NCBI RefSeq assembly: GCF_000512915.1
Contig: NZ_CP007034.1
Coordinates: 992,001-1,056,000 of the forward strand
DNA: 64,000 bases
Origin: Barnesiella viscericola DSM 18177
Lineage (GTDB): Bacteria; Bacteroidota; Bacteroidia; Bacteroidales; Barnesiellaceae
Direction: 5' to 3'
Below, piece after piece: positions 1 through 64,000 of this stretch (its first letter is position 1; each line of letters opens with the position of its first letter). The translations under genes were made by a program, and so were the position numbers. Below the pieces are notes generated by a model. That model saw only the letters and a program-made list of their open reading frames with translations, did not search any database and was not told where the DNA came from.

Positions 1-1667
1 GTCACTCGAAAACCTTCACCGAGACCTACGGCAGCGACGAGTTCAACCACTCGAACGTTTACGGCAAATCGCGCTTCGAGGGTCTCGGCCACAACCTCTC
101 GATCGAGGCCAGCTACGAAATCGACACCCTCAACCTCATCAGCTTCTCGGCCTTCGGCTGGCTGGGCAACAACAAGTCCAACGCCAATTTCGACTACACC
201 TCCTACACCCGGGCCAATGACATCAGCAGTCAATACCAGTCGCTCACCCGCTCGAGCAGCGACTACGGCTCGGTGTCGGGTACGCTCGACTACCAGCGCT
301 CGTTTGCCAAGAAAGACCGCACGCTCACGGCTTCATACCAGTTTGAATACAACCCCAACAACTCGGACTATACCACCGAAAGCAATGGCCTCATCAACTG
401 GAACAGCTACATCGAACGCAGCAAGAACAAGGCTCACGGTACCGAACAGACCGTACAAATCGACTACTTCGACCCCCTCACCGAGATGCACCAGATCGAG
501 GCCGGGGCCAAGTATATCATGCGCTGCAACGTGAGCGACGGCGACCGCACCCAAAGTCTGTGGGACGAACCTACCGATACCTGGAACGATGTGCTGCTGC
601 CGGTCAACGACCTCGACTACACGCAACACATTCTGGGGCTCTATGCCGGCTATGTATTGAAAATCAAGAAATGGAGCGGCAAGGTAGGTGCCCGACTCGA
701 ATCGACCTGGAACGACGGCCGCACCACCAACCACGACGCCGAGGGAGGAACACAAGAGACCCGATTTGACAACGACTTCTTCAACGTGGTGCCCTATGTG
801 ACCCTCTCGTGGCAGCCTCGCGAGATGCAGACCGTCAAGCTCTCCTACACGCAGCGGCTCAGCCGCCCGGGCATCTGGCAGCTCAACCCCTTCAAAGATA
901 CCTCCACCCCCATGCAGGTGACCTACGGTAACCCCAACCTCGACTCCGAGATTTCGCACACCTTCTCGCTGGGATATACCCTCTTCACTGCCACGGGCAT
1001 GAGCCTGGCCGCCGAACTGAACGGCCGCGTGCAGAACAACGGTATCGAGCAGACCATCTTCATGGACGAGAACGGTATCGCCAACGTCACCTACGACAAC
1101 ATAGGGCGGGCCCGCGAGTGCAAACTGAACGTATTCTTCTCGGGCAACGTGCTGCCCACGCTCAACCTCTATACCAACCTCTCGGGCGGATACGGCGATT
1201 ACAGTTCAAAACAGGCCGGATACTCCAACAAGGGGTGGGACTACAACGGTTTCCTGGGTGCCCGCTGGAATGCCTGGAAAGACGGTGCCATCAGTGCCAA
1301 CCTGGGTTACTACTCGGGATTCCGCATGCTGGTGGGAACCACGGCTCCCTTTGCCTTCTGCGGGTTCAGCGTGAGCCAGTCGTTCTTCAACAAGCGGTTG
1401 CAGCTGACCCTCTCGGCCAGCGACCCCTTCTCGAAAGAGCGTAAGTTTGTCATGCACATCAAGAACGACGACTACCGCATCGACAGCTACAACTACAACC
1501 CCTGCCAGTATGTGCGGCTGGGTATAACCTACTCGTTCGGACAGATGAAAAACTCGGTGAAGAAGGCCCGCCGCAGTATCAACAACGACGACCTCAAAAG
1601 CGGCGGCAGCGGTGCCGGTAGCGGCGCCGCCGGCAGCATGAGCGGAGGCTCGGGCGGAGGCATGTAA
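1..1667 (+). CDS. Outer-membrane beta-barrel protein, TonB-dependent receptor-like (5' truncated by window edge)
   Basis: The reading frame is open from base 3 to the TAA at 1665-1667, so about 554 residues of the C-terminal part are present and the start lies outside the window. The protein has alternating polar/aromatic strands, many Tyr/Trp/Asn residues and a final strand ending LGITYSFGQMK, which fits an outer-membrane barrel of the Bacteroidetes 'outer membrane beta-barrel family' type. After the barrel comes a basic stretch and a Gly/Ser-rich tail ending in GGSGGGM. Such low-complexity tails are seen in relatives of this family, where their role is unknown. The N-terminal carboxypeptidase-regulatory-like and plug domains expected for the family are not visible here. 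Substrate cannot be told. A hairpin terminator follows. Confidence 0.75.
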   Translation, partial: HSKTFTETYGSDEFNHSNVYGKSRFEGLGHNLSIEASYEIDTLNLISFSAFGWLGNNKSNANFDYTSYTRANDISSQYQSLTRSSSDYGSVSGTLDYQRSFAKKDRTLTASYQFEYNPNNSDYTTESNGLINWNSYIERSKNKAHGTEQTVQIDYFDPLTEMHQIEAGAKYIMRCNVSDGDRTQSLWDEPTDTWNDVLLPVNDLDYTQHILGLYAGYVLKIKKWSGKVGARLESTWNDGRTTNHDAEGGTQETRFDNDFFNVVPYVTLSWQPREMQTVKLSYTQRLSRPGIWQLNPFKDTSTPMQVTYGNPNLDSEISHTFSLGYTLFTATGMSLAAELNGRVQNNGIEQTIFMDENGIANVTYDNIGRARECKLNVFFSGNVLPTLNLYTNLSGGYGDYSSKQAGYSNKGWDYNGFLGARWNAWKDGAISANLGYYSGFRMLVGTTAPFAFCGFSVSQSFFNKRLQLTLSASDPFSKERKFVMHIKNDDYRIDSYNYNPCQYVRLGITYSFGQMKNSVKKARRSINNDDLKSGGSGAGSGAAGSMSGGSGGGM

Positions 1668-1715
1668 ACATGTAAACTCTACTTATTCAAAACTCTTTTG
1701 ATTTAATACACCTAC

Positions 1716-1765
1716 AAGCCCGTATCCCTGCGAAGAGATGCGGGCTTACTCTTTTTTTCTTTTTC
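1716..1765 (+). terminator. Rho-independent terminator of the beta-barrel gene
   Basis: Arms at 1716-1726 and 1737-1747 pair over 11 bp with one G:U, and are followed by a T-rich run to about 1765. It ends the leftmost gene. In the minus direction there is no T tract, so it probably does not serve the sigma factor gene. Confidence 0.8.
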
Positions 1766-1882
1766 ATCGGGGGAAGGGAGAAAATAGCGTTGGAAAGGTA
1801 GAGGGAGCATTCCCGATAAACCGGGGAGAACCAAACTGGTTCCATCGCGATTTCGGGGCCGATTCCGGCAACAGACAATCGA

Positions 1883-2374
1883 TTAAACAATCTGTTTCTT
1901 ATAGGCTCTTAATTCTTGCTTGATACGGAATATCCGGGTCTTGACCGTACCCAACGGCAGGCCCTGGCTGCGGGCAATCTCGTCGTAGTGATAGCCTTGA
2001 AGATAAAGTTCGAACAGGGTGCGGCTATCGGGCGGCAGGAGACTCATGATGCGCTCTATATCGGTAGCGGAAAAGGAACACTCGGTATCGATTTCGCAGA
2101 AAGTTTCGTCCTCGGGAATTTGGAAGTCAATCGAAAGGGATTGCCGACGAGAGGCACTGCGATGGCAGTTCACAAAAAGGTTGAACATGATGGTGCACAG
2201 CCAGTTCTTGATATTTCCGGACTCCCGGTACATCTCTTTACTCACCAGAGCTTTCAGCGATGTTTCCTGCAACAGGTCTTTGGCATCGTCGTCATTGCGA
2301 GTGAGACTCCGGGCAAAGCCCAACAGAGCACCTTGTAGCCTCACTACGCGCTGCTCAAAATCTTCTTGACTCAT
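1883..2374 (-). CDS. RNA polymerase sigma-70 factor, ECF subfamily
   Basis: This 163-residue protein has the two ECF domains. Region 2 lies at about residues 10-75 (LLGFARSLTRNDDDAKDLLQ, then the KNWLCTIMFNLFVNCHR helix). Region 4 is at about 105-160, with a helix-turn-helix around YDEIARSQGLPLGTVKTRIFR. Length is normal for the family. It stands alone: no FecR-type or other anti-sigma gene is next to it, the gene downstream is separated and convergent, and lptG-tgt lies upstream on the same strand about 110 bases away. It should direct polymerase to a set of promoters elsewhere; the signal is unknown. A TACTTTTA sequence at 2408-2415 (minus strand) could be its -7 box, but no good -33 is seen. 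Confidence 0.9.
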   Translation of the reverse strand: MSQEDFEQRVVRLQGALLGFARSLTRNDDDAKDLLQETSLKALVSKEMYRESGNIKNWLCTIMFNLFVNCHRSASRRQSLSIDFQIPEDETFCEIDTECSFSATDIERIMSLLPPDSRTLFELYLQGYHYDEIARSQGLPLGTVKTRIFRIKQELRAYKKQIV

Positions 2375-2484
2375 TATATGTGTTTAGTCATTAACCGAAT
2401 AAAGGCGTAAAAGTAATATATTATTTCGACAACGAATGTATAAATATCAATTTTTATTCCTCCCGAGAAGAAATGAATCAAATT

Positions 2485-3561
2485 CTATTTCGGAGCCTTC
2501 TTATACAGCACGACGGCTATCACCGTATAGATGATGTTGGGAATCCACATGGCCAGCATGGGTGACGTGGCTCCCGACACGGCAAAGGTCGAGGTGACGG
2601 TCGAGAACAAGATGTAGGAGAAGCTCAACAACAACCCGATACCGATGTTGATACCCATGCCCCCCTTCACCTTGCGCGAAGAGAGCGACATGCCGATGGC
2701 CGTGAGGATAAACGAGGCGGCGGCCATGGCGAAACGCCGTTCATACTCAATCTCGAAATTCTTGATATTGGCCACACCCCGCTCCTTCTGCCGGGCGATG
2801 TAGCGACGCAACTCGGGAGTAGTCATCATCTCGCTGTCGTTTTGCGAAATGAGGAAATCGGAGGGCTCGATGGGGACGATGGTGTCGAGCGACGTACCCC
2901 GCACCAGCTCCTCGCGCATGCCGTTGAAATTGCGTATCAGGTAGTTGTTGACCCGCCAGTGGTAGGCCGAGTCGTAGTTGACGGTCTGAGCGGTGAGTCG
3001 CGATTTCAGCACCTTCTTGTCAAACTTTTCGAGCGAGAAGCGGTAGCCGGTCTTGTTGCTGTTGTCGTAGCGCGATATGTAGGCGATGACCCCCGGCTCG
3101 ACCTGCAACTGTATGTTGCTGGCATAGTCGACCCGCTTGTTCTTCACGTAGGTATTGGTGTACTCGATGCGGGTCACGTTGGCGGGCGGAATGACATAGC
3201 AGCTCAGATAAAGGTTCAAGGCCGCGATAATGGCGGCCGAAATCATGTAGGGCACAAAGAGCCGCTTGAAACTGATTCCGCTCGACAACATGGCGATAAT
3301 CTCGGAATTGTCGGCCAGCTTGGAGGTGAAGAAGATGACGGCGATAAAGGTGAACAGCGGGCTGAACAGGTTGGCAAAATAGGGCAGGAAATTGAAAAAA
3401 TAGTCGAATATCGTGGCCGACAGCGGAGCTTTGAGGAACGAATCGAGCTTCTCGTTGATGTCGAACATGACCGTGATAGCCAGGATAAGGGCTATGGCAA
3501 AGAAGTATGTTCCCAAAAACTTCTTGATGATATAGATGTCTATCTTTTTCAGTACCTTCAT
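2485..3561 (-). CDS. lptG: LptF/LptG family lipopolysaccharide export permease
   Basis: A 358-residue inner-membrane protein of the YjgP/YjgQ family. Three membrane segments lie in the first 120 residues, a periplasmic beta-jellyroll-like part at about 130-260, and three more membrane segments at the C-terminus. Family members join LptB2 and extract LPS from the inner membrane for the LptC-A-D bridge. I chose the ATG at 3561 (MKVLKK...). An upstream in-frame start at 3813 would lie inside tgt and adds residues unlike the family. The gene begins 11 bases after the tgt stop, so the two are an operon. Whether it is the LptF or LptG partner is judged only from general appearance. Confidence 0.88.
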   Translation of the reverse strand: MKVLKKIDIYIIKKFLGTYFFAIALILAITVMFDINEKLDSFLKAPLSATIFDYFFNFLPYFANLFSPLFTFIAVIFFTSKLADNSEIIAMLSSGISFKRLFVPYMISAAIIAALNLYLSCYVIPPANVTRIEYTNTYVKNKRVDYASNIQLQVEPGVIAYISRYDNSNKTGYRFSLEKFDKKVLKSRLTAQTVNYDSAYHWRVNNYLIRNFNGMREELVRGTSLDTIVPIEPSDFLISQNDSEMMTTPELRRYIARQKERGVANIKNFEIEYERRFAMAAASFILTAIGMSLSSRKVKGGMGINIGIGLLLSFSYILFSTVTSTFAVSGATSPMLAMWIPNIIYTVIAVVLYKKAPK

Positions 3562-3572
3562 CGTGCGATGCT

Positions 3573-4703
3573 TTACAACCGTGTGGTCACGCGGCGCACC
3601 ATCTCGTCCTTCCAGGGCTTGAACGTGCCGGCCAGAATCTGACGACGGGCCTCCTGTGTGAGCCATACATAAAATGCCAAGTTGTGTATCGAGGCTATCT
3701 GCATGGCCAGAATCTCTTCGCTGATGAAGAGGTGGCGCAGATAGGCCTTGCTGTAACAGGTATCGACATACGACGTACCCTCGGGGTCGATGGGCGAGAA
3801 ATCGTCGGCCCATTTCTTGTTGCGCATGTTCATGATGCCGTTGCGGGTGAAGAGCATGCCGTTGCGGCCGTTGCGGGTAGGCATCACGCAGTCAAACATG
3901 TCGACACCCCGCTCGATACCCTCCAAGATATTGGCGGGGGTACCCACCCCCATGAGGTAGCGGGGCTTGTCCTGCGGCAGAATGTCGTTGACCACTTCGA
4001 TCATCTCGTACATCTTTTCGGTAGGCTCACCCACGGCCAGTCCGCCGATGGCATTGCCGTCGGCCCCCAGGTCGGCCACATGCTTGGCCGCCTCGGTGCG
4101 CAGGTCGCGATAGACACACCCCTGCACGATGGGGAAAAACGTCTGCCGGTAGCCATACAGCCCCTCGGTCTCGCAAAAGTGCTTCCACCCCCGGTCGAGC
4201 CAGCGGCGAGTCAGCGCCAGCGACTTTTTGGCATAGTCATAGTCGGCATCGCCCGGGGTACACTCGTCGAGCGCCATCATGATGTCCGACCCGATGATGC
4301 GCTGCGTATCCACCACATTCTCGGGCGTGAAGAGGTGTTTCGAGCCGTCGATGTGCGAGCGGAAGTGCGCCCCCTCTTCGGTGAGCTTGCGACGGTCCGA
4401 CAGCGAGAAGACCTGGAAGCCGCCACTATCGGTGAGAATGGGACGCTCCCACCCGTTGAACTTGTGCAACCCGCCGGCCTTGTGCAAGATGTCGAGGCCC
4501 GGGCGCAGGTACAGGTGATAGGTGTTGCCCAGGATTATCTGGGCCTTGATGTCGTCGCGCAGCTCGCGCTGATGCACAGCCTTGACCGACGCTACCGTGC
4601 CCACGGGCATGAAGATAGGCGTCAGTATCGTGCCGTGGTCGGTCGTGATTACGCCGGCCCGGGCATGGCTACGCTCATCGGTATGTATCAGCTCAAAATT
4701 CAT
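3573..4703 (-). CDS. tgt: tRNA-guanine(34) transglycosylase (queuosine biosynthesis)
   Basis: A 376-residue TIM-barrel enzyme that swaps guanine 34 of GUN-anticodon tRNAs for preQ1. Visible family motifs are DSGGFQVFSL (about residue 90), GGLAVGEP and FDCVMPTRNGRNG, whose Asp is the expected nucleophile. The C-terminal zinc site is altered. Where most bacterial enzymes have C-x-C-x2-C just before the SKAYLRHL stretch, this protein reads DPEGTSYVDTCYSKAYLRHL, with Gly, Ser and Asp at the three Cys positions, although the later His (ASIHN) is kept. The start at 4703 begins the family sequence MNFELI. A promoter lies about 100 bases upstream at 4804-4835. lptG follows in the operon. Confidence 0.95.
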   Translation of the reverse strand: MNFELIHTDERSHARAGVITTDHGTILTPIFMPVGTVASVKAVHQRELRDDIKAQIILGNTYHLYLRPGLDILHKAGGLHKFNGWERPILTDSGGFQVFSLSDRRKLTEEGAHFRSHIDGSKHLFTPENVVDTQRIIGSDIMMALDECTPGDADYDYAKKSLALTRRWLDRGWKHFCETEGLYGYRQTFFPIVQGCVYRDLRTEAAKHVADLGADGNAIGGLAVGEPTEKMYEMIEVVNDILPQDKPRYLMGVGTPANILEGIERGVDMFDCVMPTRNGRNGMLFTRNGIMNMRNKKWADDFSPIDPEGTSYVDTCYSKAYLRHLFISEEILAMQIASIHNLAFYVWLTQEARRQILAGTFKPWKDEMVRRVTTRL

Positions 4704-4803
4704 CGTCTGTCGTTCCAATTCGAGTATTCGGGAGCGCCGCCGCAAGCAGCTGCCCCCACCTGTATCGCCCATCGAGCGAGACAGGTCGCAATTTTTCAGG
4801 CTA

Positions 4804-4835
4804 CAAAGATAGTGCAAGCAAAGGGCAAAATCAAA
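4804..4835 (-). promoter_or_regulatory. Promoter of tgt-lptG
   Basis: On the minus strand there is TTTG (4835-4832), a 20-base spacer and TATCTTTG (4811-4804), an exact match to the Bacteroidetes housekeeping promoter. The spacer ends in GCAC before the -7 box, loosely like the promoter repeats at 25-31 kb. Further upstream GGGCAAAA and TTTTGCCC form an inverted repeat. The rest of 4704-5022 holds no gene. Confidence 0.75.
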
Positions 4836-5006
4836 TTTATTTCGGTTTTGCCCGGCCGAATTTCGGCCGGCCCCCACCGGCCGGGGAGAAAAAGGAGGAG
4901 AAAAGACGGGGTATCGTTCCCGGCTTGGTGAATCGATTAAATGTTTTTATAATATTATTAACGGTTAATTTTCGGGAGAATCGCCGGGCGGTTTCCAAAT
5001 TGCGGG

Positions 5007-5014
5007 TATCTTTG
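5007..5014 (+). promoter_or_regulatory. -7 box very close to the start of the 5023 gene
   Basis: TATCTTTG is a perfect -7 box ending only 8 bases before the ATG at 5023. Transcription would then begin about 2-4 bases before the start codon, giving an almost leaderless mRNA. No clear -33 TTTG is present at 20 bases distance. Confidence 0.45.
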
Positions 5015-5022
5015 TAACCGTT

Positions 5023-5892
5023 ATGCGGAATCCACGAACAACACAGTTGCTGCGCCCATGGGTTTGCGGACTTTTCATGACCTGCGCCGTCGCGGTGTGG
5101 GCCGAGTCGCCTGCGCCGCCTCCCATGCGTCCGGGCAACGGGTCGGAACTGGAAATCAAAGGGGGTGAACTGTCGTGGCCCCGCACCGAACAGATGCCTA
5201 CCTCTACCCCCAAAGACCAATTCATACAACGTCGGCTCGACGACCATTTGGAGAAGGCTTCGCTGCAAGTGATGAAACCCTCGACGCTCTTCCCCGAGAA
5301 CCCGTCGGAGTTTATGATGAACGTCATCTTGCTGCATGCCGTGAAGGACAGTATCGCCAGCCTGCATGACGAGACGATTGCCCGCATGGGCGAGATGTTC
5401 CTGATGCGCAATCTGCTGCGCCCCCTCTCGGACGACCGCCCCGACCCGGTCAACAACTTTATGATGGGGGCTCCCAACACCATGCCGTTCGGTCTTGGGA
5501 TAGCCTATGTGGGAATTATCGACCCCGTGGAGCTTTATCGCGAATGGAAACGCAAGAAACAGGCGCTGCGCACCAAGATGGTGCTGATGACGCTCTTCGG
5601 CGACGACAACCGCCTGCTCACCAAGCAGGAGACCGATTCTATCAAACTGAGCATCGAGAAGAAACGGAATGTCCCGGTGAGCCGAATCGCCAACCCGGTG
5701 CTTATCTCTACCTTGTTGGAAAACGACACGATAGTGGCCCCCTCGAAACCCAAGTTCAGGGCTCCGTTGTGGGGCAAAGAACGTCCCGAGATTCCCCTCG
5801 ACACACTTGCCTTGCCGGGCGACTCGACCGTGCGCCCCACCCCTGCGGCGGCTGCCCGCCCCGACTCCATCGCCTCCCGATGCCGGGAGTGA
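5023..5892 (+). CDS. Exported protein of unknown function
   Basis: I do not recognise this 289-residue protein. It begins with a Sec-type signal (basic start, hydrophobic core around LRPWVCGLFMTCAVAVWA, likely cut after AWAE or nearby). The mature part is helical and rich in Met, Leu and charged residues, with a Pro/Ala-rich C-terminus. There is no lipobox, since the Cys residues in the signal are not followed by a fitting site. Starting later, at Met19, would destroy the signal, so 5023 is preferred even though a -7 promoter box ends just 8 bases upstream. Its neighbours are divergent tgt and downstream clpB, which appears to have its own control region, so the context gives little hint of function. 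Confidence 0.7.
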   Translation: MRNPRTTQLLRPWVCGLFMTCAVAVWAESPAPPPMRPGNGSELEIKGGELSWPRTEQMPTSTPKDQFIQRRLDDHLEKASLQVMKPSTLFPENPSEFMMNVILLHAVKDSIASLHDETIARMGEMFLMRNLLRPLSDDRPDPVNNFMMGAPNTMPFGLGIAYVGIIDPVELYREWKRKKQALRTKMVLMTLFGDDNRLLTKQETDSIKLSIEKKRNVPVSRIANPVLISTLLENDTIVAPSKPKFRAPLWGKERPEIPLDTLALPGDSTVRPTPAAAARPDSIASRCRE

Positions 5893-5977
5893 CCTCATCG
5901 CACCCTCTCCTCCCCCCTTACCTGCCCCACCCTGCGAACCTTCGTTCCGCCCCGGTTGTTGTAAGGAGTAAAGCCGC

Positions 5978-6065
5978 GACATTTTGTCAGCCACCGAACC
6001 GGCTACAAATGACCGCCTTACCAGTCGGCCCCGAAAACCGGTCGGCCAGAGTAGACATTTTGTCA
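5978..6065 (+). promoter_or_regulatory. Two identical palindromic sites upstream of clpB
   Basis: The 12-base sequence GACATTTTGTCA occurs at 5978-5989 and again at 6054-6065, 76 bases apart. Its core is an inverted repeat, GACA-N3-TGTC. Two such copies between a gene end and clpB suggest binding sites for one dimeric regulator. I see no CIRCE element (HrcA operator) here. Confidence 0.5.
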
Positions 6066-6109
6066 TGTTAAACAGTTGATTTTCAGACAATATTTCGCTC
6101 ATTTACGAC

Positions 6110-6124
6110 TGGCACTGCTTTTGA
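6110..6124 (+). promoter_or_regulatory. Possible sigma-54 promoter of clpB
   Basis: TGGCACTGCTTTTGA matches the -24 half of the sigma-54 consensus (TGGCAC) exactly and has the right spacing to TTG of the -12 half. The expected C of the -12 GC is A here. The start would be near 6136, about 40 bases before the clpB ATG. The twin palindromes at about -75 and -150 would suit an enhancer-binding activator. Confidence 0.4.
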
Positions 6125-6174
6125 CTATACGAGGGTGTAAATCAAAAAAATGAAAATAGAAAGGAGTACACGAT

Positions 6175-8763
6175 ATGAACTTTGACAATTTTACAATCAA
6201 ATCGCAGGAGGCCGTGCAAAAGGCCGTGCAGATTGCTCGCGACCACAACGAGCAGTCGATCGAGCCGGTGCATCTGCTGAAAGGGATTCTGCAAGTGGGC
6301 GAAAGCCTCACTTCGTATCTGTTCCAGAAGCTTGATGTCAACGCCGGTTTGTTGAACAGTCAGGTCGATCGGGAAATAGAATCGTTGCCCAAGGTAAGCG
6401 GGGGCGAACCCTACTTGAGCCGCGAGGCCAACGACGCTCTTCAAAAAGCCATCGACTACTCTAAGAAACTGGGCGACCAGTTTGTAGCCCTCGAAGCCAT
6501 GCTGATGGGTCTGTTCTTGACGAAAAGTCCGGCTTCGTCCTTCTTGAAGGATGCCGGCGTGACCGAAAAGGAGCTGGGAGCAGCCATCGACGAGTTGCGG
6601 AAAGGGAAAAAAGTTACCGAGGCTTCGGCCGAGGATACCTATAATGCGTTGAGCAAATATGCCATCAACTTGACCGAGCGTGCCCGTAGCGGCAAACTCG
6701 ACCCGGTGATTGGCCGTGACGACGAGATTCGTCGGGTATTGCAGATTTTGAGTCGGCGTACCAAAAACAACCCTATCCTGATAGGTGAACCGGGTACCGG
6801 TAAGACGGCTATCGCCGAGGGGTTGGCTCACCGTATCGTGCGTGGCGATGTGCCCGAGAACTTGAAGAGCAAACAGATCTTCTCGCTCGACATGGGTGCC
6901 CTTATCGCCGGTGCCAAATACAAGGGTGAATTTGAGGAACGACTCAAATCGGTAGTCAACGAGGTGATTCAAAGCGAAGGCGAGATTATCCTCTTCATCG
7001 ATGAGATTCACACCTTGGTGGGTGCCGGCAAGAGCGACGGTGCCATGGACGCTGCCAACATCTTGAAACCTGCCCTGGCCCGTGGCGAACTGAGGGCCAT
7101 CGGTGCCACTACCCTCGACGAGTACCAGAAGTATTTCGAGAAGGATAAGGCTCTTGAACGTCGGTTCCAGATCGTGATGGTCGACGAGCCCGACGAGATG
7201 AGCAGCATTTCGATTCTGCGTGGCTTGAAAGAGCGGTATGAAAACCACCACAAAGTGCGGATTAAAGATGATGCCATCATCGCTGCCGTACAGTTGTCGG
7301 AACGGTACATTACCGACCGGTTCCTGCCCGATAAGGCCATCGACCTGATGGACGAGGCCGCCGCCAAATTGCGTATCGAGGTCGACTCGGTGCCCGAGGC
7401 TCTCGACGAAATCACGCGGCGTATCAAACAGCTCGAAATCGAACGCGAGGCCATCAAGCGGGAAAACGATACCGAGAAGCTGCAACAGCTGGGTAAGGAG
7501 ATCGCCGACTTGAAGGAGGAGGAGACCAAATTCCGCGCCAAATGGCAATCGGAGAAAGAGCTGGTCAACCGCATACAGCAGAACAAGATCGACATCGAGA
7601 ACCTGCGCTTCGAGGCCGATAAGGCCGAACGCGAAGGCGACTACGGCAAAGTGGCCGAGATACGGTATGCCAAAATCAAGGAGAAAGAGGACGACATACA
7701 CGCCACGCAACAACGCTTGCACGAGTTGCAGGGCGACAAGGCCATGATCAAGGAGGAGGTCGATGCCGAGGATATCGCCGACGTGGTATCGCGGTGGACG
7801 GGTATCCCCGTGAACAAGATGATGCAGAGCGAGAAAGACAAACTGCTGCACCTCGAAGAGGAGTTGCACAAACGGGTGGTAGGTCAGGACGAGGCCATTA
7901 CCGCCATTGCCGACGCCGTGCGTCGGAGCCGGGCCGGCTTGAACGATCCCCGCAAACCTATCGGGTCGTTCATCTTCCTGGGTACGACCGGTGTTGGTAA
8001 AACCGAGCTAGCCAAGGCGTTGGCCGAATACCTGTTCGACGACGAGAACATGATGACGCGTATCGATATGAGTGAATATCAGGAGAAATTCAGCGCCACG
8101 CGACTCATCGGTTCACCTCCCGGATACGTGGGCTACGACGAGGGCGGCCAGCTGACCGAGGCCATCAGACGGAAACCCTATTCGGTAGTTCTGTTCGATG
8201 AAATCGAGAAGGCTCACCCCGACATCTTCAACATCTTGTTGCAGGTACTCGACGATGGCCGTCTGACCGATAACAAGGGCCGGTTGGTCAACTTCAAGAA
8301 CACCATTATCATCATGACCTCCAACATGGGGTCGTCGCTGATACGGGAGAACTTCGAGAAGATGACTGATGCCAATCGCTCCGAGGTAATCGAAAAGACC
8401 AAAGAGCAGGTTTTGGAGATGTTGAAACAGACCATACGTCCCGAATTCCTCAACCGTATCGACGAGACCATCATGTTCACGCCGCTTACGAAGAAAGAGA
8501 TTGAAGAGATTGTTTCGCTGCAAATCAACAACATCAAGAAGATGCTCGAGAAGAACGGTGTTACGCTCGAAATCACACCCAAGGCCCTGAGCCTCATCGC
8601 CACCGAGGGTTACGACCCCGAGTTTGGTGCCCGTCCCGTCAAACGGGTTATCCACCGGCTTATCCTCAACCAGTTGTCGAAAGACCTGCTGGCTCAGAAA
8701 GTCGACCGCTCGAAACCTATCGTGGTCGATGCCGAAAACGATCAAATCGTATTCCGCAACTGA
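6175..8763 (+). CDS. clpB: ATP-dependent disaggregase chaperone ClpB
   Basis: A full-length 862-residue Hsp100 protein. It has two N-terminal Clp repeats (about 1-150) and AAA module 1 with Walker A GEPGTGKT (about 204-211) and Walker B LFIDEIH. The long coiled-coil middle domain that marks ClpB lies at about 400-530. AAA module 2 has Walker A GTTGVGKT (about 603-610) and VLFDEIEKA. It forms hexamers and, with DnaK, threads aggregated proteins through its pore. No IGL/F-type ClpP-binding loop was noticed, as expected. An AAAGGAG-type ribosome site precedes the ATG. Upstream control appears to be special (twin palindromes and a sigma-54-like site). A strong terminator follows. Confidence 0.98.
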
Positions 8764-8780
8764 TGCGGGTGTAAATAATC

Positions 8781-8818
8781 AAGGGAGCAACCCCACCGTG
8801 GGGTCGCTCCCTTTTTTT
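8781..8818 (+). terminator. Terminator of clpB
   Basis: AAGGGAGC (8781-8788) pairs with GCTCCCTT (8806-8813), extended by an inner CCCCAC/GTGGGG helix, and runs into seven Ts. Confidence 0.9.
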
Positions 8819-8832
8819 GTGCCCATACGAAA

Positions 8833-8866
8833 CAGGCTACGTCTCCCCGCCGGGGAACGTAGCCTG
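8833..8866 (-). terminator. Probable terminator of the DUF4890-like gene
   Basis: A 10-bp stem (8833-8842 with 8857-8866) has a GC-rich inner part. In the minus direction it is followed by only TTT, so termination may be weak or rely on the adjoining clpB hairpin. Confidence 0.5.
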
Positions 8867-8912
8867 CTTCCTTAACTACCTATAAAACCTATAAAACACA
8901 TATGGAAAATTG

Positions 8913-9419
8913 TTATTTGATTTCTTCCGGAGCCGGAGGATTGATAGCTGGAGCATCGGCCGGAGTCGGAGCCTCGATATTTTCCGGGCAAACCGTTCTC
9001 ATGTGCATGCGTCCCTTCTTGCCGTCGAATCGCCTTATCGGACGGGCGTTGCGGTCAAGACGGCCATCGGGACGACGTTCGAGGCGCTCTATCTTCTGTT
9101 CCAGATACTGTATGTACTGATCTTTGGTCAAGACCGATTTCATCGTGGAGTCGCGACGTTCGCGAGCGGCCTTCATCGACTCGCGGCTACTCTTCTGGGA
9201 CTCTTGTTTCTTCTCGCGCAACGCCTTCATCTCGGCAGCGAACTGCTCGTTGGCCTCCTTCAACTGCGACACTTGCTTTTCGCTCAGGTTCAACTCTTTC
9301 ACCATCTGCTCGCAGGGGAATTCACATTTTTCGCGACGCTGTTTCTTATCTTGATTTCCGGCAAAGGCACTCATGGTCAAAGCTAATACCAAAGCTACCG
9401 ATACAATCGTTCTTTTCAT
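8913..9419 (-). CDS. Periplasmic DUF4890-like protein (Spy/CpxP-like helical fold)
   Basis: A 168-residue exported protein. The signal peptide is MKRTIVSVALVLALTMSAFA. The rest is highly charged and helical with a LNLSEKQVSQLKEANEQFAAEM segment, which resembles LTxxQ-type Spy/CpxP helices, and a Pro-rich tail. Similar proteins in Bacteroidales are annotated DUF4890. The known relatives Spy and CpxP are periplasmic chaperones and stress sensors, and a comparable role is only inferred. I chose the ATG at 9419 because an AAAGGAAA ribosome site sits 8 bases upstream; an in-frame ATG at 9437 adds MKGNWI before the signal. It is transcribed alone. Confidence 0.75.
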   Translation of the reverse strand: MKRTIVSVALVLALTMSAFAGNQDKKQRREKCEFPCEQMVKELNLSEKQVSQLKEANEQFAAEMKALREKKQESQKSSRESMKAARERRDSTMKSVLTKDQYIQYLEQKIERLERRPDGRLDRNARPIRRFDGKKGRMHMRTVCPENIEAPTPADAPAINPPAPEEIK

Positions 9420-9561
9420 AATCCAATTTCCTTTCATTAAATGGTTAATTATTCATCAATCTGTTTGCAAACTCGATTCACATTTCTGCTTATATGACTC
9501 GAATCTCGACAGAAAGTTTAATCGCCCGACCCACTTATTTCTTAAATTTAGCACTTTTAAC

Positions 9562-9601
9562 AAAAAAGTCGAGCCTTACCAAGGAGTAAAAGACCCGACT
9601 T
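9562..9601 (-). terminator. Terminator of the sialidase gene
   Basis: On the minus strand a 12-bp stem with two wobble pairs (9601-9590 with 9577-9566) is followed by six Ts. Confidence 0.8.
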
Positions 9602-9626
9602 TCCCGTTTACAATCAATCGGTTATG

Positions 9627-11258
9627 CTATTTTTTACGGACGAGTTCGGTGAGTTTAAACGTTTGAAAAGTCATGTGCGCCACACTGCTCTCGTAGAGAA
9701 TGCCCACCGTTTCGCGGTCGACCATCGTAAGGCAGGTGTACCCCCACCCCTCCTCCTCGTCGAGCAACAATTGATTCTCGGGGAGCCAGGTGGCCCCACC
9801 GTCGAGACTGGCCTTGACCGTAATGTGATGGCGCCCCTTGGTGGTGTTGGGGTTGGAGAAAAGCAGCAGGTCGCGCCCCAGCACATTGTCGTCGGCCTCG
9901 ACCCGAATGAGGCTGGCCATACACACCGGCTCGGGCAGAGCCCGGCGCGACGACTCGTGTTCGGTCCAGGTACGGCCCAGATCGGCGGTGACGGCCACCG
10001 CCCGGCTTCCGCCCCGGTTGTCGCGCATGTTGAGCATGAGTACACCGTCGGCCAACTCGACCACCTGAGCCTCGGTGGTATTGCTTCGGGCTGGATTGTG
10101 AATGTGCCAACTCTCGCCTCCGTCGCGGCTGTACATCACCCCGGCACTGGGTACCCCCACCGAGTCGATAAACTGAATGGGAAAGACCAGCGTACCGTCG
10201 TGCATGGCGATACCCCGCCCCGGACCTTGCAGCAGGAACCGCCACGAGGGGTCTTTCACCTGCGAAGTGATGTTGATGGGGGCCGACCAGGTTTGGCCGT
10301 CGTCGGTACTTTTGGTGAGCACGAGCTGAGCCGTGCGTTCCATATCCATGCCCGGTTGCGAACTCCACCAGGCCCGCTGGTTGCCCATGCCATGAGTCCA
10401 GGCCGCGGCAATCCACACGGTGCGGGTGTGGGGGTCGAAGAGTATCGAGGGGTCGCCCACGCCATTCTGAGCGGCGGGCAGACCGCCATATTCGCCAAAC
10501 GAGAGGGGCAAACGCATGGGTTCCCAACTCTTGCCGCCGTCGGTGCTGCGGCTCAGCCCCACGTCGATGTGCTCCTGCAAGTCGACACTGCTGTTGTAGC
10601 GCACGTCATACACTCCCAGCAACGTACCCCGGTCGGTCGTCACCAACCCGGGAATGCGGAACGCCGCCACCCCGTCGTCGCCGGCATGGCGCACCCCGAT
10701 GGCCATGCGGTGCTCGATACCCTCGGGCGACACTCGCCGGCAGAGAGCTGCCGCCCCGTCGAGCGAGACAGACTCCACCCCGGCCCGCAGCTTCGAGGCG
10801 AGCGAGGCGCCCGGCTTCATCTGCACACTCACCCAAAAGAAATTGACACCCGGGTACAGCTTGTAGTCGGCCCGCAACTCAATCCGCTTGCCCGGATTGT
10901 CAACCCGGGCGCATTCAATCGAATACGACGGGTCGGCCGCCAACGTCTTACCGGCATGCTGGCTCGACACATAGGCGACCGGGGCAAAGCGATTCTTCCC
11001 CTCGTCCTGCCGAGCCTCCACACCACCGTAATAGAGTTTTACGGCAGCGATGTCACCCCGGGCATCACAGTCCGACAAATCGAGCGTCACCCCGTCGAGC
11101 ACCCGGCTCTCCCGGGCGGGAATACGCAAATAGAACAACACATTGTCCTGCCGCTCGAGCAGTACCGGCACCCGAGCCTCCTTGACAAAAACCGTATCGG
11201 CGGCCACCGCTATCGCGGCCAGCCCCACCCAAGAGAGAAAGAGGAAAAATCTTCGCAT
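9627..11258 (-). CDS. Exo-alpha-sialidase (GH33-type, BNR repeats)
   Basis: A 543-residue secreted enzyme that removes terminal sialic acid from glycoconjugates. It has a signal peptide (MRRFFLFLSWVGLAAIAVA), an N-terminal beta domain to about residue 160, and a six-bladed propeller. The propeller carries the FRIP motif (catalytic-triad Arg) and Asp boxes SRSTDGGKSW, TKSTDDGQTW, SRDGGESW, TADLGRTW and SLDGGATW. The start at 11258 is favoured over an in-frame ATG at 11312 because a complete promoter lies between them. It is monocistronic, with its own promoter and terminator. In an N-glycan-feeding organism it would uncover antennae for the enzymes of the locus at 33-62 kb, but nothing here shows co-regulation. 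Confidence 0.93.
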   Translation of the reverse strand: MRRFFLFLSWVGLAAIAVAADTVFVKEARVPVLLERQDNVLFYLRIPARESRVLDGVTLDLSDCDARGDIAAVKLYYGGVEARQDEGKNRFAPVAYVSSQHAGKTLAADPSYSIECARVDNPGKRIELRADYKLYPGVNFFWVSVQMKPGASLASKLRAGVESVSLDGAAALCRRVSPEGIEHRMAIGVRHAGDDGVAAFRIPGLVTTDRGTLLGVYDVRYNSSVDLQEHIDVGLSRSTDGGKSWEPMRLPLSFGEYGGLPAAQNGVGDPSILFDPHTRTVWIAAAWTHGMGNQRAWWSSQPGMDMERTAQLVLTKSTDDGQTWSAPINITSQVKDPSWRFLLQGPGRGIAMHDGTLVFPIQFIDSVGVPSAGVMYSRDGGESWHIHNPARSNTTEAQVVELADGVLMLNMRDNRGGSRAVAVTADLGRTWTEHESSRRALPEPVCMASLIRVEADDNVLGRDLLLFSNPNTTKGRHHITVKASLDGGATWLPENQLLLDEEEGWGYTCLTMVDRETVGILYESSVAHMTFQTFKLTELVRKK

Positions 11259-11283
11259 GATACAGGGTATTAATTTGACGGAA

Positions 11284-11315
11284 TAAAGATAACCCTTTTC
11301 ATTTATCTCCACAAA
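11284..11315 (-). promoter_or_regulatory. Promoter of the sialidase gene
   Basis: On the minus strand TTTG (11315-11312), exactly 20 bases, then TATCTTTA (11291-11284). It would give a leader of about 20 bases before the ATG at 11258. Confidence 0.7.
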
Positions 11316-11387
11316 AGAGCTTCATTTTTTTATCTCCACCAGGCCGCACAGGAAAACCGGGCAGGGGGATATCTTTCGTCCGCTTTC

Positions 11388-11419
11388 CTTGGAAAAACGA
11401 CCTAAAAAGAGTATTTTTG
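11388..11419 (+). promoter_or_regulatory. Promoter of rarA
   Basis: CTTG (11388-11391), 20 bases, TATTTTTG (11412-11419). The -7 box ends 21 bases before the chosen ATG (11441), which excludes an in-frame start at 11417. Confidence 0.65.
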
Positions 11420-11440
11420 TATCAACAGAACGAAGCGAAT

Positions 11441-12712
11441 ATGTTACAACCGTTGGCAGAAAGACTCAGACCCAAGACCTTGGACGAATACATCGGGCAG
11501 GAACACCTGGTGGGCCCGGGTGCCGTGCTGCGCCGCATGATCGACTCGGGCAAAATCTCCTCCTTCATTCTCTGGGGGCCGCCGGGGGTGGGCAAAACCA
11601 CGCTGGCCCACATCATATCGCAACAGCTGCAAGCTCCGTTCTTCACCCTCAGTGCCGTACAGTCGGGGGTCAAGGAGGTGCGCGAGGTGCTCGACCGCTG
11701 CAAGGCCAACATCTTCGCCAAGGTGCGCCCGATTCTCTTCATCGACGAAATTCACCGATTCAGCAAATCGCAGCAAGACTCCCTGCTGGGGGCCGTCGAA
11801 TACGGCACGGTCACGCTCATCGGAGCCACGACCGAGAATCCCTCGTTCGAGGTCATACGGCCGCTGCTCTCGCGCTGCCAGGTATATGTACTCAAACCGC
11901 TCGAAGTCAAGCACCTGCAACAGCTACTCGACCGGGCTATCCACCAAGATACCTATCTGAAAAATCGTGACATCGAGGTGCGCGAGACCGATGCCCTCTT
12001 CCGCTACTCGGGGGGCGATGCCCGCAAGCTGCTCAACATCATCGACCTCATCTCGCAAGCCGTGGGCGAAGACGATAAGATTGTCATAGACGATGCCATC
12101 GTCACCGAGCGGCTGCAACAGAACCCCGCCGCCTACGACAAGAACGGCGAGATGCACTATGACATCATATCGGCCTTCATCAAATCGATACGGGGCAGCG
12201 ACCCCGACGCCGCCATCTACTGGCTGGCCCGCATGGTCGAGGGGGGAGAAGACCCCGCCTTCATTGCCCGCCGACTGGTCATCTCGGCCTCGGAGGATAT
12301 CGGGCTGGCCAACCCCAACGCCCTGCTGCTGGCCAACGCCTGCTTCGATGCCGTGCAGAACATCGGGTGGCCCGAGAGCCGCATCATCATGGCCGAGACC
12401 ACCATCTACCTGGCCAGTTCGCCCAAGAGCAACTCGGCCTACATGGCCATCAACCAGGCATTGAACACCGTGCGCGAGACCGGCAACCTGCCGGTGCCCC
12501 TGCACCTGCGCAACGCTCCCACGCAACTGATGAAGGAGCTCGACTACGGCAAGAACTACCAGTATGCCCACGACTATCCCGGACACTTCGTCAACCAGCA
12601 ATACCTGCCCGACGACCTGAAAAACTCCGGCTGGTGGAAGCCGCAAAACAATCCGGCCGAAAACAAACTGAAAGACCACCTGAACGAGTTGTGGAAAGGA
12701 CGATACAAATAA
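11441..12712 (+). CDS. rarA: Replication-associated recombination protein A (AAA ATPase)
   Basis: A 423-residue RarA/MgsA/WRNIP1-family ATPase that acts at stalled replication forks. It starts with the family sequence LAERLRPKTLDEYIGQEHL. Walker A is GPPGVGKTT (about residues 46-54) and Walker B is LFIDEIHRF, with sensor residues in GATTENPSF. The C-terminal tetramerisation part includes the SAFIKSIRGSDPDAAIYWLA motif. The start at 11441 was chosen since an earlier in-frame ATG overlaps the -7 promoter box. It stands alone between divergent sialidase and downstream serC, which has its own promoter. Confidence 0.95.
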   Translation: MLQPLAERLRPKTLDEYIGQEHLVGPGAVLRRMIDSGKISSFILWGPPGVGKTTLAHIISQQLQAPFFTLSAVQSGVKEVREVLDRCKANIFAKVRPILFIDEIHRFSKSQQDSLLGAVEYGTVTLIGATTENPSFEVIRPLLSRCQVYVLKPLEVKHLQQLLDRAIHQDTYLKNRDIEVRETDALFRYSGGDARKLLNIIDLISQAVGEDDKIVIDDAIVTERLQQNPAAYDKNGEMHYDIISAFIKSIRGSDPDAAIYWLARMVEGGEDPAFIARRLVISASEDIGLANPNALLLANACFDAVQNIGWPESRIIMAETTIYLASSPKSNSAYMAINQALNTVRETGNLPVPLHLRNAPTQLMKELDYGKNYQYAHDYPGHFVNQQYLPDDLKNSGWWKPQNNPAENKLKDHLNELWKGRYK

Positions 12713-12810
12713 ACGGCAGAATGCAAAGCCGAGGTATCAAATAGACACCATTTCACTTTTTTCGGCAACAAAAAAGAGGTAAATAAAACAAAATACAAAG
12801 AAAAAAGAGT

Positions 12811-12818
12811 TACTTTTG
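12811..12818 (+). promoter_or_regulatory. -7 box of serC-serA
   Basis: TACTTTTG, a full match to TAnnTTTG, lies about 48 bases before the serC ATG. No clear -33 box was found 19-21 bases upstream. Confidence 0.55.
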
Positions 12819-12865
12819 CAATCTATCAGAACCAAATTTATACCAAACACTAAACAAATATCATT

Positions 12866-13933
12866 ATGAAGAAGCACAATTTCTATGCAGGACCCTCTAT
12901 CCTGAGCGAGTACACCATCAAAAACACGGCCGACGCCGTTATCAACTTTGCCGGTACGGGTCTATCCCTGATGGAAATTTCGCACCGCAGCAAAGAGTTT
13001 ACTGCCGTTATCGAAGAGGCTCAGGCGCTGGTCAAAGAGTTGCTCGAAGTTCCTGACGGATATTCGGTACTGTTCCTGGGTGGCGGTGCCAGCCTGCAAT
13101 TCTGCATGGTCCCCTACAACCTGCTGAATAAAAAAGCAGCCTACCTCGAAACGGGTACCTGGGCTGTCAACGCCATCAAAGAGGCCCGTCTCTTCGGCGA
13201 AGTCGACGTGGTAGCTTCTTCAAAAGAGGCCAACTTCTCATACATTCCCAAAGGCTATACCGTACCCGACGACGCTGACTATTTCCACTTCACCTCGAAC
13301 AACACCATCTACGGTACCGAAATGCGTTTCGATCCCGATGTGAAAGTGCCTCTGGTAGCCGACATGTCGTCCGATATTTTCTCGCGTCCCATCGACGTAT
13401 CGAAATACGACGTCATCTACGCCGGAGCCCAGAAGAACCTGGCTCCTGCCGGTGTGACCATCGTCATCGTCAAGGAGTCGGCCCTCGGCCACGTAGATCG
13501 CGCTATCCCCACCATGCTCGACTACCGCACCCATGTGAAGAAAGGCTCGATGTTCAACACACCGCCCTGTCTGCCCATCTATGCCGCCCTGCAAACCCTC
13601 AAATATTACAAAGAGCTGGGCGGTATCAAGGAGATGGAACGCCGCGACCTCGAAAAAGCCGCTATCCTCTACGACGCCATCGATTCGAGCAAGATGTTCG
13701 TGGGCACCGCCGCTCATGAAGACCGTTCGATCATGAACGTCTGCTTCGTGATGAAAGAGGAGTACAAGGACCTCGAAGGCGCATTCATCGAATATGCCAC
13801 CTCGAAAGGCATCGTAGGTATCAAGGGACACCGCTCGGTAGGCGGATTCAGAGCCTCCATCTACAACGCCATGCCCAAATCGAGCGTCGAGATGCTCATC
13901 GAGACCATGAAGGAATTTGAAAAGAACCATTAA
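12866..13933 (+). CDS. serC: Phosphoserine aminotransferase
   Basis: A 355-residue class-V aminotransferase converting 3-phosphohydroxypyruvate and glutamate to phosphoserine and 2-oxoglutarate, with a possible role in pyridoxal phosphate synthesis. The N-terminus [12 protein letters not shown], the phosphate-binding GGGASLQF segment and the PLP-lysine motif [12 protein letters not shown] (about residues 190-201) are all present. Length is normal. serA begins 18 bases after the stop, so the two steps of serine synthesis are co-transcribed. Confidence 0.97.
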
Positions 13934-13951
13934 TCCAGGGAGAGTATCGAC

Positions 13952-14872
13952 ATGAAAGTATTGGTAGCCACAGAAAAGCCGTTTGCCACAGTAGCCGTGA
14001 ACGGCATTAAAGAGGTACTCGATGCCGCCGGTATCGAAATGGCTCTTTTGGAGAAATACACCGCCAAGGCCGACTTGCTGAAAGCGGTCGAGGACGCCGA
14101 CGGACTGATTGTGCGCAGCGACATCGTAGATGCCGAGGTGCTCGACGCCGCCAAGAAACTGAAAATCATTGTTCGCGCCGGTGCCGGATATGACAACATC
14201 GACCTGAATGCCGCCACGGCCAAGGGTGTATGCGTCATGAATACGCCGGGACAGAACTCCAATGCCGTGGCCGAACTGGTATTCGGCATGACAATACTGA
14301 TGATTCGCAACCACTTCAACGGCACATCGGGAACTGAACTCAAAGGCAAAAAGCTGGGTATCCACGCCTATGGACAAGTGGGTCGCAACGTGGCCCGCAT
14401 CGCCAAAGGATTCGGCATGGAACTCTACGCCTTCGATCCCTACTGCCCCAACGAGGTGATGGAGAAAGACGGCGTGAAGCCCGTGGCATCGGTCGAAGAG
14501 CTCTACCGCACCTGCCAGTTCGTATCTCTGCATATCCCGGCCACAGCCGAGACGAAACAGTCGATTAACCACGCCTTGATGTCGCTGATGCCCAAAGGTG
14601 CCGTGCTCATCAACACGGCCCGCAAAGAGGTAATTCACGAAGAGGATCTGGCCCGCGTGCTCGAAGAGCGTGCCGACTTCCGCTACGTAGCCGACGTGGC
14701 TCCGGCCAACGCCGCTGCCTTGACCGAGAAATTCGGCGACCGCGTATTCTTCACCCCGAAGAAGATGGGTGCCCAAACGGCCGAGGCCAATATCAACGCC
14801 GGTATCGCCGCCGCCCGTCAGTCGGTAGGATTCCTGAAAGAGGGTATTGACCGATTCAGAGTCAACAAGTAA
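13952..14872 (+). CDS. serA: D-3-phosphoglycerate dehydrogenase (short form)
   Basis: A 306-residue NAD-dependent 2-hydroxyacid dehydrogenase. The Rossmann region has KLGIHAYGQVGRNVARIAKGF (about residues 133-153). Catalytic residues lie in the family regions around FVSLHIPATAETKQSINH and LINTARKEVIHEEDL. It lacks the ACT regulatory domain of long SerA forms, so feedback by serine through ACT is not expected. The assignment as SerA rests on its place directly after serC. A hairpin follows 30 bases downstream. Confidence 0.92.
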   Translation: MKVLVATEKPFATVAVNGIKEVLDAAGIEMALLEKYTAKADLLKAVEDADGLIVRSDIVDAEVLDAAKKLKIIVRAGAGYDNIDLNAATAKGVCVMNTPGQNSNAVAELVFGMTILMIRNHFNGTSGTELKGKKLGIHAYGQVGRNVARIAKGFGMELYAFDPYCPNEVMEKDGVKPVASVEELYRTCQFVSLHIPATAETKQSINHALMSLMPKGAVLINTARKEVIHEEDLARVLEERADFRYVADVAPANAAALTEKFGDRVFFTPKKMGAQTAEANINAGIAAARQSVGFLKEGIDRFRVNK

Positions 14873-14901
14873 TCACAGGCTCCGAAAAATTTTGGAATAA
14901 C

Positions 14902-14942
14902 GCGCCCCTCCTGCCACCCGGCGAGAGGGGCGCATTCTATTT
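14902..14942 (+). terminator. Terminator of serC-serA
   Basis: GCGCCCCTC (14902-14910) pairs with GAGGGGCGC (14925-14933); ATTCTATTT follows. Confidence 0.7.
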
Positions 14943-15000
14943 CGCCCCATATCAAGTTCTGTACCCAGTCAAGCCAAAGGTCAAATAATGCAACGCCATA

Positions 15001-15036
15001 GCAAAAAGAGCGATACCTCCATAAAAGAAGCATCGC
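15001..15036 (-). terminator. Terminator of the aquaporin gene
   Basis: On the minus strand a 7-bp stem with one G:U (15036-15030 with 15016-15010) is followed by CTCTTTTTGC. Confidence 0.6.
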
Positions 15037-15065
15037 CCTTCGCGATTAATTGGATCAATCTCGTT

Positions 15066-15749
15066 TTATTTGGTCAAGGCACGCCAGGCAAAAGCCGAGA
15101 AGGCAGCCCCGAGGAACGGAGCCACGATGAAGAGCCACAGTTGCGAAAGAGCTACACCGCCCTCGAAGAGAGCCGGTGCAATACTACGGGCCGGGTTTAC
15201 CGACGTACCCGTGATGGGAATACATACGATGTGAATCAGCACCAGTGACAAACCGATGGCCAGACCGGCAAAGTTACCGGCTCCCCGCTTTTCGTCGGTC
15301 GTACCCAGCACCACCAACACAAAGATGAAAGTAAAGACCGCCTCGGCTATGAATGCCTGCAACGCCTCACCCTCGCCAAAACTGTTGGCCCCGGTCATTG
15401 TCGCACCCGACGAACCGCCGGTCGACACCAATACATAGATGATGGCCGAGCCGATAATCGCCCCGATAACCTGGAATATCATGTACATGGCGGCATCTTT
15501 CCCGCTCATGCGCTTCGACAGCCACACCCCCAGTGTGATGGCCGGGTTGATGTGGCACCCCGAGATGCCTCCGATGGTATAAGCCATAGCTACTACCGAA
15601 AGGCCAAAGGCCATGGCTACGCCCAATGTGCCTACACCTTCACCGCAAATACCGGCCATGTTGCCGGCAAAGACGGCACTACCACAACCCATCAAAACGA
15701 GGACCATGGTACCCAACATTTCTGCTAAATACTTTTTCATAATTTTCAT
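15066..15749 (-). CDS. aqpZ: Aquaporin Z-type water channel
   Basis: A 227-residue MIP-family channel with six membrane segments and the two half-helices bearing NPA motifs (CHINPAITLG near residue 67 and GTSVNPARSIAPA near 184). The sequence at the second NPA with a following Arg fits a water-selective aquaporin rather than a glycerol facilitator, and no glycerol genes are nearby. The start could be 15749 (MKIMKKYLAE) or 15740 (MKKYLAE). It is monocistronic and convergent with serA. Confidence 0.93.
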   Translation of the reverse strand: MKIMKKYLAEMLGTMVLVLMGCGSAVFAGNMAGICGEGVGTLGVAMAFGLSVVAMAYTIGGISGCHINPAITLGVWLSKRMSGKDAAMYMIFQVIGAIIGSAIIYVLVSTGGSSGATMTGANSFGEGEALQAFIAEAVFTFIFVLVVLGTTDEKRGAGNFAGLAIGLSLVLIHIVCIPITGTSVNPARSIAPALFEGGVALSQLWLFIVAPFLGAAFSAFAWRALTK

Positions 15750-15867
15750 GTTTTTCCGGCACGATACACGTACCCAGGTTAGTAATTAGTTATGTTTGAT
15801 TAAGATTCTCTACACAAAGAAAAAAAAATAAATTCTAATTGTACATATACATTCCCGTTTTTTTTCT

Positions 15868-15875
15868 TACTTTTG
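15868..15875 (+). promoter_or_regulatory. Possible -7 box of the flavodiiron gene
   Basis: TACTTTTG matches the -7 consensus about 72 bases before the ATG. A second weaker match, GATCTTTG, lies closer at 15898-15905. No clear -33. Confidence 0.4.
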
Positions 15876-15947
15876 AGGCCTTTTTAAACAAAACGGAGAT
15901 CTTTGTGTTTGAATATTATTATCATATCGGGTTAATTTAATTGGATT

Positions 15948-17135
15948 ATGAAGATAACAGAAATCGCAGAAGGAATACACTATGTAGGGGTCAACGACCG
16001 CAGTAAGCACAAGTTTGAGAACCTTTGGCCGCTCCCGTACGGCGTATCCTACAACGCCTATCTGATTACCGACGAAAAGAATGTATTGGTCGATACCGCC
16101 GACGCCGCCTATACCGACCGGCTGCTGGATCATATAACCGAGATTATCGGCGACGGCACAATCGATTACCTCGTCATCAACCACATGGAGCCCGACCACT
16201 CGGCATCGATTCAGTTTATCCGTCAGAAGTATCCGCACATGACTATTGTGGGTAATACCAAAACGCTTGAAATGGTGAAGGGCTATTATGGCATTGACGA
16301 CAACACCCTGTGTGTCAAAAATGGAGACACGCTGGCACTGGGAAAACGATCGCTCACCTTTTATCTGACCCCCATGGTCCACTGGCCCGAGACGATGATG
16401 ACCTATTGCAACGAAACGGGAACGCTCTTCTCGGGCGACGCTTTCGGCTGCTTCGGTACCCTCGACGGTGGTATCAAGGACACGCAGCTGAATACCTCGA
16501 AATATTGGGACGAGATGTATCGCTACTACTCCAACATCGTGGGCAAATACGGGTCGGCCGTACAAACGGCTTTGAAAAAGCTGGCCTGTATCGACATCAA
16601 AACCATCTGCTCGACCCATGGTCCCGTGTGGGAACAGGAGGTAAGCCGGGTCATCGACATTTACGACCGGTTGAGCCGGTATGAATCGGAGCCGGGCGTT
16701 GTCATCGCCTATGGCAGCATGTATGGGCACACCGAACAGATGGCCGAGGAGATAGCGCGTGAACTGGCTGCGAACGGGATTAAAAACATTGTCATGCACA
16801 ATGTGTCGCACGACGACCCGTCGTATATTCTTCAAAGCATATTCCGTTACCGGGGTCTTATCATCGGCAGCCCCACCTATTCCAACCGGTTGTATCCCGA
16901 GGTCGACATGCTCACTCAGATGATTGCCACGCGCGACATCAAGAACCGCATATTCGGCTACTTTGGTTCATTCTCGTGGGCCGGTGCTGCCGTGAAACAT
17001 CTGGCCGCTTTCGGCGAATCGATGAAGTGGGAGACTTTGCCCTGCTGCGTAGAGATGAAACAGGGGCTTACCCCCGAAATAAAAGAGCGGTGCCGGGCTC
17101 TTGGTTGTGAGATGGCCTCCCGCATGAAAGAGTAA
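15948..17135 (+). CDS. Flavodiiron protein (FprA family A-type flavoprotein)
   Basis: A 395-residue cytosolic two-domain protein. The metallo-beta-lactamase-like part carries the di-iron ligands NHMEPDH (H-x-E-x-D-H, about residues 81-87), a later His in PMVHWPE and an Asp in FSGDAFG. The flavodoxin domain starts at about residue 255 with the FMN loop YGSMYGHTEQMAEE. These enzymes reduce O2 to water or NO to N2O, protecting anaerobes. No rubredoxin domain is fused and no rubredoxin gene adjoins, so the electron donor is encoded elsewhere. It is monocistronic with a strong terminator. Confidence 0.95.
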   Translation: MKITEIAEGIHYVGVNDRSKHKFENLWPLPYGVSYNAYLITDEKNVLVDTADAAYTDRLLDHITEIIGDGTIDYLVINHMEPDHSASIQFIRQKYPHMTIVGNTKTLEMVKGYYGIDDNTLCVKNGDTLALGKRSLTFYLTPMVHWPETMMTYCNETGTLFSGDAFGCFGTLDGGIKDTQLNTSKYWDEMYRYYSNIVGKYGSAVQTALKKLACIDIKTICSTHGPVWEQEVSRVIDIYDRLSRYESEPGVVIAYGSMYGHTEQMAEEIARELAANGIKNIVMHNVSHDDPSYILQSIFRYRGLIIGSPTYSNRLYPEVDMLTQMIATRDIKNRIFGYFGSFSWAGAAVKHLAAFGESMKWETLPCCVEMKQGLTPEIKERCRALGCEMASRMKE

Positions 17136-17172
17136 AATTCATAGGGGAAGAAATTTCCCTTACCTGTAAACA

Positions 17173-17220
17173 CGAGAGAGGGGTGCAATTGTCGTCGCAC
17201 CCCTCTCTCGTTTATTTTTA
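17173..17220 (+). terminator. Terminator of the flavodiiron gene
   Basis: A perfect 14-bp stem (17173-17186 with 17197-17210) followed by TTTATTTTTA. It lies 16 bases beyond the convergent BY-kinase stop and may also slow transcription from that side. Confidence 0.9.
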
Positions 17221-17235
17221 CCACCACGAGGCGGG

Positions 17236-19644
17236 TCAAGAACGGTCTTTCTTGAAGAGACGTTTATACCACGGAGTTTCACGCTTAGTCGTGTAACCGT
17301 ATCCATAGCCGTATCGGCCACTGCCATACTGACGATAAGAGTAGCCCTTCGACTTCATGTTCACATCGTTCAATATAAGATAGACCGGTATATCGAGGCG
17401 CTTGTTGCGAACCCAACCGTTCAACATCTCGATAGAAGCCTTGTTGGTATAGTTGGCTCGGGCCACATAAATCATCACATCAACGGCCCGGGCCAGCAGG
17501 AAGGTATCGGAAACCATACCCAACGGAGCCGTATCGAGTATGACATAATCGTAGTGGGCACGAGCATAATCGATAATCTGGTCGAACCGGTCGCTCATCA
17601 ACAACTCGTTGGGATTGGGCGGAATGGGTCCCGCCATAAGCAAATCGAGATTCGAGTCAAGACCCGAAGGGTGAATAAGCGATGCCAAATCGGTATTAGC
17701 TCCCGACAGATAAGTGGTAACACCCTCCCGATTGGGACGATGGAAATATTCCGAAAGGCGAGGCCGACGTATGTCCATACCTATGAGAAGCGCCCGTTTT
17801 CCCGTAAGAGCAAAACTCAGAGCCATATTCGAGGCGATAAAGGTCTTACCCTCGTGCATGACCGACGAGGTAACCGCCAATACCTTCTTGTCGGAACTGG
17901 TCAGCACGAATTGTAAATTGTTACGAACCAATCGGAACAGCTCGGCAATGGGCTCGACACTCTTCTTCTCAACCACAAAAAACTTACCTTCGGGTTTTTT
18001 CGAGATTTCGGCCAAAATGGGAATTGAGGTCAACCGTTCAAGCATCTTCTTATCTGTCAGCACAGGGAAGAAAGCCATTTTCAGATAGATAATGAATACC
18101 GGAATCAAGATACCAAGCAGAACAGCTCCACCCAGAAGCAACAACGTCTTGGGTGAAACCGGCTCGCCCGTGGAGTCGGGGTCGTCGATAATACGGGCTA
18201 TCGGCACAACCATATTCTTGGACAGGTCGTTCTCCTCGCGCTTCTCAAGCAGGAAGACGTATAGGTTTTCCTTAATGCGCTGTTGCCGCATGATGTCGGA
18301 GAGTTCCCGCTCGTAGAGGGGCATGTTCTTGATTTTGTCTTCGATTCTTTGATCTTGCCGAGCTACATCGCGTTTTTGAATCTCTATTCCCTTGCGTATG
18401 CTGGTAACCCCTTTAAGCAACAACGCTCGCTGTGTTTTTATGTCGCGGGTAAGTTCGACTATCACCGGGTTTGACTCGGACGACGAAAGCAACAGGCGCT
18501 CGCGTTGCTGCAAAATCTTATTATAGTCATTAATGAGAGTCGCAAAATCCTTGTCGTCGATTCCCAGCACCGGTATGGGCATGTATTCGTTATCAGGGAC
18601 AGCCAGAAAAGCCTCGACATAATCGACCAAGCTCTTTTGCAATTCCAACTCGGCCATTTTCTCATCGGTATATCCGGTCTGTTCCAAATAAAGTTTGGCT
18701 TCGGCCGAAACATCAATCAAGTTATTATGACTTCGGTACGACTCCACTTGTGCCTCGACAGCCGACAACTCCGCAGAAATGGAAGCGAGGCGCCCCTCGA
18801 TAAACTGTTGCGTCTTTTCGGTACCCTGATTCTTCTGGTTCGCGGCATCAATATTATAGAAGTCGACCAAGGTTTGGATAAAATTTTTTCCCTCTTCAAT
18901 AACCGGCGTACGATATGTCACATTCAAAATCGTAGCCTTCCTCGACGCGAAAACAACGGCCAGCTTCGAATCAAGATCTTTGCTCACCGCACGGGGATTG
19001 GAGAACCAAATATCCAGTGTTTTGTCAAGCGTAGGAATCGTATCGCCCGTGTACTTCAATTGCACGAAACTGCCTTCAAACGGAAGGGTATAGGGCAACC
19101 CGTCGATAAGTTCGTTGCAAATTTCTACCTTATTATCCTTTTTGTCGTAGGTTTCGGCTTTAATATGTAATTTTCCCTGGCGGGGTGACAACTCGATGTG
19201 GAGAGGATATTCTATTTTACGCGGATTAATCGAATCGGTCACCAACTCGACCGGCGAATTTCCATACAAGGGGGTTCTTGTCATGAACGATTTCCAGGCA
19301 TACGACTTGTACAGGCCAAGTTTCTCGACAGCAGCCGTAATCTGATTCTTGGAACGAAATACCTCTATTTCATTATCAATATTGTTTTTATAGGGAGACA
19401 AGCCTAAACTCGTCAACAGGATATTGCTATTCTCACTATCGTTGTCTTGGATATAAACAGCCGATGACACCTCATACTCGGGAGTCTGTTTAAAACAGTA
19501 TAATCCTGTCAGTACAACCAACAGCACGATGCTGACAGCGAACCATTTCCAATGCGAAAAGCATTCTACCCAAAAGTCGGAAAGATCAAGGGGCTCCTCC
19601 GTAACTGTCTGTCTGTTTATCTTATTCGGTTTACCTTCTTCCAT
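17236..19644 (-). CDS. Polysaccharide chain-length/tyrosine autokinase (Wzc-like)
   Basis: An 802-residue inner-membrane BY-kinase controlling export and length of a capsular or exopolysaccharide. A Wzz domain follows the first membrane segment (about residues 32-52). A long periplasmic coiled-coil region spans about 260-470, and a second membrane segment lies near 510-530. The kinase has Walker A MHEGKTFIASN, Walker A' LIGMDIRRP and Walker B YVILDTAP. The C-terminus has a Tyr cluster (YRQYGSGRYGYGYGY), the usual autophosphorylation site. It lies 5 bases after the Wza-like gene, so they form an operon. No glycosyltransferase, flippase or polymerase genes accompany the pair here. Confidence 0.93.
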   Translation of the reverse strand: MEEGKPNKINRQTVTEEPLDLSDFWVECFSHWKWFAVSIVLLVVLTGLYCFKQTPEYEVSSAVYIQDNDSENSNILLTSLGLSPYKNNIDNEIEVFRSKNQITAAVEKLGLYKSYAWKSFMTRTPLYGNSPVELVTDSINPRKIEYPLHIELSPRQGKLHIKAETYDKKDNKVEICNELIDGLPYTLPFEGSFVQLKYTGDTIPTLDKTLDIWFSNPRAVSKDLDSKLAVVFASRKATILNVTYRTPVIEEGKNFIQTLVDFYNIDAANQKNQGTEKTQQFIEGRLASISAELSAVEAQVESYRSHNNLIDVSAEAKLYLEQTGYTDEKMAELELQKSLVDYVEAFLAVPDNEYMPIPVLGIDDKDFATLINDYNKILQQRERLLLSSSESNPVIVELTRDIKTQRALLLKGVTSIRKGIEIQKRDVARQDQRIEDKIKNMPLYERELSDIMRQQRIKENLYVFLLEKREENDLSKNMVVPIARIIDDPDSTGEPVSPKTLLLLGGAVLLGILIPVFIIYLKMAFFPVLTDKKMLERLTSIPILAEISKKPEGKFFVVEKKSVEPIAELFRLVRNNLQFVLTSSDKKVLAVTSSVMHEGKTFIASNMALSFALTGKRALLIGMDIRRPRLSEYFHRPNREGVTTYLSGANTDLASLIHPSGLDSNLDLLMAGPIPPNPNELLMSDRFDQIIDYARAHYDYVILDTAPLGMVSDTFLLARAVDVMIYVARANYTNKASIEMLNGWVRNKRLDIPVYLILNDVNMKSKGYSYRQYGSGRYGYGYGYTTKRETPWYKRLFKKDRS

Positions 19645-19649
19645 AGTAA

Positions 19650-20456
19650 TTATTTAGAAATACTCCAAGCTGTAATAATAAGGTTGGCAATTGTCAACAG
19701 AATAGATGTGGCACTAAATACCAGCGAGGTGGTAGGTGGTACGACTACGGCCGAATTGGCTTTCGACTTATTGGGTTGCACATAGAGTACATCGTTCTGT
19801 TGCAGATAGAAATAGGGTGAAGTAACCAGATTCTTATCATTCAGATTGATTCTTGCAATATTTTTTGTTCCATCGGAATTCACTCTCACCAAGAGTACGT
19901 TATCACGGCGCCCGGTAATGGACAGATCGCCTGCCAAAGCGATGGCATCGAGAATACTCACCCGCTCGTTTTCAATAGTAAACATACCCGGCCGGGTTAC
20001 ATCGCCCAACACCGAAATGGTAAAGTTCTGTATCCACACCGACACTTGCGGCAACTCACTCAGGTATTTAGGATAGAGAGCCTCCTGAATCATCAGCTCT
20101 ACCTCTTTCTTGCTCTTCCCTGCTACATGCAGACAGCCCAATACCGGAAATTCAATATCACCGTTCTGGTCGACCAGATAAAACTCCACGGCCTTGGTAT
20201 TACCGCTTCGCATATAAGCCTCGCTTTGAACCAGCCGCTTGTTAAAGGGGATTACCACCTCTTGATTCTTGGCCATGACCGATATATCAAGAATGTCGCC
20301 CGGGGCCAAAACCGGCGACGGCTGAGGGACTGCCGCGTTTAATACATCGGCAGGAATATCCTCCACATCAATCATATAAGGAACATTTCTTGAAGAAGAA
20401 CAAGATGCAAAAGCCCAAAATGTGAGAAGAGTAAGCGCCCAATATAAATATTTCAT
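19650..20456 (-). CDS. Polysaccharide export outer-membrane lipoprotein (Wza-like)
   Basis: A 268-residue protein with a lipoprotein signal (lipobox before Cys19, AFASC). The Poly_export domain is at about 50-140 (LAPGDILDISV), followed by a SLBB domain (SVLGDVTRPGMF). A C-terminal hydrophobic segment could cross the outer membrane as the Wza helix does. The start at 20456 was preferred because AAAGAGGAAAG stands just before it and the signal peptide begins there; an in-frame upstream start at 20513 adds a non-signal segment. It is first in an operon with the kinase. Confidence 0.93.
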   Translation of the reverse strand: MKYLYWALTLLTFWAFASCSSSRNVPYMIDVEDIPADVLNAAVPQPSPVLAPGDILDISVMAKNQEVVIPFNKRLVQSEAYMRSGNTKAVEFYLVDQNGDIEFPVLGCLHVAGKSKKEVELMIQEALYPKYLSELPQVSVWIQNFTISVLGDVTRPGMFTIENERVSILDAIALAGDLSITGRRDNVLLVRVNSDGTKNIARINLNDKNLVTSPYFYLQQNDVLYVQPNKSKANSAVVVPPTTSLVFSATSILLTIANLIITAWSISK

Positions 20457-20584
20457 TCTTTCCTCTTTTTTTATAATAAGGATACAATTATAATCAGTTT
20501 GCAAAAATAACACTTTTTATATGGCTTACAACTTTTTTATTGAAAAAACTGCCTCACAATATTTGCCCTCCATAAAAACCGAGA

Positions 20585-20629
20585 GCCCGCCTTCTCGTTA
20601 CTATCGCAAAAAAAAACGAGAAGGCGGGC
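20585..20629 (-). terminator. Terminator of the DcaP-like porin gene
   Basis: A perfect 14-bp stem (20585-20598 with 20616-20629). In the minus direction TCTCGGTTTTTAT follows. The loop contains a run of nine A (nine T in the minus direction). Confidence 0.7.
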
Positions 20630-20651
20630 CCTACCCCAAAATATATTTTTA

Positions 20652-21980
20652 TCAGAAGTTATACCGTATCATCGTATTGATGCGGTTAGCCTCCCCGTCC
20701 TGACGATTCAAATTGGAACGGCGGCCATAAAGATATTCGATACCTATGCTGCAATCGGTCGTGAGGTTGTAAAAGGCATTCCCCACGATATACTGGGCAT
20801 AGCGATAGGATTCGGGCGACAGGGCTCCCTGTTTGCTGTATACCCGGCTCTGGCTGTACGAGGCCGAGATAAAGAATTTGGGTGAGAAGGCATATTGCAG
20901 ACCGGCCACATAGCCCAGCGTCTCGGGGGCATAGAGTTTGCCCTGGGTATCGGGGTCGGGAATGAGGTCGAAACCCTCGTCGCTCAACCCGTTCAGATAC
21001 TCACCATAGCCATATCCGTAAACGCCTTGGTAATAAAGCGACAACTTGCGGGTGATGTGGGTAATACCCGAGAGCTGAACGGCCCACCCCAATACCGACC
21101 GGTTGCGCTCGGCCACCAGGTCGCGATAAGAGAGTCCCCGCAACAGACCCGATGCGCGTATGTGGTCGTGACCTCCGTTCCAACCGTATTGAACATAAAA
21201 AGGTATGTCGGGCATGCGCTGGCTGATTGACGCGTTATACCCCTCGTCGAGCGTACAAGTGACCGACGGGGCTTCGGCGGCCAGAGCCATCTGCCAGTGC
21301 TTCCCCAGATTGAGCGTATAACGTGCCATTACATTGCGCACACTGGTCATGCCGGTAGGTCCCTCATAGTCGATGGTAGGAGGTGCGGCCGCCGCATCGA
21401 CAAAGGTACTCCACGTCTGTCCTATCAGGAATCCGCGCGCCTGCACATAAGCCTGGTCGAGGCGGAATCCATAGTTCTGTCCGGCCCTGAAATCACCGTC
21501 GACAAAGACCGAGAACTTGCCCAGCACGGCATTGTCGCCTACCAACTTAAAAAAGAGGTGCGAGGTCGAAGCGTCCATCTGGAACTGGTTGCGCTGAGAC
21601 GGATTGCCGGGTACGGGAATATCGTAGGTAAGGAAATCGCGATTGGGCACGGCGCCTTCAAAATCGTAGGAAGCCGTCACCTTTACATAACCACCTATAC
21701 CGAATGCCACACGTCCCTTACGGTCGACCAGCAGGAATCGGGGCGCACGAGGGTCCTGGAAATGGAGCTGCCGGGTGTCATAGAACATACCTATCAACTC
21801 ACCGTTGGCGGCATTCCCGCCCCACAGGAAAACAATGCGGTCCGAGGCATCGTCCGGAGCCTGTCGGCTACTCCGCTGTGCCGGTTCGGCCGACTGGGTA
21901 TCGGCAGCGGCAGCATGGAACGGCAACAATAGAAGCCCCCAAGCACAAACCCAGAAAAAGATCATTTTTTTCATATTCAC
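20652..21980 (-). CDS. DcaP-like outer-membrane porin
   Basis: A 442-residue protein with a signal peptide ending near FHAAAA. A beta-barrel follows with many aromatic strand ends and a terminal Phe (MIRYNF), as outer-membrane proteins have. The pattern RDFLTYDIPVPG, FFKLVG and GFLIGQTWSTFVD resembles the DcaP family of trimeric porins, in which it would pass small solutes, often anionic. The substrate is unknown. Start is 21980 or the Met two codons later. It is monocistronic and divergent from the 22086 gene. Confidence 0.75.
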   Translation of the reverse strand: MNMKKMIFFWVCAWGLLLLPFHAAAADTQSAEPAQRSSRQAPDDASDRIVFLWGGNAANGELIGMFYDTRQLHFQDPRAPRFLLVDRKGRVAFGIGGYVKVTASYDFEGAVPNRDFLTYDIPVPGNPSQRNQFQMDASTSHLFFKLVGDNAVLGKFSVFVDGDFRAGQNYGFRLDQAYVQARGFLIGQTWSTFVDAAAAPPTIDYEGPTGMTSVRNVMARYTLNLGKHWQMALAAEAPSVTCTLDEGYNASISQRMPDIPFYVQYGWNGGHDHIRASGLLRGLSYRDLVAERNRSVLGWAVQLSGITHITRKLSLYYQGVYGYGYGEYLNGLSDEGFDLIPDPDTQGKLYAPETLGYVAGLQYAFSPKFFISASYSQSRVYSKQGALSPESYRYAQYIVGNAFYNLTTDCSIGIEYLYGRRSNLNRQDGEANRINTMIRYNF

Positions 21981-22031
21981 TCAGGTTTTATAAGTTTTAT
22001 TTTCAGTAAAAACAACACCAGTCGCAAATTG

Positions 22032-22061
22032 TTGAAGCAATCGTAAAAATAAGTAACTTTG
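22032..22061 (+). promoter_or_regulatory. Promoter of the 22086 gene
   Basis: TTG (22032-22034), 19 bases, TAACTTTG (22054-22061). The -7 box overlaps an upstream in-frame start at 22059, which is therefore rejected in favour of the ATG at 22086. Confidence 0.65.
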
Positions 22062-22085
22062 CTCCCGACAAAAACAGACGACACG

Positions 22086-22430
22086 ATGGATACAATCTTG
22101 TTAGCTCTCACACCCGAGTTCGAGATGCTGAGAGATGAAATGGGTTATGACGAATACGAGGATTTCGATGCCTATGACATCTTGTTTCAACAGGGGTATG
22201 ACCGACAACTGATCGAGGTGGCCGACGACGAAATATTCGAGGTGCCCGAAGGTTACTCGGCTACCATACAGAGCGATGACCCCGACGATGAATTTTACCT
22301 GCTTGAAAGCGAAGCCGACCTGCCCGACAAAGGCGACTTCATCGTCGATGCCCTGCCGGGCGGAAACTACCGGTACGATGCGGCCGAGAACGTATTCTGG
22401 AAAGTCGACATGGACTCGGACGATTTCTAA
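22086..22430 (+). CDS. Small acidic protein of unknown function
   Basis: A 114-residue cytosolic protein, very rich in Asp and Glu (for example MGYDEYEDFDAYDILFQQGY and the ending KVDMDSDDF), with no signal or membrane segment. I do not recognise a domain. The DNA glycosylase gene starts 8 bases after its stop, so the two are co-transcribed. A link to DNA repair, or a DNA-mimic role suggested by its strong negative charge, is speculation. Confidence 0.7.
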   Translation: MDTILLALTPEFEMLRDEMGYDEYEDFDAYDILFQQGYDRQLIEVADDEIFEVPEGYSATIQSDDPDDEFYLLESEADLPDKGDFIVDALPGGNYRYDAAENVFWKVDMDSDDF

Positions 22431-22438
22431 CCCTCTCA

Positions 22439-23059
22439 ATGCAACACAACATGGCTGACGATACAAGCCCTTCGCCCGCACCCGTCGAGATGCACCCCCT
22501 GTCTCCGTTTCTTCCGGCACAGGCCCGCATCTTGCTGCTGGGCAGTTTTCCTCCGCCCCGCAAACGCTGGTCGATGGAGTTTTTCTACCCCAACTTCACC
22601 AACGACATGTGGCGCATCTTCGGGCTTCTCTTCTTCAACGACAAAGACCACTTTGTCGATACCGAGCACAAGCGGTTCCGCCGCGAAGCCATCGAGAACT
22701 TTCTTCAAGAACAGGGCATTGCCGTGAGCGATACCGTGGCCGTGGCACGACGACTGAATGGCAATGCCTCGGACCTGACGCTCGAAGTGGTCGAGTCGCT
22801 CGATCTGGCCCGCATGCTCGACCGGCTGCCCTACTGCCACACGCTCGTAACCACCGGGCAGAAGGCTACCGACACGCTGTGTGCCATCACCGGAGCTACA
22901 CCGCCCCCAATCGGGCAGTATGCCTCGCTCACCTACCATGGCCGCTCCATGCGACTCTACCGCATGCCCTCGACCTCTCGGGCCTACCCTAAACCGCTTG
23001 CCGAGAAAGCAGCCGTCTATCGCACGATTTTCCAAGATTTGACGATACAGACGTATTAA
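22439..23059 (+). CDS. Uracil-DNA glycosylase-superfamily protein
   Basis: A protein of up to 206 residues. The motif ILLLGSFPPPRKRW, followed by FFYPNFTNDMWRIFG, matches the active-site loop and the F-x-N-region of the UDG superfamily branch annotated as DNA glycosylase or G/U mismatch-like in Bacteroidetes. A later TTGQKATDTL and the closing MPSTSRAYPK loop fit the H/N-S-T-S-pattern motif 2. It would remove uracil or other damaged bases. The start may be 22439, 22451 or the Met of MHPLSPF; no clear ribosome site decides. Confidence 0.82.
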   Translation: MQHNMADDTSPSPAPVEMHPLSPFLPAQARILLLGSFPPPRKRWSMEFFYPNFTNDMWRIFGLLFFNDKDHFVDTEHKRFRREAIENFLQEQGIAVSDTVAVARRLNGNASDLTLEVVESLDLARMLDRLPYCHTLVTTGQKATDTLCAITGATPPPIGQYASLTYHGRSMRLYRMPSTSRAYPKPLAEKAAVYRTIFQDLTIQTY

Positions 23060-23107
23060 ATTTTTGTTACATTTTTGCAAACATTCTCATTTTTAAGCCG
23101 AATGTAT

Positions 23108-23115
23108 TACTTTTG
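23108..23115 (+). promoter_or_regulatory. -7 box of dedA
   Basis: TACTTTTG ends 30 bases before the dedA ATG (23146). No clear -33 at 20 bases. Confidence 0.5.
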
Positions 23116-23145
23116 CAATCTCAAAAAAAATCATTAATCCCTTTT

Positions 23146-23775
23146 ATGGAATCATTATCGTTTATACAATGGTGCCTCGATAATCTCAATTACTGGACCA
23201 TTACGTTCCTCATGATGATCGAGAGTTCGTTTATCCCCTTCCCCTCCGAAATCGTTATCATACCGGCAGCCTACAAGGCAGCCTACGGTGAACTGAATAT
23301 GTATCTGGTCATTCTCTTCGGTACCCTCGGGGCCGACATTGGTGCCATCATCAACTACTACCTGGCCCTCTGGATAGGCCGCCCGCTCGTCTACAAATTT
23401 GCCAACAGCCGCGTGGGGCACATGTGCCTGCTCGATCAAGGCAAGGTGGAGACGGCCGAACGCTATTTCGACAAGCACGGCAGCATATCGACCCTCATCG
23501 GCCGCCTGATTCCGGCAGTGCGTCAGCTCATCTCCATTCCCGCTGGTCTGGCCCGCATGAAATTCTCGAAGTTTATCCTTTTCACCACCCTGGGTGCCAT
23601 GTGCTGGAACATCGTACTGGCTGCCATCGGCTACGGCTTCCACGCCGTTATTCCCGAGGACGAACTCATCTTGAAGGTGCAGACATACAGTCACGAAATC
23701 CTCTACGTGCTCATCGCCATCTGCGTGTTCATCGTGGGGTTCCTTATCTACAAGGGTATGAAAAAACCAAAGTAA
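23146..23775 (+). CDS. DedA family membrane protein
   Basis: A 209-residue inner-membrane protein with the DedA/SNARE-associated (VTT) domain. It has the family's E-[ST]-SFIPFPSEI motif near residue 25, the GxxxG-rich centre, and FDKHGSISTLIGRLIPAVRQLISIPAG with its conserved Arg residues at about 115-140. Members flip undecaprenyl phosphate or phospholipids and are needed for proton-motive-force balance. Which of these applies here cannot be told. The start at 23146 follows the promoter box. Confidence 0.92.
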   Translation: MESLSFIQWCLDNLNYWTITFLMMIESSFIPFPSEIVIIPAAYKAAYGELNMYLVILFGTLGADIGAIINYYLALWIGRPLVYKFANSRVGHMCLLDQGKVETAERYFDKHGSISTLIGRLIPAVRQLISIPAGLARMKFSKFILFTTLGAMCWNIVLAAIGYGFHAVIPEDELILKVQTYSHEILYVLIAICVFIVGFLIYKGMKKPK

Positions 23776-23800
23776 AAATAACTCTTTTGCCATTCGGTAC

Positions 23801-23842
23801 AAAAGCCGCGACTTGACAGGAGTGCCTGTTGTTGCGGCTTTT
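23801..23842 (+). terminator. Terminator of dedA
   Basis: AAAAGCCGC (23801-23809) pairs with GCGGCTTTT (23834-23842), with an inner ACAGG/CCTGT helix. A second small hairpin at 23889-23915 runs into GTTTTTT. Confidence 0.65.
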
Positions 23843-24020
23843 GTCGTATCGTCGCCCCTCCGAGAAACAGCACACGGCTCTCAATCGGGATTCCTCTTCT
23901 CCTTGAAGCGGAATCGTTTTTTATAGACATTATGTAAATTCACCATGCCGTTTATAAAAAATGTATTATCTTAGATCCAGTTTTTATTCTCTTCACTATA
24001 CACCTAAAAAACAATCGCAT

Positions 24021-25598
24021 ATGAACCGAACTCTGTTTGTACCTTTCATGTTGGGAACCGCAGCCCTTCCCCTTTCGGCCCAAAAAGCGACACCACCCAA
24101 TATCGTACTCATCATGTGCGACGACATGGGCTTCTCGGATTTAGGGTGTTACGGCAGCGAAATCCAAACACCTCATCTGGACAGCCTCGCCGATGCCGGC
24201 GTGCGATTCAGCCAGTTCAAGAACACGGGGCGCAGTTGCCCGTCGCGCGCCTCGCTGCTTACCGGCCGCTATCAACACGAGGTGGGCATGGGCTGGATGA
24301 CTGCCGTGGACGAACACCGCCCGGGATATAGAGGTCAAATATCAAAAACCTACCCGACCATCGCCGAAATCTTGAAGGCCAACGGATACGACACCTACAT
24401 GAGCGGCAAATGGCATGTCACGGTCGACGGGGCTTTCGACGGGCCCAACGGCAGCTACCCCACCCAACGCGGGTTCGACCGCTACTATGGCTGCCTGTCG
24501 GGTGGAGGCAGCTACTACGAGCCTACCCCGCTTTACAACGACCTGACACCCGTTACCGACCTGCCCGACGACTATTACTACACCACGGCCATATCCGACT
24601 CGGCCGTCAGTTTCATACGACAACAACCGACCGATGCCCCCATGTTCCTCTATGTAGCCTACTATGCCCCGCACCTCCCCTTGCAGGCTCCGGCCGACCG
24701 GGTTGAAAAGTGCAAGGCTCGCTACCGGGTTGGATACGACGTGTTGCGCAAGCAGCGGTTTGAGAAGCAAAAAGCGCTGGGCCTGGTTCCCGCCGAGATG
24801 GAATTGCCCGTCTATAACCGGGAGTTCGGCGGCAAACGCCCCGCCTGGGAGGAGCTTACCGACTCTCAACGCGAACAGTGGATTCAGGATATGGCCACCT
24901 ATGCCGCCATGATTGAAATCATGGACGACGGGGTGGGTCAGATTGTCGAGGCTTTCCGCGAAAAAGGGAACCTGGAAAACACGGTCTTCCTCTTCCTGAG
25001 CGACAACGGAGCTACGCTGGAAGGCGGCTATCTGGGACAACTGATGGCCGACCTCTCCAACACACCTTACCGCAGTTATAAGAAATGGGTCTATCAAGGC
25101 GGGACAAGTACCCCCTTCATCATGACCTTCGGCAATACCGGGAAAAACGTTCTGAAAGGTCAGGTATGCAAACAGGTGGCTCACATCATCGACCTGCTGC
25201 CTACCTGCATGGATCTGGCCTCGGCCAGTTACCCCTCCGACCGATTCGAGCACGCCGACTTGCCCGGAACCAGCCTGCTCCCGGCCGTGAGGGGTGGTGC
25301 CTTGCAAAATCGCACCCTGTTCTTTGAGCACCAAAGTTCGTGTGCCGTCATCGCAGATAACTGGAAACTGGTGCGCAACGACCGGAACAGCCCTTGGGAA
25401 CTGATAAACCTCTCGACCGATCCCTTTGAAACCGAGGAGCTCTCTTCCCGCTATCCCGAGAAAGCCCGGGAGTTGGAACAGATGTGGGACCATTGGGCCG
25501 AGACTCACCGGGTGCTTCCCTTGGAGAATAAGACCTGGACCGAACGCATCAACTATTATAAGGCGTTGAACCCCGACCAAAGCGGACGGAAAGAGTAA
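24021..25598 (+). CDS. Secreted sulfatase, serine-type
   Basis: A 525-residue alkaline-phosphatase-fold sulfatase with a Sec signal (MNRTLFVPFMLGTAALPLSA). Metal ligands appear in IVLIMCDDMGFSD. The maturation motif is S72-C-P-S-R76 followed by ASLLTGR, so the residue converted to formylglycine is Ser, not Cys. Later motifs include GKWHV and FLSDNGA. The Ser form needs the radical-SAM maturase anSME. Its substrate could be a sulfated host glycan or an algal/plant sulfate ester; the neighbours do not decide. The start at 24021 begins the signal peptide. Confidence 0.92.
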   Translation: MNRTLFVPFMLGTAALPLSAQKATPPNIVLIMCDDMGFSDLGCYGSEIQTPHLDSLADAGVRFSQFKNTGRSCPSRASLLTGRYQHEVGMGWMTAVDEHRPGYRGQISKTYPTIAEILKANGYDTYMSGKWHVTVDGAFDGPNGSYPTQRGFDRYYGCLSGGGSYYEPTPLYNDLTPVTDLPDDYYYTTAISDSAVSFIRQQPTDAPMFLYVAYYAPHLPLQAPADRVEKCKARYRVGYDVLRKQRFEKQKALGLVPAEMELPVYNREFGGKRPAWEELTDSQREQWIQDMATYAAMIEIMDDGVGQIVEAFREKGNLENTVFLFLSDNGATLEGGYLGQLMADLSNTPYRSYKKWVYQGGTSTPFIMTFGNTGKNVLKGQVCKQVAHIIDLLPTCMDLASASYPSDRFEHADLPGTSLLPAVRGGALQNRTLFFEHQSSCAVIADNWKLVRNDRNSPWELINLSTDPFETEELSSRYPEKARELEQMWDHWAETHRVLPLENKTWTERINYYKALNPDQSGRKE

Positions 25599-25624
25599 AG
25601 GGATATAAAGGAAGTTACCCAACA

Positions 25625-25698
25625 GGAGGCGGCTCGGCATAGCCCAACCTGAAAACTGCGTTTTCGTTTGTCTCTACCCTCGTCTTTCACTATCTTTG
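25625..25698 (+). repeat. Promoter repeat, copy A (upstream of rpe)
   Basis: A 74-bp element. It begins GGAGGCGGCTCGGC, followed by the palindrome GAAAACTGCGTTTTC (25651-25665), -33 TTTG (25667-25670), a 20-base spacer ending CTCGTCTTTCAC, and -7 TATCTTTG (25691-25698). It is the same element as copies C and D, which lie on the other strand near 28.6 kb. Confidence 0.9.
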
Positions 25699-25712
25699 TT
25701 CCACGAACACAA

Positions 25713-25777
25713 GATACGGCTTGGCAAAAAAATTCAAGGGACCTTGATTTTTCTGCTCTCGCCTTTCACTATCTTTG
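25713..25777 (+). repeat. Promoter repeat, copy B (upstream of rpe)
   Basis: A diverged copy 79 bases after A. It has the spacer CTGCTCTCGCCTTTCAC and -7 TATCTTTG (25770-25777). In place of the GAAAAC palindrome it has a different one, TCAAGGGACCTTGA (25734-25747), which overlaps the -33 position. Its -7 box is 27 bases before the rpe ATG. Confidence 0.8.
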
Positions 25778-25803
25778 TCCAACTAACGAAAACTATTGAA
25801 GCT

Positions 25804-26454
25804 ATGAGCGTACTAATTTCTCCGTCGCTGCTTTCGGCCGATTTCGGGAACTTGAACAGCGAAATCGACCTCATCAACGAGAGCGAGGCCGACTGGTTGC
25901 ATATCGATGTGATGGACGGTGTGTTTGTTCCCAATATTTCGTTTGGCTTCCCGGTGCTCGAATTTGTAAACCGCCGGTGCGCCAAGCCACTCGACGTGCA
26001 CCTGATGATTGTGGAGCCGCAGAAATTTATCAACGAGGTCAAGCAGATAGGCGGTGCCATCATGACGGTACATTACGAGGCTTGTACTCACCTGCACCGG
26101 GTGGTGCAGCAGATTCATGCAGCAGGCATGAAGGCGGGTGTTTCGCTCAATCCGCACACCCCGGTCGCGCTGCTCGAAGATATTATCGAAGATGTCGACG
26201 TGGTGCTGCTCATGTCGGTCAACCCCGGATTCGGAGGGCAGAAATTTATCCCCCGCATTCTCGACAAGGTGCGCGACTTGAAGGCGATGATTGCCCGCCG
26301 CCACGCGCATGCTCTCATCGAGATAGACGGCGGCGTGAACCTCGAAACGGGGCGACAACTGGTCGAGGCTGGTGCCGACGCGCTGGTGGCTGGCAGCTTT
26401 GTCTTCCACTCCGAGGCTCCGCTCGAAACCATTGCCCGGCTGAAACAGCTGTAA
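25804..26454 (+). CDS. rpe: Ribulose-phosphate 3-epimerase
   Basis: A 216-residue TIM-barrel enzyme of the pentose phosphate pathway interconverting ribulose-5-P and xylulose-5-P. It has the start ISPSLLSADFGNL, the catalytic Asp region HIDVMDGVFVPN, the metal His in DVHLMI, MSVNPGFGGQKF, and the second catalytic Asp in IEIDGGVN. The ATG at 25804 begins the conserved sequence; an in-frame start at 25696 would lie across promoter repeats A and B. Two tandem promoter repeats drive it, and a two-way terminator separates it from the convergent transglutaminase gene. Confidence 0.97.
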   Translation: MSVLISPSLLSADFGNLNSEIDLINESEADWLHIDVMDGVFVPNISFGFPVLEFVNRRCAKPLDVHLMIVEPQKFINEVKQIGGAIMTVHYEACTHLHRVVQQIHAAGMKAGVSLNPHTPVALLEDIIEDVDVVLLMSVNPGFGGQKFIPRILDKVRDLKAMIARRHAHALIEIDGGVNLETGRQLVEAGADALVAGSFVFHSEAPLETIARLKQL

Positions 26455-26475
26455 ATCCAATTTCTTCAAGCATAA

Positions 26476-26520
26476 AAAGAGCTCGTTTGCGTGTAGTTCC
26501 ACAAGCGAGCTCTTTCTTTA
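26476..26520. terminator. Bidirectional terminator between rpe and the transglutaminase-like gene
   Basis: A 14-bp stem with one wobble (AAAGAGCTCG... with ...CGAGCTCTTT). It has TTTCTTTATT on the plus side and TTTTTATG on the minus side. Confidence 0.85.
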
Positions 26521-26545
26521 TTCAATCAGAACCGTCACCCCGAGG

Positions 26546-27742
26546 TTATTCCATATAGCCTACAACGGTCACCGGTTCGGCTCCTACGACCGACTCGACC
26601 GTGGTGCGTTCGCCCCGGGCATTCTCATAAACGAACGTATAGGTCTGGTTCTTTTTCAACAGGAATTTGAGGGCATCGTTCATATCCTGCAAGGGACCGG
26701 CCGTGCGGCCTCCACCCAGTTGCACCCCGTCGCAGAAAACGTCGACATTGGCCTCGACCCGATCCTTCGAGTTCGAGCTGTGCTGCTTGTCCTTATACAT
26801 GACAAAGGTGACCGTGGTGTGGGTATCCTGTTGAAGTATCGCCTGGGTCTGTTGCCCATACAGGTCGATATAACGTTGCGACACATCGACGGCATGCACA
26901 TCGCGCGACTCCTCATTCCACACCATGGGAAACCAGTCACCGGTGGGCCGGAACGAAACGGCATAGATACCGTGAATGCGGTCGCCCGGAGTCGACTGAC
27001 CGGCATCGGCCATGAACCAGGCTCCGTCGAGGGCCGGCGGCAGATAGTACTCGGTCGAGTGCCAGGTACCGTCGAGCCACACCTCGGTCCAACTGTGGTT
27101 ACCCCGGTTGTCGTGCCAGGCGGCCGTCCCCGCGAAACGGGCCGGAATACCCACCGAACGGAGGGCGTCGACCAACAGAATAGAGAGACCCGTGCAGGAG
27201 GCCATGCCCTGGCGCATCGACTCCGACGGACTTTGGTTGGTCTTCTCACGCAAAGTGTTATATTCCACTCCTACTACCTGAGGGATAATGGCATTGACGG
27301 TATCGAGAGCCTCACGCAGGGTCTTGCAGCCCCGCACCCGGGGCGCAAAGCGCTCGTAAAAATCTTTTCGCCAGGCATCGCGCACCTCATCGACCGAGGC
27401 ATAGGGCAACACCTCGTTGAGGAAAATCGAGTCGGGCAACGCCTTGGCCCAGGGAAATTCGGCGCGGGCACGGCAGGCATAAGTCACATTCTCGCGCAAC
27501 AGCGCCAGGTCCATCGTGTCGCGGTCGCCTTGGGGCATCCAGGCCAACAGGTAGGCCATTGCCTCCTGTTCATCGCGAGGCGTCTCTTTGAGCAGCACGC
27601 GCAGGCTGTCGGAACGGGGCGAATCGTCGAGGACGGTTTCGAGTTGTCGCTGACTGTCGGCCGAGATGCCCGACGAGGTGCAACTTGCCACCGTGCAGGC
27701 CACTCCGGCGAACAGCAGCATAAGGGCATGAGTTCTTTTCAT
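26546..27742 (-). CDS. Lipoprotein with transglutaminase-like cysteine protease domain
   Basis: A 398-residue lipoprotein (lipobox VASC, Cys21). A transglutaminase-core fold is indicated by Cys183 in GMASCTGLSILLVDALRSVG, His216 in GNHSWTEVW and a following Asp, probably in PALDGAWFMAD. The N-terminal 150 residues are helical and the last 100 look like beta-sandwich. Similar Bacteroidales proteins are annotated 'transglutaminase domain-containing' with no known substrate; peptidase, amidase or crosslinking activity is possible. The gene follows cutC by 12 bases and is thus driven by the same triple promoter repeats. Confidence 0.85.
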   Translation of the reverse strand: MKRTHALMLLFAGVACTVASCTSSGISADSQRQLETVLDDSPRSDSLRVLLKETPRDEQEAMAYLLAWMPQGDRDTMDLALLRENVTYACRARAEFPWAKALPDSIFLNEVLPYASVDEVRDAWRKDFYERFAPRVRGCKTLREALDTVNAIIPQVVGVEYNTLREKTNQSPSESMRQGMASCTGLSILLVDALRSVGIPARFAGTAAWHDNRGNHSWTEVWLDGTWHSTEYYLPPALDGAWFMADAGQSTPGDRIHGIYAVSFRPTGDWFPMVWNEESRDVHAVDVSQRYIDLYGQQTQAILQQDTHTTVTFVMYKDKQHSSNSKDRVEANVDVFCDGVQLGGGRTAGPLQDMNDALKFLLKKNQTYTFVYENARGERTTVESVVGAEPVTVVGYME

Positions 27743-27754
27743 ATCGGATTGGTT

Positions 27755-28495
27755 TTATGAGTTGAGTTGATCAAGTATTTCACGAATTTTCGTCTCATCG
27801 GCACCCACCGAGGCATACTCGGGAATGCCCGGCACACCGCCCATCGAGACGGTAGGGTTACGGTAGGTCATGCCGCTCTCGACCAGGCTGCGGGCACTGA
27901 AATGCACGGCATCGACACCGGTTCCGGCCAGCTGCCGCACATTCGACGGACTCACACCGCTACCGGCCATGATAGCTATACGTCCGGCCGATTGGGCTAC
28001 CAGGGCCCGAATCGTATCGATTCCCTCCATCGCCGTGTTGCGGCCACCCGAGGTAAGCACCCGGTAACAGCCCGCACGTACCAACGATTCGAGCGCCTCG
28101 GCCGTATCGCGGGTCATGTCGAAAGCCCGGTGAAAGGTAAACTGCATCGAACCGCAACGATCGACCAGCCGGGCGGTACGCTCCTCGTCGACACGACCGT
28201 CGGGGGTGAGCATACCGGCCACCACGCAGTCGGCTCCACACTCGCGGGCAAAGTCAACCTCGTCGAGCATGAGGTCAAACTCATCGTCGGTATAGAGAAA
28301 ATCGCCACCCCGGGGGCGAATCATCACACTCAGTTGCAGATGGGGTATTTGGCGAGCCCGGCGAATCAGGGCTGCCGAGGGGGTCGTCCCCCCTTCATAG
28401 GGCGAGGCGCACAACTCTACCCGCGTCACCCCCGCACGAGCCGCAGCGCGACAGGCTTCGAGCGAAAAGGCACACAATTCGGTTTCGATTTTCAT
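27755..28495 (-). CDS. cutC: CutC family protein (copper homeostasis annotation)
   Basis: A 246-residue TIM-barrel protein with the CutC hallmarks RVELCASPYEGGTTPS, VMIRPRGGDFLY, FHRAFDM and LTSGGRNTAMEG. E. coli CutC was linked to copper tolerance, though that role is disputed, and the biochemical activity of the family is unsettled. It is first in a two-gene operon with the transglutaminase-like lipoprotein. Directly upstream lies a three-copy array of promoter repeats, all pointing into this gene, the nearest giving a leader of about 40 bases. Confidence 0.93.
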   Translation of the reverse strand: MKIETELCAFSLEACRAAARAGVTRVELCASPYEGGTTPSAALIRRARQIPHLQLSVMIRPRGGDFLYTDDEFDLMLDEVDFARECGADCVVAGMLTPDGRVDEERTARLVDRCGSMQFTFHRAFDMTRDTAEALESLVRAGCYRVLTSGGRNTAMEGIDTIRALVAQSAGRIAIMAGSGVSPSNVRQLAGTGVDAVHFSARSLVESGMTYRNPTVSMGGVPGIPEYASVGADETKIREILDQLNS

Positions 28496-28540
28496 GGTCG
28501 TTTCTGAATATCGTGTTTCATCGGTTTACAAAATCTTTTC

Positions 28541-28615
28541 CAAAGATAGCGAAAGGCGAGAGCCGTGGCAAACGAAAACGCAGTTTTCAAGTTTGACAAG
28601 GCCGAGCCGACTCCT
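28541..28615 (-). repeat. Promoter repeat, copy C (upstream of cutC)
   Basis: In minus-strand reading: AGGAGTCGGCTCGGC, a linker, palindrome GAAAACTGCGTTTTC (28588-28574), -33 TTTG (28572-28569), a 20-base spacer containing GCTCTCGCCTTTC, and -7 TATCTTTG (28548-28541). Confidence 0.9.
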
Positions 28616-28623
28616 ATCTTCTA

Positions 28624-28699
28624 CAAAGATACGCAAAAGGCGAGAGCCGTGGCAAACGAAAACGCAGTTTTCAAGTGGAGCAATACCGAGCCGACTCCT
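28624..28699 (-). repeat. Promoter repeat, copy D (upstream of cutC)
   Basis: Nearly identical to C and 83 bases away. It has the same palindrome at 28672-28658, a 21-base spacer and -7 TATCTTTG at 28631-28624. The CD pair is the most recent-looking duplication in the family. Confidence 0.9.
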
Positions 28700-28707
28700 G
28701 TCTTATT

Positions 28708-28758
28708 CAAAGATAGTGAAAGACGAGAACAGAGACAAGCGGAATTTTCAAAAGCAGG
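28708..28758 (-). repeat. Promoter repeat, copy E (partial, upstream of cutC)
   Basis: TATCTTTG (28715-28708) with the spacer CTGTTCTCGTCTTTCAC and CTTG at the -33 position. The upstream part is diverged and runs into the stop codon of the AlbA_2 gene (28762). Confidence 0.75.
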
Positions 28759-28761
28759 GGG

Positions 28762-29418
28762 TCATTCGCCCTCCTCCTGATGCAGCCGATAGAAAAATTT
28801 GTGATGTTCGAAGCAAATATCGAGCAACCCGAAGCGGACAAACCGGGCAATATAATCCACCGCCGAGCGGTACGACAAGCGAGCCAGCCGACTGTACTTG
28901 CTCACCGTAATCTCGCCATGCTCGGCCAGGTAGTCGAGCAGGAGCTGTTCGCGCTCGGTATATTTCACGAGCGAACCTTTGGGGCTGCTCTTCTGCCGCC
29001 AAACCGCCAGATGCACGGCCGTTGCCAGTATGTTCTCATCGGCAATGCGCACATAGGCCATGTACTTGCCGGGAGCTACCTGAGCCTGCACCGGCTTTTC
29101 GGCAGACTTCGGAATCTCGGCAATGAGTACGGTCTTACCATCGACGGTATAGGTGTGCATCTCAATCGCAACCTGCGGCAGGCAGTAGAGCTGCGCCGCT
29201 GCCTCGATCATGTAGACCTCCTCTTCGGAGCGCACCCCGGCTATGCGGCCGTTATCTTTCACCCCGATAAGCAGACGGCCGCCGTCGGTATTGGCAAAGG
29301 CCGACAGGGAACGGGCTATCTTGCGGGCATCTGAAATCTCAAATTTGAAATCCTGCTGCTGGTGCTCCCCCTCCTCGATGAGCTGCTGCAAATAGAGTTT
29401 TTCGGACAGCGGTTTCAT
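28762..29418 (-). CDS. AlbA_2 (Schlafen-like) domain protein with C-terminal winged helix
   Basis: A 218-residue protein. The AlbA_2 / divergent AAA_4 pattern E-x-x-Q-QDFKFEISDARKIARSLSAFANTDGGRLLIGVKDNG lies at about residues 18-57. The C-terminal 60 residues (YTEREQLLLDYLAEHGEITVSKYSRL) look like a winged-helix DNA-binding part. Members are often called ATP-binding or transcriptional regulators, with little experimental proof. Its ATG overlaps the stop of the MATE gene by four bases (ATGA), so they are translationally coupled. Confidence 0.85.
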   Translation of the reverse strand: MKPLSEKLYLQQLIEEGEHQQQDFKFEISDARKIARSLSAFANTDGGRLLIGVKDNGRIAGVRSEEEVYMIEAAAQLYCLPQVAIEMHTYTVDGKTVLIAEIPKSAEKPVQAQVAPGKYMAYVRIADENILATAVHLAVWRQKSSPKGSLVKYTEREQLLLDYLAEHGEITVSKYSRLARLSYRSAVDYIARFVRFGLLDICFEHHKFFYRLHQEEGE

Positions 29419-30779
29419 ACATCGCCCTCCTCTCTGATGAGTTTATGCAGGCGATAGCGGAATCGCAACCAAAACAGGAATCCAGCCGAAAAGAGTCCGG
29501 CCGGGAAGGCAACCCACACCCCTACGACACCTCCACCGAAGGTGAACCCGCACAGGTATCCTACCGGGAGAGCCATCACGAAATAGGCGAAGAAGGCAAT
29601 CCACATCATGGGCTTCACGTCGGCCGTGCCTCGCAGGGCATTGGCAAAGGTTATCTCCAACGCATCGCCAAACTGGTAGACGATGAGCGAGTAGATGAGT
29701 ACGGCAACAACGGCCATCACCTCGGGATCCTCGGTAAAACTGTAAACGATGGGAACCCGGGCCAGATAGAAGAAGAGGCAGGCCGCCACGGCCAGCACCC
29801 CTATGATGCCCAAGCCGGCATGAACGGCCCGTTGCAGATTGGGGAAATCGCGTTGTCCCATGAAATGACTCACCCGCACGGCCAGAGCGGCCCCCATGCC
29901 GTAGTAAATCATAAACCCGAGGGTGCTGACCGAAATCATAATCTGATGGGCCGCCAGCGGCACGCTGCCCAACCAGCCCACCATAATGGCACTCAACGAG
30001 AAGGCTGCCGTCTCCATACCCATCTGCAAGGCAATGGGCCACCCCAGGGCATTGAGTTGCACAAAGTCATTGCGATTGAACCGCGAGTGGCGTATGGCCT
30101 CCCGATAGGCCCGATACCTGGGGGCACCAGCAACGATGACAACGAAGACCAGCAGCATGACCACCCGCGAAACCAGGGTGCTGACCCCGGCACCGAAAAG
30201 GCCCCACTCGGGCAACCCGAAGCTGCCGTAGATGAGCAGGTAGTTCCCCACGATATTCAAGGCATTGCCCCCCAGCAGAATCCACATGGGGGTGCGGGTA
30301 TCGGTGAGCCCCTCGGCAAACTGCCGGTAGCTGTTGAAGAGCATAACAAATACCAGGGAGACCAGTTGCAAGATGAAGTAGGGCCGTATGTGGGGCAACA
30401 GCTCTACCGGCTGCCCCATCTGGTCGACAAAGCAATAGACCACATACATGATGGCCGTGAGCAACAGCGCCAGAGCGGTGTGAGCCACAAGGGCGTTGCG
30501 GAAAACGCGCCCTATCCCCTGCGTGTTGCCACTCCCCTGCAACATGCCTATCAACGGGGTAAGCCCGTAGGAGAAGCCGGTAGCAAAGATGATAGCCAGA
30601 TTGAACACGTTGTTGACAAAGGCGGCAGCCGCCAGTTCGTCGGTACTGTGGTGCCCGATCATGACCGTATCGGCCAGACCCAGTATAATCATGCCCAACT
30701 GCCCCACGACAATGGGCAGCCCCAGTTTGAGCAGCGAGACCACATGCTGTTTATATGGCAATAACTGAACGGTATTCAT
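29415..30779 (-). CDS. MATE family efflux transporter
   Basis: A 454-residue inner-membrane protein with twelve predicted membrane segments in two MatE halves. It opens with LLKLGLPIVVGQLGMIILGLADTVMIG-type sequence as in NorM/DinF relatives. It would export cationic compounds in exchange for Na+ or H+; the substrate is unknown. The ATG at 30779 was chosen because the region before it holds promoter repeat F, which an in-frame start at 30845 would cover. The downstream gene overlaps by four bases. Confidence 0.93.
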   Translation of the reverse strand: MNTVQLLPYKQHVVSLLKLGLPIVVGQLGMIILGLADTVMIGHHSTDELAAAAFVNNVFNLAIIFATGFSYGLTPLIGMLQGSGNTQGIGRVFRNALVAHTALALLLTAIMYVVYCFVDQMGQPVELLPHIRPYFILQLVSLVFVMLFNSYRQFAEGLTDTRTPMWILLGGNALNIVGNYLLIYGSFGLPEWGLFGAGVSTLVSRVVMLLVFVVIVAGAPRYRAYREAIRHSRFNRNDFVQLNALGWPIALQMGMETAAFSLSAIMVGWLGSVPLAAHQIMISVSTLGFMIYYGMGAALAVRVSHFMGQRDFPNLQRAVHAGLGIIGVLAVAACLFFYLARVPIVYSFTEDPEVMAVVAVLIYSLIVYQFGDALEITFANALRGTADVKPMMWIAFFAYFVMALPVGYLCGFTFGGGVVGVWVAFPAGLFSAGFLFWLRFRYRLHKLIREEGDV

Positions 30780-30814
30780 GAACGTGCGATTTACACTGTT
30801 GGCAAAACAGTGTG

Positions 30815-30888
30815 CAAAGATAGTGAATGGCGAGAGCAGAAGCAAACCGAAATAAATTTTCGAGTTTGATTCTCCCGAGTCGACTCAT
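30815..30888 (-). repeat. Promoter repeat, copy F (upstream of the MATE gene)
   Basis: In minus-strand reading: GAGTCGACTCGG, inverted repeat CGAAAATTTATTTCG (30862-30848), -33 TTTG (30846-30843), a 20-base spacer CTGCTCTCGCCATTCAC, and -7 TATCTTTG (30822-30815). The leader to the MATE ATG is about 30 bases. The bases beyond its far end (TCATATCTCATTCAAA) also resemble those after copy D. Confidence 0.85.
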
Positions 30889-31025
30889 ATCTCATTCAAA
30901 CAAACTATTTCCTATTACCTCCAAAGGAAGGGCCACCCACGGCTACCGCCAGAGAGACGACGATACAGCCCACCCGACAGAGGTCGGTCGCCCCCGCCCG
31001 ATTATTCTGTTCCTATATATAAACA

Positions 31026-31067
31026 AGGAGAGAGGCGTGCCCCCCAAAGCGGGACAACCTCTCTCCT
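31026..31067 (-). terminator. Terminator of the nucleotidyltransferase gene
   Basis: AGGAGAGAGG (31026-31035) pairs perfectly with CCTCTCTCCT (31058-31067). In the minus direction TTGTTTATATA follows. Outside this hairpin and copy F, 30889-31096 shows no gene. Confidence 0.75.
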
Positions 31068-31096
31068 GTAATCGTATCTTTTCAGGGATAGAGCAA

Positions 31097-31996
31097 TCAG
31101 AACAGTTTGGCAGGATACTCGCCGGCATCCACCAAAGCCTGGATTTTGTCGACTACCGACTGACGGTCGGCGGCATAGGTCACACCGAACCATTTCGACG
31201 GCGTGTCGAGTACGGTAACCGTCACCTTACCCGACTGAATGAGGTCGTTGACCAGGAGCGGAATGAAGAACTCGGCCTTGATGTTGCCGGCATTCTCTTT
31301 CAGGAAGTTCACAAAATAGTCTTCGGAATATTTGAAATAGTCGGGTGTGAATCCCCACATGTTCATCGACACGGGCGTATTGTCGGGGATAGCCGTCCAG
31401 GTTTCACCCTCCTTGAACTTCACCTCGCCGTCGCGACGCTCGATTTGCGTGCGCTCTACGACCGAAGTCAGATGCTTCGAGGCATTCATCTCACAAATGC
31501 CGCGAGCCACCGTTCCACTCTCCGAGAGGGTATTACCCACCCGATAACCTACCATGCAGTAGTCGTTTTGCTTACCTTCGAGATTTTTCAAATAGTCGGC
31601 CAGAATCGCAAAGCTCTCGCGACCGTAGAAGTCGTCGGCATTGATTACGGCAAACGGCTCCTTGATTACATCTTTACCCATCAGCACGGCATGGTTGGTA
31701 CCCCAAGGTTTGGTACGTCCCTCGGGACAGGTGAAGCCTTCGGGCAGGTCATTGATTGACTGGAATACCAACTCACACGGGATATGGCCCTCGTATTTGG
31801 AGAGAATCTTCTCTCTGAAATCCTGTTCAAAATCCTTACGAATGACAAAGACTACTTTCCCGAATCCGCCCCGCAAGGCATCGAAAATCGAGTAGTCCAT
31901 AATCGTTTCACCATTGGGGCCGAGACCATCGAGCTGTTTCAAGCCTCCATACCGGCTACCCATACCGGCAGCCAGGACAAAAAGAGTTGGTTTCAT
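31097..31996 (-). CDS. Sugar nucleotidyltransferase family protein
   Basis: A 299-residue GT-A fold nucleotidyltransferase. It begins FVLAAGMGSRYGGLKQLDGLGPNGE, the signature G-x-G-T/S-R nucleotide loop with Lys, and has NADDFYG as the metal-binding Asp region. It would couple a sugar phosphate to an NTP. The product is not evident: in Bacteroidales such stand-alone genes are annotated only 'nucleotidyltransferase'. The start at 31996 begins the conserved sequence. Its own promoter and terminator make it monocistronic. Confidence 0.9.
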   Translation of the reverse strand: MKPTLFVLAAGMGSRYGGLKQLDGLGPNGETIMDYSIFDALRGGFGKVVFVIRKDFEQDFREKILSKYEGHIPCELVFQSINDLPEGFTCPEGRTKPWGTNHAVLMGKDVIKEPFAVINADDFYGRESFAILADYLKNLEGKQNDYCMVGYRVGNTLSESGTVARGICEMNASKHLTSVVERTQIERRDGEVKFKEGETWTAIPDNTPVSMNMWGFTPDYFKYSEDYFVNFLKENAGNIKAEFFIPLLVNDLIQSGKVTVTVLDTPSKWFGVTYAADRQSVVDKIQALVDAGEYPAKLF

Positions 31997-32030
31997 AGCT
32001 GTTTCTTGTTTTTTAGTTTTCCATGAGTTG

Positions 32031-32038
32031 CAAATGTA
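32031..32038 (-). promoter_or_regulatory. -7 box of the nucleotidyltransferase gene
   Basis: TACATTTG on the minus strand (32038-32031), about 35 bases before the ATG at 31996. No good -33. Confidence 0.5.
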
Positions 32039-32336
32039 AATATTTTTTATGATAAACCGGTCATGTCGCCCCACTTTTAATCGGCCCACCTCTTCGGTAC
32101 CTCTCAGCACCCTTCAACGACCCTATCTCCACGCCTTCGACACAATGTCAACAAAACAGATTTGTTCACGACAATAGTGTTAAAAACGAAACGATAGGGC
32201 AAAAAAATTCTACTTTTACTTTCCAATTCCAAAAAAAACATCTTTATTTGCACCGAATAATAATTATTGAATCACTCTAAAATAAGATTGCCTATCGACA
32301 AAACATTACGCTTGGATTAAAAAAAGAGAGATAGTA
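32039..32336. other. Intergenic region between divergent genes
   Basis: No coding region seen. The right half is AT-rich and includes TACTTTTA (32211-32218), a possible -7 box for the sigma factor gene. A purine run before the ATG at 32337 is a likely ribosome site. Confidence 0.5.
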
Positions 32337-32927
32337 ATGAACGATTTATTCAATCGCACCGACGAAGAGTTGGTTGCATTGTATGCCGAAGGTAATAATG
32401 AAGCTTTTGATGTATTGCTCAAACGTCATCAGGCTCGTACTTTCAACTACATTTTTTATATTGTCAAAGACAAGGAATTGGCCAACGACATCTTTCAGGA
32501 AACCTTTGTCAAAGCCATTATGACCATCAAGCAGGGTCGCTATACCGAGAACGGCAAGTTCCCGGCCTGGATTTCGCGCATTGCCCACAACCTGATTATA
32601 GACTTTTTCAGACAGGAAAAGGCCGACAACTACATTATCTCGGACAACGAAAATATGGACATTTTCAATCGCAAGGAGTTGAGCGAAGGGACTGTCGAAG
32701 ATGCTCTTGTACATAGCCAAATAGAGGCCGACATTCGCAAACTTATCAAAGCCCTGCCCCACTCCCAACGAGAGGTACTTGTCATGCGTTATTACAAAAA
32801 CATGAGTTTCAAAGAGATTGCCGACCGCACCCAGGTGAGCATCAACACCGCCTTGGGGCGCATGCGTTATGCCATTCTCAACTTGCGGAAGATGGCCGAG
32901 GAAAACAATATCGTACTGACATTTTAA
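32337..32927 (+). CDS. RNA polymerase sigma-70 factor, ECF subfamily
   Basis: A 196-residue ECF sigma factor. Region 2 spans about residues 20-90 (ARTFNYIFYIVKDKELANDIFQETF, then FPAWISRIAHNLIIDFFRQEK). Region 4 is at about 130-185 with helix-turn-helix FKEIADRTQVSINTALGRMRYAI. No FecR gene follows. Instead a 52-residue protein gene comes next, then a large hairpin. This type of sigma factor without a membrane anti-sigma is common in Bacteroidales, and the small downstream protein may be its partner, which is inference. Confidence 0.93.
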   Translation: MNDLFNRTDEELVALYAEGNNEAFDVLLKRHQARTFNYIFYIVKDKELANDIFQETFVKAIMTIKQGRYTENGKFPAWISRIAHNLIIDFFRQEKADNYIISDNENMDIFNRKELSEGTVEDALVHSQIEADIRKLIKALPHSQREVLVMRYYKNMSFKEIADRTQVSINTALGRMRYAILNLRKMAEENNIVLTF

Positions 32928-32999
32928 AAAAAGGGCGTAGACACATAATAAATACGGGAATCTTGACGTTTATCATATACAAACATCAAGATTCGGCCT

Positions 33000-33158
33000 A
33001 TGAAGAAAACCTCTACTCCCAAAGACACCATGACAGTACGAAGTACAAAAAACATGCAGCCCTCTGCTTCGACACTTGATTTTATCAGGCAATTTGCCCG
33101 GGCTTATACGTTTGACCCCCAATTACCGACCTCATTAGGTGGATTTGTAAATAACTGA
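33000..33158 (+). CDS. Small protein downstream of the ECF sigma gene (52 residues)
   Basis: An open frame from ATG at 33000 to TGA at 33156-33158 encodes 52 residues. It starts MKKTSTPKDT, and its second half reads LDFIRQFARAYTFDP then LPTSLGGFVNN. No signal or membrane segment. I have the impression that short proteins with a DFIRQFAR-AY helix recur in Bacteroidales, but this needs a search. It lies 72 bases after the sigma factor stop on the same strand. The last base of its stop codon is the first base of a perfect 20-bp hairpin. Confidence 0.6.
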   Translation: MKKTSTPKDTMTVRSTKNMQPSASTLDFIRQFARAYTFDPQLPTSLGGFVNN

Positions 33159-33200
33159 ACACACAGGGGGGGAGCAATTTTTGCTCCCCCCCTGTGTGTT
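33158..33200 (+). terminator. Perfect 20-bp hairpin after the small protein
   Basis: Arm AACACACAGGGGGGGAGCAA (33158-33177), a TTT loop, and its exact complement (33181-33200). No T tract follows, so it may act as an RNA stabiliser or roadblock rather than a classical terminator. Confidence 0.6.
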
Positions 33201-33459
33201 CAGCGTCTCTACATACTCGGTGCACTCACCCTCCGCACCGACATATATCTTATCAGGCAGAAAAGTTTTTTCAAAAAAATGCTTTTCTGTTTCTTTTTTA
33301 TCACCCAATTATATTATATTAGCACGGTAATTCCTTTGTAAGAAACAAGGCGACAAAACTCCTAAACAGCTATATATTATTGGGAAAACGAACAACCATA
33401 GAAGAAATAACGACTAATATTCCCCTCCAAGAAATAGATATTGTTTAATTCAAAGTTGA
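33201..33459. other. AT-rich upstream region of the N-glycan locus regulators
   Basis: No gene seen. A TTCCTTTG at 33331-33338 weakly resembles a -7 box. No Shine-Dalgarno sequence is visible before the ATG at 33460. Confidence 0.4.
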
Positions 33460-33999
33460 ATGACATCGATTACAGAAGATAATGACTTTTCCAACATTTT
33501 TAGGACGTCTAAAAATGGATTTATCCAATTTGCATACTCCTACCTGGGGAACATGCAAGACGCCGAAGATGTAGTGATGGAGTCGTATATCCAATATTGG
33601 GAAAACAAAGACAAGGAGACCTTCCAAGCCACCAATATAAAAGGGTATATTTTCACCATCATCAGGAACAAATGTATCGATGTTCTGGAAGAGCGAAAAC
33701 ACCTGTTACAAAAGAATGAAGAGCTGTACAACCACATGATCGGTGAAATCGAGCTCAACATCTCTTCGCTGAAAGGCTGTGACCCCTCGGAACTTTTCAC
33801 CAGCGAAATCGAAAAAATTGTACACAGTACCATCGAAACCTTGCCCAATCGCACACGAGAAATATTTTACGAGCGATACCTCGAACAGAAACCCTACAAA
33901 ACAATTGCCGAAAATTTCGGCATCACGATTAAAGGCGTAGAGTTTCACATTTCAAAAAGCCTGAATATCTTACGAAAAAGCCTCAAAGACTATCTATAA
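33460..33999 (+). CDS. ECF sigma factor of the N-glycan locus (Bacteroidetes FecI-like)
   Basis: A 179-residue sigma factor with region 2 (NGFIQFAYSYLGNMQDAEDVVMESY, about 18-42, then KGYIFTIIRNKCIDVLEE) and region 4 (YKTIAENFGITIKGVEFHISKSL, about 145-170). Such sigma factors are held by a FecR-type anti-sigma until the matching SusC receptor signals that its glycan is present. The next gene is FecR and the third is an STN-bearing SusC, so the usual trans-envelope relay is complete. It is expected to activate the susC promoter region downstream. Confidence 0.95.
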   Translation: MTSITEDNDFSNIFRTSKNGFIQFAYSYLGNMQDAEDVVMESYIQYWENKDKETFQATNIKGYIFTIIRNKCIDVLEERKHLLQKNEELYNHMIGEIELNISSLKGCDPSELFTSEIEKIVHSTIETLPNRTREIFYERYLEQKPYKTIAENFGITIKGVEFHISKSLNILRKSLKDYL

Positions 34000-34133
34000 C
34001 ACTATCGGTCTATCAGTTTGCAAATCAAAAAGAATGAAAGTGCAACATTTATAAACATTTTCAAACTTCCATTTAACAAAAAAAACCTATTTTATCACTA
34101 GGGATATGGAAGTTTATCAGGTTTATATAATGT

Positions 34134-35063
34134 ATGAAAAAAGAGACATTATATAGGTATTTCGGTAACTGTGCCTCGGAAGATGAGTGCAGAGAGGTTA
34201 TTACATGGGCTCAATCATCGCCCGACCATCTAAAAGAGTTTTGTCACGAGCGCAACATATATAACGCTATTATATTATCGGCAGGCAACATAGAGCACAC
34301 ACAGTACGATTTCCGACGCCATTACCGCATACAACTACTTCGCATTGCCGCAGTAGTTGTGCTGTTATTGGCTGTCGCATTCGGGAGTTTCTATTTTACG
34401 GTAGGCGACCGCATCGTTCCTCTCTATTCGCTCACTGTGCCTGCAGGCAACAGCAACACCTTGCTCCTCCCCGACGGTACCAAGGTATGGCTCAATGCCG
34501 AATCCACGATAAAATATCCCTCATCGTTCATGGGGTTGCAACGCAGTATTGAAATTGATGGCGAAGCCTATCTCGAAGTCGCCCACAACCGCTGGCGTCC
34601 CTTTATTGTCAACACGCCCAACGGAAAAATCAAGGTCTTGGGAACAAAATTCTATGTCAGCTCGAACAACGAAGAGAAGGATTTCATGGTCTCGTTAATC
34701 GAAGGTTCTGTAAAAATTTCGGCCGGGGACAAAAACGCCACACTCAAACCGGGATACCGGGCCCAATTCAAAGATGGAGAATTTACGCAATCGGTAATCC
34801 GTTCGCTCGAAACCGAGTTGTGGAAAGACGGCATCTACTATTTCAAGGACAAGTCGTTCGACGAGTTGATGGAGGGTTTTGAAAAATGTTTCGGTGTAAA
34901 AATCGAAATTGATAAAGAGATAAAAAGCAGCGAACGGTACACCGGGAAATTCTACCGCTATAACGGAATCCAACATGCCCTGCAAGCACTCCAACACGAT
35001 TTCAACTTTGACTTCAAGTGGAACAAGGAATACAACACCATTTTAATAAGTTCAAAAAAATAA
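34134..35063 (+). CDS. FecR-family anti-sigma factor
   Basis: A 309-residue single-pass inner-membrane protein. A cytosolic N-terminal part of about 65 residues would bind the sigma factor. One membrane helix follows (about 67-88). The periplasmic FecR domain contains LPDGTKVWLNAESTIKYP and GEAYLEVAHN, and the C-terminal DUF4974-like part (about 235-305, FDELMEGFEKCFGVKIEID) would meet the STN domain of SusC. It follows the sigma gene by 134 bases and precedes susC by 116. Confidence 0.95.
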   Translation: MKKETLYRYFGNCASEDECREVITWAQSSPDHLKEFCHERNIYNAIILSAGNIEHTQYDFRRHYRIQLLRIAAVVVLLLAVAFGSFYFTVGDRIVPLYSLTVPAGNSNTLLLPDGTKVWLNAESTIKYPSSFMGLQRSIEIDGEAYLEVAHNRWRPFIVNTPNGKIKVLGTKFYVSSNNEEKDFMVSLIEGSVKISAGDKNATLKPGYRAQFKDGEFTQSVIRSLETELWKDGIYYFKDKSFDELMEGFEKCFGVKIEIDKEIKSSERYTGKFYRYNGIQHALQALQHDFNFDFKWNKEYNTILISSKK

Positions 35064-35179
35064 TATAACCCTAAAAAAATCTTTGCCCATGAGAAAATAA
35101 GCACACCTTATTTATCCTATCTATATTCCAGAGAAAATAACCCCATTCACAATCTGTTTGAATACCCATAAACACACGT

Positions 35180-38100
35180 ATGTACAAAAAAAGTTTAAAA
35201 GCACTAATCATGGCTTTCGCACTGGTTTACACATTTGAAGCCAGTGCCGATGCGTATTCACGCATATCTCTATCCGAGGTCAACACTCCGGTAGAAGATG
35301 TCTTGAAAAAAATCGAGAAAGAAGCGAAGTGCCTGTTTGTCATCAATACACAGGTCGACACGCAACGAAAAGTAAACCTAAACGTAAAGAACAAAACGGT
35401 GAGCGAGATTCTCGACATCATGTTCAAAGGGACCGACGTATCCTACTCGATACAAAATCCCAACATCATGTTGTCGAGAAGAACGGCTGCCCAGGGACAA
35501 CCCAAAAGCAGTTCGAACAGTAGCTCTACGGCTCAGGCCAACAGCTCTCGCATCGTAACCGGTAAGGTAACCGACGCTTCGGGTGAAGCACTCATCGGCC
35601 TTACAGTAAAAGTAGCCGGCACAAGTGCCGCTACCGCGACCGACATTGACGGAAACTACTCCATTAAGGTTCCCGCAGGCGGCAGCGAACTGGAATTCTC
35701 CTATATCGGCTACCAAACCGTCAAACACCCCATCGGCGGGAAGGACAAAATCGACATCGTAATGAGAGACAACACCAAACTGCTCGACGAGGTTGTCGTT
35801 ACCGCCATGGGTATCGCCCGCAAGGAAGAGACCCTCTCCTACTCCACACAAACCGTGGGTGGCGACGAACTGACCCGTGCCAAAGAGGCCAACCTCATCA
35901 ACTCGCTGCAAGGCAAGAGCGCCGGTCTGGTCATCACACCTAACTCGGGTGGTGCCGGTGGTGCCTCGAAAATCCTGTTGCGTGGTAACGCCTCCATGCT
36001 GGGTAACAACTCGCCGCTGATTGTAATAGACGGTGTGCCCATGCAGAACAGCGTAAACGGACAGATGGATATGGACGGTGGTGGCGCCACGATGATGGCC
36101 GACGGTTCCAAAGAGTCCAGCGACGCCCTCTCGCAACTCAACCCCGATGACATCGAATCGATCACGGTACTGAAAGGTGCCAACTCGGCTGCCCTGTACG
36201 GTAGCGCCGCTTCGAACGGTGTACTGATGATTACCACCAAGAAAGGTAAAGAGGGTCAGTTGCGCATCGATGTATCGAGCAGCACCACCTTCGAGACCCC
36301 GCTCGTATTGCCCAAATTGCAGAATGCATATGGTGCACAGATGTCGGGCTCGGTAGATAACGGCTTCTCGATGAACTCCAACAGCTGGGGTCAACGCATG
36401 AACACCCTGGGCGACGAGTACTACGACACGGCCAACTCGCCCTACCACCTGACCCGTAATGCCTACAATATCCGTGACTTCTACCAACTGGGTACCAATT
36501 TCAACAACTCCATCTCGTTGAGTGGTGGTACAAAAGTGGTTCAGACCTATTTCTCCTACGGAAATACGACGGCCAACGGTATTGTCGAGACCAACAAGTT
36601 CGAGCGTCACAACATCTCCTTGCGTCAGAGCTTCTCGTTCTTCAAGGACAAACTCAAATTCGACATCTCGGCCAACTACATCAACCAGAGGACCAAGAAC
36701 CGTCCTACCGGTGGTACCTTCTTCAACCCCATCTACCAGCTCTACACCTCGCCGCGTAACCTCGACATGAACTGGTATCGCAAGAACTACTACGACACCA
36801 ACGCAACGTGGACCTCAAACCCGTACAGCTACATCGTATCGCAAACGGGATCCGACGGTCTGCCCATCTCGGTCATTCAATCGGGTAAGACCTCGACCCT
36901 CTCCGACCCCAACTACGGTAAGCAAGTATGGTACTCCGACAACATCAACCTCAACAACCCATGGTGGTTGCTCAACCGCATGACCAGCGAAGAGGTTATC
37001 AACCGTACCTTCGGCAGCATCACCGCCAACTGGCAGATTATTCCCGAACTCAACCTGCAAGCCCGTATCAAATACGACTACAACGAGCGTAACGACGAGA
37101 ACCGTCAATACGCCACCACGTGGGGTAACGCCGAAATGATTGACCGCGGTCGTCTCATTCTCGACCACACCAAATCGCAAGACTTCTATGGCGATTTCAT
37201 GTTGAGCTACAACAAGCAGATACAAGACTTCACGATCGGTGTCAACGCCGGTGGTAGCATGATGAACTCGTCGTACGACCAATGGATGATTACTCCTATC
37301 GCCAAATCGGGTGCCCCCAATACCGAGGACCTCTCGTGCAACCAGTTCGTCCTCTCCGACATCTACATCAGCAGCAGCGACAACTACGGGGGCCTCACCA
37401 CCAAGAACTGGGAGCGTGCCATCTTTGCCACCGCACAGGTAACCTGGCAAGACAAGGTAACCGTCGAGGGTAGCTACCGCGACGACTGGTACCGCGCCTT
37501 CACGCAGTTCAAAGACATGGATCCCCACTTTGCCTACTACTCGGCAGGTGCTTCGGCCCAGATGAACAAATTGCTTACCTTGCCCGACCAGATCAACGAA
37601 TTGAAACTCCGTGCCTCTTACTCCGAGGTAGGTAACTCGATTCCCAACAACCTCTTCCTGGCATCGGCTTCCCGTAATCCGGCTACCGGAGCCTACATCA
37701 GCAGCGCCATCATCAACTTCAAGAACCCCAAACCCGAGACGACCCAGTCGTTCGAGGCCGGATTCGACGTCAGCCTGCTCGACCGTTCCATCTCCCTGCA
37801 AGCCACCTACTACAACGCCATCATGAAAAACCAGTTCATGAAATACCAGGGCGCTGCCGGTAAAGAGATCTACATCAACGGTGGTAAGGTGCGCAACCAG
37901 GGTGTCGAACTGACCGCGTCGTACATCTTTGCTCCCAACAACGATTTCAGCTGGATCACCACCTTCAACTACGCCTTCAACGACAACAAGATTCTTACCG
38001 TAGCCCGCAAACAGAACGGTCAAAAATATATCCACGAGATTGACCTGGGTAACCTCAGCGGTTTGAAGATCAAGTTTGAAGAGGGAGGCTCCTATGGTGA

Positions 38101-38797
38101 CCTTTATGCCGTAGGATTCATGAAGCGTGATCCCAATACGGGCGAAATCATCACCGACCCCAGTAAAGATGGCGACGTCATAGTCGATCCGCAGACCGGT
38201 GCTCCCTTCAAGCTCAACGGCCAGGCCAACGAATACCTGGGTAACATGAATGCCAAGCACACGCTCGGTTGGGCCAACACCTTTAACTACAAGGATTTCT
38301 CGTTCTACTTCCTCATCGACGGTAAAGTAGGCGGTAAGGTTATCTCCTTCACCGAGGCTTATCTCGACTACTTCGGTACCTCGCAACGCACGGCCGAGGC
38401 TCGTGACTATGCCCTGGCCAACGACCTCTATTGGACTTCGTCCGACGGAGCCGTAACCAAGCCGGGTATGTACATTCCCGGGACCAAACAAGTGGTTCCC
38501 GTAGATCAATACTACCAGACTATCGGTGGCGGATCGCCCGTAGGTCGCAACTATGTATACGATGCCACGAACTTCCGCCTGCGCGAAATCTCGCTGGCCT
38601 ATACCTTCCGCAACCTCTTCGGCCCGAGCAAGAACCTCACGGTTTCGGCCAACGCCCGTAACCTCTTCTTCCTGTACCTCGACGCCCCCATCGACCCCGA
38701 TACCTCATTGAGTACGCAAAACGCTCTGGGCAATGTCGATATCTTCAGCATGCCTACCACCCGCTCGTTCGGCATCTCACTTAAAGCATCATTCTAA
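35180..38797 (+). CDS. SusC-like TonB-dependent receptor with STN signalling domain
   Basis: A 1205-residue outer-membrane transporter. It has a signal peptide (to about residue 24) and an STN domain (about 28-100) that speaks to FecR. A Ser-rich linker leads to a carboxypeptidase-regulatory-like beta domain (about 125-205, VTDASGEALIGLTVKVAGTS). The plug (about 205-360) has the Bacteroides signature LDEVVVTAMG and SPLIVIDGVPM. A long barrel ends in GISLKASF. It is paired with SusD 15 bases downstream. In this context it imports GlcNAc- and mannose-containing oligosaccharides released from glycoproteins; the substrate is inferred from the enzymes downstream. Confidence 0.97.
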   Translation: MYKKSLKALIMAFALVYTFEASADAYSRISLSEVNTPVEDVLKKIEKEAKCLFVINTQVDTQRKVNLNVKNKTVSEILDIMFKGTDVSYSIQNPNIMLSRRTAAQGQPKSSSNSSSTAQANSSRIVTGKVTDASGEALIGLTVKVAGTSAATATDIDGNYSIKVPAGGSELEFSYIGYQTVKHPIGGKDKIDIVMRDNTKLLDEVVVTAMGIARKEETLSYSTQTVGGDELTRAKEANLINSLQGKSAGLVITPNSGGAGGASKILLRGNASMLGNNSPLIVIDGVPMQNSVNGQMDMDGGGATMMADGSKESSDALSQLNPDDIESITVLKGANSAALYGSAASNGVLMITTKKGKEGQLRIDVSSSTTFETPLVLPKLQNAYGAQMSGSVDNGFSMNSNSWGQRMNTLGDEYYDTANSPYHLTRNAYNIRDFYQLGTNFNNSISLSGGTKVVQTYFSYGNTTANGIVETNKFERHNISLRQSFSFFKDKLKFDISANYINQRTKNRPTGGTFFNPIYQLYTSPRNLDMNWYRKNYYDTNATWTSNPYSYIVSQTGSDGLPISVIQSGKTSTLSDPNYGKQVWYSDNINLNNPWWLLNRMTSEEVINRTFGSITANWQIIPELNLQARIKYDYNERNDENRQYATTWGNAEMIDRGRLILDHTKSQDFYGDFMLSYNKQIQDFTIGVNAGGSMMNSSYDQWMITPIAKSGAPNTEDLSCNQFVLSDIYISSSDNYGGLTTKNWERAIFATAQVTWQDKVTVEGSYRDDWYRAFTQFKDMDPHFAYYSAGASAQMNKLLTLPDQINELKLRASYSEVGNSIPNNLFLASASRNPATGAYISSAIINFKNPKPETTQSFEAGFDVSLLDRSISLQATYYNAIMKNQFMKYQGAAGKEIYINGGKVRNQGVELTASYIFAPNNDFSWITTFNYAFNDNKILTVARKQNGQKYIHEIDLGNLSGLKIKFEEGGSYGDLYAVGFMKRDPNTGEIITDPSKDGDVIVDPQTGAPFKLNGQANEYLGNMNAKHTLGWANTFNYKDFSFYFLIDGKVGGKVISFTEAYLDYFGTSQRTAEARDYALANDLYWTSSDGAVTKPGMYIPGTKQVVPVDQYYQTIGGGSPVGRNYVYDATNFRLREISLAYTFRNLFGPSKNLTVSANARNLFFLYLDAPIDPDTSLSTQNALGNVDIFSMPTTRSFGISLKASF

Positions 38798-38812
38798 TCG
38801 AAAGGTAACATT

Positions 38813-40504
38813 ATGAAAAGAACAATATATTCATCAGTATTTGCGTTAGCCGCAGCCGTTACGATGGTAGGATGCGGCGACCCCCTGCTCGATGACCTCA
38901 ACTCGAATATCGAGGTGGGCTCGGGCGATCTCGCCGTAGCCGCGACTTATGACCAGGCAGCCGGTATGTTCCTCACCGCCCAACAAAAGATGCACGATGT
39001 AGGAGCCGCTAACGGAGCGCACGTGTATCAGGTGCAGTTCAACATTCACATCGACAACTACTCGGGCTATCTGGCCGGTACCCAGAATTTCAGCGGTAAC
39101 CTGCCTTCGACCTACCGCTACTTTGCCCAATATTGCGACGGTCCCAAAGCCAGTTTCTTCCTGGTAGCCCAAGCCGCTCTGCCCGTGATGCGGTCGGCAG
39201 CTCAGCTCAATCTGAAAGAGATTGGTGCCATGTGTAACATCATGTACTGCTTCTCGGCCCTCGAACTCTCGGACGTCTACGGCCCCTTCCCCTGGACCGA
39301 CTACAAGAATGACAAACAGGAACCGCCCGTTACCTACGAGCCTATGGACCAAATCTACGACTCCCTCTTTGTCAACCTCAAAGATGCCGGTCAGATTCTG
39401 AAAGACTTCTCCTCAACCTCACAAGAGCATCAGGATTCCATTAACGAGATTTTGACCAAATATGACAAAATCTGCGGTAGTGTAGATACGTGGCGCCAAT
39501 TCTCCAATTCCATTCGCCTGCGTATGGCAGTCCGCATGAGTAATGTAGATCCCGACCGGGCCAAAACCGAAGCCGAAGCCGCCATCAGTGATGGATTGAT
39601 TTCCAAGAATATCGAATACAATACGATGGTAGTTTCGGGTAACAGTCACCCCTTGCAGTTCATTGCCAACAACTGGAACGATACCCGGTTGAACGCTTCG
39701 CTCGAAAACATCATGAAGCGACTCAAAGTACCCTACATGGATCTGATCTTCACCAAAAACAGCGGTGATATCTTAGATGAAGATGGAAATGTAACCATGG
39801 CGGCCAACTCGGAGATTGTCGGTGTGCGTACCGGAATACAACTTACACCCCGCGACGACAACAACCAATATGTAAAATATTCGAGTGTAACGACGAATTA
39901 CGCCAACTACCCATTGGCCATCTTCAAACTCTCGGAACGTCATTTCCTGGAAGCCGAGGCCAATCTCCGCTGGGGTATCGGGACCAACTACCTGATGGCC
40001 TACACCTTCGGCATTCAAGCCATGCTTAAAGAGTACAGCATCGAAACCGGAGGTACCGAATTCAGTAACTATTACACCCAAACCACAGCCGATACTTCGA
40101 TCGATTATGTCGATCCGCACAACGAGCGCAACAACCTCAAAGGTTTGGTCACCATCGGTGTAATGCTCGGCAACGAGGATAAGAAGACCATACTCGAAAA
40201 GATTATTACTCAAAAGTGGCTGGCACAGTTCCCCATGGGCCTCGAAGCCTGGAACGACCTGCGTCGTACCGGTTATCCCCGAATCTTCCCCACCAACGAC
40301 TTGGGTGACGGTTCGCTGGGCAACGGCTTCATGATTCGCCGTATTCCCTGGAACATGACCGACGCCTCAGCAGCTGCCGATGTAAACACTACCGGTGTTC
40401 CTGCATTGGGAGGCCCCAACCTGATGGCAACCCCGTTGTGGTGGGACGTAATTGACCCTGCCGGACTGGGTGACAACCGTCGTTGGGAAACCGGAGGCGA
40501 ATAA
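38813..40504 (+). CDS. SusD/RagB-like surface glycan-binding lipoprotein
   Basis: A 563-residue lipoprotein (lipobox before Cys21, MVGCGDPL) of the SusD superfamily, with TPR-like helices and a C-terminal variable part. The opening FLTAQQKMHDVG and the Y-x-F-Q-type N-terminal region look like the SusD-like_2 branch. It caps the SusC barrel and captures the glycan at the cell surface. It lies 15 bases after susC. A 13-bp hairpin stands between it and the GH85 gene. Confidence 0.95.
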   Translation: MKRTIYSSVFALAAAVTMVGCGDPLLDDLNSNIEVGSGDLAVAATYDQAAGMFLTAQQKMHDVGAANGAHVYQVQFNIHIDNYSGYLAGTQNFSGNLPSTYRYFAQYCDGPKASFFLVAQAALPVMRSAAQLNLKEIGAMCNIMYCFSALELSDVYGPFPWTDYKNDKQEPPVTYEPMDQIYDSLFVNLKDAGQILKDFSSTSQEHQDSINEILTKYDKICGSVDTWRQFSNSIRLRMAVRMSNVDPDRAKTEAEAAISDGLISKNIEYNTMVVSGNSHPLQFIANNWNDTRLNASLENIMKRLKVPYMDLIFTKNSGDILDEDGNVTMAANSEIVGVRTGIQLTPRDDNNQYVKYSSVTTNYANYPLAIFKLSERHFLEAEANLRWGIGTNYLMAYTFGIQAMLKEYSIETGGTEFSNYYTQTTADTSIDYVDPHNERNNLKGLVTIGVMLGNEDKKTILEKIITQKWLAQFPMGLEAWNDLRRTGYPRIFPTNDLGDGSLGNGFMIRRIPWNMTDASAAADVNTTGVPALGGPNLMATPLWWDVIDPAGLGDNRRWETGGE

Positions 40505-40513
40505 ATACACCAC

Positions 40514-40543
40514 GAGAACGGTCGTGCTTGCATGACCGTTCTC
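40514..40543 (+). terminator. Intercistronic hairpin after susD
   Basis: A 13-bp stem with one wobble (40514-40526 with 40531-40543), loop CTTG. Only CTAAAATA follows, so it may limit rather than end transcription into the GH85 gene. Confidence 0.55.
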
Positions 40544-40595
40544 TAAAATACAGACTCTAAATTTCATCTATTTACTCATTAAAAACAAAACAAAC

Positions 40596-43500
40596 ATGAA
40601 AACACCCAAATTACTACTATCCGTGTTGTTATGTATGGCCATGATGGGTAGTTACGCCCAAAACGTACCGACACACGACAAGTATGTAGAACTCTTGCCG
40701 ACTAAAGTAGTCCAAGAGGGTGACCCGAAGGAAGACAAAACTGTCTACCTCGATTTATTCGACTACTTTGTAAACTGGGAGCCCGGGACCAAACTGTCGG
40801 AAGATGAGAATTTCTACATCGGCCGTGTACCCTTGAAAAAACGTTTCGAAAATGCACAAACGCAGGTCGATCCCACGATGACTACCGAGCGTCAATTCTG
40901 TATGTGGACACCTATGGGTATCTCCGACACCTACTGGCAATCGCTGCCCCGCTATGTATTCGACGGCGATAACTTCAGCATGTGGTCCTATGTCGACTAC
41001 CAAGGCGGCTGGTCGCTCCCCATGGTCCGTGTACCGGGTGCATACAGCGATGTGACTCACCGCAATGGTGTAGCCAACTGCGGCGGTGTCTTGTTCGTTG
41101 ACGGTTCAAATGGCGACGTTCGTCCCCGTCAAACCTTGTCTCTGCTGGTTACCCAAGAAGGTGGAAAATTCAAATGGGCTGAAAAATTCGTCAAATTCCT
41201 CCGTTACTACGGCCTTGACGGTATTGGATTCAACCCCGAATCCTACGTACCCGATGCAGCCAAGTTGCAAGATTTCTTCATTGCCTGTCGTGAAGAGGCC
41301 GAAAAGATTGGCTGGCAATTCCACGTATATTGGTACGGAACCAATACCAATGAAGGAAATGTGAACTTTGGACATGAATTCACCTCAAACAAAAAAGACT
41401 GGTTGTGGAAAAACAACAAGCAGGTTACCGACATGTACATGCTCAACTACGCATGGGGTACCGAAGGTAACACAGCCAAAGATTCTGAAAATTATGCCAA
41501 ACAAATCGGCGCTGATCCCTTTACGATTTTTGCCGGCTACGATATTCAAGGCAACTGGTTGGGCCGCGGTCCCTGGTCGCAACTGAAAAACGCCAATTTG
41601 TCGATTGCCTTCTGGGGCAACCACACCACCGACATGATCTATCAGAACTCCTCCGAGTTCGGTTCGGGCGACGAAGCCGTACAAAATACCTACCTCGAAA
41701 AACAAGAACAGGTATTTTCGGGGGGTAACCGCAACCCGGCCAAACGCCCGGCCATCAAAGACGGTCTGACTCAATCGAGTGAGGCTGCTATGAAACAATT
41801 CCACGGCATCGCCGAGTTCCTGCCGGCCCGAAGCGTACTGCAAGAGCTCCCCTTTGTTACCCGCTTCTGCCTGGGTAACGGTAAAACCTTCCGCGACCAC
41901 GGTGCCGTCACCTTCGACCACAAGTGGTTCAACGTGGGTGTACAAGACTACCTGCCCACCTGGCGCTGGTGGATTACCGACAACAACAAGAACGTGCCTG
42001 ACGACGCTATCGAATGCGGATTCACCTTCGATGACGCTTGGTATGGAGGCTCGGCCATGCGCATGAACGGTGCCACGACCGTGTCAAACGTACGTCTGTT
42101 CAAGACCAACTTCAACGTATCGGGCGAAGACAAAGTGTCGATGACCTTCAAACTGAAAAGTGGAACCGACACCCACATGAAACTCTTCTGGTCGTTTGTT
42201 GGCAGCGAGAACACCCTGCACGAGCAGGCCATCACCTCGACCAAGGCCGGCGAATGGGAAACCATCGAAGCCAAAGCCTCTGAAATCGGTATGACGGGTA
42301 ACGTAGCCCTCATCGGTTTGAAATTTGAAAACACCCCGGCTACCTACGACATCTACATCGGTGAGATGTCTATCATTCCCAACAAAACCTACTCGCCGGT
42401 TCAACCCACAATCAACGAAACGGCAAATATCTTGAAAAAACGCACCTACAACTCGATCGACTTCAAGTTCAGCTGGGAATGCGAATCGCCCAAAAACGAT
42501 GCCGACCCCTATATACCCGTTTATAACGAAGATGTAGACACCTGGTATTTCGAGGTATATGTACAGGCCGAAGATGGCGATCCTGTCCTCTGCGGTACCA
42601 CCTCGTCGTGGGCCCACTATGTAGTAGGAGCTCCCGTATCGGCCAACAACGAAGTGACCGACTATCGCGTGGGCGTATGTGCCGTAGCTCCCGACGGAGT
42701 CACCAAGAGCCCCATCACCTGGTCGAATTACATGACCTGCGATTTGACTATTGTAGACGGTATCGTATGCAACAAAGCCGTGATCAAAGCCGGTGAAGAG
42801 TTTACTCTCTCGCTCATCGACCCCAACCAAAGTGCTCCCATCTGGTGGCGTATTTTTGATGCTACAACAGGTAACGAAGTAGGCATGCAACCCGGTGGAA
42901 CTTCCTTCACCACATCGCTCTCGACCGAAGGTTACTATGATGTAGAGTTGTATACCAGCGACACCAGATTCCTCAAATACCGCGGCTATGTACAAATCTC
43001 GCCCGAGAGCACAGGAGCCATTCCTTCGATTACCGACTTTACCGCCTCGAAGACCAACGTGACCAGCCCCGACGATGTCGTTACGCTGAGCTACACAGGC
43101 AAAAAAGGCGAAGGTACCGTATCGCGCGGATTGCGAATCGAAGACCCCTATGTATTCCGTATCCCGGCCGAATTCCTGCCGATGTCTCAAAATCAATACA
43201 CCATCGGTATGTGGATTAAACCCGAAAAATTCACCTATGCCAAACAGGGTATGACACTCATGGGTCAAAGAGACTTGAATATTTCTTGGCCGGACAACAA
43301 CTGGGGAGCCTTCTGGCTTGATGTTTGGCCGGCAAAAGCAAAAGCCTATAACAATATCGATCTTCCCGCCAATACGGTTTCATTCACCATGTGGGGAGAT
43401 GCAGGCCGTGGATTCCACGATCTCGATATTCCTGTAAACGGAGCCACGAACCCGCACGAGAATCCCAACCTCTCTTGCTGTACCGATGGCCGGTTCGCTG

Positions 43501-44459
43501 GCACAACGGCTGAATCGTATAGCCTCTCCGAAGGACAATGGACTCATATCCTGATTTCCTACGACGGTAGCAAACAACGCATCTATTTCAACGGAAAGAA
43601 AACGGGTGAATACGAAAGACCCAAGTTGTCATATCGTCAAGTAAACGGCGGTTCCATAACTGTATCGAAAGCTCCTATCTACATTGGTGGTTCGCGTGTG
43701 TACTACGCCGGATTTGTCGGAGAAATCGACGATGTACAGATATGGCACAAAGCCCTGAGCGACAGCGAAGTGGTAGAAGCCATGAAGGGTTACGACGGCA
43801 AGACGATCCCGGCCGAACTGAAAGGTTACTGGACGTTCGAAAGCGATAACTACAATTCGGACGACTTCACCTTTACCAACAAAGGTTCATTGAATACCAG
43901 CGCCAAGGCTGCCTACATTGAAACGACGGGAACCGGCGGTGAAAATACCTCTTCCAACGGAGAGAAACTCCTCCCTGCCAACATCAACGTAGAGGGTAAC
44001 CCCGCCATGTCGGGTACACTGCCCATCACTACCACCTCGACCTTCACCATCCCCGATGTCGAAGTGGCCAACAGCGATGACCAAGCTACCGTTTCGTTCA
44101 ACAAGAGCGGCAACTACGATGTTACCCTCACGCTGGCCAACGGCTGGGGCTCGGACACGATGACGAAAAAGGAATATATCGTTGTGGTAGTTCCCGATGC
44201 TATCGAAGACAACTTGGTAAATGACCTCAAAGTATACCCCAACCCCTTCATCGAAAATGTAAATCTGCAATTCGCTGCCGATGGCAACTATGTAATCGAC
44301 ATCTTCGACGCTCAGGGCCGCAAGGTTACCTCGAAAACTCATCAGGCTATGGCCGGCGAAATCTGCACGCTCACAGTCAATGAGGCCCAAGGTGTTTACT
44401 ATGTAGTCATCTCGAAAGATGGCAAACGTGTAAAAGCTCTCAAAGTGGTAGCTGAATAA
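40596..44459 (+). CDS. GH85 endo-beta-N-acetylglucosaminidase with LamG and C-terminal sorting domain
   Basis: A 1287-residue secreted enzyme that cuts the GlcNAc-beta-1,4-GlcNAc core of N-glycans. The signal peptide ends at YAQ (22). The GH85 barrel spans about 40-370 and carries the N-x-E catalytic pair as Asn213 and Glu215 in DGIGFNPES. Around it are the substrate-site motifs WTPMGISDTYWQSLPRYVFDG and YWYGTNTNEG. Beta-sandwich and Ig-like parts follow (about 450-830), then a LamG-type domain (about 845-1065) and a PKD-like stretch. The last 80 residues (VYPNPFIENVNL, IFDAQGRKV, GVYYVVISKDGK) match the type A sorting tail of type IX secretion substrates. There is no lipobox, so surface display would depend on this tail. 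Confidence 0.93.
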   Translation: MKTPKLLLSVLLCMAMMGSYAQNVPTHDKYVELLPTKVVQEGDPKEDKTVYLDLFDYFVNWEPGTKLSEDENFYIGRVPLKKRFENAQTQVDPTMTTERQFCMWTPMGISDTYWQSLPRYVFDGDNFSMWSYVDYQGGWSLPMVRVPGAYSDVTHRNGVANCGGVLFVDGSNGDVRPRQTLSLLVTQEGGKFKWAEKFVKFLRYYGLDGIGFNPESYVPDAAKLQDFFIACREEAEKIGWQFHVYWYGTNTNEGNVNFGHEFTSNKKDWLWKNNKQVTDMYMLNYAWGTEGNTAKDSENYAKQIGADPFTIFAGYDIQGNWLGRGPWSQLKNANLSIAFWGNHTTDMIYQNSSEFGSGDEAVQNTYLEKQEQVFSGGNRNPAKRPAIKDGLTQSSEAAMKQFHGIAEFLPARSVLQELPFVTRFCLGNGKTFRDHGAVTFDHKWFNVGVQDYLPTWRWWITDNNKNVPDDAIECGFTFDDAWYGGSAMRMNGATTVSNVRLFKTNFNVSGEDKVSMTFKLKSGTDTHMKLFWSFVGSENTLHEQAITSTKAGEWETIEAKASEIGMTGNVALIGLKFENTPATYDIYIGEMSIIPNKTYSPVQPTINETANILKKRTYNSIDFKFSWECESPKNDADPYIPVYNEDVDTWYFEVYVQAEDGDPVLCGTTSSWAHYVVGAPVSANNEVTDYRVGVCAVAPDGVTKSPITWSNYMTCDLTIVDGIVCNKAVIKAGEEFTLSLIDPNQSAPIWWRIFDATTGNEVGMQPGGTSFTTSLSTEGYYDVELYTSDTRFLKYRGYVQISPESTGAIPSITDFTASKTNVTSPDDVVTLSYTGKKGEGTVSRGLRIEDPYVFRIPAEFLPMSQNQYTIGMWIKPEKFTYAKQGMTLMGQRDLNISWPDNNWGAFWLDVWPAKAKAYNNIDLPANTVSFTMWGDAGRGFHDLDIPVNGATNPHENPNLSCCTDGRFAGTTAESYSLSEGQWTHILISYDGSKQRIYFNGKKTGEYERPKLSYRQVNGGSITVSKAPIYIGGSRVYYAGFVGEIDDVQIWHKALSDSEVVEAMKGYDGKTIPAELKGYWTFESDNYNSDDFTFTNKGSLNTSAKAAYIETTGTGGENTSSNGEKLLPANINVEGNPAMSGTLPITTTSTFTIPDVEVANSDDQATVSFNKSGNYDVTLTLANGWGSDTMTKKEYIVVVVPDAIEDNLVNDLKVYPNPFIENVNLQFAADGNYVIDIFDAQGRKVTSKTHQAMAGEICTLTVNEAQGVYYVVISKDGKRVKALKVVAE

Positions 44460-44469
44460 TGTAATCTCA

Positions 44470-44498
44470 ATTCCTCCGCACCTCGTGTGCGGAGGAAT
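44470..44498 (+). terminator. Intercistronic hairpin after the GH85 gene
   Basis: A perfect 12-bp stem (44470-44481 with 44487-44498), loop CTCGT, followed by CTTCTCG; weak as a terminator. Confidence 0.55.
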
Positions 44499-44542
44499 CT
44501 TCTCGATATCATTTCATTTATCGTTTAACTAAATTTATCAGT

Positions 44543-46582
44543 ATGAGAAAAATTTATCTCTTATTGCTCGCGACTCTGCTAGGCGGGGCCCTGGCAAATG
44601 CGCAAAACCCACTCGAAGGATATGAAGCTCCTACGTTTAGTAAGGAAGGAAATTGTGGAAATATTGTATCATTCTCTACTTCGGGTGCTTTGGAAGATTT
44701 AACAAATGTCTCTATTCCTAAAAAACCTAATGGAAAAATCCAACAAGAACTTTTAATAGCTCCAAATGCAACTGTAACATTAACCTTTAACATCAATTCC
44801 ACTTGGGGTAAATTTGCTGTATTTTCCGATGCGAATAGTTCTAAATCAATGGAGCGACTCATCTTTTGTGGAAACGCAAATAAAGGAGGATTCGCAAATG
44901 AAAATGGTGTTACCGTATATAAGGAGGATACCGAAACCAAAGTATCATCAGGGACATTACCCACTATCACAATTCCTGGAGAAGCAGAGGAAGGTACGGT
45001 TTATTGCTTGCGTATGATGTTTATCGGAGCAGAAACAGCACCAGAGAATCCGACCTACAATGGTAATTACACAGAAGGTACTTACTATGACGTAAAGATT
45101 ACCGTAAAATCGAACATTCAAAGATATGCCATCAACTTTACCGCACCCGAGAATGGAACGCTCTCGATCAAAAACGGCGCAACCGCCATTACCTCAGGTG
45201 AAGAGGTTGCCGAAGGTACTATCCTGACCGTATCGGCTACCCCCAACAGCGGCTACGAACTGGTTGCCGTAAAGAATAATGGCGAAATCTTCCCGAACTC
45301 GACTTATGCGGTAACCGCTGCTGCAAACTTTACGGCCGAGTTCAAACAACTGGCTACCGAGGGCGAAGCCATGCTGATGTCGGCTCCCGGCTATGGAACC
45401 GAAGAGGCTCAACTGCGATTCAGCGATACGGCTCTGGGGTCACACAATACCAGTGAGAATCAGGTATCGAGCGACCAACGTTCGCGCAACTACACCTTCT
45501 CGGCCTGGGTTTCGCCCATGGGCTACAACGGTGTCTTCATGGGTCACGTACAGAACAGCATCACCTGGAATGTAGAAGGTTCATATGGTATCGGTGTACA
45601 AAACGGTAAACTGGCTGTATGGTATCGTTACTGGGACGGCAGCTCAACGGGTTGCCCCGGTGCTTCGGCTCCTGCCGTATCGGAAACGACCACGCTCTAT
45701 CCCGGTGAATTTGCCTTCATCTCGCTGGTAACCAGCAACGACGGCAAGAACTTCAAAGTGTACAAAAATGGCGAAGAGGCTATCTCGCAAGATGTAGAAC
45801 AAGGTGGTCTGGCTCTGCTCTACGATGCCTGCGACTTTGCTATCGGTGACTCGAAATACAACCAGATGGCCTCGAAAGTAGAGGAAGTTCAACTCTGGAA
45901 CCGCACCCTTACTCCCGAGGAAATCAAAACCTCGATGTATGGCTACAACGAAATGCCCGAAGGTCTGGTAGCCTACTACCGTCCCGAATCGGCTACGGGT
46001 ACAACCGTAGACAATCTGGCCGGTGATGTAGACGCTTACTACCGTGCAAACAACAGATCCGGGGACTCCGGAGAATTCCCCATGGCTACGGCCATTCAAA
46101 AGACCAACGGTCGTGAAACGGTAGAGGTAACCTACAACACGCCCGAGGAGGAAAATGCCGCTTACACGCTGCAACGCTATGGTGTAGACCTGACCGCTTC
46201 GCCCGCTCCCGTAAAAGTATACAGTAACCTGTATGCCGTAAACGGAAGTGACTCGTATGAAATCAGCTCGATTACCGTCGACGGTACTCCGCTCACCAAC
46301 GTAACCGACCCGATTCAAGTTGCCACAAGCCCCGTTAAGGTAGACGTAGTCTTCAACCTGGCTTCGGGTATCGAAGAAGAGGTTGTTGCCGAGCCCATCT
46401 ACTACAACAACAACGTGCTCTATATGCCCGAAGGTGCTACCGCAGTTATCTACAACCTGCTGGGTACTGTCGTAGCCGAAGTAGCCGAGCCCGCTGCCAA
46501 CCTTGCTCAACTGCCTGCCGGTATCTATCTGGCCAAGGTTTCGAAGGACGGCAACCACACGATCATTCGTTTCAAGAAATAA
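44543..46582 (+). CDS. Secreted LamG-domain protein, probable glycan-binding partner
   Basis: A 679-residue protein without a recognised catalytic domain. It has a signal peptide (to ANAQ, 21), an N-terminal region of unknown type (about 22-195) and a divergent InlB/bacterial-repeat-like segment (about 195-270, INFTAPENGTLSIKNG, ATPNSGYELVAV). A LamG/concanavalin-like domain (about 280-480, SRNYTFSAWVSP) follows, with a C-terminal sorting-like tail (VIYNLLGTVV, LPAGIYLAKVSKDG). A surface lectin role is inferred. The first 580 bases of the gene are clearly AT-richer than the rest, which suggests a mosaic origin. A hairpin with Ts follows it. Confidence 0.8.
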   Translation: MRKIYLLLLATLLGGALANAQNPLEGYEAPTFSKEGNCGNIVSFSTSGALEDLTNVSIPKKPNGKIQQELLIAPNATVTLTFNINSTWGKFAVFSDANSSKSMERLIFCGNANKGGFANENGVTVYKEDTETKVSSGTLPTITIPGEAEEGTVYCLRMMFIGAETAPENPTYNGNYTEGTYYDVKITVKSNIQRYAINFTAPENGTLSIKNGATAITSGEEVAEGTILTVSATPNSGYELVAVKNNGEIFPNSTYAVTAAANFTAEFKQLATEGEAMLMSAPGYGTEEAQLRFSDTALGSHNTSENQVSSDQRSRNYTFSAWVSPMGYNGVFMGHVQNSITWNVEGSYGIGVQNGKLAVWYRYWDGSSTGCPGASAPAVSETTTLYPGEFAFISLVTSNDGKNFKVYKNGEEAISQDVEQGGLALLYDACDFAIGDSKYNQMASKVEEVQLWNRTLTPEEIKTSMYGYNEMPEGLVAYYRPESATGTTVDNLAGDVDAYYRANNRSGDSGEFPMATAIQKTNGRETVEVTYNTPEEENAAYTLQRYGVDLTASPAPVKVYSNLYAVNGSDSYEISSITVDGTPLTNVTDPIQVATSPVKVDVVFNLASGIEEEVVAEPIYYNNNVLYMPEGATAVIYNLLGTVVAEVAEPAANLAQLPAGIYLAKVSKDGNHTIIRFKK

Positions 46583-46598
46583 TCAACCCCTTTGTCAT

Positions 46599-46640
46599 GC
46601 ACCCCGTACCCGTACTCTCGCGAGTGCGGGGTGCTTTTCT
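46599..46640 (+). terminator. Terminator-like hairpin after the LamG gene
   Basis: GCACCCCG (46599-46606) pairs with CGGGGTGC (46627-46634), with extra inner pairing, and runs into TTTTCTTC. It likely reduces readthrough into the GH84 gene. Confidence 0.7.
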
Positions 46641-46695
46641 TCAAAAACAGATACCCCAACCGATCGGAGGGAAAAGTTCGATCGACTGATTTGCC

Positions 46696-46714
46696 AAGTA
46701 GAGCTATTCTACTT
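46696..46714 (+). promoter_or_regulatory. Inverted repeat upstream of the GH84 gene
   Basis: AAGTAGA-GCTAT-TCTACTT, perfect 7-base arms, in the 219-base gap after the hairpin. It could be an operator for a promoter serving the rest of the locus. A possible -7 box (TAACTTTT) lies at 46790-46797 near the ATG. Confidence 0.3.
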
Positions 46715-46801
46715 CAAACATGAAAAACAAAACCACACGATATCAAAGCCACAGAAAAACGCTCCTCCACTGAAAAAACGCCTTTATAATAACTTTTAGC
46801 G

Positions 46802-49800
46802 ATGAGAAAACTATTTACGCTATTTACTTTATACTGCCTGTCGGGACTATTTTTTTATAGCCAAGCCCAAACTTATACCATATACCCTACCCCTCAAAAA
46901 GTCGTAGAAGGAGATGGCTCGGTCGAACTCTCCAAGACGATTAACGTCATCTGCGAAAGCACCATCGGCGAAGTGAGCCGCAACCGCATGAAAGAGGTAC
47001 TGGAAAATGCAGGATACACGATCAATTATGTCGACGAAGCATCGCAAACCGTAACCAACCTGTATATAGGCACCAGCGGATCCGAAGGGGTTGCCGCTCG
47101 ATATGCCGCCGACAACAATCTGCCCCTTACCGTTTTTGAACCGGGCGACAACAAGTTCGACCCCTATCTGCTTCAAATCAACAATCTGCACCCGCATGGC
47201 GACATCGTCATTTTGGGCAACGACAAAGGTTCGGAATATTATGCCTTTGCCACCCTCGAACAAATTTTCGAGCAAGCCGACGGAAACACGGTCCGTCAAA
47301 TTACTTTTGAAGACTATGCCCACACACAATATCGGGGAATCGTAGAGGGTTTCTACGGCCACCCCTACTCGGTTGAAAATCGCATCAGCCTTTTTGAATT
47401 CTGCAAACGGTTCAAGATGAACGTATTCGTCTACGGTCCCAAATCGGACCCCTACCACCTGGGCAACTGGCGCGACGACTACCCCACCTCGCTCACCGAA
47501 CAGGAGCGCTTCTTCGGCATGATAACCCAAGACGACCTGAAACAGATGACTGCCGCAGCCAAAGCCTGCCACGTCGATTTCATCTGGGCTGCTCACCCCG
47601 GGTTGCAACAGCCCATCAGTTTCTCCAACATAACAGCCATGGACCAGGGTATCGACGCCCTCATGACCAAATTTGACCACCTGTACAGTCTGGGAGTACG
47701 TGGCTTCGGCGTATTCATCGACGACATGAGCTACACCCCCTCGGGCGACATGCAGGCACACCTGGCCGACGAAACGCAAAAGAGAATACGCGAACGTTAC
47801 ACGACCGACAATCCCGACGACGAAATCGCCCCTCTCTTCTTCGTCCCTACGGCCTATGCACTGAATTACCCCGGCTCTTATACATTATCCAGTCTGAACA
47901 GTATCGACAGCGAGGTGGTCATCGCCTTCACCGGGTATGACTGCTTCTCCAACATACGCCCCTCGTCGATCGACGACATGGCCGGCCGCGTGGGCCGCAA
48001 CCCCGTCATGTGGTGGAACAACCCCGTGAACGACGACCACGACGAACGCATCTACATGCGCGAACTCACCACCCACTGGACCATCGAATCGCCGGGAGCC
48101 ATCAACACGCTCAACGGCCTTATCCTGAACCCCATGAACCAGGCCCAGGCCTCGAAAGTGGCCCTCTTCGGTGCAGCCGATTACAGCTGGAATCCCGTCG
48201 CCTTCGATGTACACCAGAACTGGGACGATGTATTCGCCCGCCTTGCCCGGCACGGCGATACGCAAACGGCCGAAGCCTTTAAATGCTTTGCCCGCTTCTC
48301 CGACGCGCTGGTCGAAGACGACGACATGATTGCCCTCTACGAAGGGTTCAAGGCAAATTTTGGCGGGGAGACCTTCCCCAAAGAGGCCGCTCAGTTGCAC
48401 ACCGAGTTGGAGAAACTCAACCAGGCTTGCATCTATATTGAAAGCCTGAAAGGGAGTGCCGAACGGGATTACCGGTTGATGTACGAAGACATTCGCTGCT
48501 GGAATGCCAAACTCAAAACACTTTCGACCATCGCACTCGACGCCCTCGACATGCTCGAGCAGGGTAACAACATGTCGCGAGCCGAAGGGTGGGAAAAATA
48601 CATGCGGTTGAAAACACTCTACACCGGTATGCACTCCGACTCGACCTACCTGGTAAGTGCCCTCGAAGACTATGGAACCTCCACTTACGAAAAACTCTAC
48701 GAAGTCACCCCGGGCGACAGCTATTTGCGCCCCTTCACCGATTTCCTCATCGAGAAGGTAGGGAACAAAGTACCGGGAGAGTGGCCCGAAAAGGATAACC
48801 CGCAAGTCATCACCAATATCGACAACCTGCAAGGGGTAGAACTGACCATCGAGGAATCGAGCTTCACATTGAGCGGACTGAACTCCACAGAACTCGATCC
48901 CGACCAATACATAGGTATCTACTTCGGCAACCTCGAAAAAATTACCCTTCCCGCTACCGATTTCAATACGGGTATCGCGGTCGAGATCTCGGAGAATGGT
49001 AAACAGTGGACTACCGTGCAACTGCCCGTTGAACAACAAAAGGCGGCTTATGTACGGATTAAAAACACCTCGAACACTATGGTTACCGCCGGTAGCAACC
49101 AGTTGACCGGTACCTGCCTCTTCTCTACGATCAGCAGTACCCCCACGGTATCGACCAACATGTCGCAATATCAGAACTATGCCATCGAACGGGTAATCGA
49201 CGGCAACCCCAACTCCTATTTCTGGAGCAGTACTTCGCAGACCGAGGGAGACTATATCCTGCTCACCTACCCCACCTCGCAGCCTCAATACGAGATTACC
49301 ATTACCTTTACCGATAACGACCAGATTTCAGGTACAGCCGCTATTGAGGTATCGAACAATAACACCGAATGGACCCAGATAGCCGAGTTTAATAGCGACT
49401 ATCTCGACGCGAACCGTTCGTTCACCTGCAATGCCGACGGGCTCTCGGCCCGCTATGTGCGGTTTATCATTCGCAACGTCACCGGCGGATACTGGCTGCA
49501 AGTAGCCGAATTCAAATCGGAGATAGCCTCGAAAGATACCCAGACAACCGACCAGAACGGAGTCCAGATAGCCACCCTCTCCGACAAGGACCTCACGACC
49601 GGCTATCAGGCTGTCACTGCCGGTTATATCGAACATCATTTTATCGAAAACCTCAACATCGAGTCGATCGAGATTTTCCACAACACCACGTTCGACAGCC
49701 GGTACGAACTTCCCAAAATCTATGTTAATGACGGTACCGAATGGCTTGAAATGGGTCATCTCGACTCCCCCTGCACCATACTCGACACCCACGAGATGAA

Positions 49801-50149
49801 ACTGGTTACCGCAGTCAAAATCGAATGGAACGCAGAGAATATTCCTGATTTGTACGAAATCCTGCCCTGTGGCACGCCTTATGTCGAGAAAGACGAAACG
49901 TCTACCAGCATCGAGGAGATTGGAACCTCAGGCATAAAACTCTATACACACGACAACCAGCTGTATGTACAGGCCGGCAGCCCCATCACGAACCTTGCGC
50001 TGTACGATCTGTTCGGCCGCACGGTAGCACAGGCTACCCCCCACAGCACCCAGGTTGAGATGACTCTCGGCAGCAACATGCCCCGGGTACTCATCGTGCG
50101 AGTAACCGACGATGCACAGGAGGTCTCGATTCACAAAATCGTGTGGTAA
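46802..50149 (+). CDS. GH84 beta-N-acetylglucosaminidase with C-terminal F5/8-type domains
   Basis: A 1115-residue secreted enzyme. It has a signal peptide to about residue 23 and a GH20b-like N-domain (about 24-170). The GH84 barrel starts with YRGIVEGFYGHPYS (about 177) and has the paired catalytic acids Asp307-Asp308 in FGVFIDDMSY. Helical and beta regions follow, including two F5/8 type C-like segments (about 770-910 and 925-1050). The C-terminal tail (LALYDLFGRTV) resembles a sorting domain. GH84 enzymes remove beta-GlcNAc by substrate-assisted catalysis, from O-GlcNAc proteins or glycan ends. Here it likely removes terminal or protein-linked GlcNAc left by GH85. Confidence 0.95.
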   Translation: MRKLFTLFTLYCLSGLFFYSQAQTYTIYPTPQKVVEGDGSVELSKTINVICESTIGEVSRNRMKEVLENAGYTINYVDEASQTVTNLYIGTSGSEGVAARYAADNNLPLTVFEPGDNKFDPYLLQINNLHPHGDIVILGNDKGSEYYAFATLEQIFEQADGNTVRQITFEDYAHTQYRGIVEGFYGHPYSVENRISLFEFCKRFKMNVFVYGPKSDPYHLGNWRDDYPTSLTEQERFFGMITQDDLKQMTAAAKACHVDFIWAAHPGLQQPISFSNITAMDQGIDALMTKFDHLYSLGVRGFGVFIDDMSYTPSGDMQAHLADETQKRIRERYTTDNPDDEIAPLFFVPTAYALNYPGSYTLSSLNSIDSEVVIAFTGYDCFSNIRPSSIDDMAGRVGRNPVMWWNNPVNDDHDERIYMRELTTHWTIESPGAINTLNGLILNPMNQAQASKVALFGAADYSWNPVAFDVHQNWDDVFARLARHGDTQTAEAFKCFARFSDALVEDDDMIALYEGFKANFGGETFPKEAAQLHTELEKLNQACIYIESLKGSAERDYRLMYEDIRCWNAKLKTLSTIALDALDMLEQGNNMSRAEGWEKYMRLKTLYTGMHSDSTYLVSALEDYGTSTYEKLYEVTPGDSYLRPFTDFLIEKVGNKVPGEWPEKDNPQVITNIDNLQGVELTIEESSFTLSGLNSTELDPDQYIGIYFGNLEKITLPATDFNTGIAVEISENGKQWTTVQLPVEQQKAAYVRIKNTSNTMVTAGSNQLTGTCLFSTISSTPTVSTNMSQYQNYAIERVIDGNPNSYFWSSTSQTEGDYILLTYPTSQPQYEITITFTDNDQISGTAAIEVSNNNTEWTQIAEFNSDYLDANRSFTCNADGLSARYVRFIIRNVTGGYWLQVAEFKSEIASKDTQTTDQNGVQIATLSDKDLTTGYQAVTAGYIEHHFIENLNIESIEIFHNTTFDSRYELPKIYVNDGTEWLEMGHLDSPCTILDTHEMKLVTAVKIEWNAENIPDLYEILPCGTPYVEKDETSTSIEEIGTSGIKLYTHDNQLYVQAGSPITNLALYDLFGRTVAQATPHSTQVEMTLGSNMPRVLIVRVTDDAQEVSIHKIVW

Positions 50150-50219
50150 CGAATAATCAAATGAACCGATACAGATAACGACAAGAACAAGAAAGAGTAT
50201 ACACTTATAAACAAAAGAG

Positions 50220-52490
50220 ATGAAACGAGCAACGCTTTGGCTGGGACTGGGACTGCTTCTATTTTCGGGCTGTTCCCACTCATCGGAAACCCAGTTACAA
50301 TATTCCGATTTTGTGAATCCGTTCATCGGGACGGGCGGTCACGGACACACTTTTCCCGGTGCGGTGGTTCCGCACGGAATGATACAACCGAGCCCCGACA
50401 CCCGCATCTACGAGTGGGACGCCTGCTCGGGGTACCACTATTCCGACAACTCCATCAACGGGTTCTCGCATACCCACCTGAGCGGCACGGGGTGCGGCGA
50501 CTATGGCGACATCTTGCTGATGCCTACCGTAGGAAAACAGGAGTACCGCTACATGGGTCCCGACAGCCAACAGACGGCCTATGCCTCACCCTTCTCGCAC
50601 AACAACGAGACGGCAACCCCGGGATACTACTCGGTTATGCTCGACCGCTACCAGGTGAAAGCCGAGCTGACGGCGACCGAACGGGCCGCCATACACCGCT
50701 ATCACTTTCCCGAGAGCCAGGAGGCCGGCTTCATCGTCGACCTGGATTACAGCCTGCAAGGGCAAGAGAATCTCGACATGAAGCTCAAACCCCTGAGCGA
50801 CACCGAGATTGCCGGGTGGAAACGCACCCGGGGGTGGGCCGACAACCAATGCGTGGGCTTTTACATGAAATTCTCCAAACCGTTTACCTGCCACATTGTC
50901 GACACCGTGATCGACATCACCCGCAACGGCAAGCCCTATAAACTGGAACAAAAAAAAGCGTTGCTCCAATTTGCCACGACTCAAAACGAAGAGGTACTCG
51001 TGAAGGTGGGCATATCGGCCGTCGACATGGACGGAGCCCGTCGCAACGTCGAGACCGAGATTCCCCACTGGGATTTCGACAGCGTTGCCTTGCAGGCTAA
51101 AAACAAGTGGAACGATTACCTGGGAACCATCGAGGTCGAAACCGATAACGAGACCCAGAAGCAAATCTTCTACACGGCTCTCTACCACACGGCCATTCAC
51201 CCCAGCCTCTTCTCCGATGCCGACGGCCGTTACCGCGGACTCGACCAGATGATTCACCAGACCAAACCCGGGAAAGAGATTTATACCGTCTACTCGTTGT
51301 GGGACACCTTCCGGGCTCTCCACCCGCTGCTGACCATCACGCAACCCGAGTTGAACGACAAACTCATCATGTCGCTCATGGAGAAATACCACGAGGGCGG
51401 TATCCTGCCCATGTGGGAGCTGGCCGGCAACTACACCGCTACCATGATCGGCTACCATGCCGTGCCGGTCATTGTCGATGCCTACATGAAGGGATTCAAC
51501 AAAATCGACGGTCGGGAGCTGCTCGAAGCCTGTGTGAGAAGTTCGGTCTACGACACGACCGACATCATTGCATCGAGCCGCATGGTCAATGCACTGGTGC
51601 CCATCTCGAAATACTATAAAAACGAAATCGGTTATATTCCTCACGAAAAAGAGAACGAATCGGTGGCCAAGGGTCTGGAATATGCCTACAACGACTGGTG
51701 TATCTCCACGCTGGCCAAAGCCATCGGCGATACGGCCACCTATGAGAGATACAAAGCTCTGTCACAAGCCTATACCAACTACTACGACCCCAACACAAAA
51801 TTCATGCGGGGCAAAAAGCTCAACGGCAAATGGAACACACCCTTTAACCCGTATGCATCGAACCACCGCAACGACGACTATTGCGAAGGCACGGCCTGGC
51901 AATGGACCTGGTTTGTTCCTCACGACATTGACGGACTCATTGACTTGATGGGCGGACAGGAACAATTTGTCGACCGGCTCGACTCGCTCTTTGTGGCCGA
52001 CTCGAAAATCGAGGGCGACCTGGTTTCGTCCGACATCTCGGGCCTCATCGGGCAGTATGCCCACGGCAACGAACCCAGCCACCACATTGCCCACCTCTAC
52101 AACTATGTGAACCAGTCGTGGAAAACGCAACAGATTATCGACTCGATACTCTTCAACCAATATTTTGCCGATCCCAACGGGCTCTCGGGCAACGAAGACT
52201 GCGGACAGATGTCGGCCTGGTATGTACTCAACGCCATGGGCTTCTACCAGGTATGCCCCGGCTCACCCATCTACTCGGTGGGACGCCCCATCTTCGACAA
52301 GGTGACCATCAACCTGTCGAACGGCAAGAAGTTCGAGATTGTTGCCAACAACAATTCGCGCACCAACAAATACATTCAAAGCATACGTCTCGACAATATC
52401 CTGCTCGAATCGCCGTTCTTCATGCACAGTGACATCATGAAGGGAGGCCGCATCGTGGTCGACATGGGTAACACCCCGGTAAAACCATAA
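50220..52490 (+). CDS. GH92 alpha-mannosidase (lipoprotein)
   Basis: A 756-residue calcium-dependent exo-alpha-mannosidase with a lipobox at Cys18 (LFSGC). Family motifs are FVNPFIGTGGHGHTFPGAVVPHGM, YSLWDTFRALHPL, CEGTAWQWTWFVPHD with the acid Glu, and GNEDCGQMSAWYV. This motif set is that of the alpha-1,2-type GH92 enzymes, though linkage cannot be proved from sequence alone. It trims mannose from high-mannose arms. It starts 70 bases after the GH84 gene with no hairpin between. Confidence 0.95.
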   Translation: MKRATLWLGLGLLLFSGCSHSSETQLQYSDFVNPFIGTGGHGHTFPGAVVPHGMIQPSPDTRIYEWDACSGYHYSDNSINGFSHTHLSGTGCGDYGDILLMPTVGKQEYRYMGPDSQQTAYASPFSHNNETATPGYYSVMLDRYQVKAELTATERAAIHRYHFPESQEAGFIVDLDYSLQGQENLDMKLKPLSDTEIAGWKRTRGWADNQCVGFYMKFSKPFTCHIVDTVIDITRNGKPYKLEQKKALLQFATTQNEEVLVKVGISAVDMDGARRNVETEIPHWDFDSVALQAKNKWNDYLGTIEVETDNETQKQIFYTALYHTAIHPSLFSDADGRYRGLDQMIHQTKPGKEIYTVYSLWDTFRALHPLLTITQPELNDKLIMSLMEKYHEGGILPMWELAGNYTATMIGYHAVPVIVDAYMKGFNKIDGRELLEACVRSSVYDTTDIIASSRMVNALVPISKYYKNEIGYIPHEKENESVAKGLEYAYNDWCISTLAKAIGDTATYERYKALSQAYTNYYDPNTKFMRGKKLNGKWNTPFNPYASNHRNDDYCEGTAWQWTWFVPHDIDGLIDLMGGQEQFVDRLDSLFVADSKIEGDLVSSDISGLIGQYAHGNEPSHHIAHLYNYVNQSWKTQQIIDSILFNQYFADPNGLSGNEDCGQMSAWYVLNAMGFYQVCPGSPIYSVGRPIFDKVTINLSNGKKFEIVANNNSRTNKYIQSIRLDNILLESPFFMHSDIMKGGRIVVDMGNTPVKP

Positions 52491-52532
52491 ACACACTGTA
52501 CATTCAAACAAAACACATAATAAATACATCTC

Positions 52533-54875
52533 ATGAAAAAGCTCAACCGTTATCTGGCCCTTTTGGCCACGGTCCTAGCCTTAATCTCTTGCCAAAGCGA
52601 GGAAAACCGCTATGACCTCATTCCCTACCCCAACCACATCGAGCAGATGCCGGGTAGATTTGCATTCGACAACCATACGCAAATCTTTGTTTCGCCCGAA
52701 TGCGGCGACGAAATAACCGGCGTGCTGAAACAATTTGCCGGTCAGCTTCAAAAAACCAGTGGCCTGGAACTGAAATGGGCCGAGAAAGAGGGCAAGAACG
52801 GCATCGTCGTAAAACTCAATCCCGAGTTGGCCGACGAGGCTTACAACCTGCACATCGGTAAAAACAACATCGAGATAGCCGCAGCTACCCCCAACGGCGT
52901 ACGCTTTGCCCTGCAAACCGTCAAACAGCTGCTCCCAGCCGCCGTCTACGGCGATACACTGGTGACCGATGCCAACTGGTCGGTACCTTGTGCCACCATC
53001 GACGATGCTCCGCGATTCGGCTACCGCGGCCTGCACCTCGACGTAGCCCGTCACTTCTTCTCGATTGCCGAAGTGAAACGCATTCTCAACGTCATGGCCG
53101 TGCACAAGCTCAACACGCTGCACTGGCACCTCACCGACGACCAGGGCTGGCGCATCGAAATCAAGAAATATCCCCGCCTCACCGAGGTGGGCAGCATGCG
53201 CAGCAAAACGATGATTGCCAAAGAGTGGGACAACTACGACAACACCCCCTACGGCGGATTCTACACTCAGGACGAACTGCGCGACATAGTGAAATATGCT
53301 GCCGACCTGGGTATCACAATTATCCCCGAGATTGACCTGCCGGGTCACATGATGGCTGCTCTGGCCTCCTACCCCGAGTTGGGTTGCACCGGCGGCCCGT
53401 ATGAGGTTTCGGGCCAATGGGGTATCCGCGACGATGTGCTCTGCGCCGGTAAGGACAAGACCTTCGACTTCATCGAAAACGTTCTGCTTGAAGTGATGGA
53501 TATATTCCCCTCGAAATACATTCACATCGGGGGTGACGAGTGCCCCAAACTGCGTTGGGAGAAGTGCCCCGCCTGCCAGGCCCGCATCAAGGCTCTGGGT
53601 CTTAAAGACGACGAACACGGCACGGCCGAGCACTATCTGCAAGGTTATGTGACCGAGCGGGTGGAGAAATTCCTCAACGACCACGGTCGTGAAATGATCG
53701 GCTGGGACGAGATTATGGAGGGCGGCCTCTCGACCCATGCCACCGTCATGTCGTGGCGCGGTGTCAGCAACGGTGTCGAAGCTGCCAAACAGGGACACGA
53801 CGTAATCATGACCCCCACCAGTCCCCTCTATTTCGACTACTACCAGTCGCGCGACACCCAGAGCGAACCCCTCGCCATCGGCGGCTACAACCCGGTAGAT
53901 CTGGTCTACAAATTCAATCCCGTGCCCGACGAGCTTACCGAAGAGGAGGCCAAACACATTTTGGGCACGCAGGCCAACGTATGGACCGAATACATGCCTA
54001 CCAACGAGCAACTCGAATACATGATCATGCCCCGTATCGCCGCATTGAGCGAAGTACAGTGGGATCAACTGGAAAACAAGGACTACAACCGTTTCCTCAA
54101 CCACATCGGTCACATACTTGAAATCTACAACGCCATGGGGCTCAACTACGCCAAACACCTCTTCGAGGTAGAGGGCGAATATATGGTCGACGAGAGCAAG
54201 GGTTGTATTGTAGCCACCTTGCGCACGCAGGGCGACGCTCCCATCTACTACACCCTCGACGGTACCGAACCCACCACGGCCAGCACCCGCTACACGGAGC
54301 CGATAGAGATCAGCACCGACACCGATACCTGCACCTTGAAAGCCATCGTTGTGCGCGACCAGGTCAAGACCCGCACGCTGGTACGTCCCTTCTCATTCAA
54401 CAAAGCGACCGGGCACCTGGCTGAACTCAAAGATGCTCCTAGCCCGAAATACACATTCGGCGGCGCATCGGTACTGACCGACGGCATACATGGCGATTTC
54501 AATTACAGCAACGGCTGCTGGCTGGGCTTTATCGACACACCGCTCGATGCCACCATCGACCTGGGCGAAACCCAAGAGGTGAGCCGCGTCAAGGTGGGTT
54601 CGCTCGTGCAATATTCCGAGTATATCTTCCCCCCCACGAAGATTACGGTCTATGCAGCCGACGGTGAAAACCCCATGACCGAAATCGGCAAACTCGACAT
54701 ACCGGTAGCTCCCAAACAAGATGCCGACGGTGTGCGCGAATATACCTGCGAGTTCCCCTCGGTACCCGCTTCCAAGATACGGGTAGTGGTCAATACGACC
54801 GACAAGATACCCGACTGGCACGGAGCCCGCGGTGAGAAAGGCTGGCTCTTTGTCGACGAAATTTCCATCAACTAA
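52533..54875 (+). CDS. GH20 beta-N-acetylhexosaminidase 1 (lipoprotein)
   Basis: A 780-residue enzyme removing terminal beta-GlcNAc/GalNAc. It has a lipobox at Cys20 (ALISC) followed by QSEEN, an acidic patch that resembles the lipoprotein export signal for surface display in Bacteroidetes. A GH20b domain (about 30-150) precedes the GH20 barrel (about 155-500) with catalytic Asp335-Glu336 in HIGGDEC and WHLTDDQGWRIE. The C-terminal part holds a chitobiase-C-like segment (YYTLDGTEPTTAS) and an F5/8-type domain. It lies 42 bases after GH92. Confidence 0.95.
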   Translation: MKKLNRYLALLATVLALISCQSEENRYDLIPYPNHIEQMPGRFAFDNHTQIFVSPECGDEITGVLKQFAGQLQKTSGLELKWAEKEGKNGIVVKLNPELADEAYNLHIGKNNIEIAAATPNGVRFALQTVKQLLPAAVYGDTLVTDANWSVPCATIDDAPRFGYRGLHLDVARHFFSIAEVKRILNVMAVHKLNTLHWHLTDDQGWRIEIKKYPRLTEVGSMRSKTMIAKEWDNYDNTPYGGFYTQDELRDIVKYAADLGITIIPEIDLPGHMMAALASYPELGCTGGPYEVSGQWGIRDDVLCAGKDKTFDFIENVLLEVMDIFPSKYIHIGGDECPKLRWEKCPACQARIKALGLKDDEHGTAEHYLQGYVTERVEKFLNDHGREMIGWDEIMEGGLSTHATVMSWRGVSNGVEAAKQGHDVIMTPTSPLYFDYYQSRDTQSEPLAIGGYNPVDLVYKFNPVPDELTEEEAKHILGTQANVWTEYMPTNEQLEYMIMPRIAALSEVQWDQLENKDYNRFLNHIGHILEIYNAMGLNYAKHLFEVEGEYMVDESKGCIVATLRTQGDAPIYYTLDGTEPTTASTRYTEPIEISTDTDTCTLKAIVVRDQVKTRTLVRPFSFNKATGHLAELKDAPSPKYTFGGASVLTDGIHGDFNYSNGCWLGFIDTPLDATIDLGETQEVSRVKVGSLVQYSEYIFPPTKITVYAADGENPMTEIGKLDIPVAPKQDADGVREYTCEFPSVPASKIRVVVNTTDKIPDWHGARGEKGWLFVDEISIN

Positions 54876-54893
54876 TCAATTCACAGTACACAC

Positions 54894-56969
54894 ATGACAA
54901 AACACCATAGATTCCTCATCACACTTTTTGCGGGGCTCCTGCTGCTGGGCGGAATCAGTTGCAGCACCCCCCAAAAGGCCGAGGTAGACCTCATACCCAT
55001 GCCCCGTTCGGTCGAATACCACCGGGGAGCCTTCACCCTCTCGCCCGAGACCAAGTTCTACACCCAGCTCCCCACCGAGGGCAAGGAGGCTCTTGCCCGC
55101 TGCCTCGAAGGGACCTTGCTCGGCTCGGTACCCTTTGCCGACGAAGCAACGGGAAATAACGGCATCAGTCTGAACCTCTGCGACAGCACCGTCGTACCCG
55201 AAGCCGAAGGCTACCGCCTCGAAATCGGGAAAAAGGGAGTGACCCTCTCGGCCAGTACCGAGGCGGGACTCTTCTACGGCATACAGACCCTGCTGCAACT
55301 GCTCAACAACGGCGACGGCAAGACTCTGCCTGCCGTCACCATCGACGACGCTCCCCGGTTTCCCTACCGGGGCATGCACCTCGATGTGTCGCGCCATTTC
55401 GCCGACAAGGAGTTTGTGAAGAAACAGCTCGATGCCCTGGCCTACTTCAAGATGAACCGCTTCCACTGGCACCTCACCGACGGTGCCGGCTGGCGTATCG
55501 AAATCAAGAAATACCCGCGCCTCACCTCGTTTGCCGCCTGGCGTCCCTTCGAGAAACTGAACGACTGGTGGACGGGCGGACGCACCTTCTGCGACCAGAA
55601 CGACCCGCGCGCCGTGGGCGGATACTACACGCAGGACGATATTCGCGAGGTGGTAGCCTATGCCGCCGAGCGTCACATTACCATCATTCCCGAAATCGAG
55701 ATGCCGGGTCACTCCGAAGAGGTGCTGGCCACCTACCCCGAGCTCTCCTGCTCGGGCAAACCCTACGTCGATGCCGACTACTGCATCGGCACCGAGAAGA
55801 CATTCGAGTTCCTCGAAAACGTATTGCTCGAAGTAATCGATCTCTTCCCCTCGGAGTATATCCACATCGGTGGCGACGAGGCTTCGAAGAACGGCTGGCG
55901 CAAGTGTCCCCGCTGCCAGAAGCGCATGGCCGACGAGCACCTGGCTTCGGTCGAGGAGTTGCAAAGCTACATGATACACCGCATCGAACGCTTCCTCAAC
56001 GAGCACGGCCGTAAGATTATCGGCTGGGACGAAATTATCGAAGGGGGGCTCACCCCCGGTGCCACGGTGATGTCGTGGCGCGGCGAAGAGGGTGCTATCC
56101 ATGCCGTCAAGGCCGGTAATCCCGCCATCATGACACCCGGCAAATACTGCTACCTCGACGCTTATCAAGATGCCCCCAGCACCCAACCGATGGCCATAGG
56201 CGGATACCTCACCCTCGAAAAGGCCTATTCGTTCGAGCCGGTACCCGACTCACTCACCACCGAGGAGGCGGCTCTTATTCAGGGCTTGCAAGGCAACGTG
56301 TGGACCGAATACATGACTACTCCCGAACACACCGAATACATGATTTATCCCCGCATTCTGGCTCTGGCCGAAGTGGGTTGGACGCCGGCCGAACGGAAGG
56401 ATTGGAAGAGTTTCCACACCCGTGCACTCCATGCCGTGCAGTTTCTGAAAGAGAAGGGCTACAACCCCTTCCCGCTCGATAAAGAGGTAGGCGACAAACC
56501 CGAATCGATGCGCACCGAGGAGAATCTGGCTCTGAACAAGAGTGTCACTCACCTCTACCCATACAGCAAACAGTATGCGGGCGAAGGCGACCAGGCACTC
56601 GTCGATGGTGTGCGGGGCGGCTGGATGTACAACGACGACCGCTGGCAGGGATTCCTCAACAGCGATATCGATGTGACCATCGACCTCGACAGCATTACCG
56701 ACATCAAACAGGTCTATGCCGAATTTCTGCAACTGAAAGGCCCCTATGTGTGGCTGCCCAAGCAGGTTATCATCTCGGCCTCGACCGACGGGAAGGAGTA
56801 CACCACGCTGGCAACGGTCGACAACGACATCTCGCCCGAAGTGGAGACGCTTCAATTCAAGACCTTCGGCTGGGAAGGCAATGCCAAAGCCCGCTATGTG
56901 CGCTACCAAGCCCTGTCGAACGGAATCGAAGGCGGCTGGCTCTTTACCGACGAAATCATTATCCGATGA
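54894..56969 (+). CDS. GH20 beta-N-acetylhexosaminidase 2 (lipoprotein)
   Basis: A 691-residue paralogue of the previous gene product, with lipobox Cys23 (GGISC), a GH20b domain, and a GH20 barrel with catalytic Asp328-Glu329 in HIGGDEAS and WHLTDGAGWRIE. A single F5/8-type domain follows (about 545-690). After the lipid Cys come STPQK, without the acidic patch of its neighbour, so this copy may face the periplasm. The two may split antennary linkages or cell locations. It starts 18 bases after GH20-1. Confidence 0.95.
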   Translation: MTKHHRFLITLFAGLLLLGGISCSTPQKAEVDLIPMPRSVEYHRGAFTLSPETKFYTQLPTEGKEALARCLEGTLLGSVPFADEATGNNGISLNLCDSTVVPEAEGYRLEIGKKGVTLSASTEAGLFYGIQTLLQLLNNGDGKTLPAVTIDDAPRFPYRGMHLDVSRHFADKEFVKKQLDALAYFKMNRFHWHLTDGAGWRIEIKKYPRLTSFAAWRPFEKLNDWWTGGRTFCDQNDPRAVGGYYTQDDIREVVAYAAERHITIIPEIEMPGHSEEVLATYPELSCSGKPYVDADYCIGTEKTFEFLENVLLEVIDLFPSEYIHIGGDEASKNGWRKCPRCQKRMADEHLASVEELQSYMIHRIERFLNEHGRKIIGWDEIIEGGLTPGATVMSWRGEEGAIHAVKAGNPAIMTPGKYCYLDAYQDAPSTQPMAIGGYLTLEKAYSFEPVPDSLTTEEAALIQGLQGNVWTEYMTTPEHTEYMIYPRILALAEVGWTPAERKDWKSFHTRALHAVQFLKEKGYNPFPLDKEVGDKPESMRTEENLALNKSVTHLYPYSKQYAGEGDQALVDGVRGGWMYNDDRWQGFLNSDIDVTIDLDSITDIKQVYAEFLQLKGPYVWLPKQVIISASTDGKEYTTLATVDNDISPEVETLQFKTFGWEGNAKARYVRYQALSNGIEGGWLFTDEIIIR

Positions 56970-57018
56970 ACCAAGGGTCGCACAGACCTGAACCTCTAAC
57001 TCAGTTAAATAAGACAGA

Positions 57019-58347
57019 ATGGAGAATATCAATCCAAGAAAATCGCCCAAACCTCTGGCATGGGTCCCCTCGGTCTATTTTGCCATGGGGCTTCCCTTCA
57101 TTGCGGTGAACCTCGTGTCGACCTTCATGTTCAAGGACTTGGGAATATCCGATACCCAAATTGCATTCTGGACCTCGGTCATCATGCTACCCTGGACGTT
57201 GAAATTTCTTTGGAGCCCGTTTTTGGAGATGTACCGCACCAAAAAATTCTTCGTGGTGGTCACCCAGCTGCTGAGCGGACTCCTGTTCGGCGTGGTGGCC
57301 TTCTCGCTGAAATTTGATTATTTCTTTGCCATCAGCATCTCGACCATGGCGGTCATCGCCCTGAGCGGTGCCACGCACGACATTGCCTGCGACGGTGTGT
57401 ATATGGCCGAACTCTCGCCCGAGGACCAGGCCAAGTACATCGGGGTGCAGGGTGCCTTCTACAACATCGCCAAGCTGGTAGCCAACGGTGGACTGGTGGC
57501 GGTGGCCGGTATGCTGGCCGAGCATTTCGGGGCCGTCGAAGGAGCCTCCGTTCAGGAGAACATGCCGGCCTACAAGGAGGCCTGGATGATTATCTTCATC
57601 ATCATCTCGGCACTGCTGCTGGTACTGGGACTGTACCACTCGCGCATGCTCCCCTCGACCCAAGTGCCCAACCGGGAGAAACGGTCGAGTGCCGAGGTGC
57701 TGCTCGAATTGTGGGAGGTCATCAAGAACTTCTTCACCAAGAAGCACATCATCTACTACATCTGTTTCATCATACTCTACCGCTTTGCCGAAGGGTTTAT
57801 CATGAAGATTGCCCCGCTCTTCCTCCGCTCCTCGCGCGAGATTGGCGGACTGGGGCTGACACTCACCCAGATAGGCACGCTGAACGGGGTATTCGGGTCG
57901 GCCGCCTTCGTGCTGGGCTCGTTGCTGGCCGGTATCTACGTGTCGCGCCGGGGACTGAAACGCACGCTGTTCACCCTCTGCTGCGTCTTCAACTTCCCCT
58001 TCGTGGCCTACACGCTGCTGGCGGTATGCCAACCCGAGAACATCTACTTGATCGGGGCCGGTATCATCACCGAATATTTCGGCTACGGATTCGGCTTCGT
58101 GGGTCTGACCCTCTTCATGATGCAACAGATTGCGCCGGGCAAGCACCAGATGTCGCACTACGCCTTCGCCTCGGGTATCATGAACCTGGGCGTGATGCTG
58201 CCGGGCATGATGAGCGGACTGGTGAGCGACTGGCTGGGCTATGAGAAATTCTTCATCTATGTGCTCCTGGCCACCATTCCGTCGCTGTTGATCACCTACT
58301 TTATCCCCTTCACCTACGACGACTCGAAAAAAGCGGTCGAGAAATAG
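57019..58347 (+). CDS. MFS transporter, probable Man-GlcNAc importer
   Basis: A 442-residue inner-membrane protein with about twelve membrane segments. The first half begins VPSVYFAMGLPFIAVNLVSTFMFKDLG, as in the AmpG/oligosaccharide-type branch of the MFS. It sits between GH20 and GH130. In Bacteroides N-glycan loci an MFS gene occupies the same place beside GH130, so the likely cargo is mannosyl-beta-1,4-GlcNAc. Function by context, not proved. Confidence 0.88.
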   Translation: MENINPRKSPKPLAWVPSVYFAMGLPFIAVNLVSTFMFKDLGISDTQIAFWTSVIMLPWTLKFLWSPFLEMYRTKKFFVVVTQLLSGLLFGVVAFSLKFDYFFAISISTMAVIALSGATHDIACDGVYMAELSPEDQAKYIGVQGAFYNIAKLVANGGLVAVAGMLAEHFGAVEGASVQENMPAYKEAWMIIFIIISALLLVLGLYHSRMLPSTQVPNREKRSSAEVLLELWEVIKNFFTKKHIIYYICFIILYRFAEGFIMKIAPLFLRSSREIGGLGLTLTQIGTLNGVFGSAAFVLGSLLAGIYVSRRGLKRTLFTLCCVFNFPFVAYTLLAVCQPENIYLIGAGIITEYFGYGFGFVGLTLFMMQQIAPGKHQMSHYAFASGIMNLGVMLPGMMSGLVSDWLGYEKFFIYVLLATIPSLLITYFIPFTYDDSKKAVEK

Positions 58348-58425
58348 CTCCCCGACCGCTGGCCGTGTCAACGAAAATGCCGATATTTATCCAATCAAAT
58401 AATATCCACACAAAAAACAGACAAT

Positions 58426-59397
58426 ATGAGCAAAAGAATAGCAATTCCCTGGGAAGACCGTCCGGTAGGCTGTACCGACGTCATGTGGCGTTATTCGCAC
58501 AATCCGGTAATCGACCGTTACCATATCCCCACCTCGAACAGCATCTTCAACAGTGCCGTAGTACCCTTCGGCGACGGCTTTGCCGGGGTGTTCCGCTGCG
58601 ACAACCGCGCCGTGCAGATGAACATCTTTGCCGGATTCAGCAAAGACGGTATCCACTGGGACATCGAACACGAACCCATCAAGTTCAAACCGGGCAATAC
58701 CGACATGATCGAGTCGGAATACAAGTACGACCCGCGCGTGACCTGGATTGAAGACCGCTACTGGATTACCTGGTGCAACGGTTACTACGGCCCCACCATC
58801 GGCGTGGGCTACACCTTCGACTTCAAGGAGTTCTTCCAATGCGAGAACGCCCTGCTGCCCTTCAACCGCAACGGCGTGCTCTTCCCGCAGAAGATCAACG
58901 GCAAGTATGCCTTGCTGAGCCGTCCCAGCGACAGCGGTCACACCCCCTTCGGCGACATCTACATCAGTTACAGTCCCGATATGAAATTCTGGGGCGAACA
59001 CCGTCACGTGCTCTCGCCCACCCCGTTCCCCGAGAGCGCCTGGCAGTGCACCAAAATCGGAGCCGGTCCTATCCCCATTCTCACCGACGAGGGCTGGTTG
59101 CTCTTCTACCACGGCGTTATCACCACCTGCAACGGCTTCCGCTACTCGATGGGTGCCGCCCTGCTCGACAAGGACGACCCCTCGAAGGTACTCTACCGCA
59201 CGCGTCCCTACCTGCTCGCCCCGGCTGCTCCCTACGAGCTGCAAGGCGATGTGCCCAACGTGGTATTCCCCTGCGCCGCCCTGCATGAGGACGACCGGGT
59301 AGCCGTCTATTACGGAGCCGCCGACACGGTAGTGGGCATGGCCTTCGGTTACATTTCGGAAATCATCGAGTTTACCAAAAACAACTCTGTATTATGA
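58426..59397 (+). CDS. GH130 mannosyl-beta-1,4-N-acetylglucosamine phosphorylase
   Basis: A 323-residue cytosolic five-bladed propeller enzyme without signal peptide. The catalytic Asp102 lies in [16 protein letters not shown]. Phosphate and sugar sites are seen around [20 protein letters not shown] and [16 protein letters not shown]. It is closest in pattern to the GH130_2 group that cleaves Man-beta-1,4-GlcNAc with phosphate into mannose-1-phosphate and GlcNAc, the last step for the N-glycan core. Its TGA overlaps the ATG of the second GH92 (ATGA). Confidence 0.93.
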
Positions 59398-61655
59398 ACC
59401 TGCGCAATCTCATCATTGCGGGTATCTTAACGGCAGTCTCGTCGGTCCCGGCAGGGGCAGGCGAGCCTGTCGCTTATATCAACCCCTTCATCGGCACCAC
59501 CAACTTCGGCACCACCAACCCGGGAGCCCTCTGCCCCAACGGACTGATGTCGGTTACTCCCTTCAACGTGATGGGCTCCGACCTGAACGTCTACGACAAG
59601 GATGCCCGCTGGTGGTCTACCCCCTATGAGTATCACAACCGCTTCTTCACCGGCTTCTCGCACGTGAACCTGAGCGGCGTGGGCTGCCCCGACCTGGGGT
59701 CGCTGCTGCTCATGCCCACGAGCGGAGAGTTGTGTGTCGACTACAAGCAATACGGCAGCGAATATACCTTGGAGGAGGCTCACCCCGGCTACTATGCCAA
59801 CCACCTCACCCGCTACGGCATCGATACCGAGGTGAGTGCAACCCTGCGCAGCTCGATTGCCCGCTTTACCTACACCCAGGGAGGCGAGAGCCACGTGCTG
59901 CTGAACCTGGGCGAGGGGCTCACCAACGAGAGCGGCGCCACGGTGCGCAAGGTGAGCGACACCGAATACGAAGGGAGCAAACTGCTGGGTGGCTTCTGCT
60001 ACTACAACCGTCAGGGGGTATTCCCCATCTACTTCGTGATACGGGTCGACAAGAAGCCCATACAGTCGGGCTACTGGAAAAAACAGCGTCCCATGACCGG
60101 CGTGGAGGCCGAATGGGATCCCGACAACGGAAAATACAAAATCTACTCACGCTATGCCAAGGAGATGTCGGGCGACGACATAGGGGTCTACTTCACCTAC
60201 CAGACCCAACCGGGCGAGCAGATACAGGTGCAGATAGGCGTGTCGTTCGTGAGCACCGAGAATGCCCGCCAGAATCTCGACAACGAGCAACAGGGATTCC
60301 AGTTTGACCGGGTGGCCCACCAGGCTCGCCAGCAGTGGAACGACATCTTGTCGCGCGTCGAGGTCGAAGGGGGTAGCGACGAACAGAAGACCATCTTCTA
60401 CACGGCGCTCTACCACATGCTCATTCACCCCAACATTCTGCAAGACGTCAACGGGCAGTATCCCGCCATGGAGAGCCAGCAGATACTCACCACGAAGCAC
60501 AACCGCTACACGGTCTTCTCGCTGTGGGACACCTTCCGCAACGTGCACCCCTTCTTCACGCTAGTCTATCCGCAGATGCAGCTCGACATGGCACAGTCGC
60601 TCATCGACATGTACAACGAATGGGGGTGGCTGCCCCGCTGGGAACTCTATGGCAACGAGACCCTCACCATGTCGGGCGACCCGGCCATCATCATGCTGGC
60701 CGACACCTGGCTGCGCGGCTTGAAGGGATTCGATGCCGAGACGGCCTATCGGGCCATGGTGAAATCGGCCACGGCCCCGGGCAGCGAGAATATCCTGCGC
60801 ACCGACAACGACGACTATATGAAGCTGGGCTACGTACCCCTGCGCGAACAGTTTGACAACTCGGTATCGCACGCCCTCGAATACTACCTGGCCGACTTTG
60901 CCCTCTCGCGCTTTGCCGCCGACCTGGGGCACAAGGACGACGCCAAACGCTTTGCCAACCGCTCGCTGGGCTACAAGCACTACTACTGCAAGGAGTACGG
61001 CACCCTGCGTCCCCTCCTGCCCGACGGCAAGTTCTACTCCCCCTTCGATCCCATGCAGGGCATCAATTTCGAGCCCGCCCCGGGATTCCACGAAGGGAAT
61101 GCCTGGAACTACACCTTCTACATTCCGCACGACATCGACGGGCTGAAACGGCTCATGGGGGGCGAAAAGAAATTTGCCGCCAAGCTGCGCAAGGTATTCG
61201 ACGAGAATCTCTACGACCCCGCCAACGAGCCCGACATCACCTACCCCTACCTCTTTGCACAGGTCAAGGAAGAGGAGTGGCGCACCGACTCGCTGGTGAA
61301 CGTGCTCTTGAAAAAACATTTCAAGAACCAGCCCGACGGTATCCCCGGCAACGACGATACCGGCACCATGTCGGCCTGGGCCGTGTTCAGCATGATGGGG
61401 CTCTACCCCGACTGCCCGGGCATACCCCGCTACACGCTCACGGCACCCACGTTCGACCGCATCACCCTGCAACTCGACCCGCGCTACTACAAGCACGAGA
61501 CGCTGGTCATCGAGTGTGAACGCCCCTCGGCCGACGCTATCTACGTAGACCGCGTTGAGGTCGACGGCAAGAAGCTCAAAGGCCGTTTCATCTCGCACGA
61601 CGAGCTGGTCAATGCCGGAACCCTGAGGTTTGTCCTCACCAACCAAAAGAGATAA
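59394..61655 (+). CDS. GH92 alpha-mannosidase 2 (soluble periplasmic)
   Basis: A 753-residue GH92 protein with a Sec signal ending near PAGAG and no lipobox, so soluble in the periplasm. Its motifs differ from the first GH92. The N-terminal site reads [19 protein letters not shown], the acid region [15 protein letters not shown] and the base region [11 protein letters not shown]. This points to a different linkage or aglycone preference, for example alpha-1,3 or alpha-1,6 arms. It is the last gene of the locus, translationally coupled to GH130. Confidence 0.94.
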
Positions 61656-61677
61656 AAACTATCTTTCTCCATAAATG

Positions 61678-61720
61678 AACGGGGCCGATTCTCCAATTCA
61701 GGAAATCGGCCCCGTTTTTT
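61678..61720 (+). terminator. Terminator of the N-glycan locus
   Basis: A 13-bp stem (61678-61690 with 61704-61716) ending in six Ts, 22 bases after the last stop codon. Confidence 0.9.
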
Positions 61721-61762
61721 ATCTCTGACCCGAGCAAACGCCCGGTGTGGAAGAATCGACGA

Positions 61763-63286
61763 TTACTCCCACTCGATAGTCGAAGGCGGTTTGGAGCTGA
61801 TGTCGTAGACGACGCGGTTCACGCCGCGCACCTTGTTGATGATGTCGTTCGATACCTTGGCCAGAAACTCATAGGGAAGGCGGGCCCAGTCGGCGGTCAT
61901 ACCGTCGGTCGAGAGTACGGCACGCAAGGCCACGGCACGCTCGTAGGTACGCTCGTCGCCCATCACGCCTACCGACTGCACGGGCAGCAAGATGACACCG
62001 GCCTGCCATACCTTGTCGTAGAGGTCGTTGTCGATAAGTCCCTGAATGAAGATGTGGTCGGCATCTTGCAGAATGCGTACCTTCTCGGGGGTGATGTCGC
62101 CCAGGATACGCACGCCCAGACCGGGTCCGGGGAAGGGGTGACGCCCGATGAGACGGTTACTGATGCCCAGCTCACGGCCTACGCGGCGCACCTCGTCCTT
62201 GAAGAGCAGGCGCAGGGGCTCTACCAGTTTCAGATTCATCTTCTCGGGCAGACCGCCTACGTTGTGGTGCGACTTGATGGTCATGCCGGTAATCGAGAGC
62301 GACTCGATTACGTCGGGGTAGATGGTGCCCTGAGCCAGCCACTTGATGTCGGTGAGTTTGCGGGCCTCGCGATCGAAGATGTCGATGAAGCCCTTGCCGA
62401 TAATCTTGCGCTTCTTCTCGGGGTCGGTCACCCCTTTGAGCTGTTCGTAGAAATAGTCTTTGGCATCGATACCCAACACGTTGAGACCCATGTCCTTGTA
62501 GTTGGCGAGCACGCTCTCGAACTCGTTTTTGCGCAAGAGTCCGTTGTCGACAAAGATACAGGTAAGGCGACTGCCGATAGCCTTGTTGAGCAACACGGCG
62601 GCTACGGTCGAATCGACACCGCCCGAGAGGGCCAGTACCACCTTGTCGTCGCCCAGTTTCTCCTGCAACTGAGCTACCGTATGCTCGATAAACGAGGCGG
62701 GGGTCCAGTCCATGTTGCAGTGGCAGATGTCACGCACGAAATTGGTCAGCAACAGGGTACCGTCTTCGCTGTGATACACTTCGGGGTGGAACTGTACGCC
62801 CCAGGTCTGTTCGCCCTCGATGTGGAAGGCTGCGGTCTTCACCTCGTGGGTGCTGGCCACCAGCTTGAACGACGGGGGAATGACCGTGATGGAGTCGCCA
62901 TGCGACATCCACACCGTGGAGTTCTCGCGCACGCCGTGCATGAGGGGATCGTTGTCGTCGTGCCAGGCCAGGTTGGCGCGTCCGTACTCGCGGGTATCGG
63001 CCGACTCGACCTTACCGCCCGAAGTGTGTGCCAGGAACTGGGCTCCGTAGCAGACGCCGAGCACGGGATAGACGCCACGGATACGGCTCAAATCGACAAA
63101 GAGTGCCTGGGGATCGTTCACCGAATAGGGACTTCCCGAAAGAATCACACCCTTGATACCCTCGTCGCCGTAGGGGAACTTGTTGTAGGGCAAGATTTCG
63201 CAGTAGGTATTCAGCTCCCGCAAACGGCGGGCGATGAGCTGAGTGTACTGGGATCCGAAATCGAGAATAATAATCTTTTCCTGCAT
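61763..63286 (-). CDS. guaA: GMP synthase (glutamine-hydrolysing)
   Basis: A 507-residue two-domain enzyme converting XMP, glutamine and ATP to GMP. The class-I amidotransferase domain has the nucleophile Cys79 in [11 protein letters not shown] and a His-x-Glu in VQFHPEVY. The PP-loop LSGGVDST (about residue 225) marks the ATP-pyrophosphatase domain, and the C-terminal dimerisation part ends KPPSTIEWE as in the family. It follows the antiporter gene by 12 bases on the same strand. Confidence 0.98.
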
Positions 63287-63298
63287 AATCGTAGGTCT

Positions 63299-64000
63299 TT
63301 ATGTGTGTTGTATTGGATTGTTCATGATCTTTTCGCGCGTCAGACGCTTGATGTTATCGGGCTCGCCGGCCAGCCAAATGACATCGTGCGCCTCGAAACG
63401 TATCTGCCCGTCGGGCTGATGGAAGGTGCCGTCGGCCCGTTCGATACCCACGATCAGGCAGTTGTCCTGGTTGCGGATATTAAGCGACGAACTGGTCTGC
63501 CCTATAAGCGGCGAATCGTCGGGGACCACCACGTGGGTAAAGGTCACCTCGTTGTTGTCGGGCTCGTCGTCCGAGGAGTTGCTCCCCTCGACCACGGCGA
63601 GCAGCGACTGTATCTGGTCGTCGGTACCGATTACCCCGATCGTGTCGCCGGGGAAGATGCGGGTCTCGCCCTTGGGGATATTGATACGCTTCGAGCCACG
63701 CTGGATACTCACCACGTTCACGCCATACTCCTTGCGCAGGTTCGAGTCCATGAGCCGGCGCCCGGCAAAGGGACAATCGGCATTCACGTCCATGTAGGCC
63801 AGGTGCATGTCGCTCACGAGGCTGGTATTGCGGCCCGTCTTGCGCAGCTCCCGCTCGTTGAGGTTGTCCATAAAGATAGTCTCGATGCGCATGAACTGCT
63901 TCTGAATACGTTTCGACAGCAGAATGAGCACCACGATGAAGAGCCCCAACCCCAGCAGCACGCCGGTGCGCTGCGAGTGTACGCTCGACAGATAGTAGAT
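63299..64000 (-). CDS. Cation:proton antiporter, C-terminal part with TrkA-C domains (5' truncated by window edge)
   Basis: The frame stays open to the window edge, giving 233 residues of the C-terminus. It starts in the last membrane helix (GVLLGLGLFIVVLILLSKRIQ), then a linker. Two RCK_C/TrkA-C-like regulatory modules follow (about INIPKGETRIFPGDTIGVIGTDDQI and RFEAHDVIWLAGEPDNI). This arrangement fits CPA2-type Na+ or K+/H+ antiporters with cytosolic ligand-binding domains. It is upstream of and likely co-transcribed with guaA. Confidence 0.8.
   Translation of the reverse strand: MYYLSSVHSQRTGVLLGLGLFIVVLILLSKRIQKQFMRIETIFMDNLNERELRKTGRNTSLVSDMHLAYMDVNADCPFAGRRLMDSNLRKEYGVNVVSIQRGSKRINIPKGETRIFPGDTIGVIGTDDQIQSLLAVVEGSNSSDDEPDNNEVTFTHVVVPDDSPLIGQTSSSLNIRNQDNCLIVGIERADGTFHQPDGQIRFEAHDVIWLAGEPDNIKRLTREKIMNNPIQHT

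Follow-up and report, generated by a model that had tools for sequence, protein, structure and literature searches.

The window analysed here, a stretch of 64,000 nucleotides, carries clpB, and the features upstream of this gene are collected in Table 1. Two exact copies of GACATTTTGTCA, their starts separated by 76 bp, occupy 5978-5989 and 6054-6065, as the first-pass annotation had described, and a pattern search of the whole 3,076,856-base genome returns these two exact copies and no others. Allowing one mismatch adds 18 more places genome-wide, and at that density a pair less than 80 bp apart would be expected about 0.01 times per genome. The predicted -24/-12 element TGGCACTGCTTTTGA has the correct spacing for sigma-54, with A rather than C at its last position. 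With position 6110 set as -26, clpB transcription would start near 6136, which puts the palindrome centres at about -153 and -77 relative to the predicted +1, close to the -150 and -75 initially proposed. The proximal palindrome falls on the 10.5 bp phase described below; the distal one is off the phase of the near sites. A third, degenerate site (AGACAATATTTCG), overlooked in the first-pass annotation, occupies a distance from the -24 box that is often taken by clear palindromes in relatives, and it is possibly a weak activator site. Genome-wide statements in this work derive from pattern searches and from individually retrieved stretches.

Table 1 Predicted features of the clpB upstream region and the candidate activator gene.
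Feature	Position	Strand	Remarks
Distal palindrome CGACATTTTGTCA	5977-5989	.	7/8 to TGNCA-N3-TGNCA; 133 bp before the -24 box
Proximal palindrome AGACATTTTGTCA	6053-6065	.	7/8; 57 bp before the -24 box; in phase
Degenerate third site AGACAATATTTCG	6085-6097	.	Conserved; 25 bp before the -24 box
Putative sigma-54 -24/-12 element TGGCACTGCTTTTGA	6110-6124	+	Sequence and genus conservation
clpB, 862 aa	6175-8763	+	NCBIfam TIGR03346, 1312.9 bits vs cut-off 1232.1
Candidate activator, an enhancer-binding protein (EBP; L042)	C1:1194315-1195628, outside the 64-kb window		PF00158 219 bits, HTH_8 46.7 bits

Scanning 5800-6300 for sigma-70-type promoters gave no match, and a housekeeping TAnnTTTG promoter considered at TACAAATG, between the palindromes, was rejected with only 4/6 of the fixed bases. 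We likewise discarded a long dyad (TTGTA/CTACAA) enclosing the distal palindrome, since its spacing differs between genomes. The same palindrome is flanked by GTTGTA and CTACAAATGACC (5955-6015), which are kept in the genus with slightly variable spacing.

The arrangement upstream of clpB, i.e. the palindromes followed by TGGCA[CT]nnCTTTTGA, is kept in nine genomes of the genus, in two of which one palindrome copy differs by one base. Spacing is tightly constrained, with 76-78 bp between the palindromes and 56-57 bp from the second palindrome to the -24 box across all nine. The 25-bp site reads AG[AT]CAA[TC]ATTTC[AG], a degenerate copy of the palindrome, in eight of these genomes and is shifted by one base in the ninth. 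The block TGATTTTCAGACAATATTTC (6077-6096), which follows the second palindrome and precedes the promoter, hardly varies among the nine genomes, a degree of conservation that exceeds what the degenerate 25-bp site alone would account for.

This organisation extends well beyond clpB. The pattern TGGCA-N6-TTG[AC] has 108 matches in the genome, a count that is partly due to a repeated element, since TGGCAAATTCCTTGC occurs in many identical copies (e.g. at C1:1465093, 1661546, 1754106, 1936907, 2792299 and 2797425). Among the matches listed and inspected, those that fall outside long open frames and a short distance ahead of an evident gene start lie upstream of htpG, hsp20, grpE, dnaK and clpB. 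For groES, the source genome has a variant element, TGGCATGAAATTGGT, with the palindrome TGACGTTTTGTCA 35 bp before it. The hsp20 gene (L064) has a near-canonical TGGCACACCCTTTGC (G000:C1:495314-495328), and its upstream palindromes are partial only. We sampled Bacteroidales relatives, one genome per family, and scored sigma-54 sites with a threshold of at least 4.5. Such sites are found upstream of groES in 43/44 genomes, grpE in 20/20 and htpG in 28/29 (shuffled means 3.7, 1.4 and 2.4, respectively). For clpB a strict site is present in just 21 of 38 families (shuffled mean 2.4), with a few families having none at all, and upstream of the EBP gene, which served as a control, the count is 0/15. 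A site also precedes dnaK in 24/24 genomes, three of which belong to the genus of the source organism. A strict pattern with TTG at -12 misses groES promoters, whose -12 half is frequently TGG, CGC or TGC. Consensus sites for HrcA/CIRCE, CtsR, HspR or sigma-32 were found in none of the chaperone upstream sets.

Together, these data bear on several points raised by the first-pass annotation. Its sigma-54 reading is strongly supported by the presence of rpoN, of four EBPs and of -24/-12 sites at other chaperone genes. Its proposal to look for the palindrome before dnaK, groESL and htpG proved fruitful, with the palindrome or variants of it plus a -24/-12 element upstream of all of these and of grpE too. 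On the other hand, it had taken the A in the -12 element as a weakness. Of 134 promoters, 73 have A directly following the -12 G, against 38 with C, 19 with T and 4 with G, and the A is thus not a defect, being the commonest base at this position in the class. Nor is the sigma-54 link a peculiarity of clpB; it is the general arrangement of chaperone genes in Bacteroidota. Judged by its upstream sequence, clpB is a member of a sigma-54 chaperone regulon, since the same pair of elements occurs at dnaK, groESL, grpE and htpG, and a -24/-12 element at hsp20.

The dyad common to the clpB, groES, grpE, htpG and dnaK upstream regions can be written as TGNCA-N3-TGNCA. Matches of at least 7/8 to this general motif are present for groES in 41/44, grpE in 17/20, htpG in 29/29 and clpB in 31/38 cases; shuffles give 5.4, 2.2, 3.6 and 4.1, respectively. 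Counted from the motif start, the distances to the -24 box peak at 25, 35.5, 46, 56.5, 67, 77.5 and 88 bp, and fitting clpB, groES, grpE and htpG yields a 10.50 bp period (n=110, R=0.81). The held-out sites, from dnaK and from groES of named Bacteroidota, fall on this phase as well (u=8.17, n=58; u=6.40, n=42 beyond 30 bp), and taking a single site per promoter gives u=13.5 (n=130). Eleven control motifs had 2-28 matches vs. 168 for the palindrome, and the highest u values among them came from more widely spaced TGNCA pairs (4.3 and 3.5) and from GTNAC-N3-GTNAC (3.2, n=13). All phasing values are descriptive, as orthologues are not independent. Still, shared descent alone is an unlikely cause of the phasing, because the sites are shifted by whole turns across five genes and some 50 families.

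As for the machinery, the genome has one full rpoN gene (C1:1739521), whose product has AID, CBD and DBD domains. It also encodes four EBPs, each above 210 bits and with a GAFTGA or GSFTGA loop, so that both components which the first-pass annotation proposed to look for, rpoN and an NtrC-type activator, are present, and its refuting case of a genome without rpoN does not apply. L040, L041 and L043 have receiver domains and adjoin sensor-kinase genes encoding hybrid kinases. L042 is receiver-less and consists only of the AAA+ domain (loop FGHEKGAFTGA), its lid and a Fis-type HTH, with a long variable linker; it scores far under every specific NCBIfam EBP cut-off, and its AlphaFold model is poor (mean pLDDT of 56.5 and pTM of 0.29). 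An orthologue of L042 is present in 59/60 genomes. In five of them (G009, G010, G017, G027 and G036), which also have rpoN, it is the single strong PF00158 protein, and these five have sigma-54 sites at the sampled chaperone genes and palindromes at most of them. Gene order points in the same direction. In 22/47 genomes, each of a different family, the orthologue precedes groES by 1.6-2.8 kb and shares its strand, and groES is downstream of it in 26/80 named loci, including those of Flavobacterium, Tenacibaculum, Dyadobacter and Pedobacter. The groES upstream regions of these 26 named Bacteroidota loci have a sigma-54-like site in 26/26 and a palindrome of at least 7/8 in 25/26 cases. In the source genome itself, L042 is not adjacent to groES. 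By elimination and by groES synteny, L042 is most likely the activator, and it would then be the protein that binds the TGNCA-N3-TGNCA palindrome.

Three genomes depart from this picture. In G042 an L042 orthologue was not found, yet the chaperone promoters are kept. The three PF00158 proteins of this genome read GSFTSA or GAFTDA, and sigma-54 contact needs GAFTGA; a missing contig is therefore the simpler reading. In G012 and G024 rpoN was not found, though both genomes have the L042 orthologue and chaperone promoters of the sigma-54 type, and assembly gaps are the simplest reading of its absence. PF00158 response regulators in these three genomes (L240, L246, L254, L238 and L237) have GAFTSA, GSFTSA or GAFTDA, and are probably not sigma-54 activators given the replacement of GAFTGA. 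In several families a PF00158 protein is encoded about 10 kb or less from grpE. Ahead of the EBP gene itself, a housekeeping -7 box (TAnnTTTG) lies inside a near-palindrome such as TGTAATTTTGTCA in G015, G027, G032, G037, G038 and G050, with a weaker version of the same overlap in G010. The EBP could thereby repress its own gene, or the coincidence may be a mere overlap of two consensus sequences.

How else could the region be explained? It is highly improbable that the -24/-12 match arose by chance and that clpB is under the housekeeping sigma factor. The A at the -12 position of clpB would sit well with a fortuitous match, but the element is kept in the genus and recurs at chaperone genes in some 50 families, far above shuffles; moreover, in Flavobacterium psychrophilum starts of the sigma-54 type have been mapped at these genes (PMC9723704). 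Accepting a sigma-54 promoter, the palindromes might be repressor sites, or the proximal ones governor sites that damp activation, a notion that draws on the many palindromes centred near -45, close to the polymerase. At glnA, NtrC sites of the governor kind damp activation when NtrC is abundant. We nevertheless find such a role unlikely, as the palindromes span 25-89 bp upstream, are phased and lie clear of the -24/-12 element, and as the 25-bp site of htpG is often its sole clear palindrome.

The promoter could also be of the sigma-54 type with its palindrome read by a response-regulator EBP, i.e. L040, L041 or L043, in which case the chaperones would follow a two-component signal. These proteins do exist, have GAFTGA or GSFTGA loops and adjoin hybrid kinases, but the five genomes in which the L042 orthologue is the sole strong EBP retain the promoters and mostly the palindromes too, and synteny with groES is a property of the receiver-less EBP. 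We therefore judge this quite unlikely. The reading that we prefer, and in which we have considerable confidence given the sequence evidence, is that the region comprises a clpB enhancer and sigma-54 promoter within a chaperone regulon, with L042 as the most likely activator.

Under this preferred reading, sigma-54 RNA polymerase would bind the -24/-12 element at 6110-6124 and be held there as a closed complex. A dimeric activator would occupy the upstream TGNCA-N3-TGNCA palindromes and then assemble into an AAA+ ring, which would open the promoter with ATP. We infer that the signal is heat or misfolded protein; heat-inducibility of clpB in the source organism is itself assumed from the gene family. 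Given that L042 has no receiver domain, our guess is that a chaperone or another partner keeps it inactive, and its control may lie with such a partner, with the level of the EBP or directly with temperature. A second input at clpB is possible, because in F. psychrophilum clpB falls in a co-expression cluster other than that of dnaK and groES (PMC9723704). More tentatively, and with more doubt than belief on our side, a single receiver-less EBP might be the heat-shock master regulator of Bacteroidota, acting from sites phased to one face of the helix and centred as close as -45, and with its activity set by chaperone feedback. Such a system would parallel the sigma-32 and HrcA circuits, with sigma-54 in their place.

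Bacteroidota make up a major share of the human gut flora, and we know of no established regulator of their heat-shock response. With a concrete motif, a strict rule for spacing and a single candidate activator, this question can be tested directly in a laboratory strain of Bacteroides. In addition, enhancers that act from 25 bp before the -24 box, at whole turns of the helix, would bear on how AAA+ activators gain access to sigma-54; most known enhancers lie farther upstream.

Sigma-54 control of clpB is not new in the phylum. In F. psychrophilum, Guerin et al. (2021) mapped starts of their sigma-54 promoter class, SM4, with -24/-12 elements at groESL, lon, dnaK, grpE-dnaJ, htpG, skp and clpB, and left open the activators, with three PF00158 proteins in that organism; the accessible part of the paper does not name an enhancer palindrome or a spacing rule (PMC9723704). 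Using a weight matrix, Carrera-Reyna et al. (2025) predicted Bacteroidota sigma-54 promoters at groES/EL, ibpA, grpE, dnaJ, dnaK, HSP90 and COG0542; in the accessible part of that paper these are promoters alone, without an enhancer motif or an activator for the chaperone genes (PMC12316311). In the main texts of the open-licence literature, as far as these were accessible, we came across no prior description of the enhancer motif, of helical phasing or of an activator assignment. An older claim of a heat-shock gene under sigma-54 concerns ibpB of E. coli, where the ChIP signal at the promoter was at background only and the authors suggest misannotation (PMC4591121). Among characterised activators, L042 most resembles the EBPs of the NorR/PspF type, which combine AAA+ with a Fis-type HTH, and like L042, PspF is receiver-less. 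NorR sites are GTCA-N3-TGAC, and TGNCA-N3-TGNCA resembles them. What sets L042 apart from NorR and PspF is its long variable linker and the position of its putative sites, which come as near as 25 bp to the -24 box.
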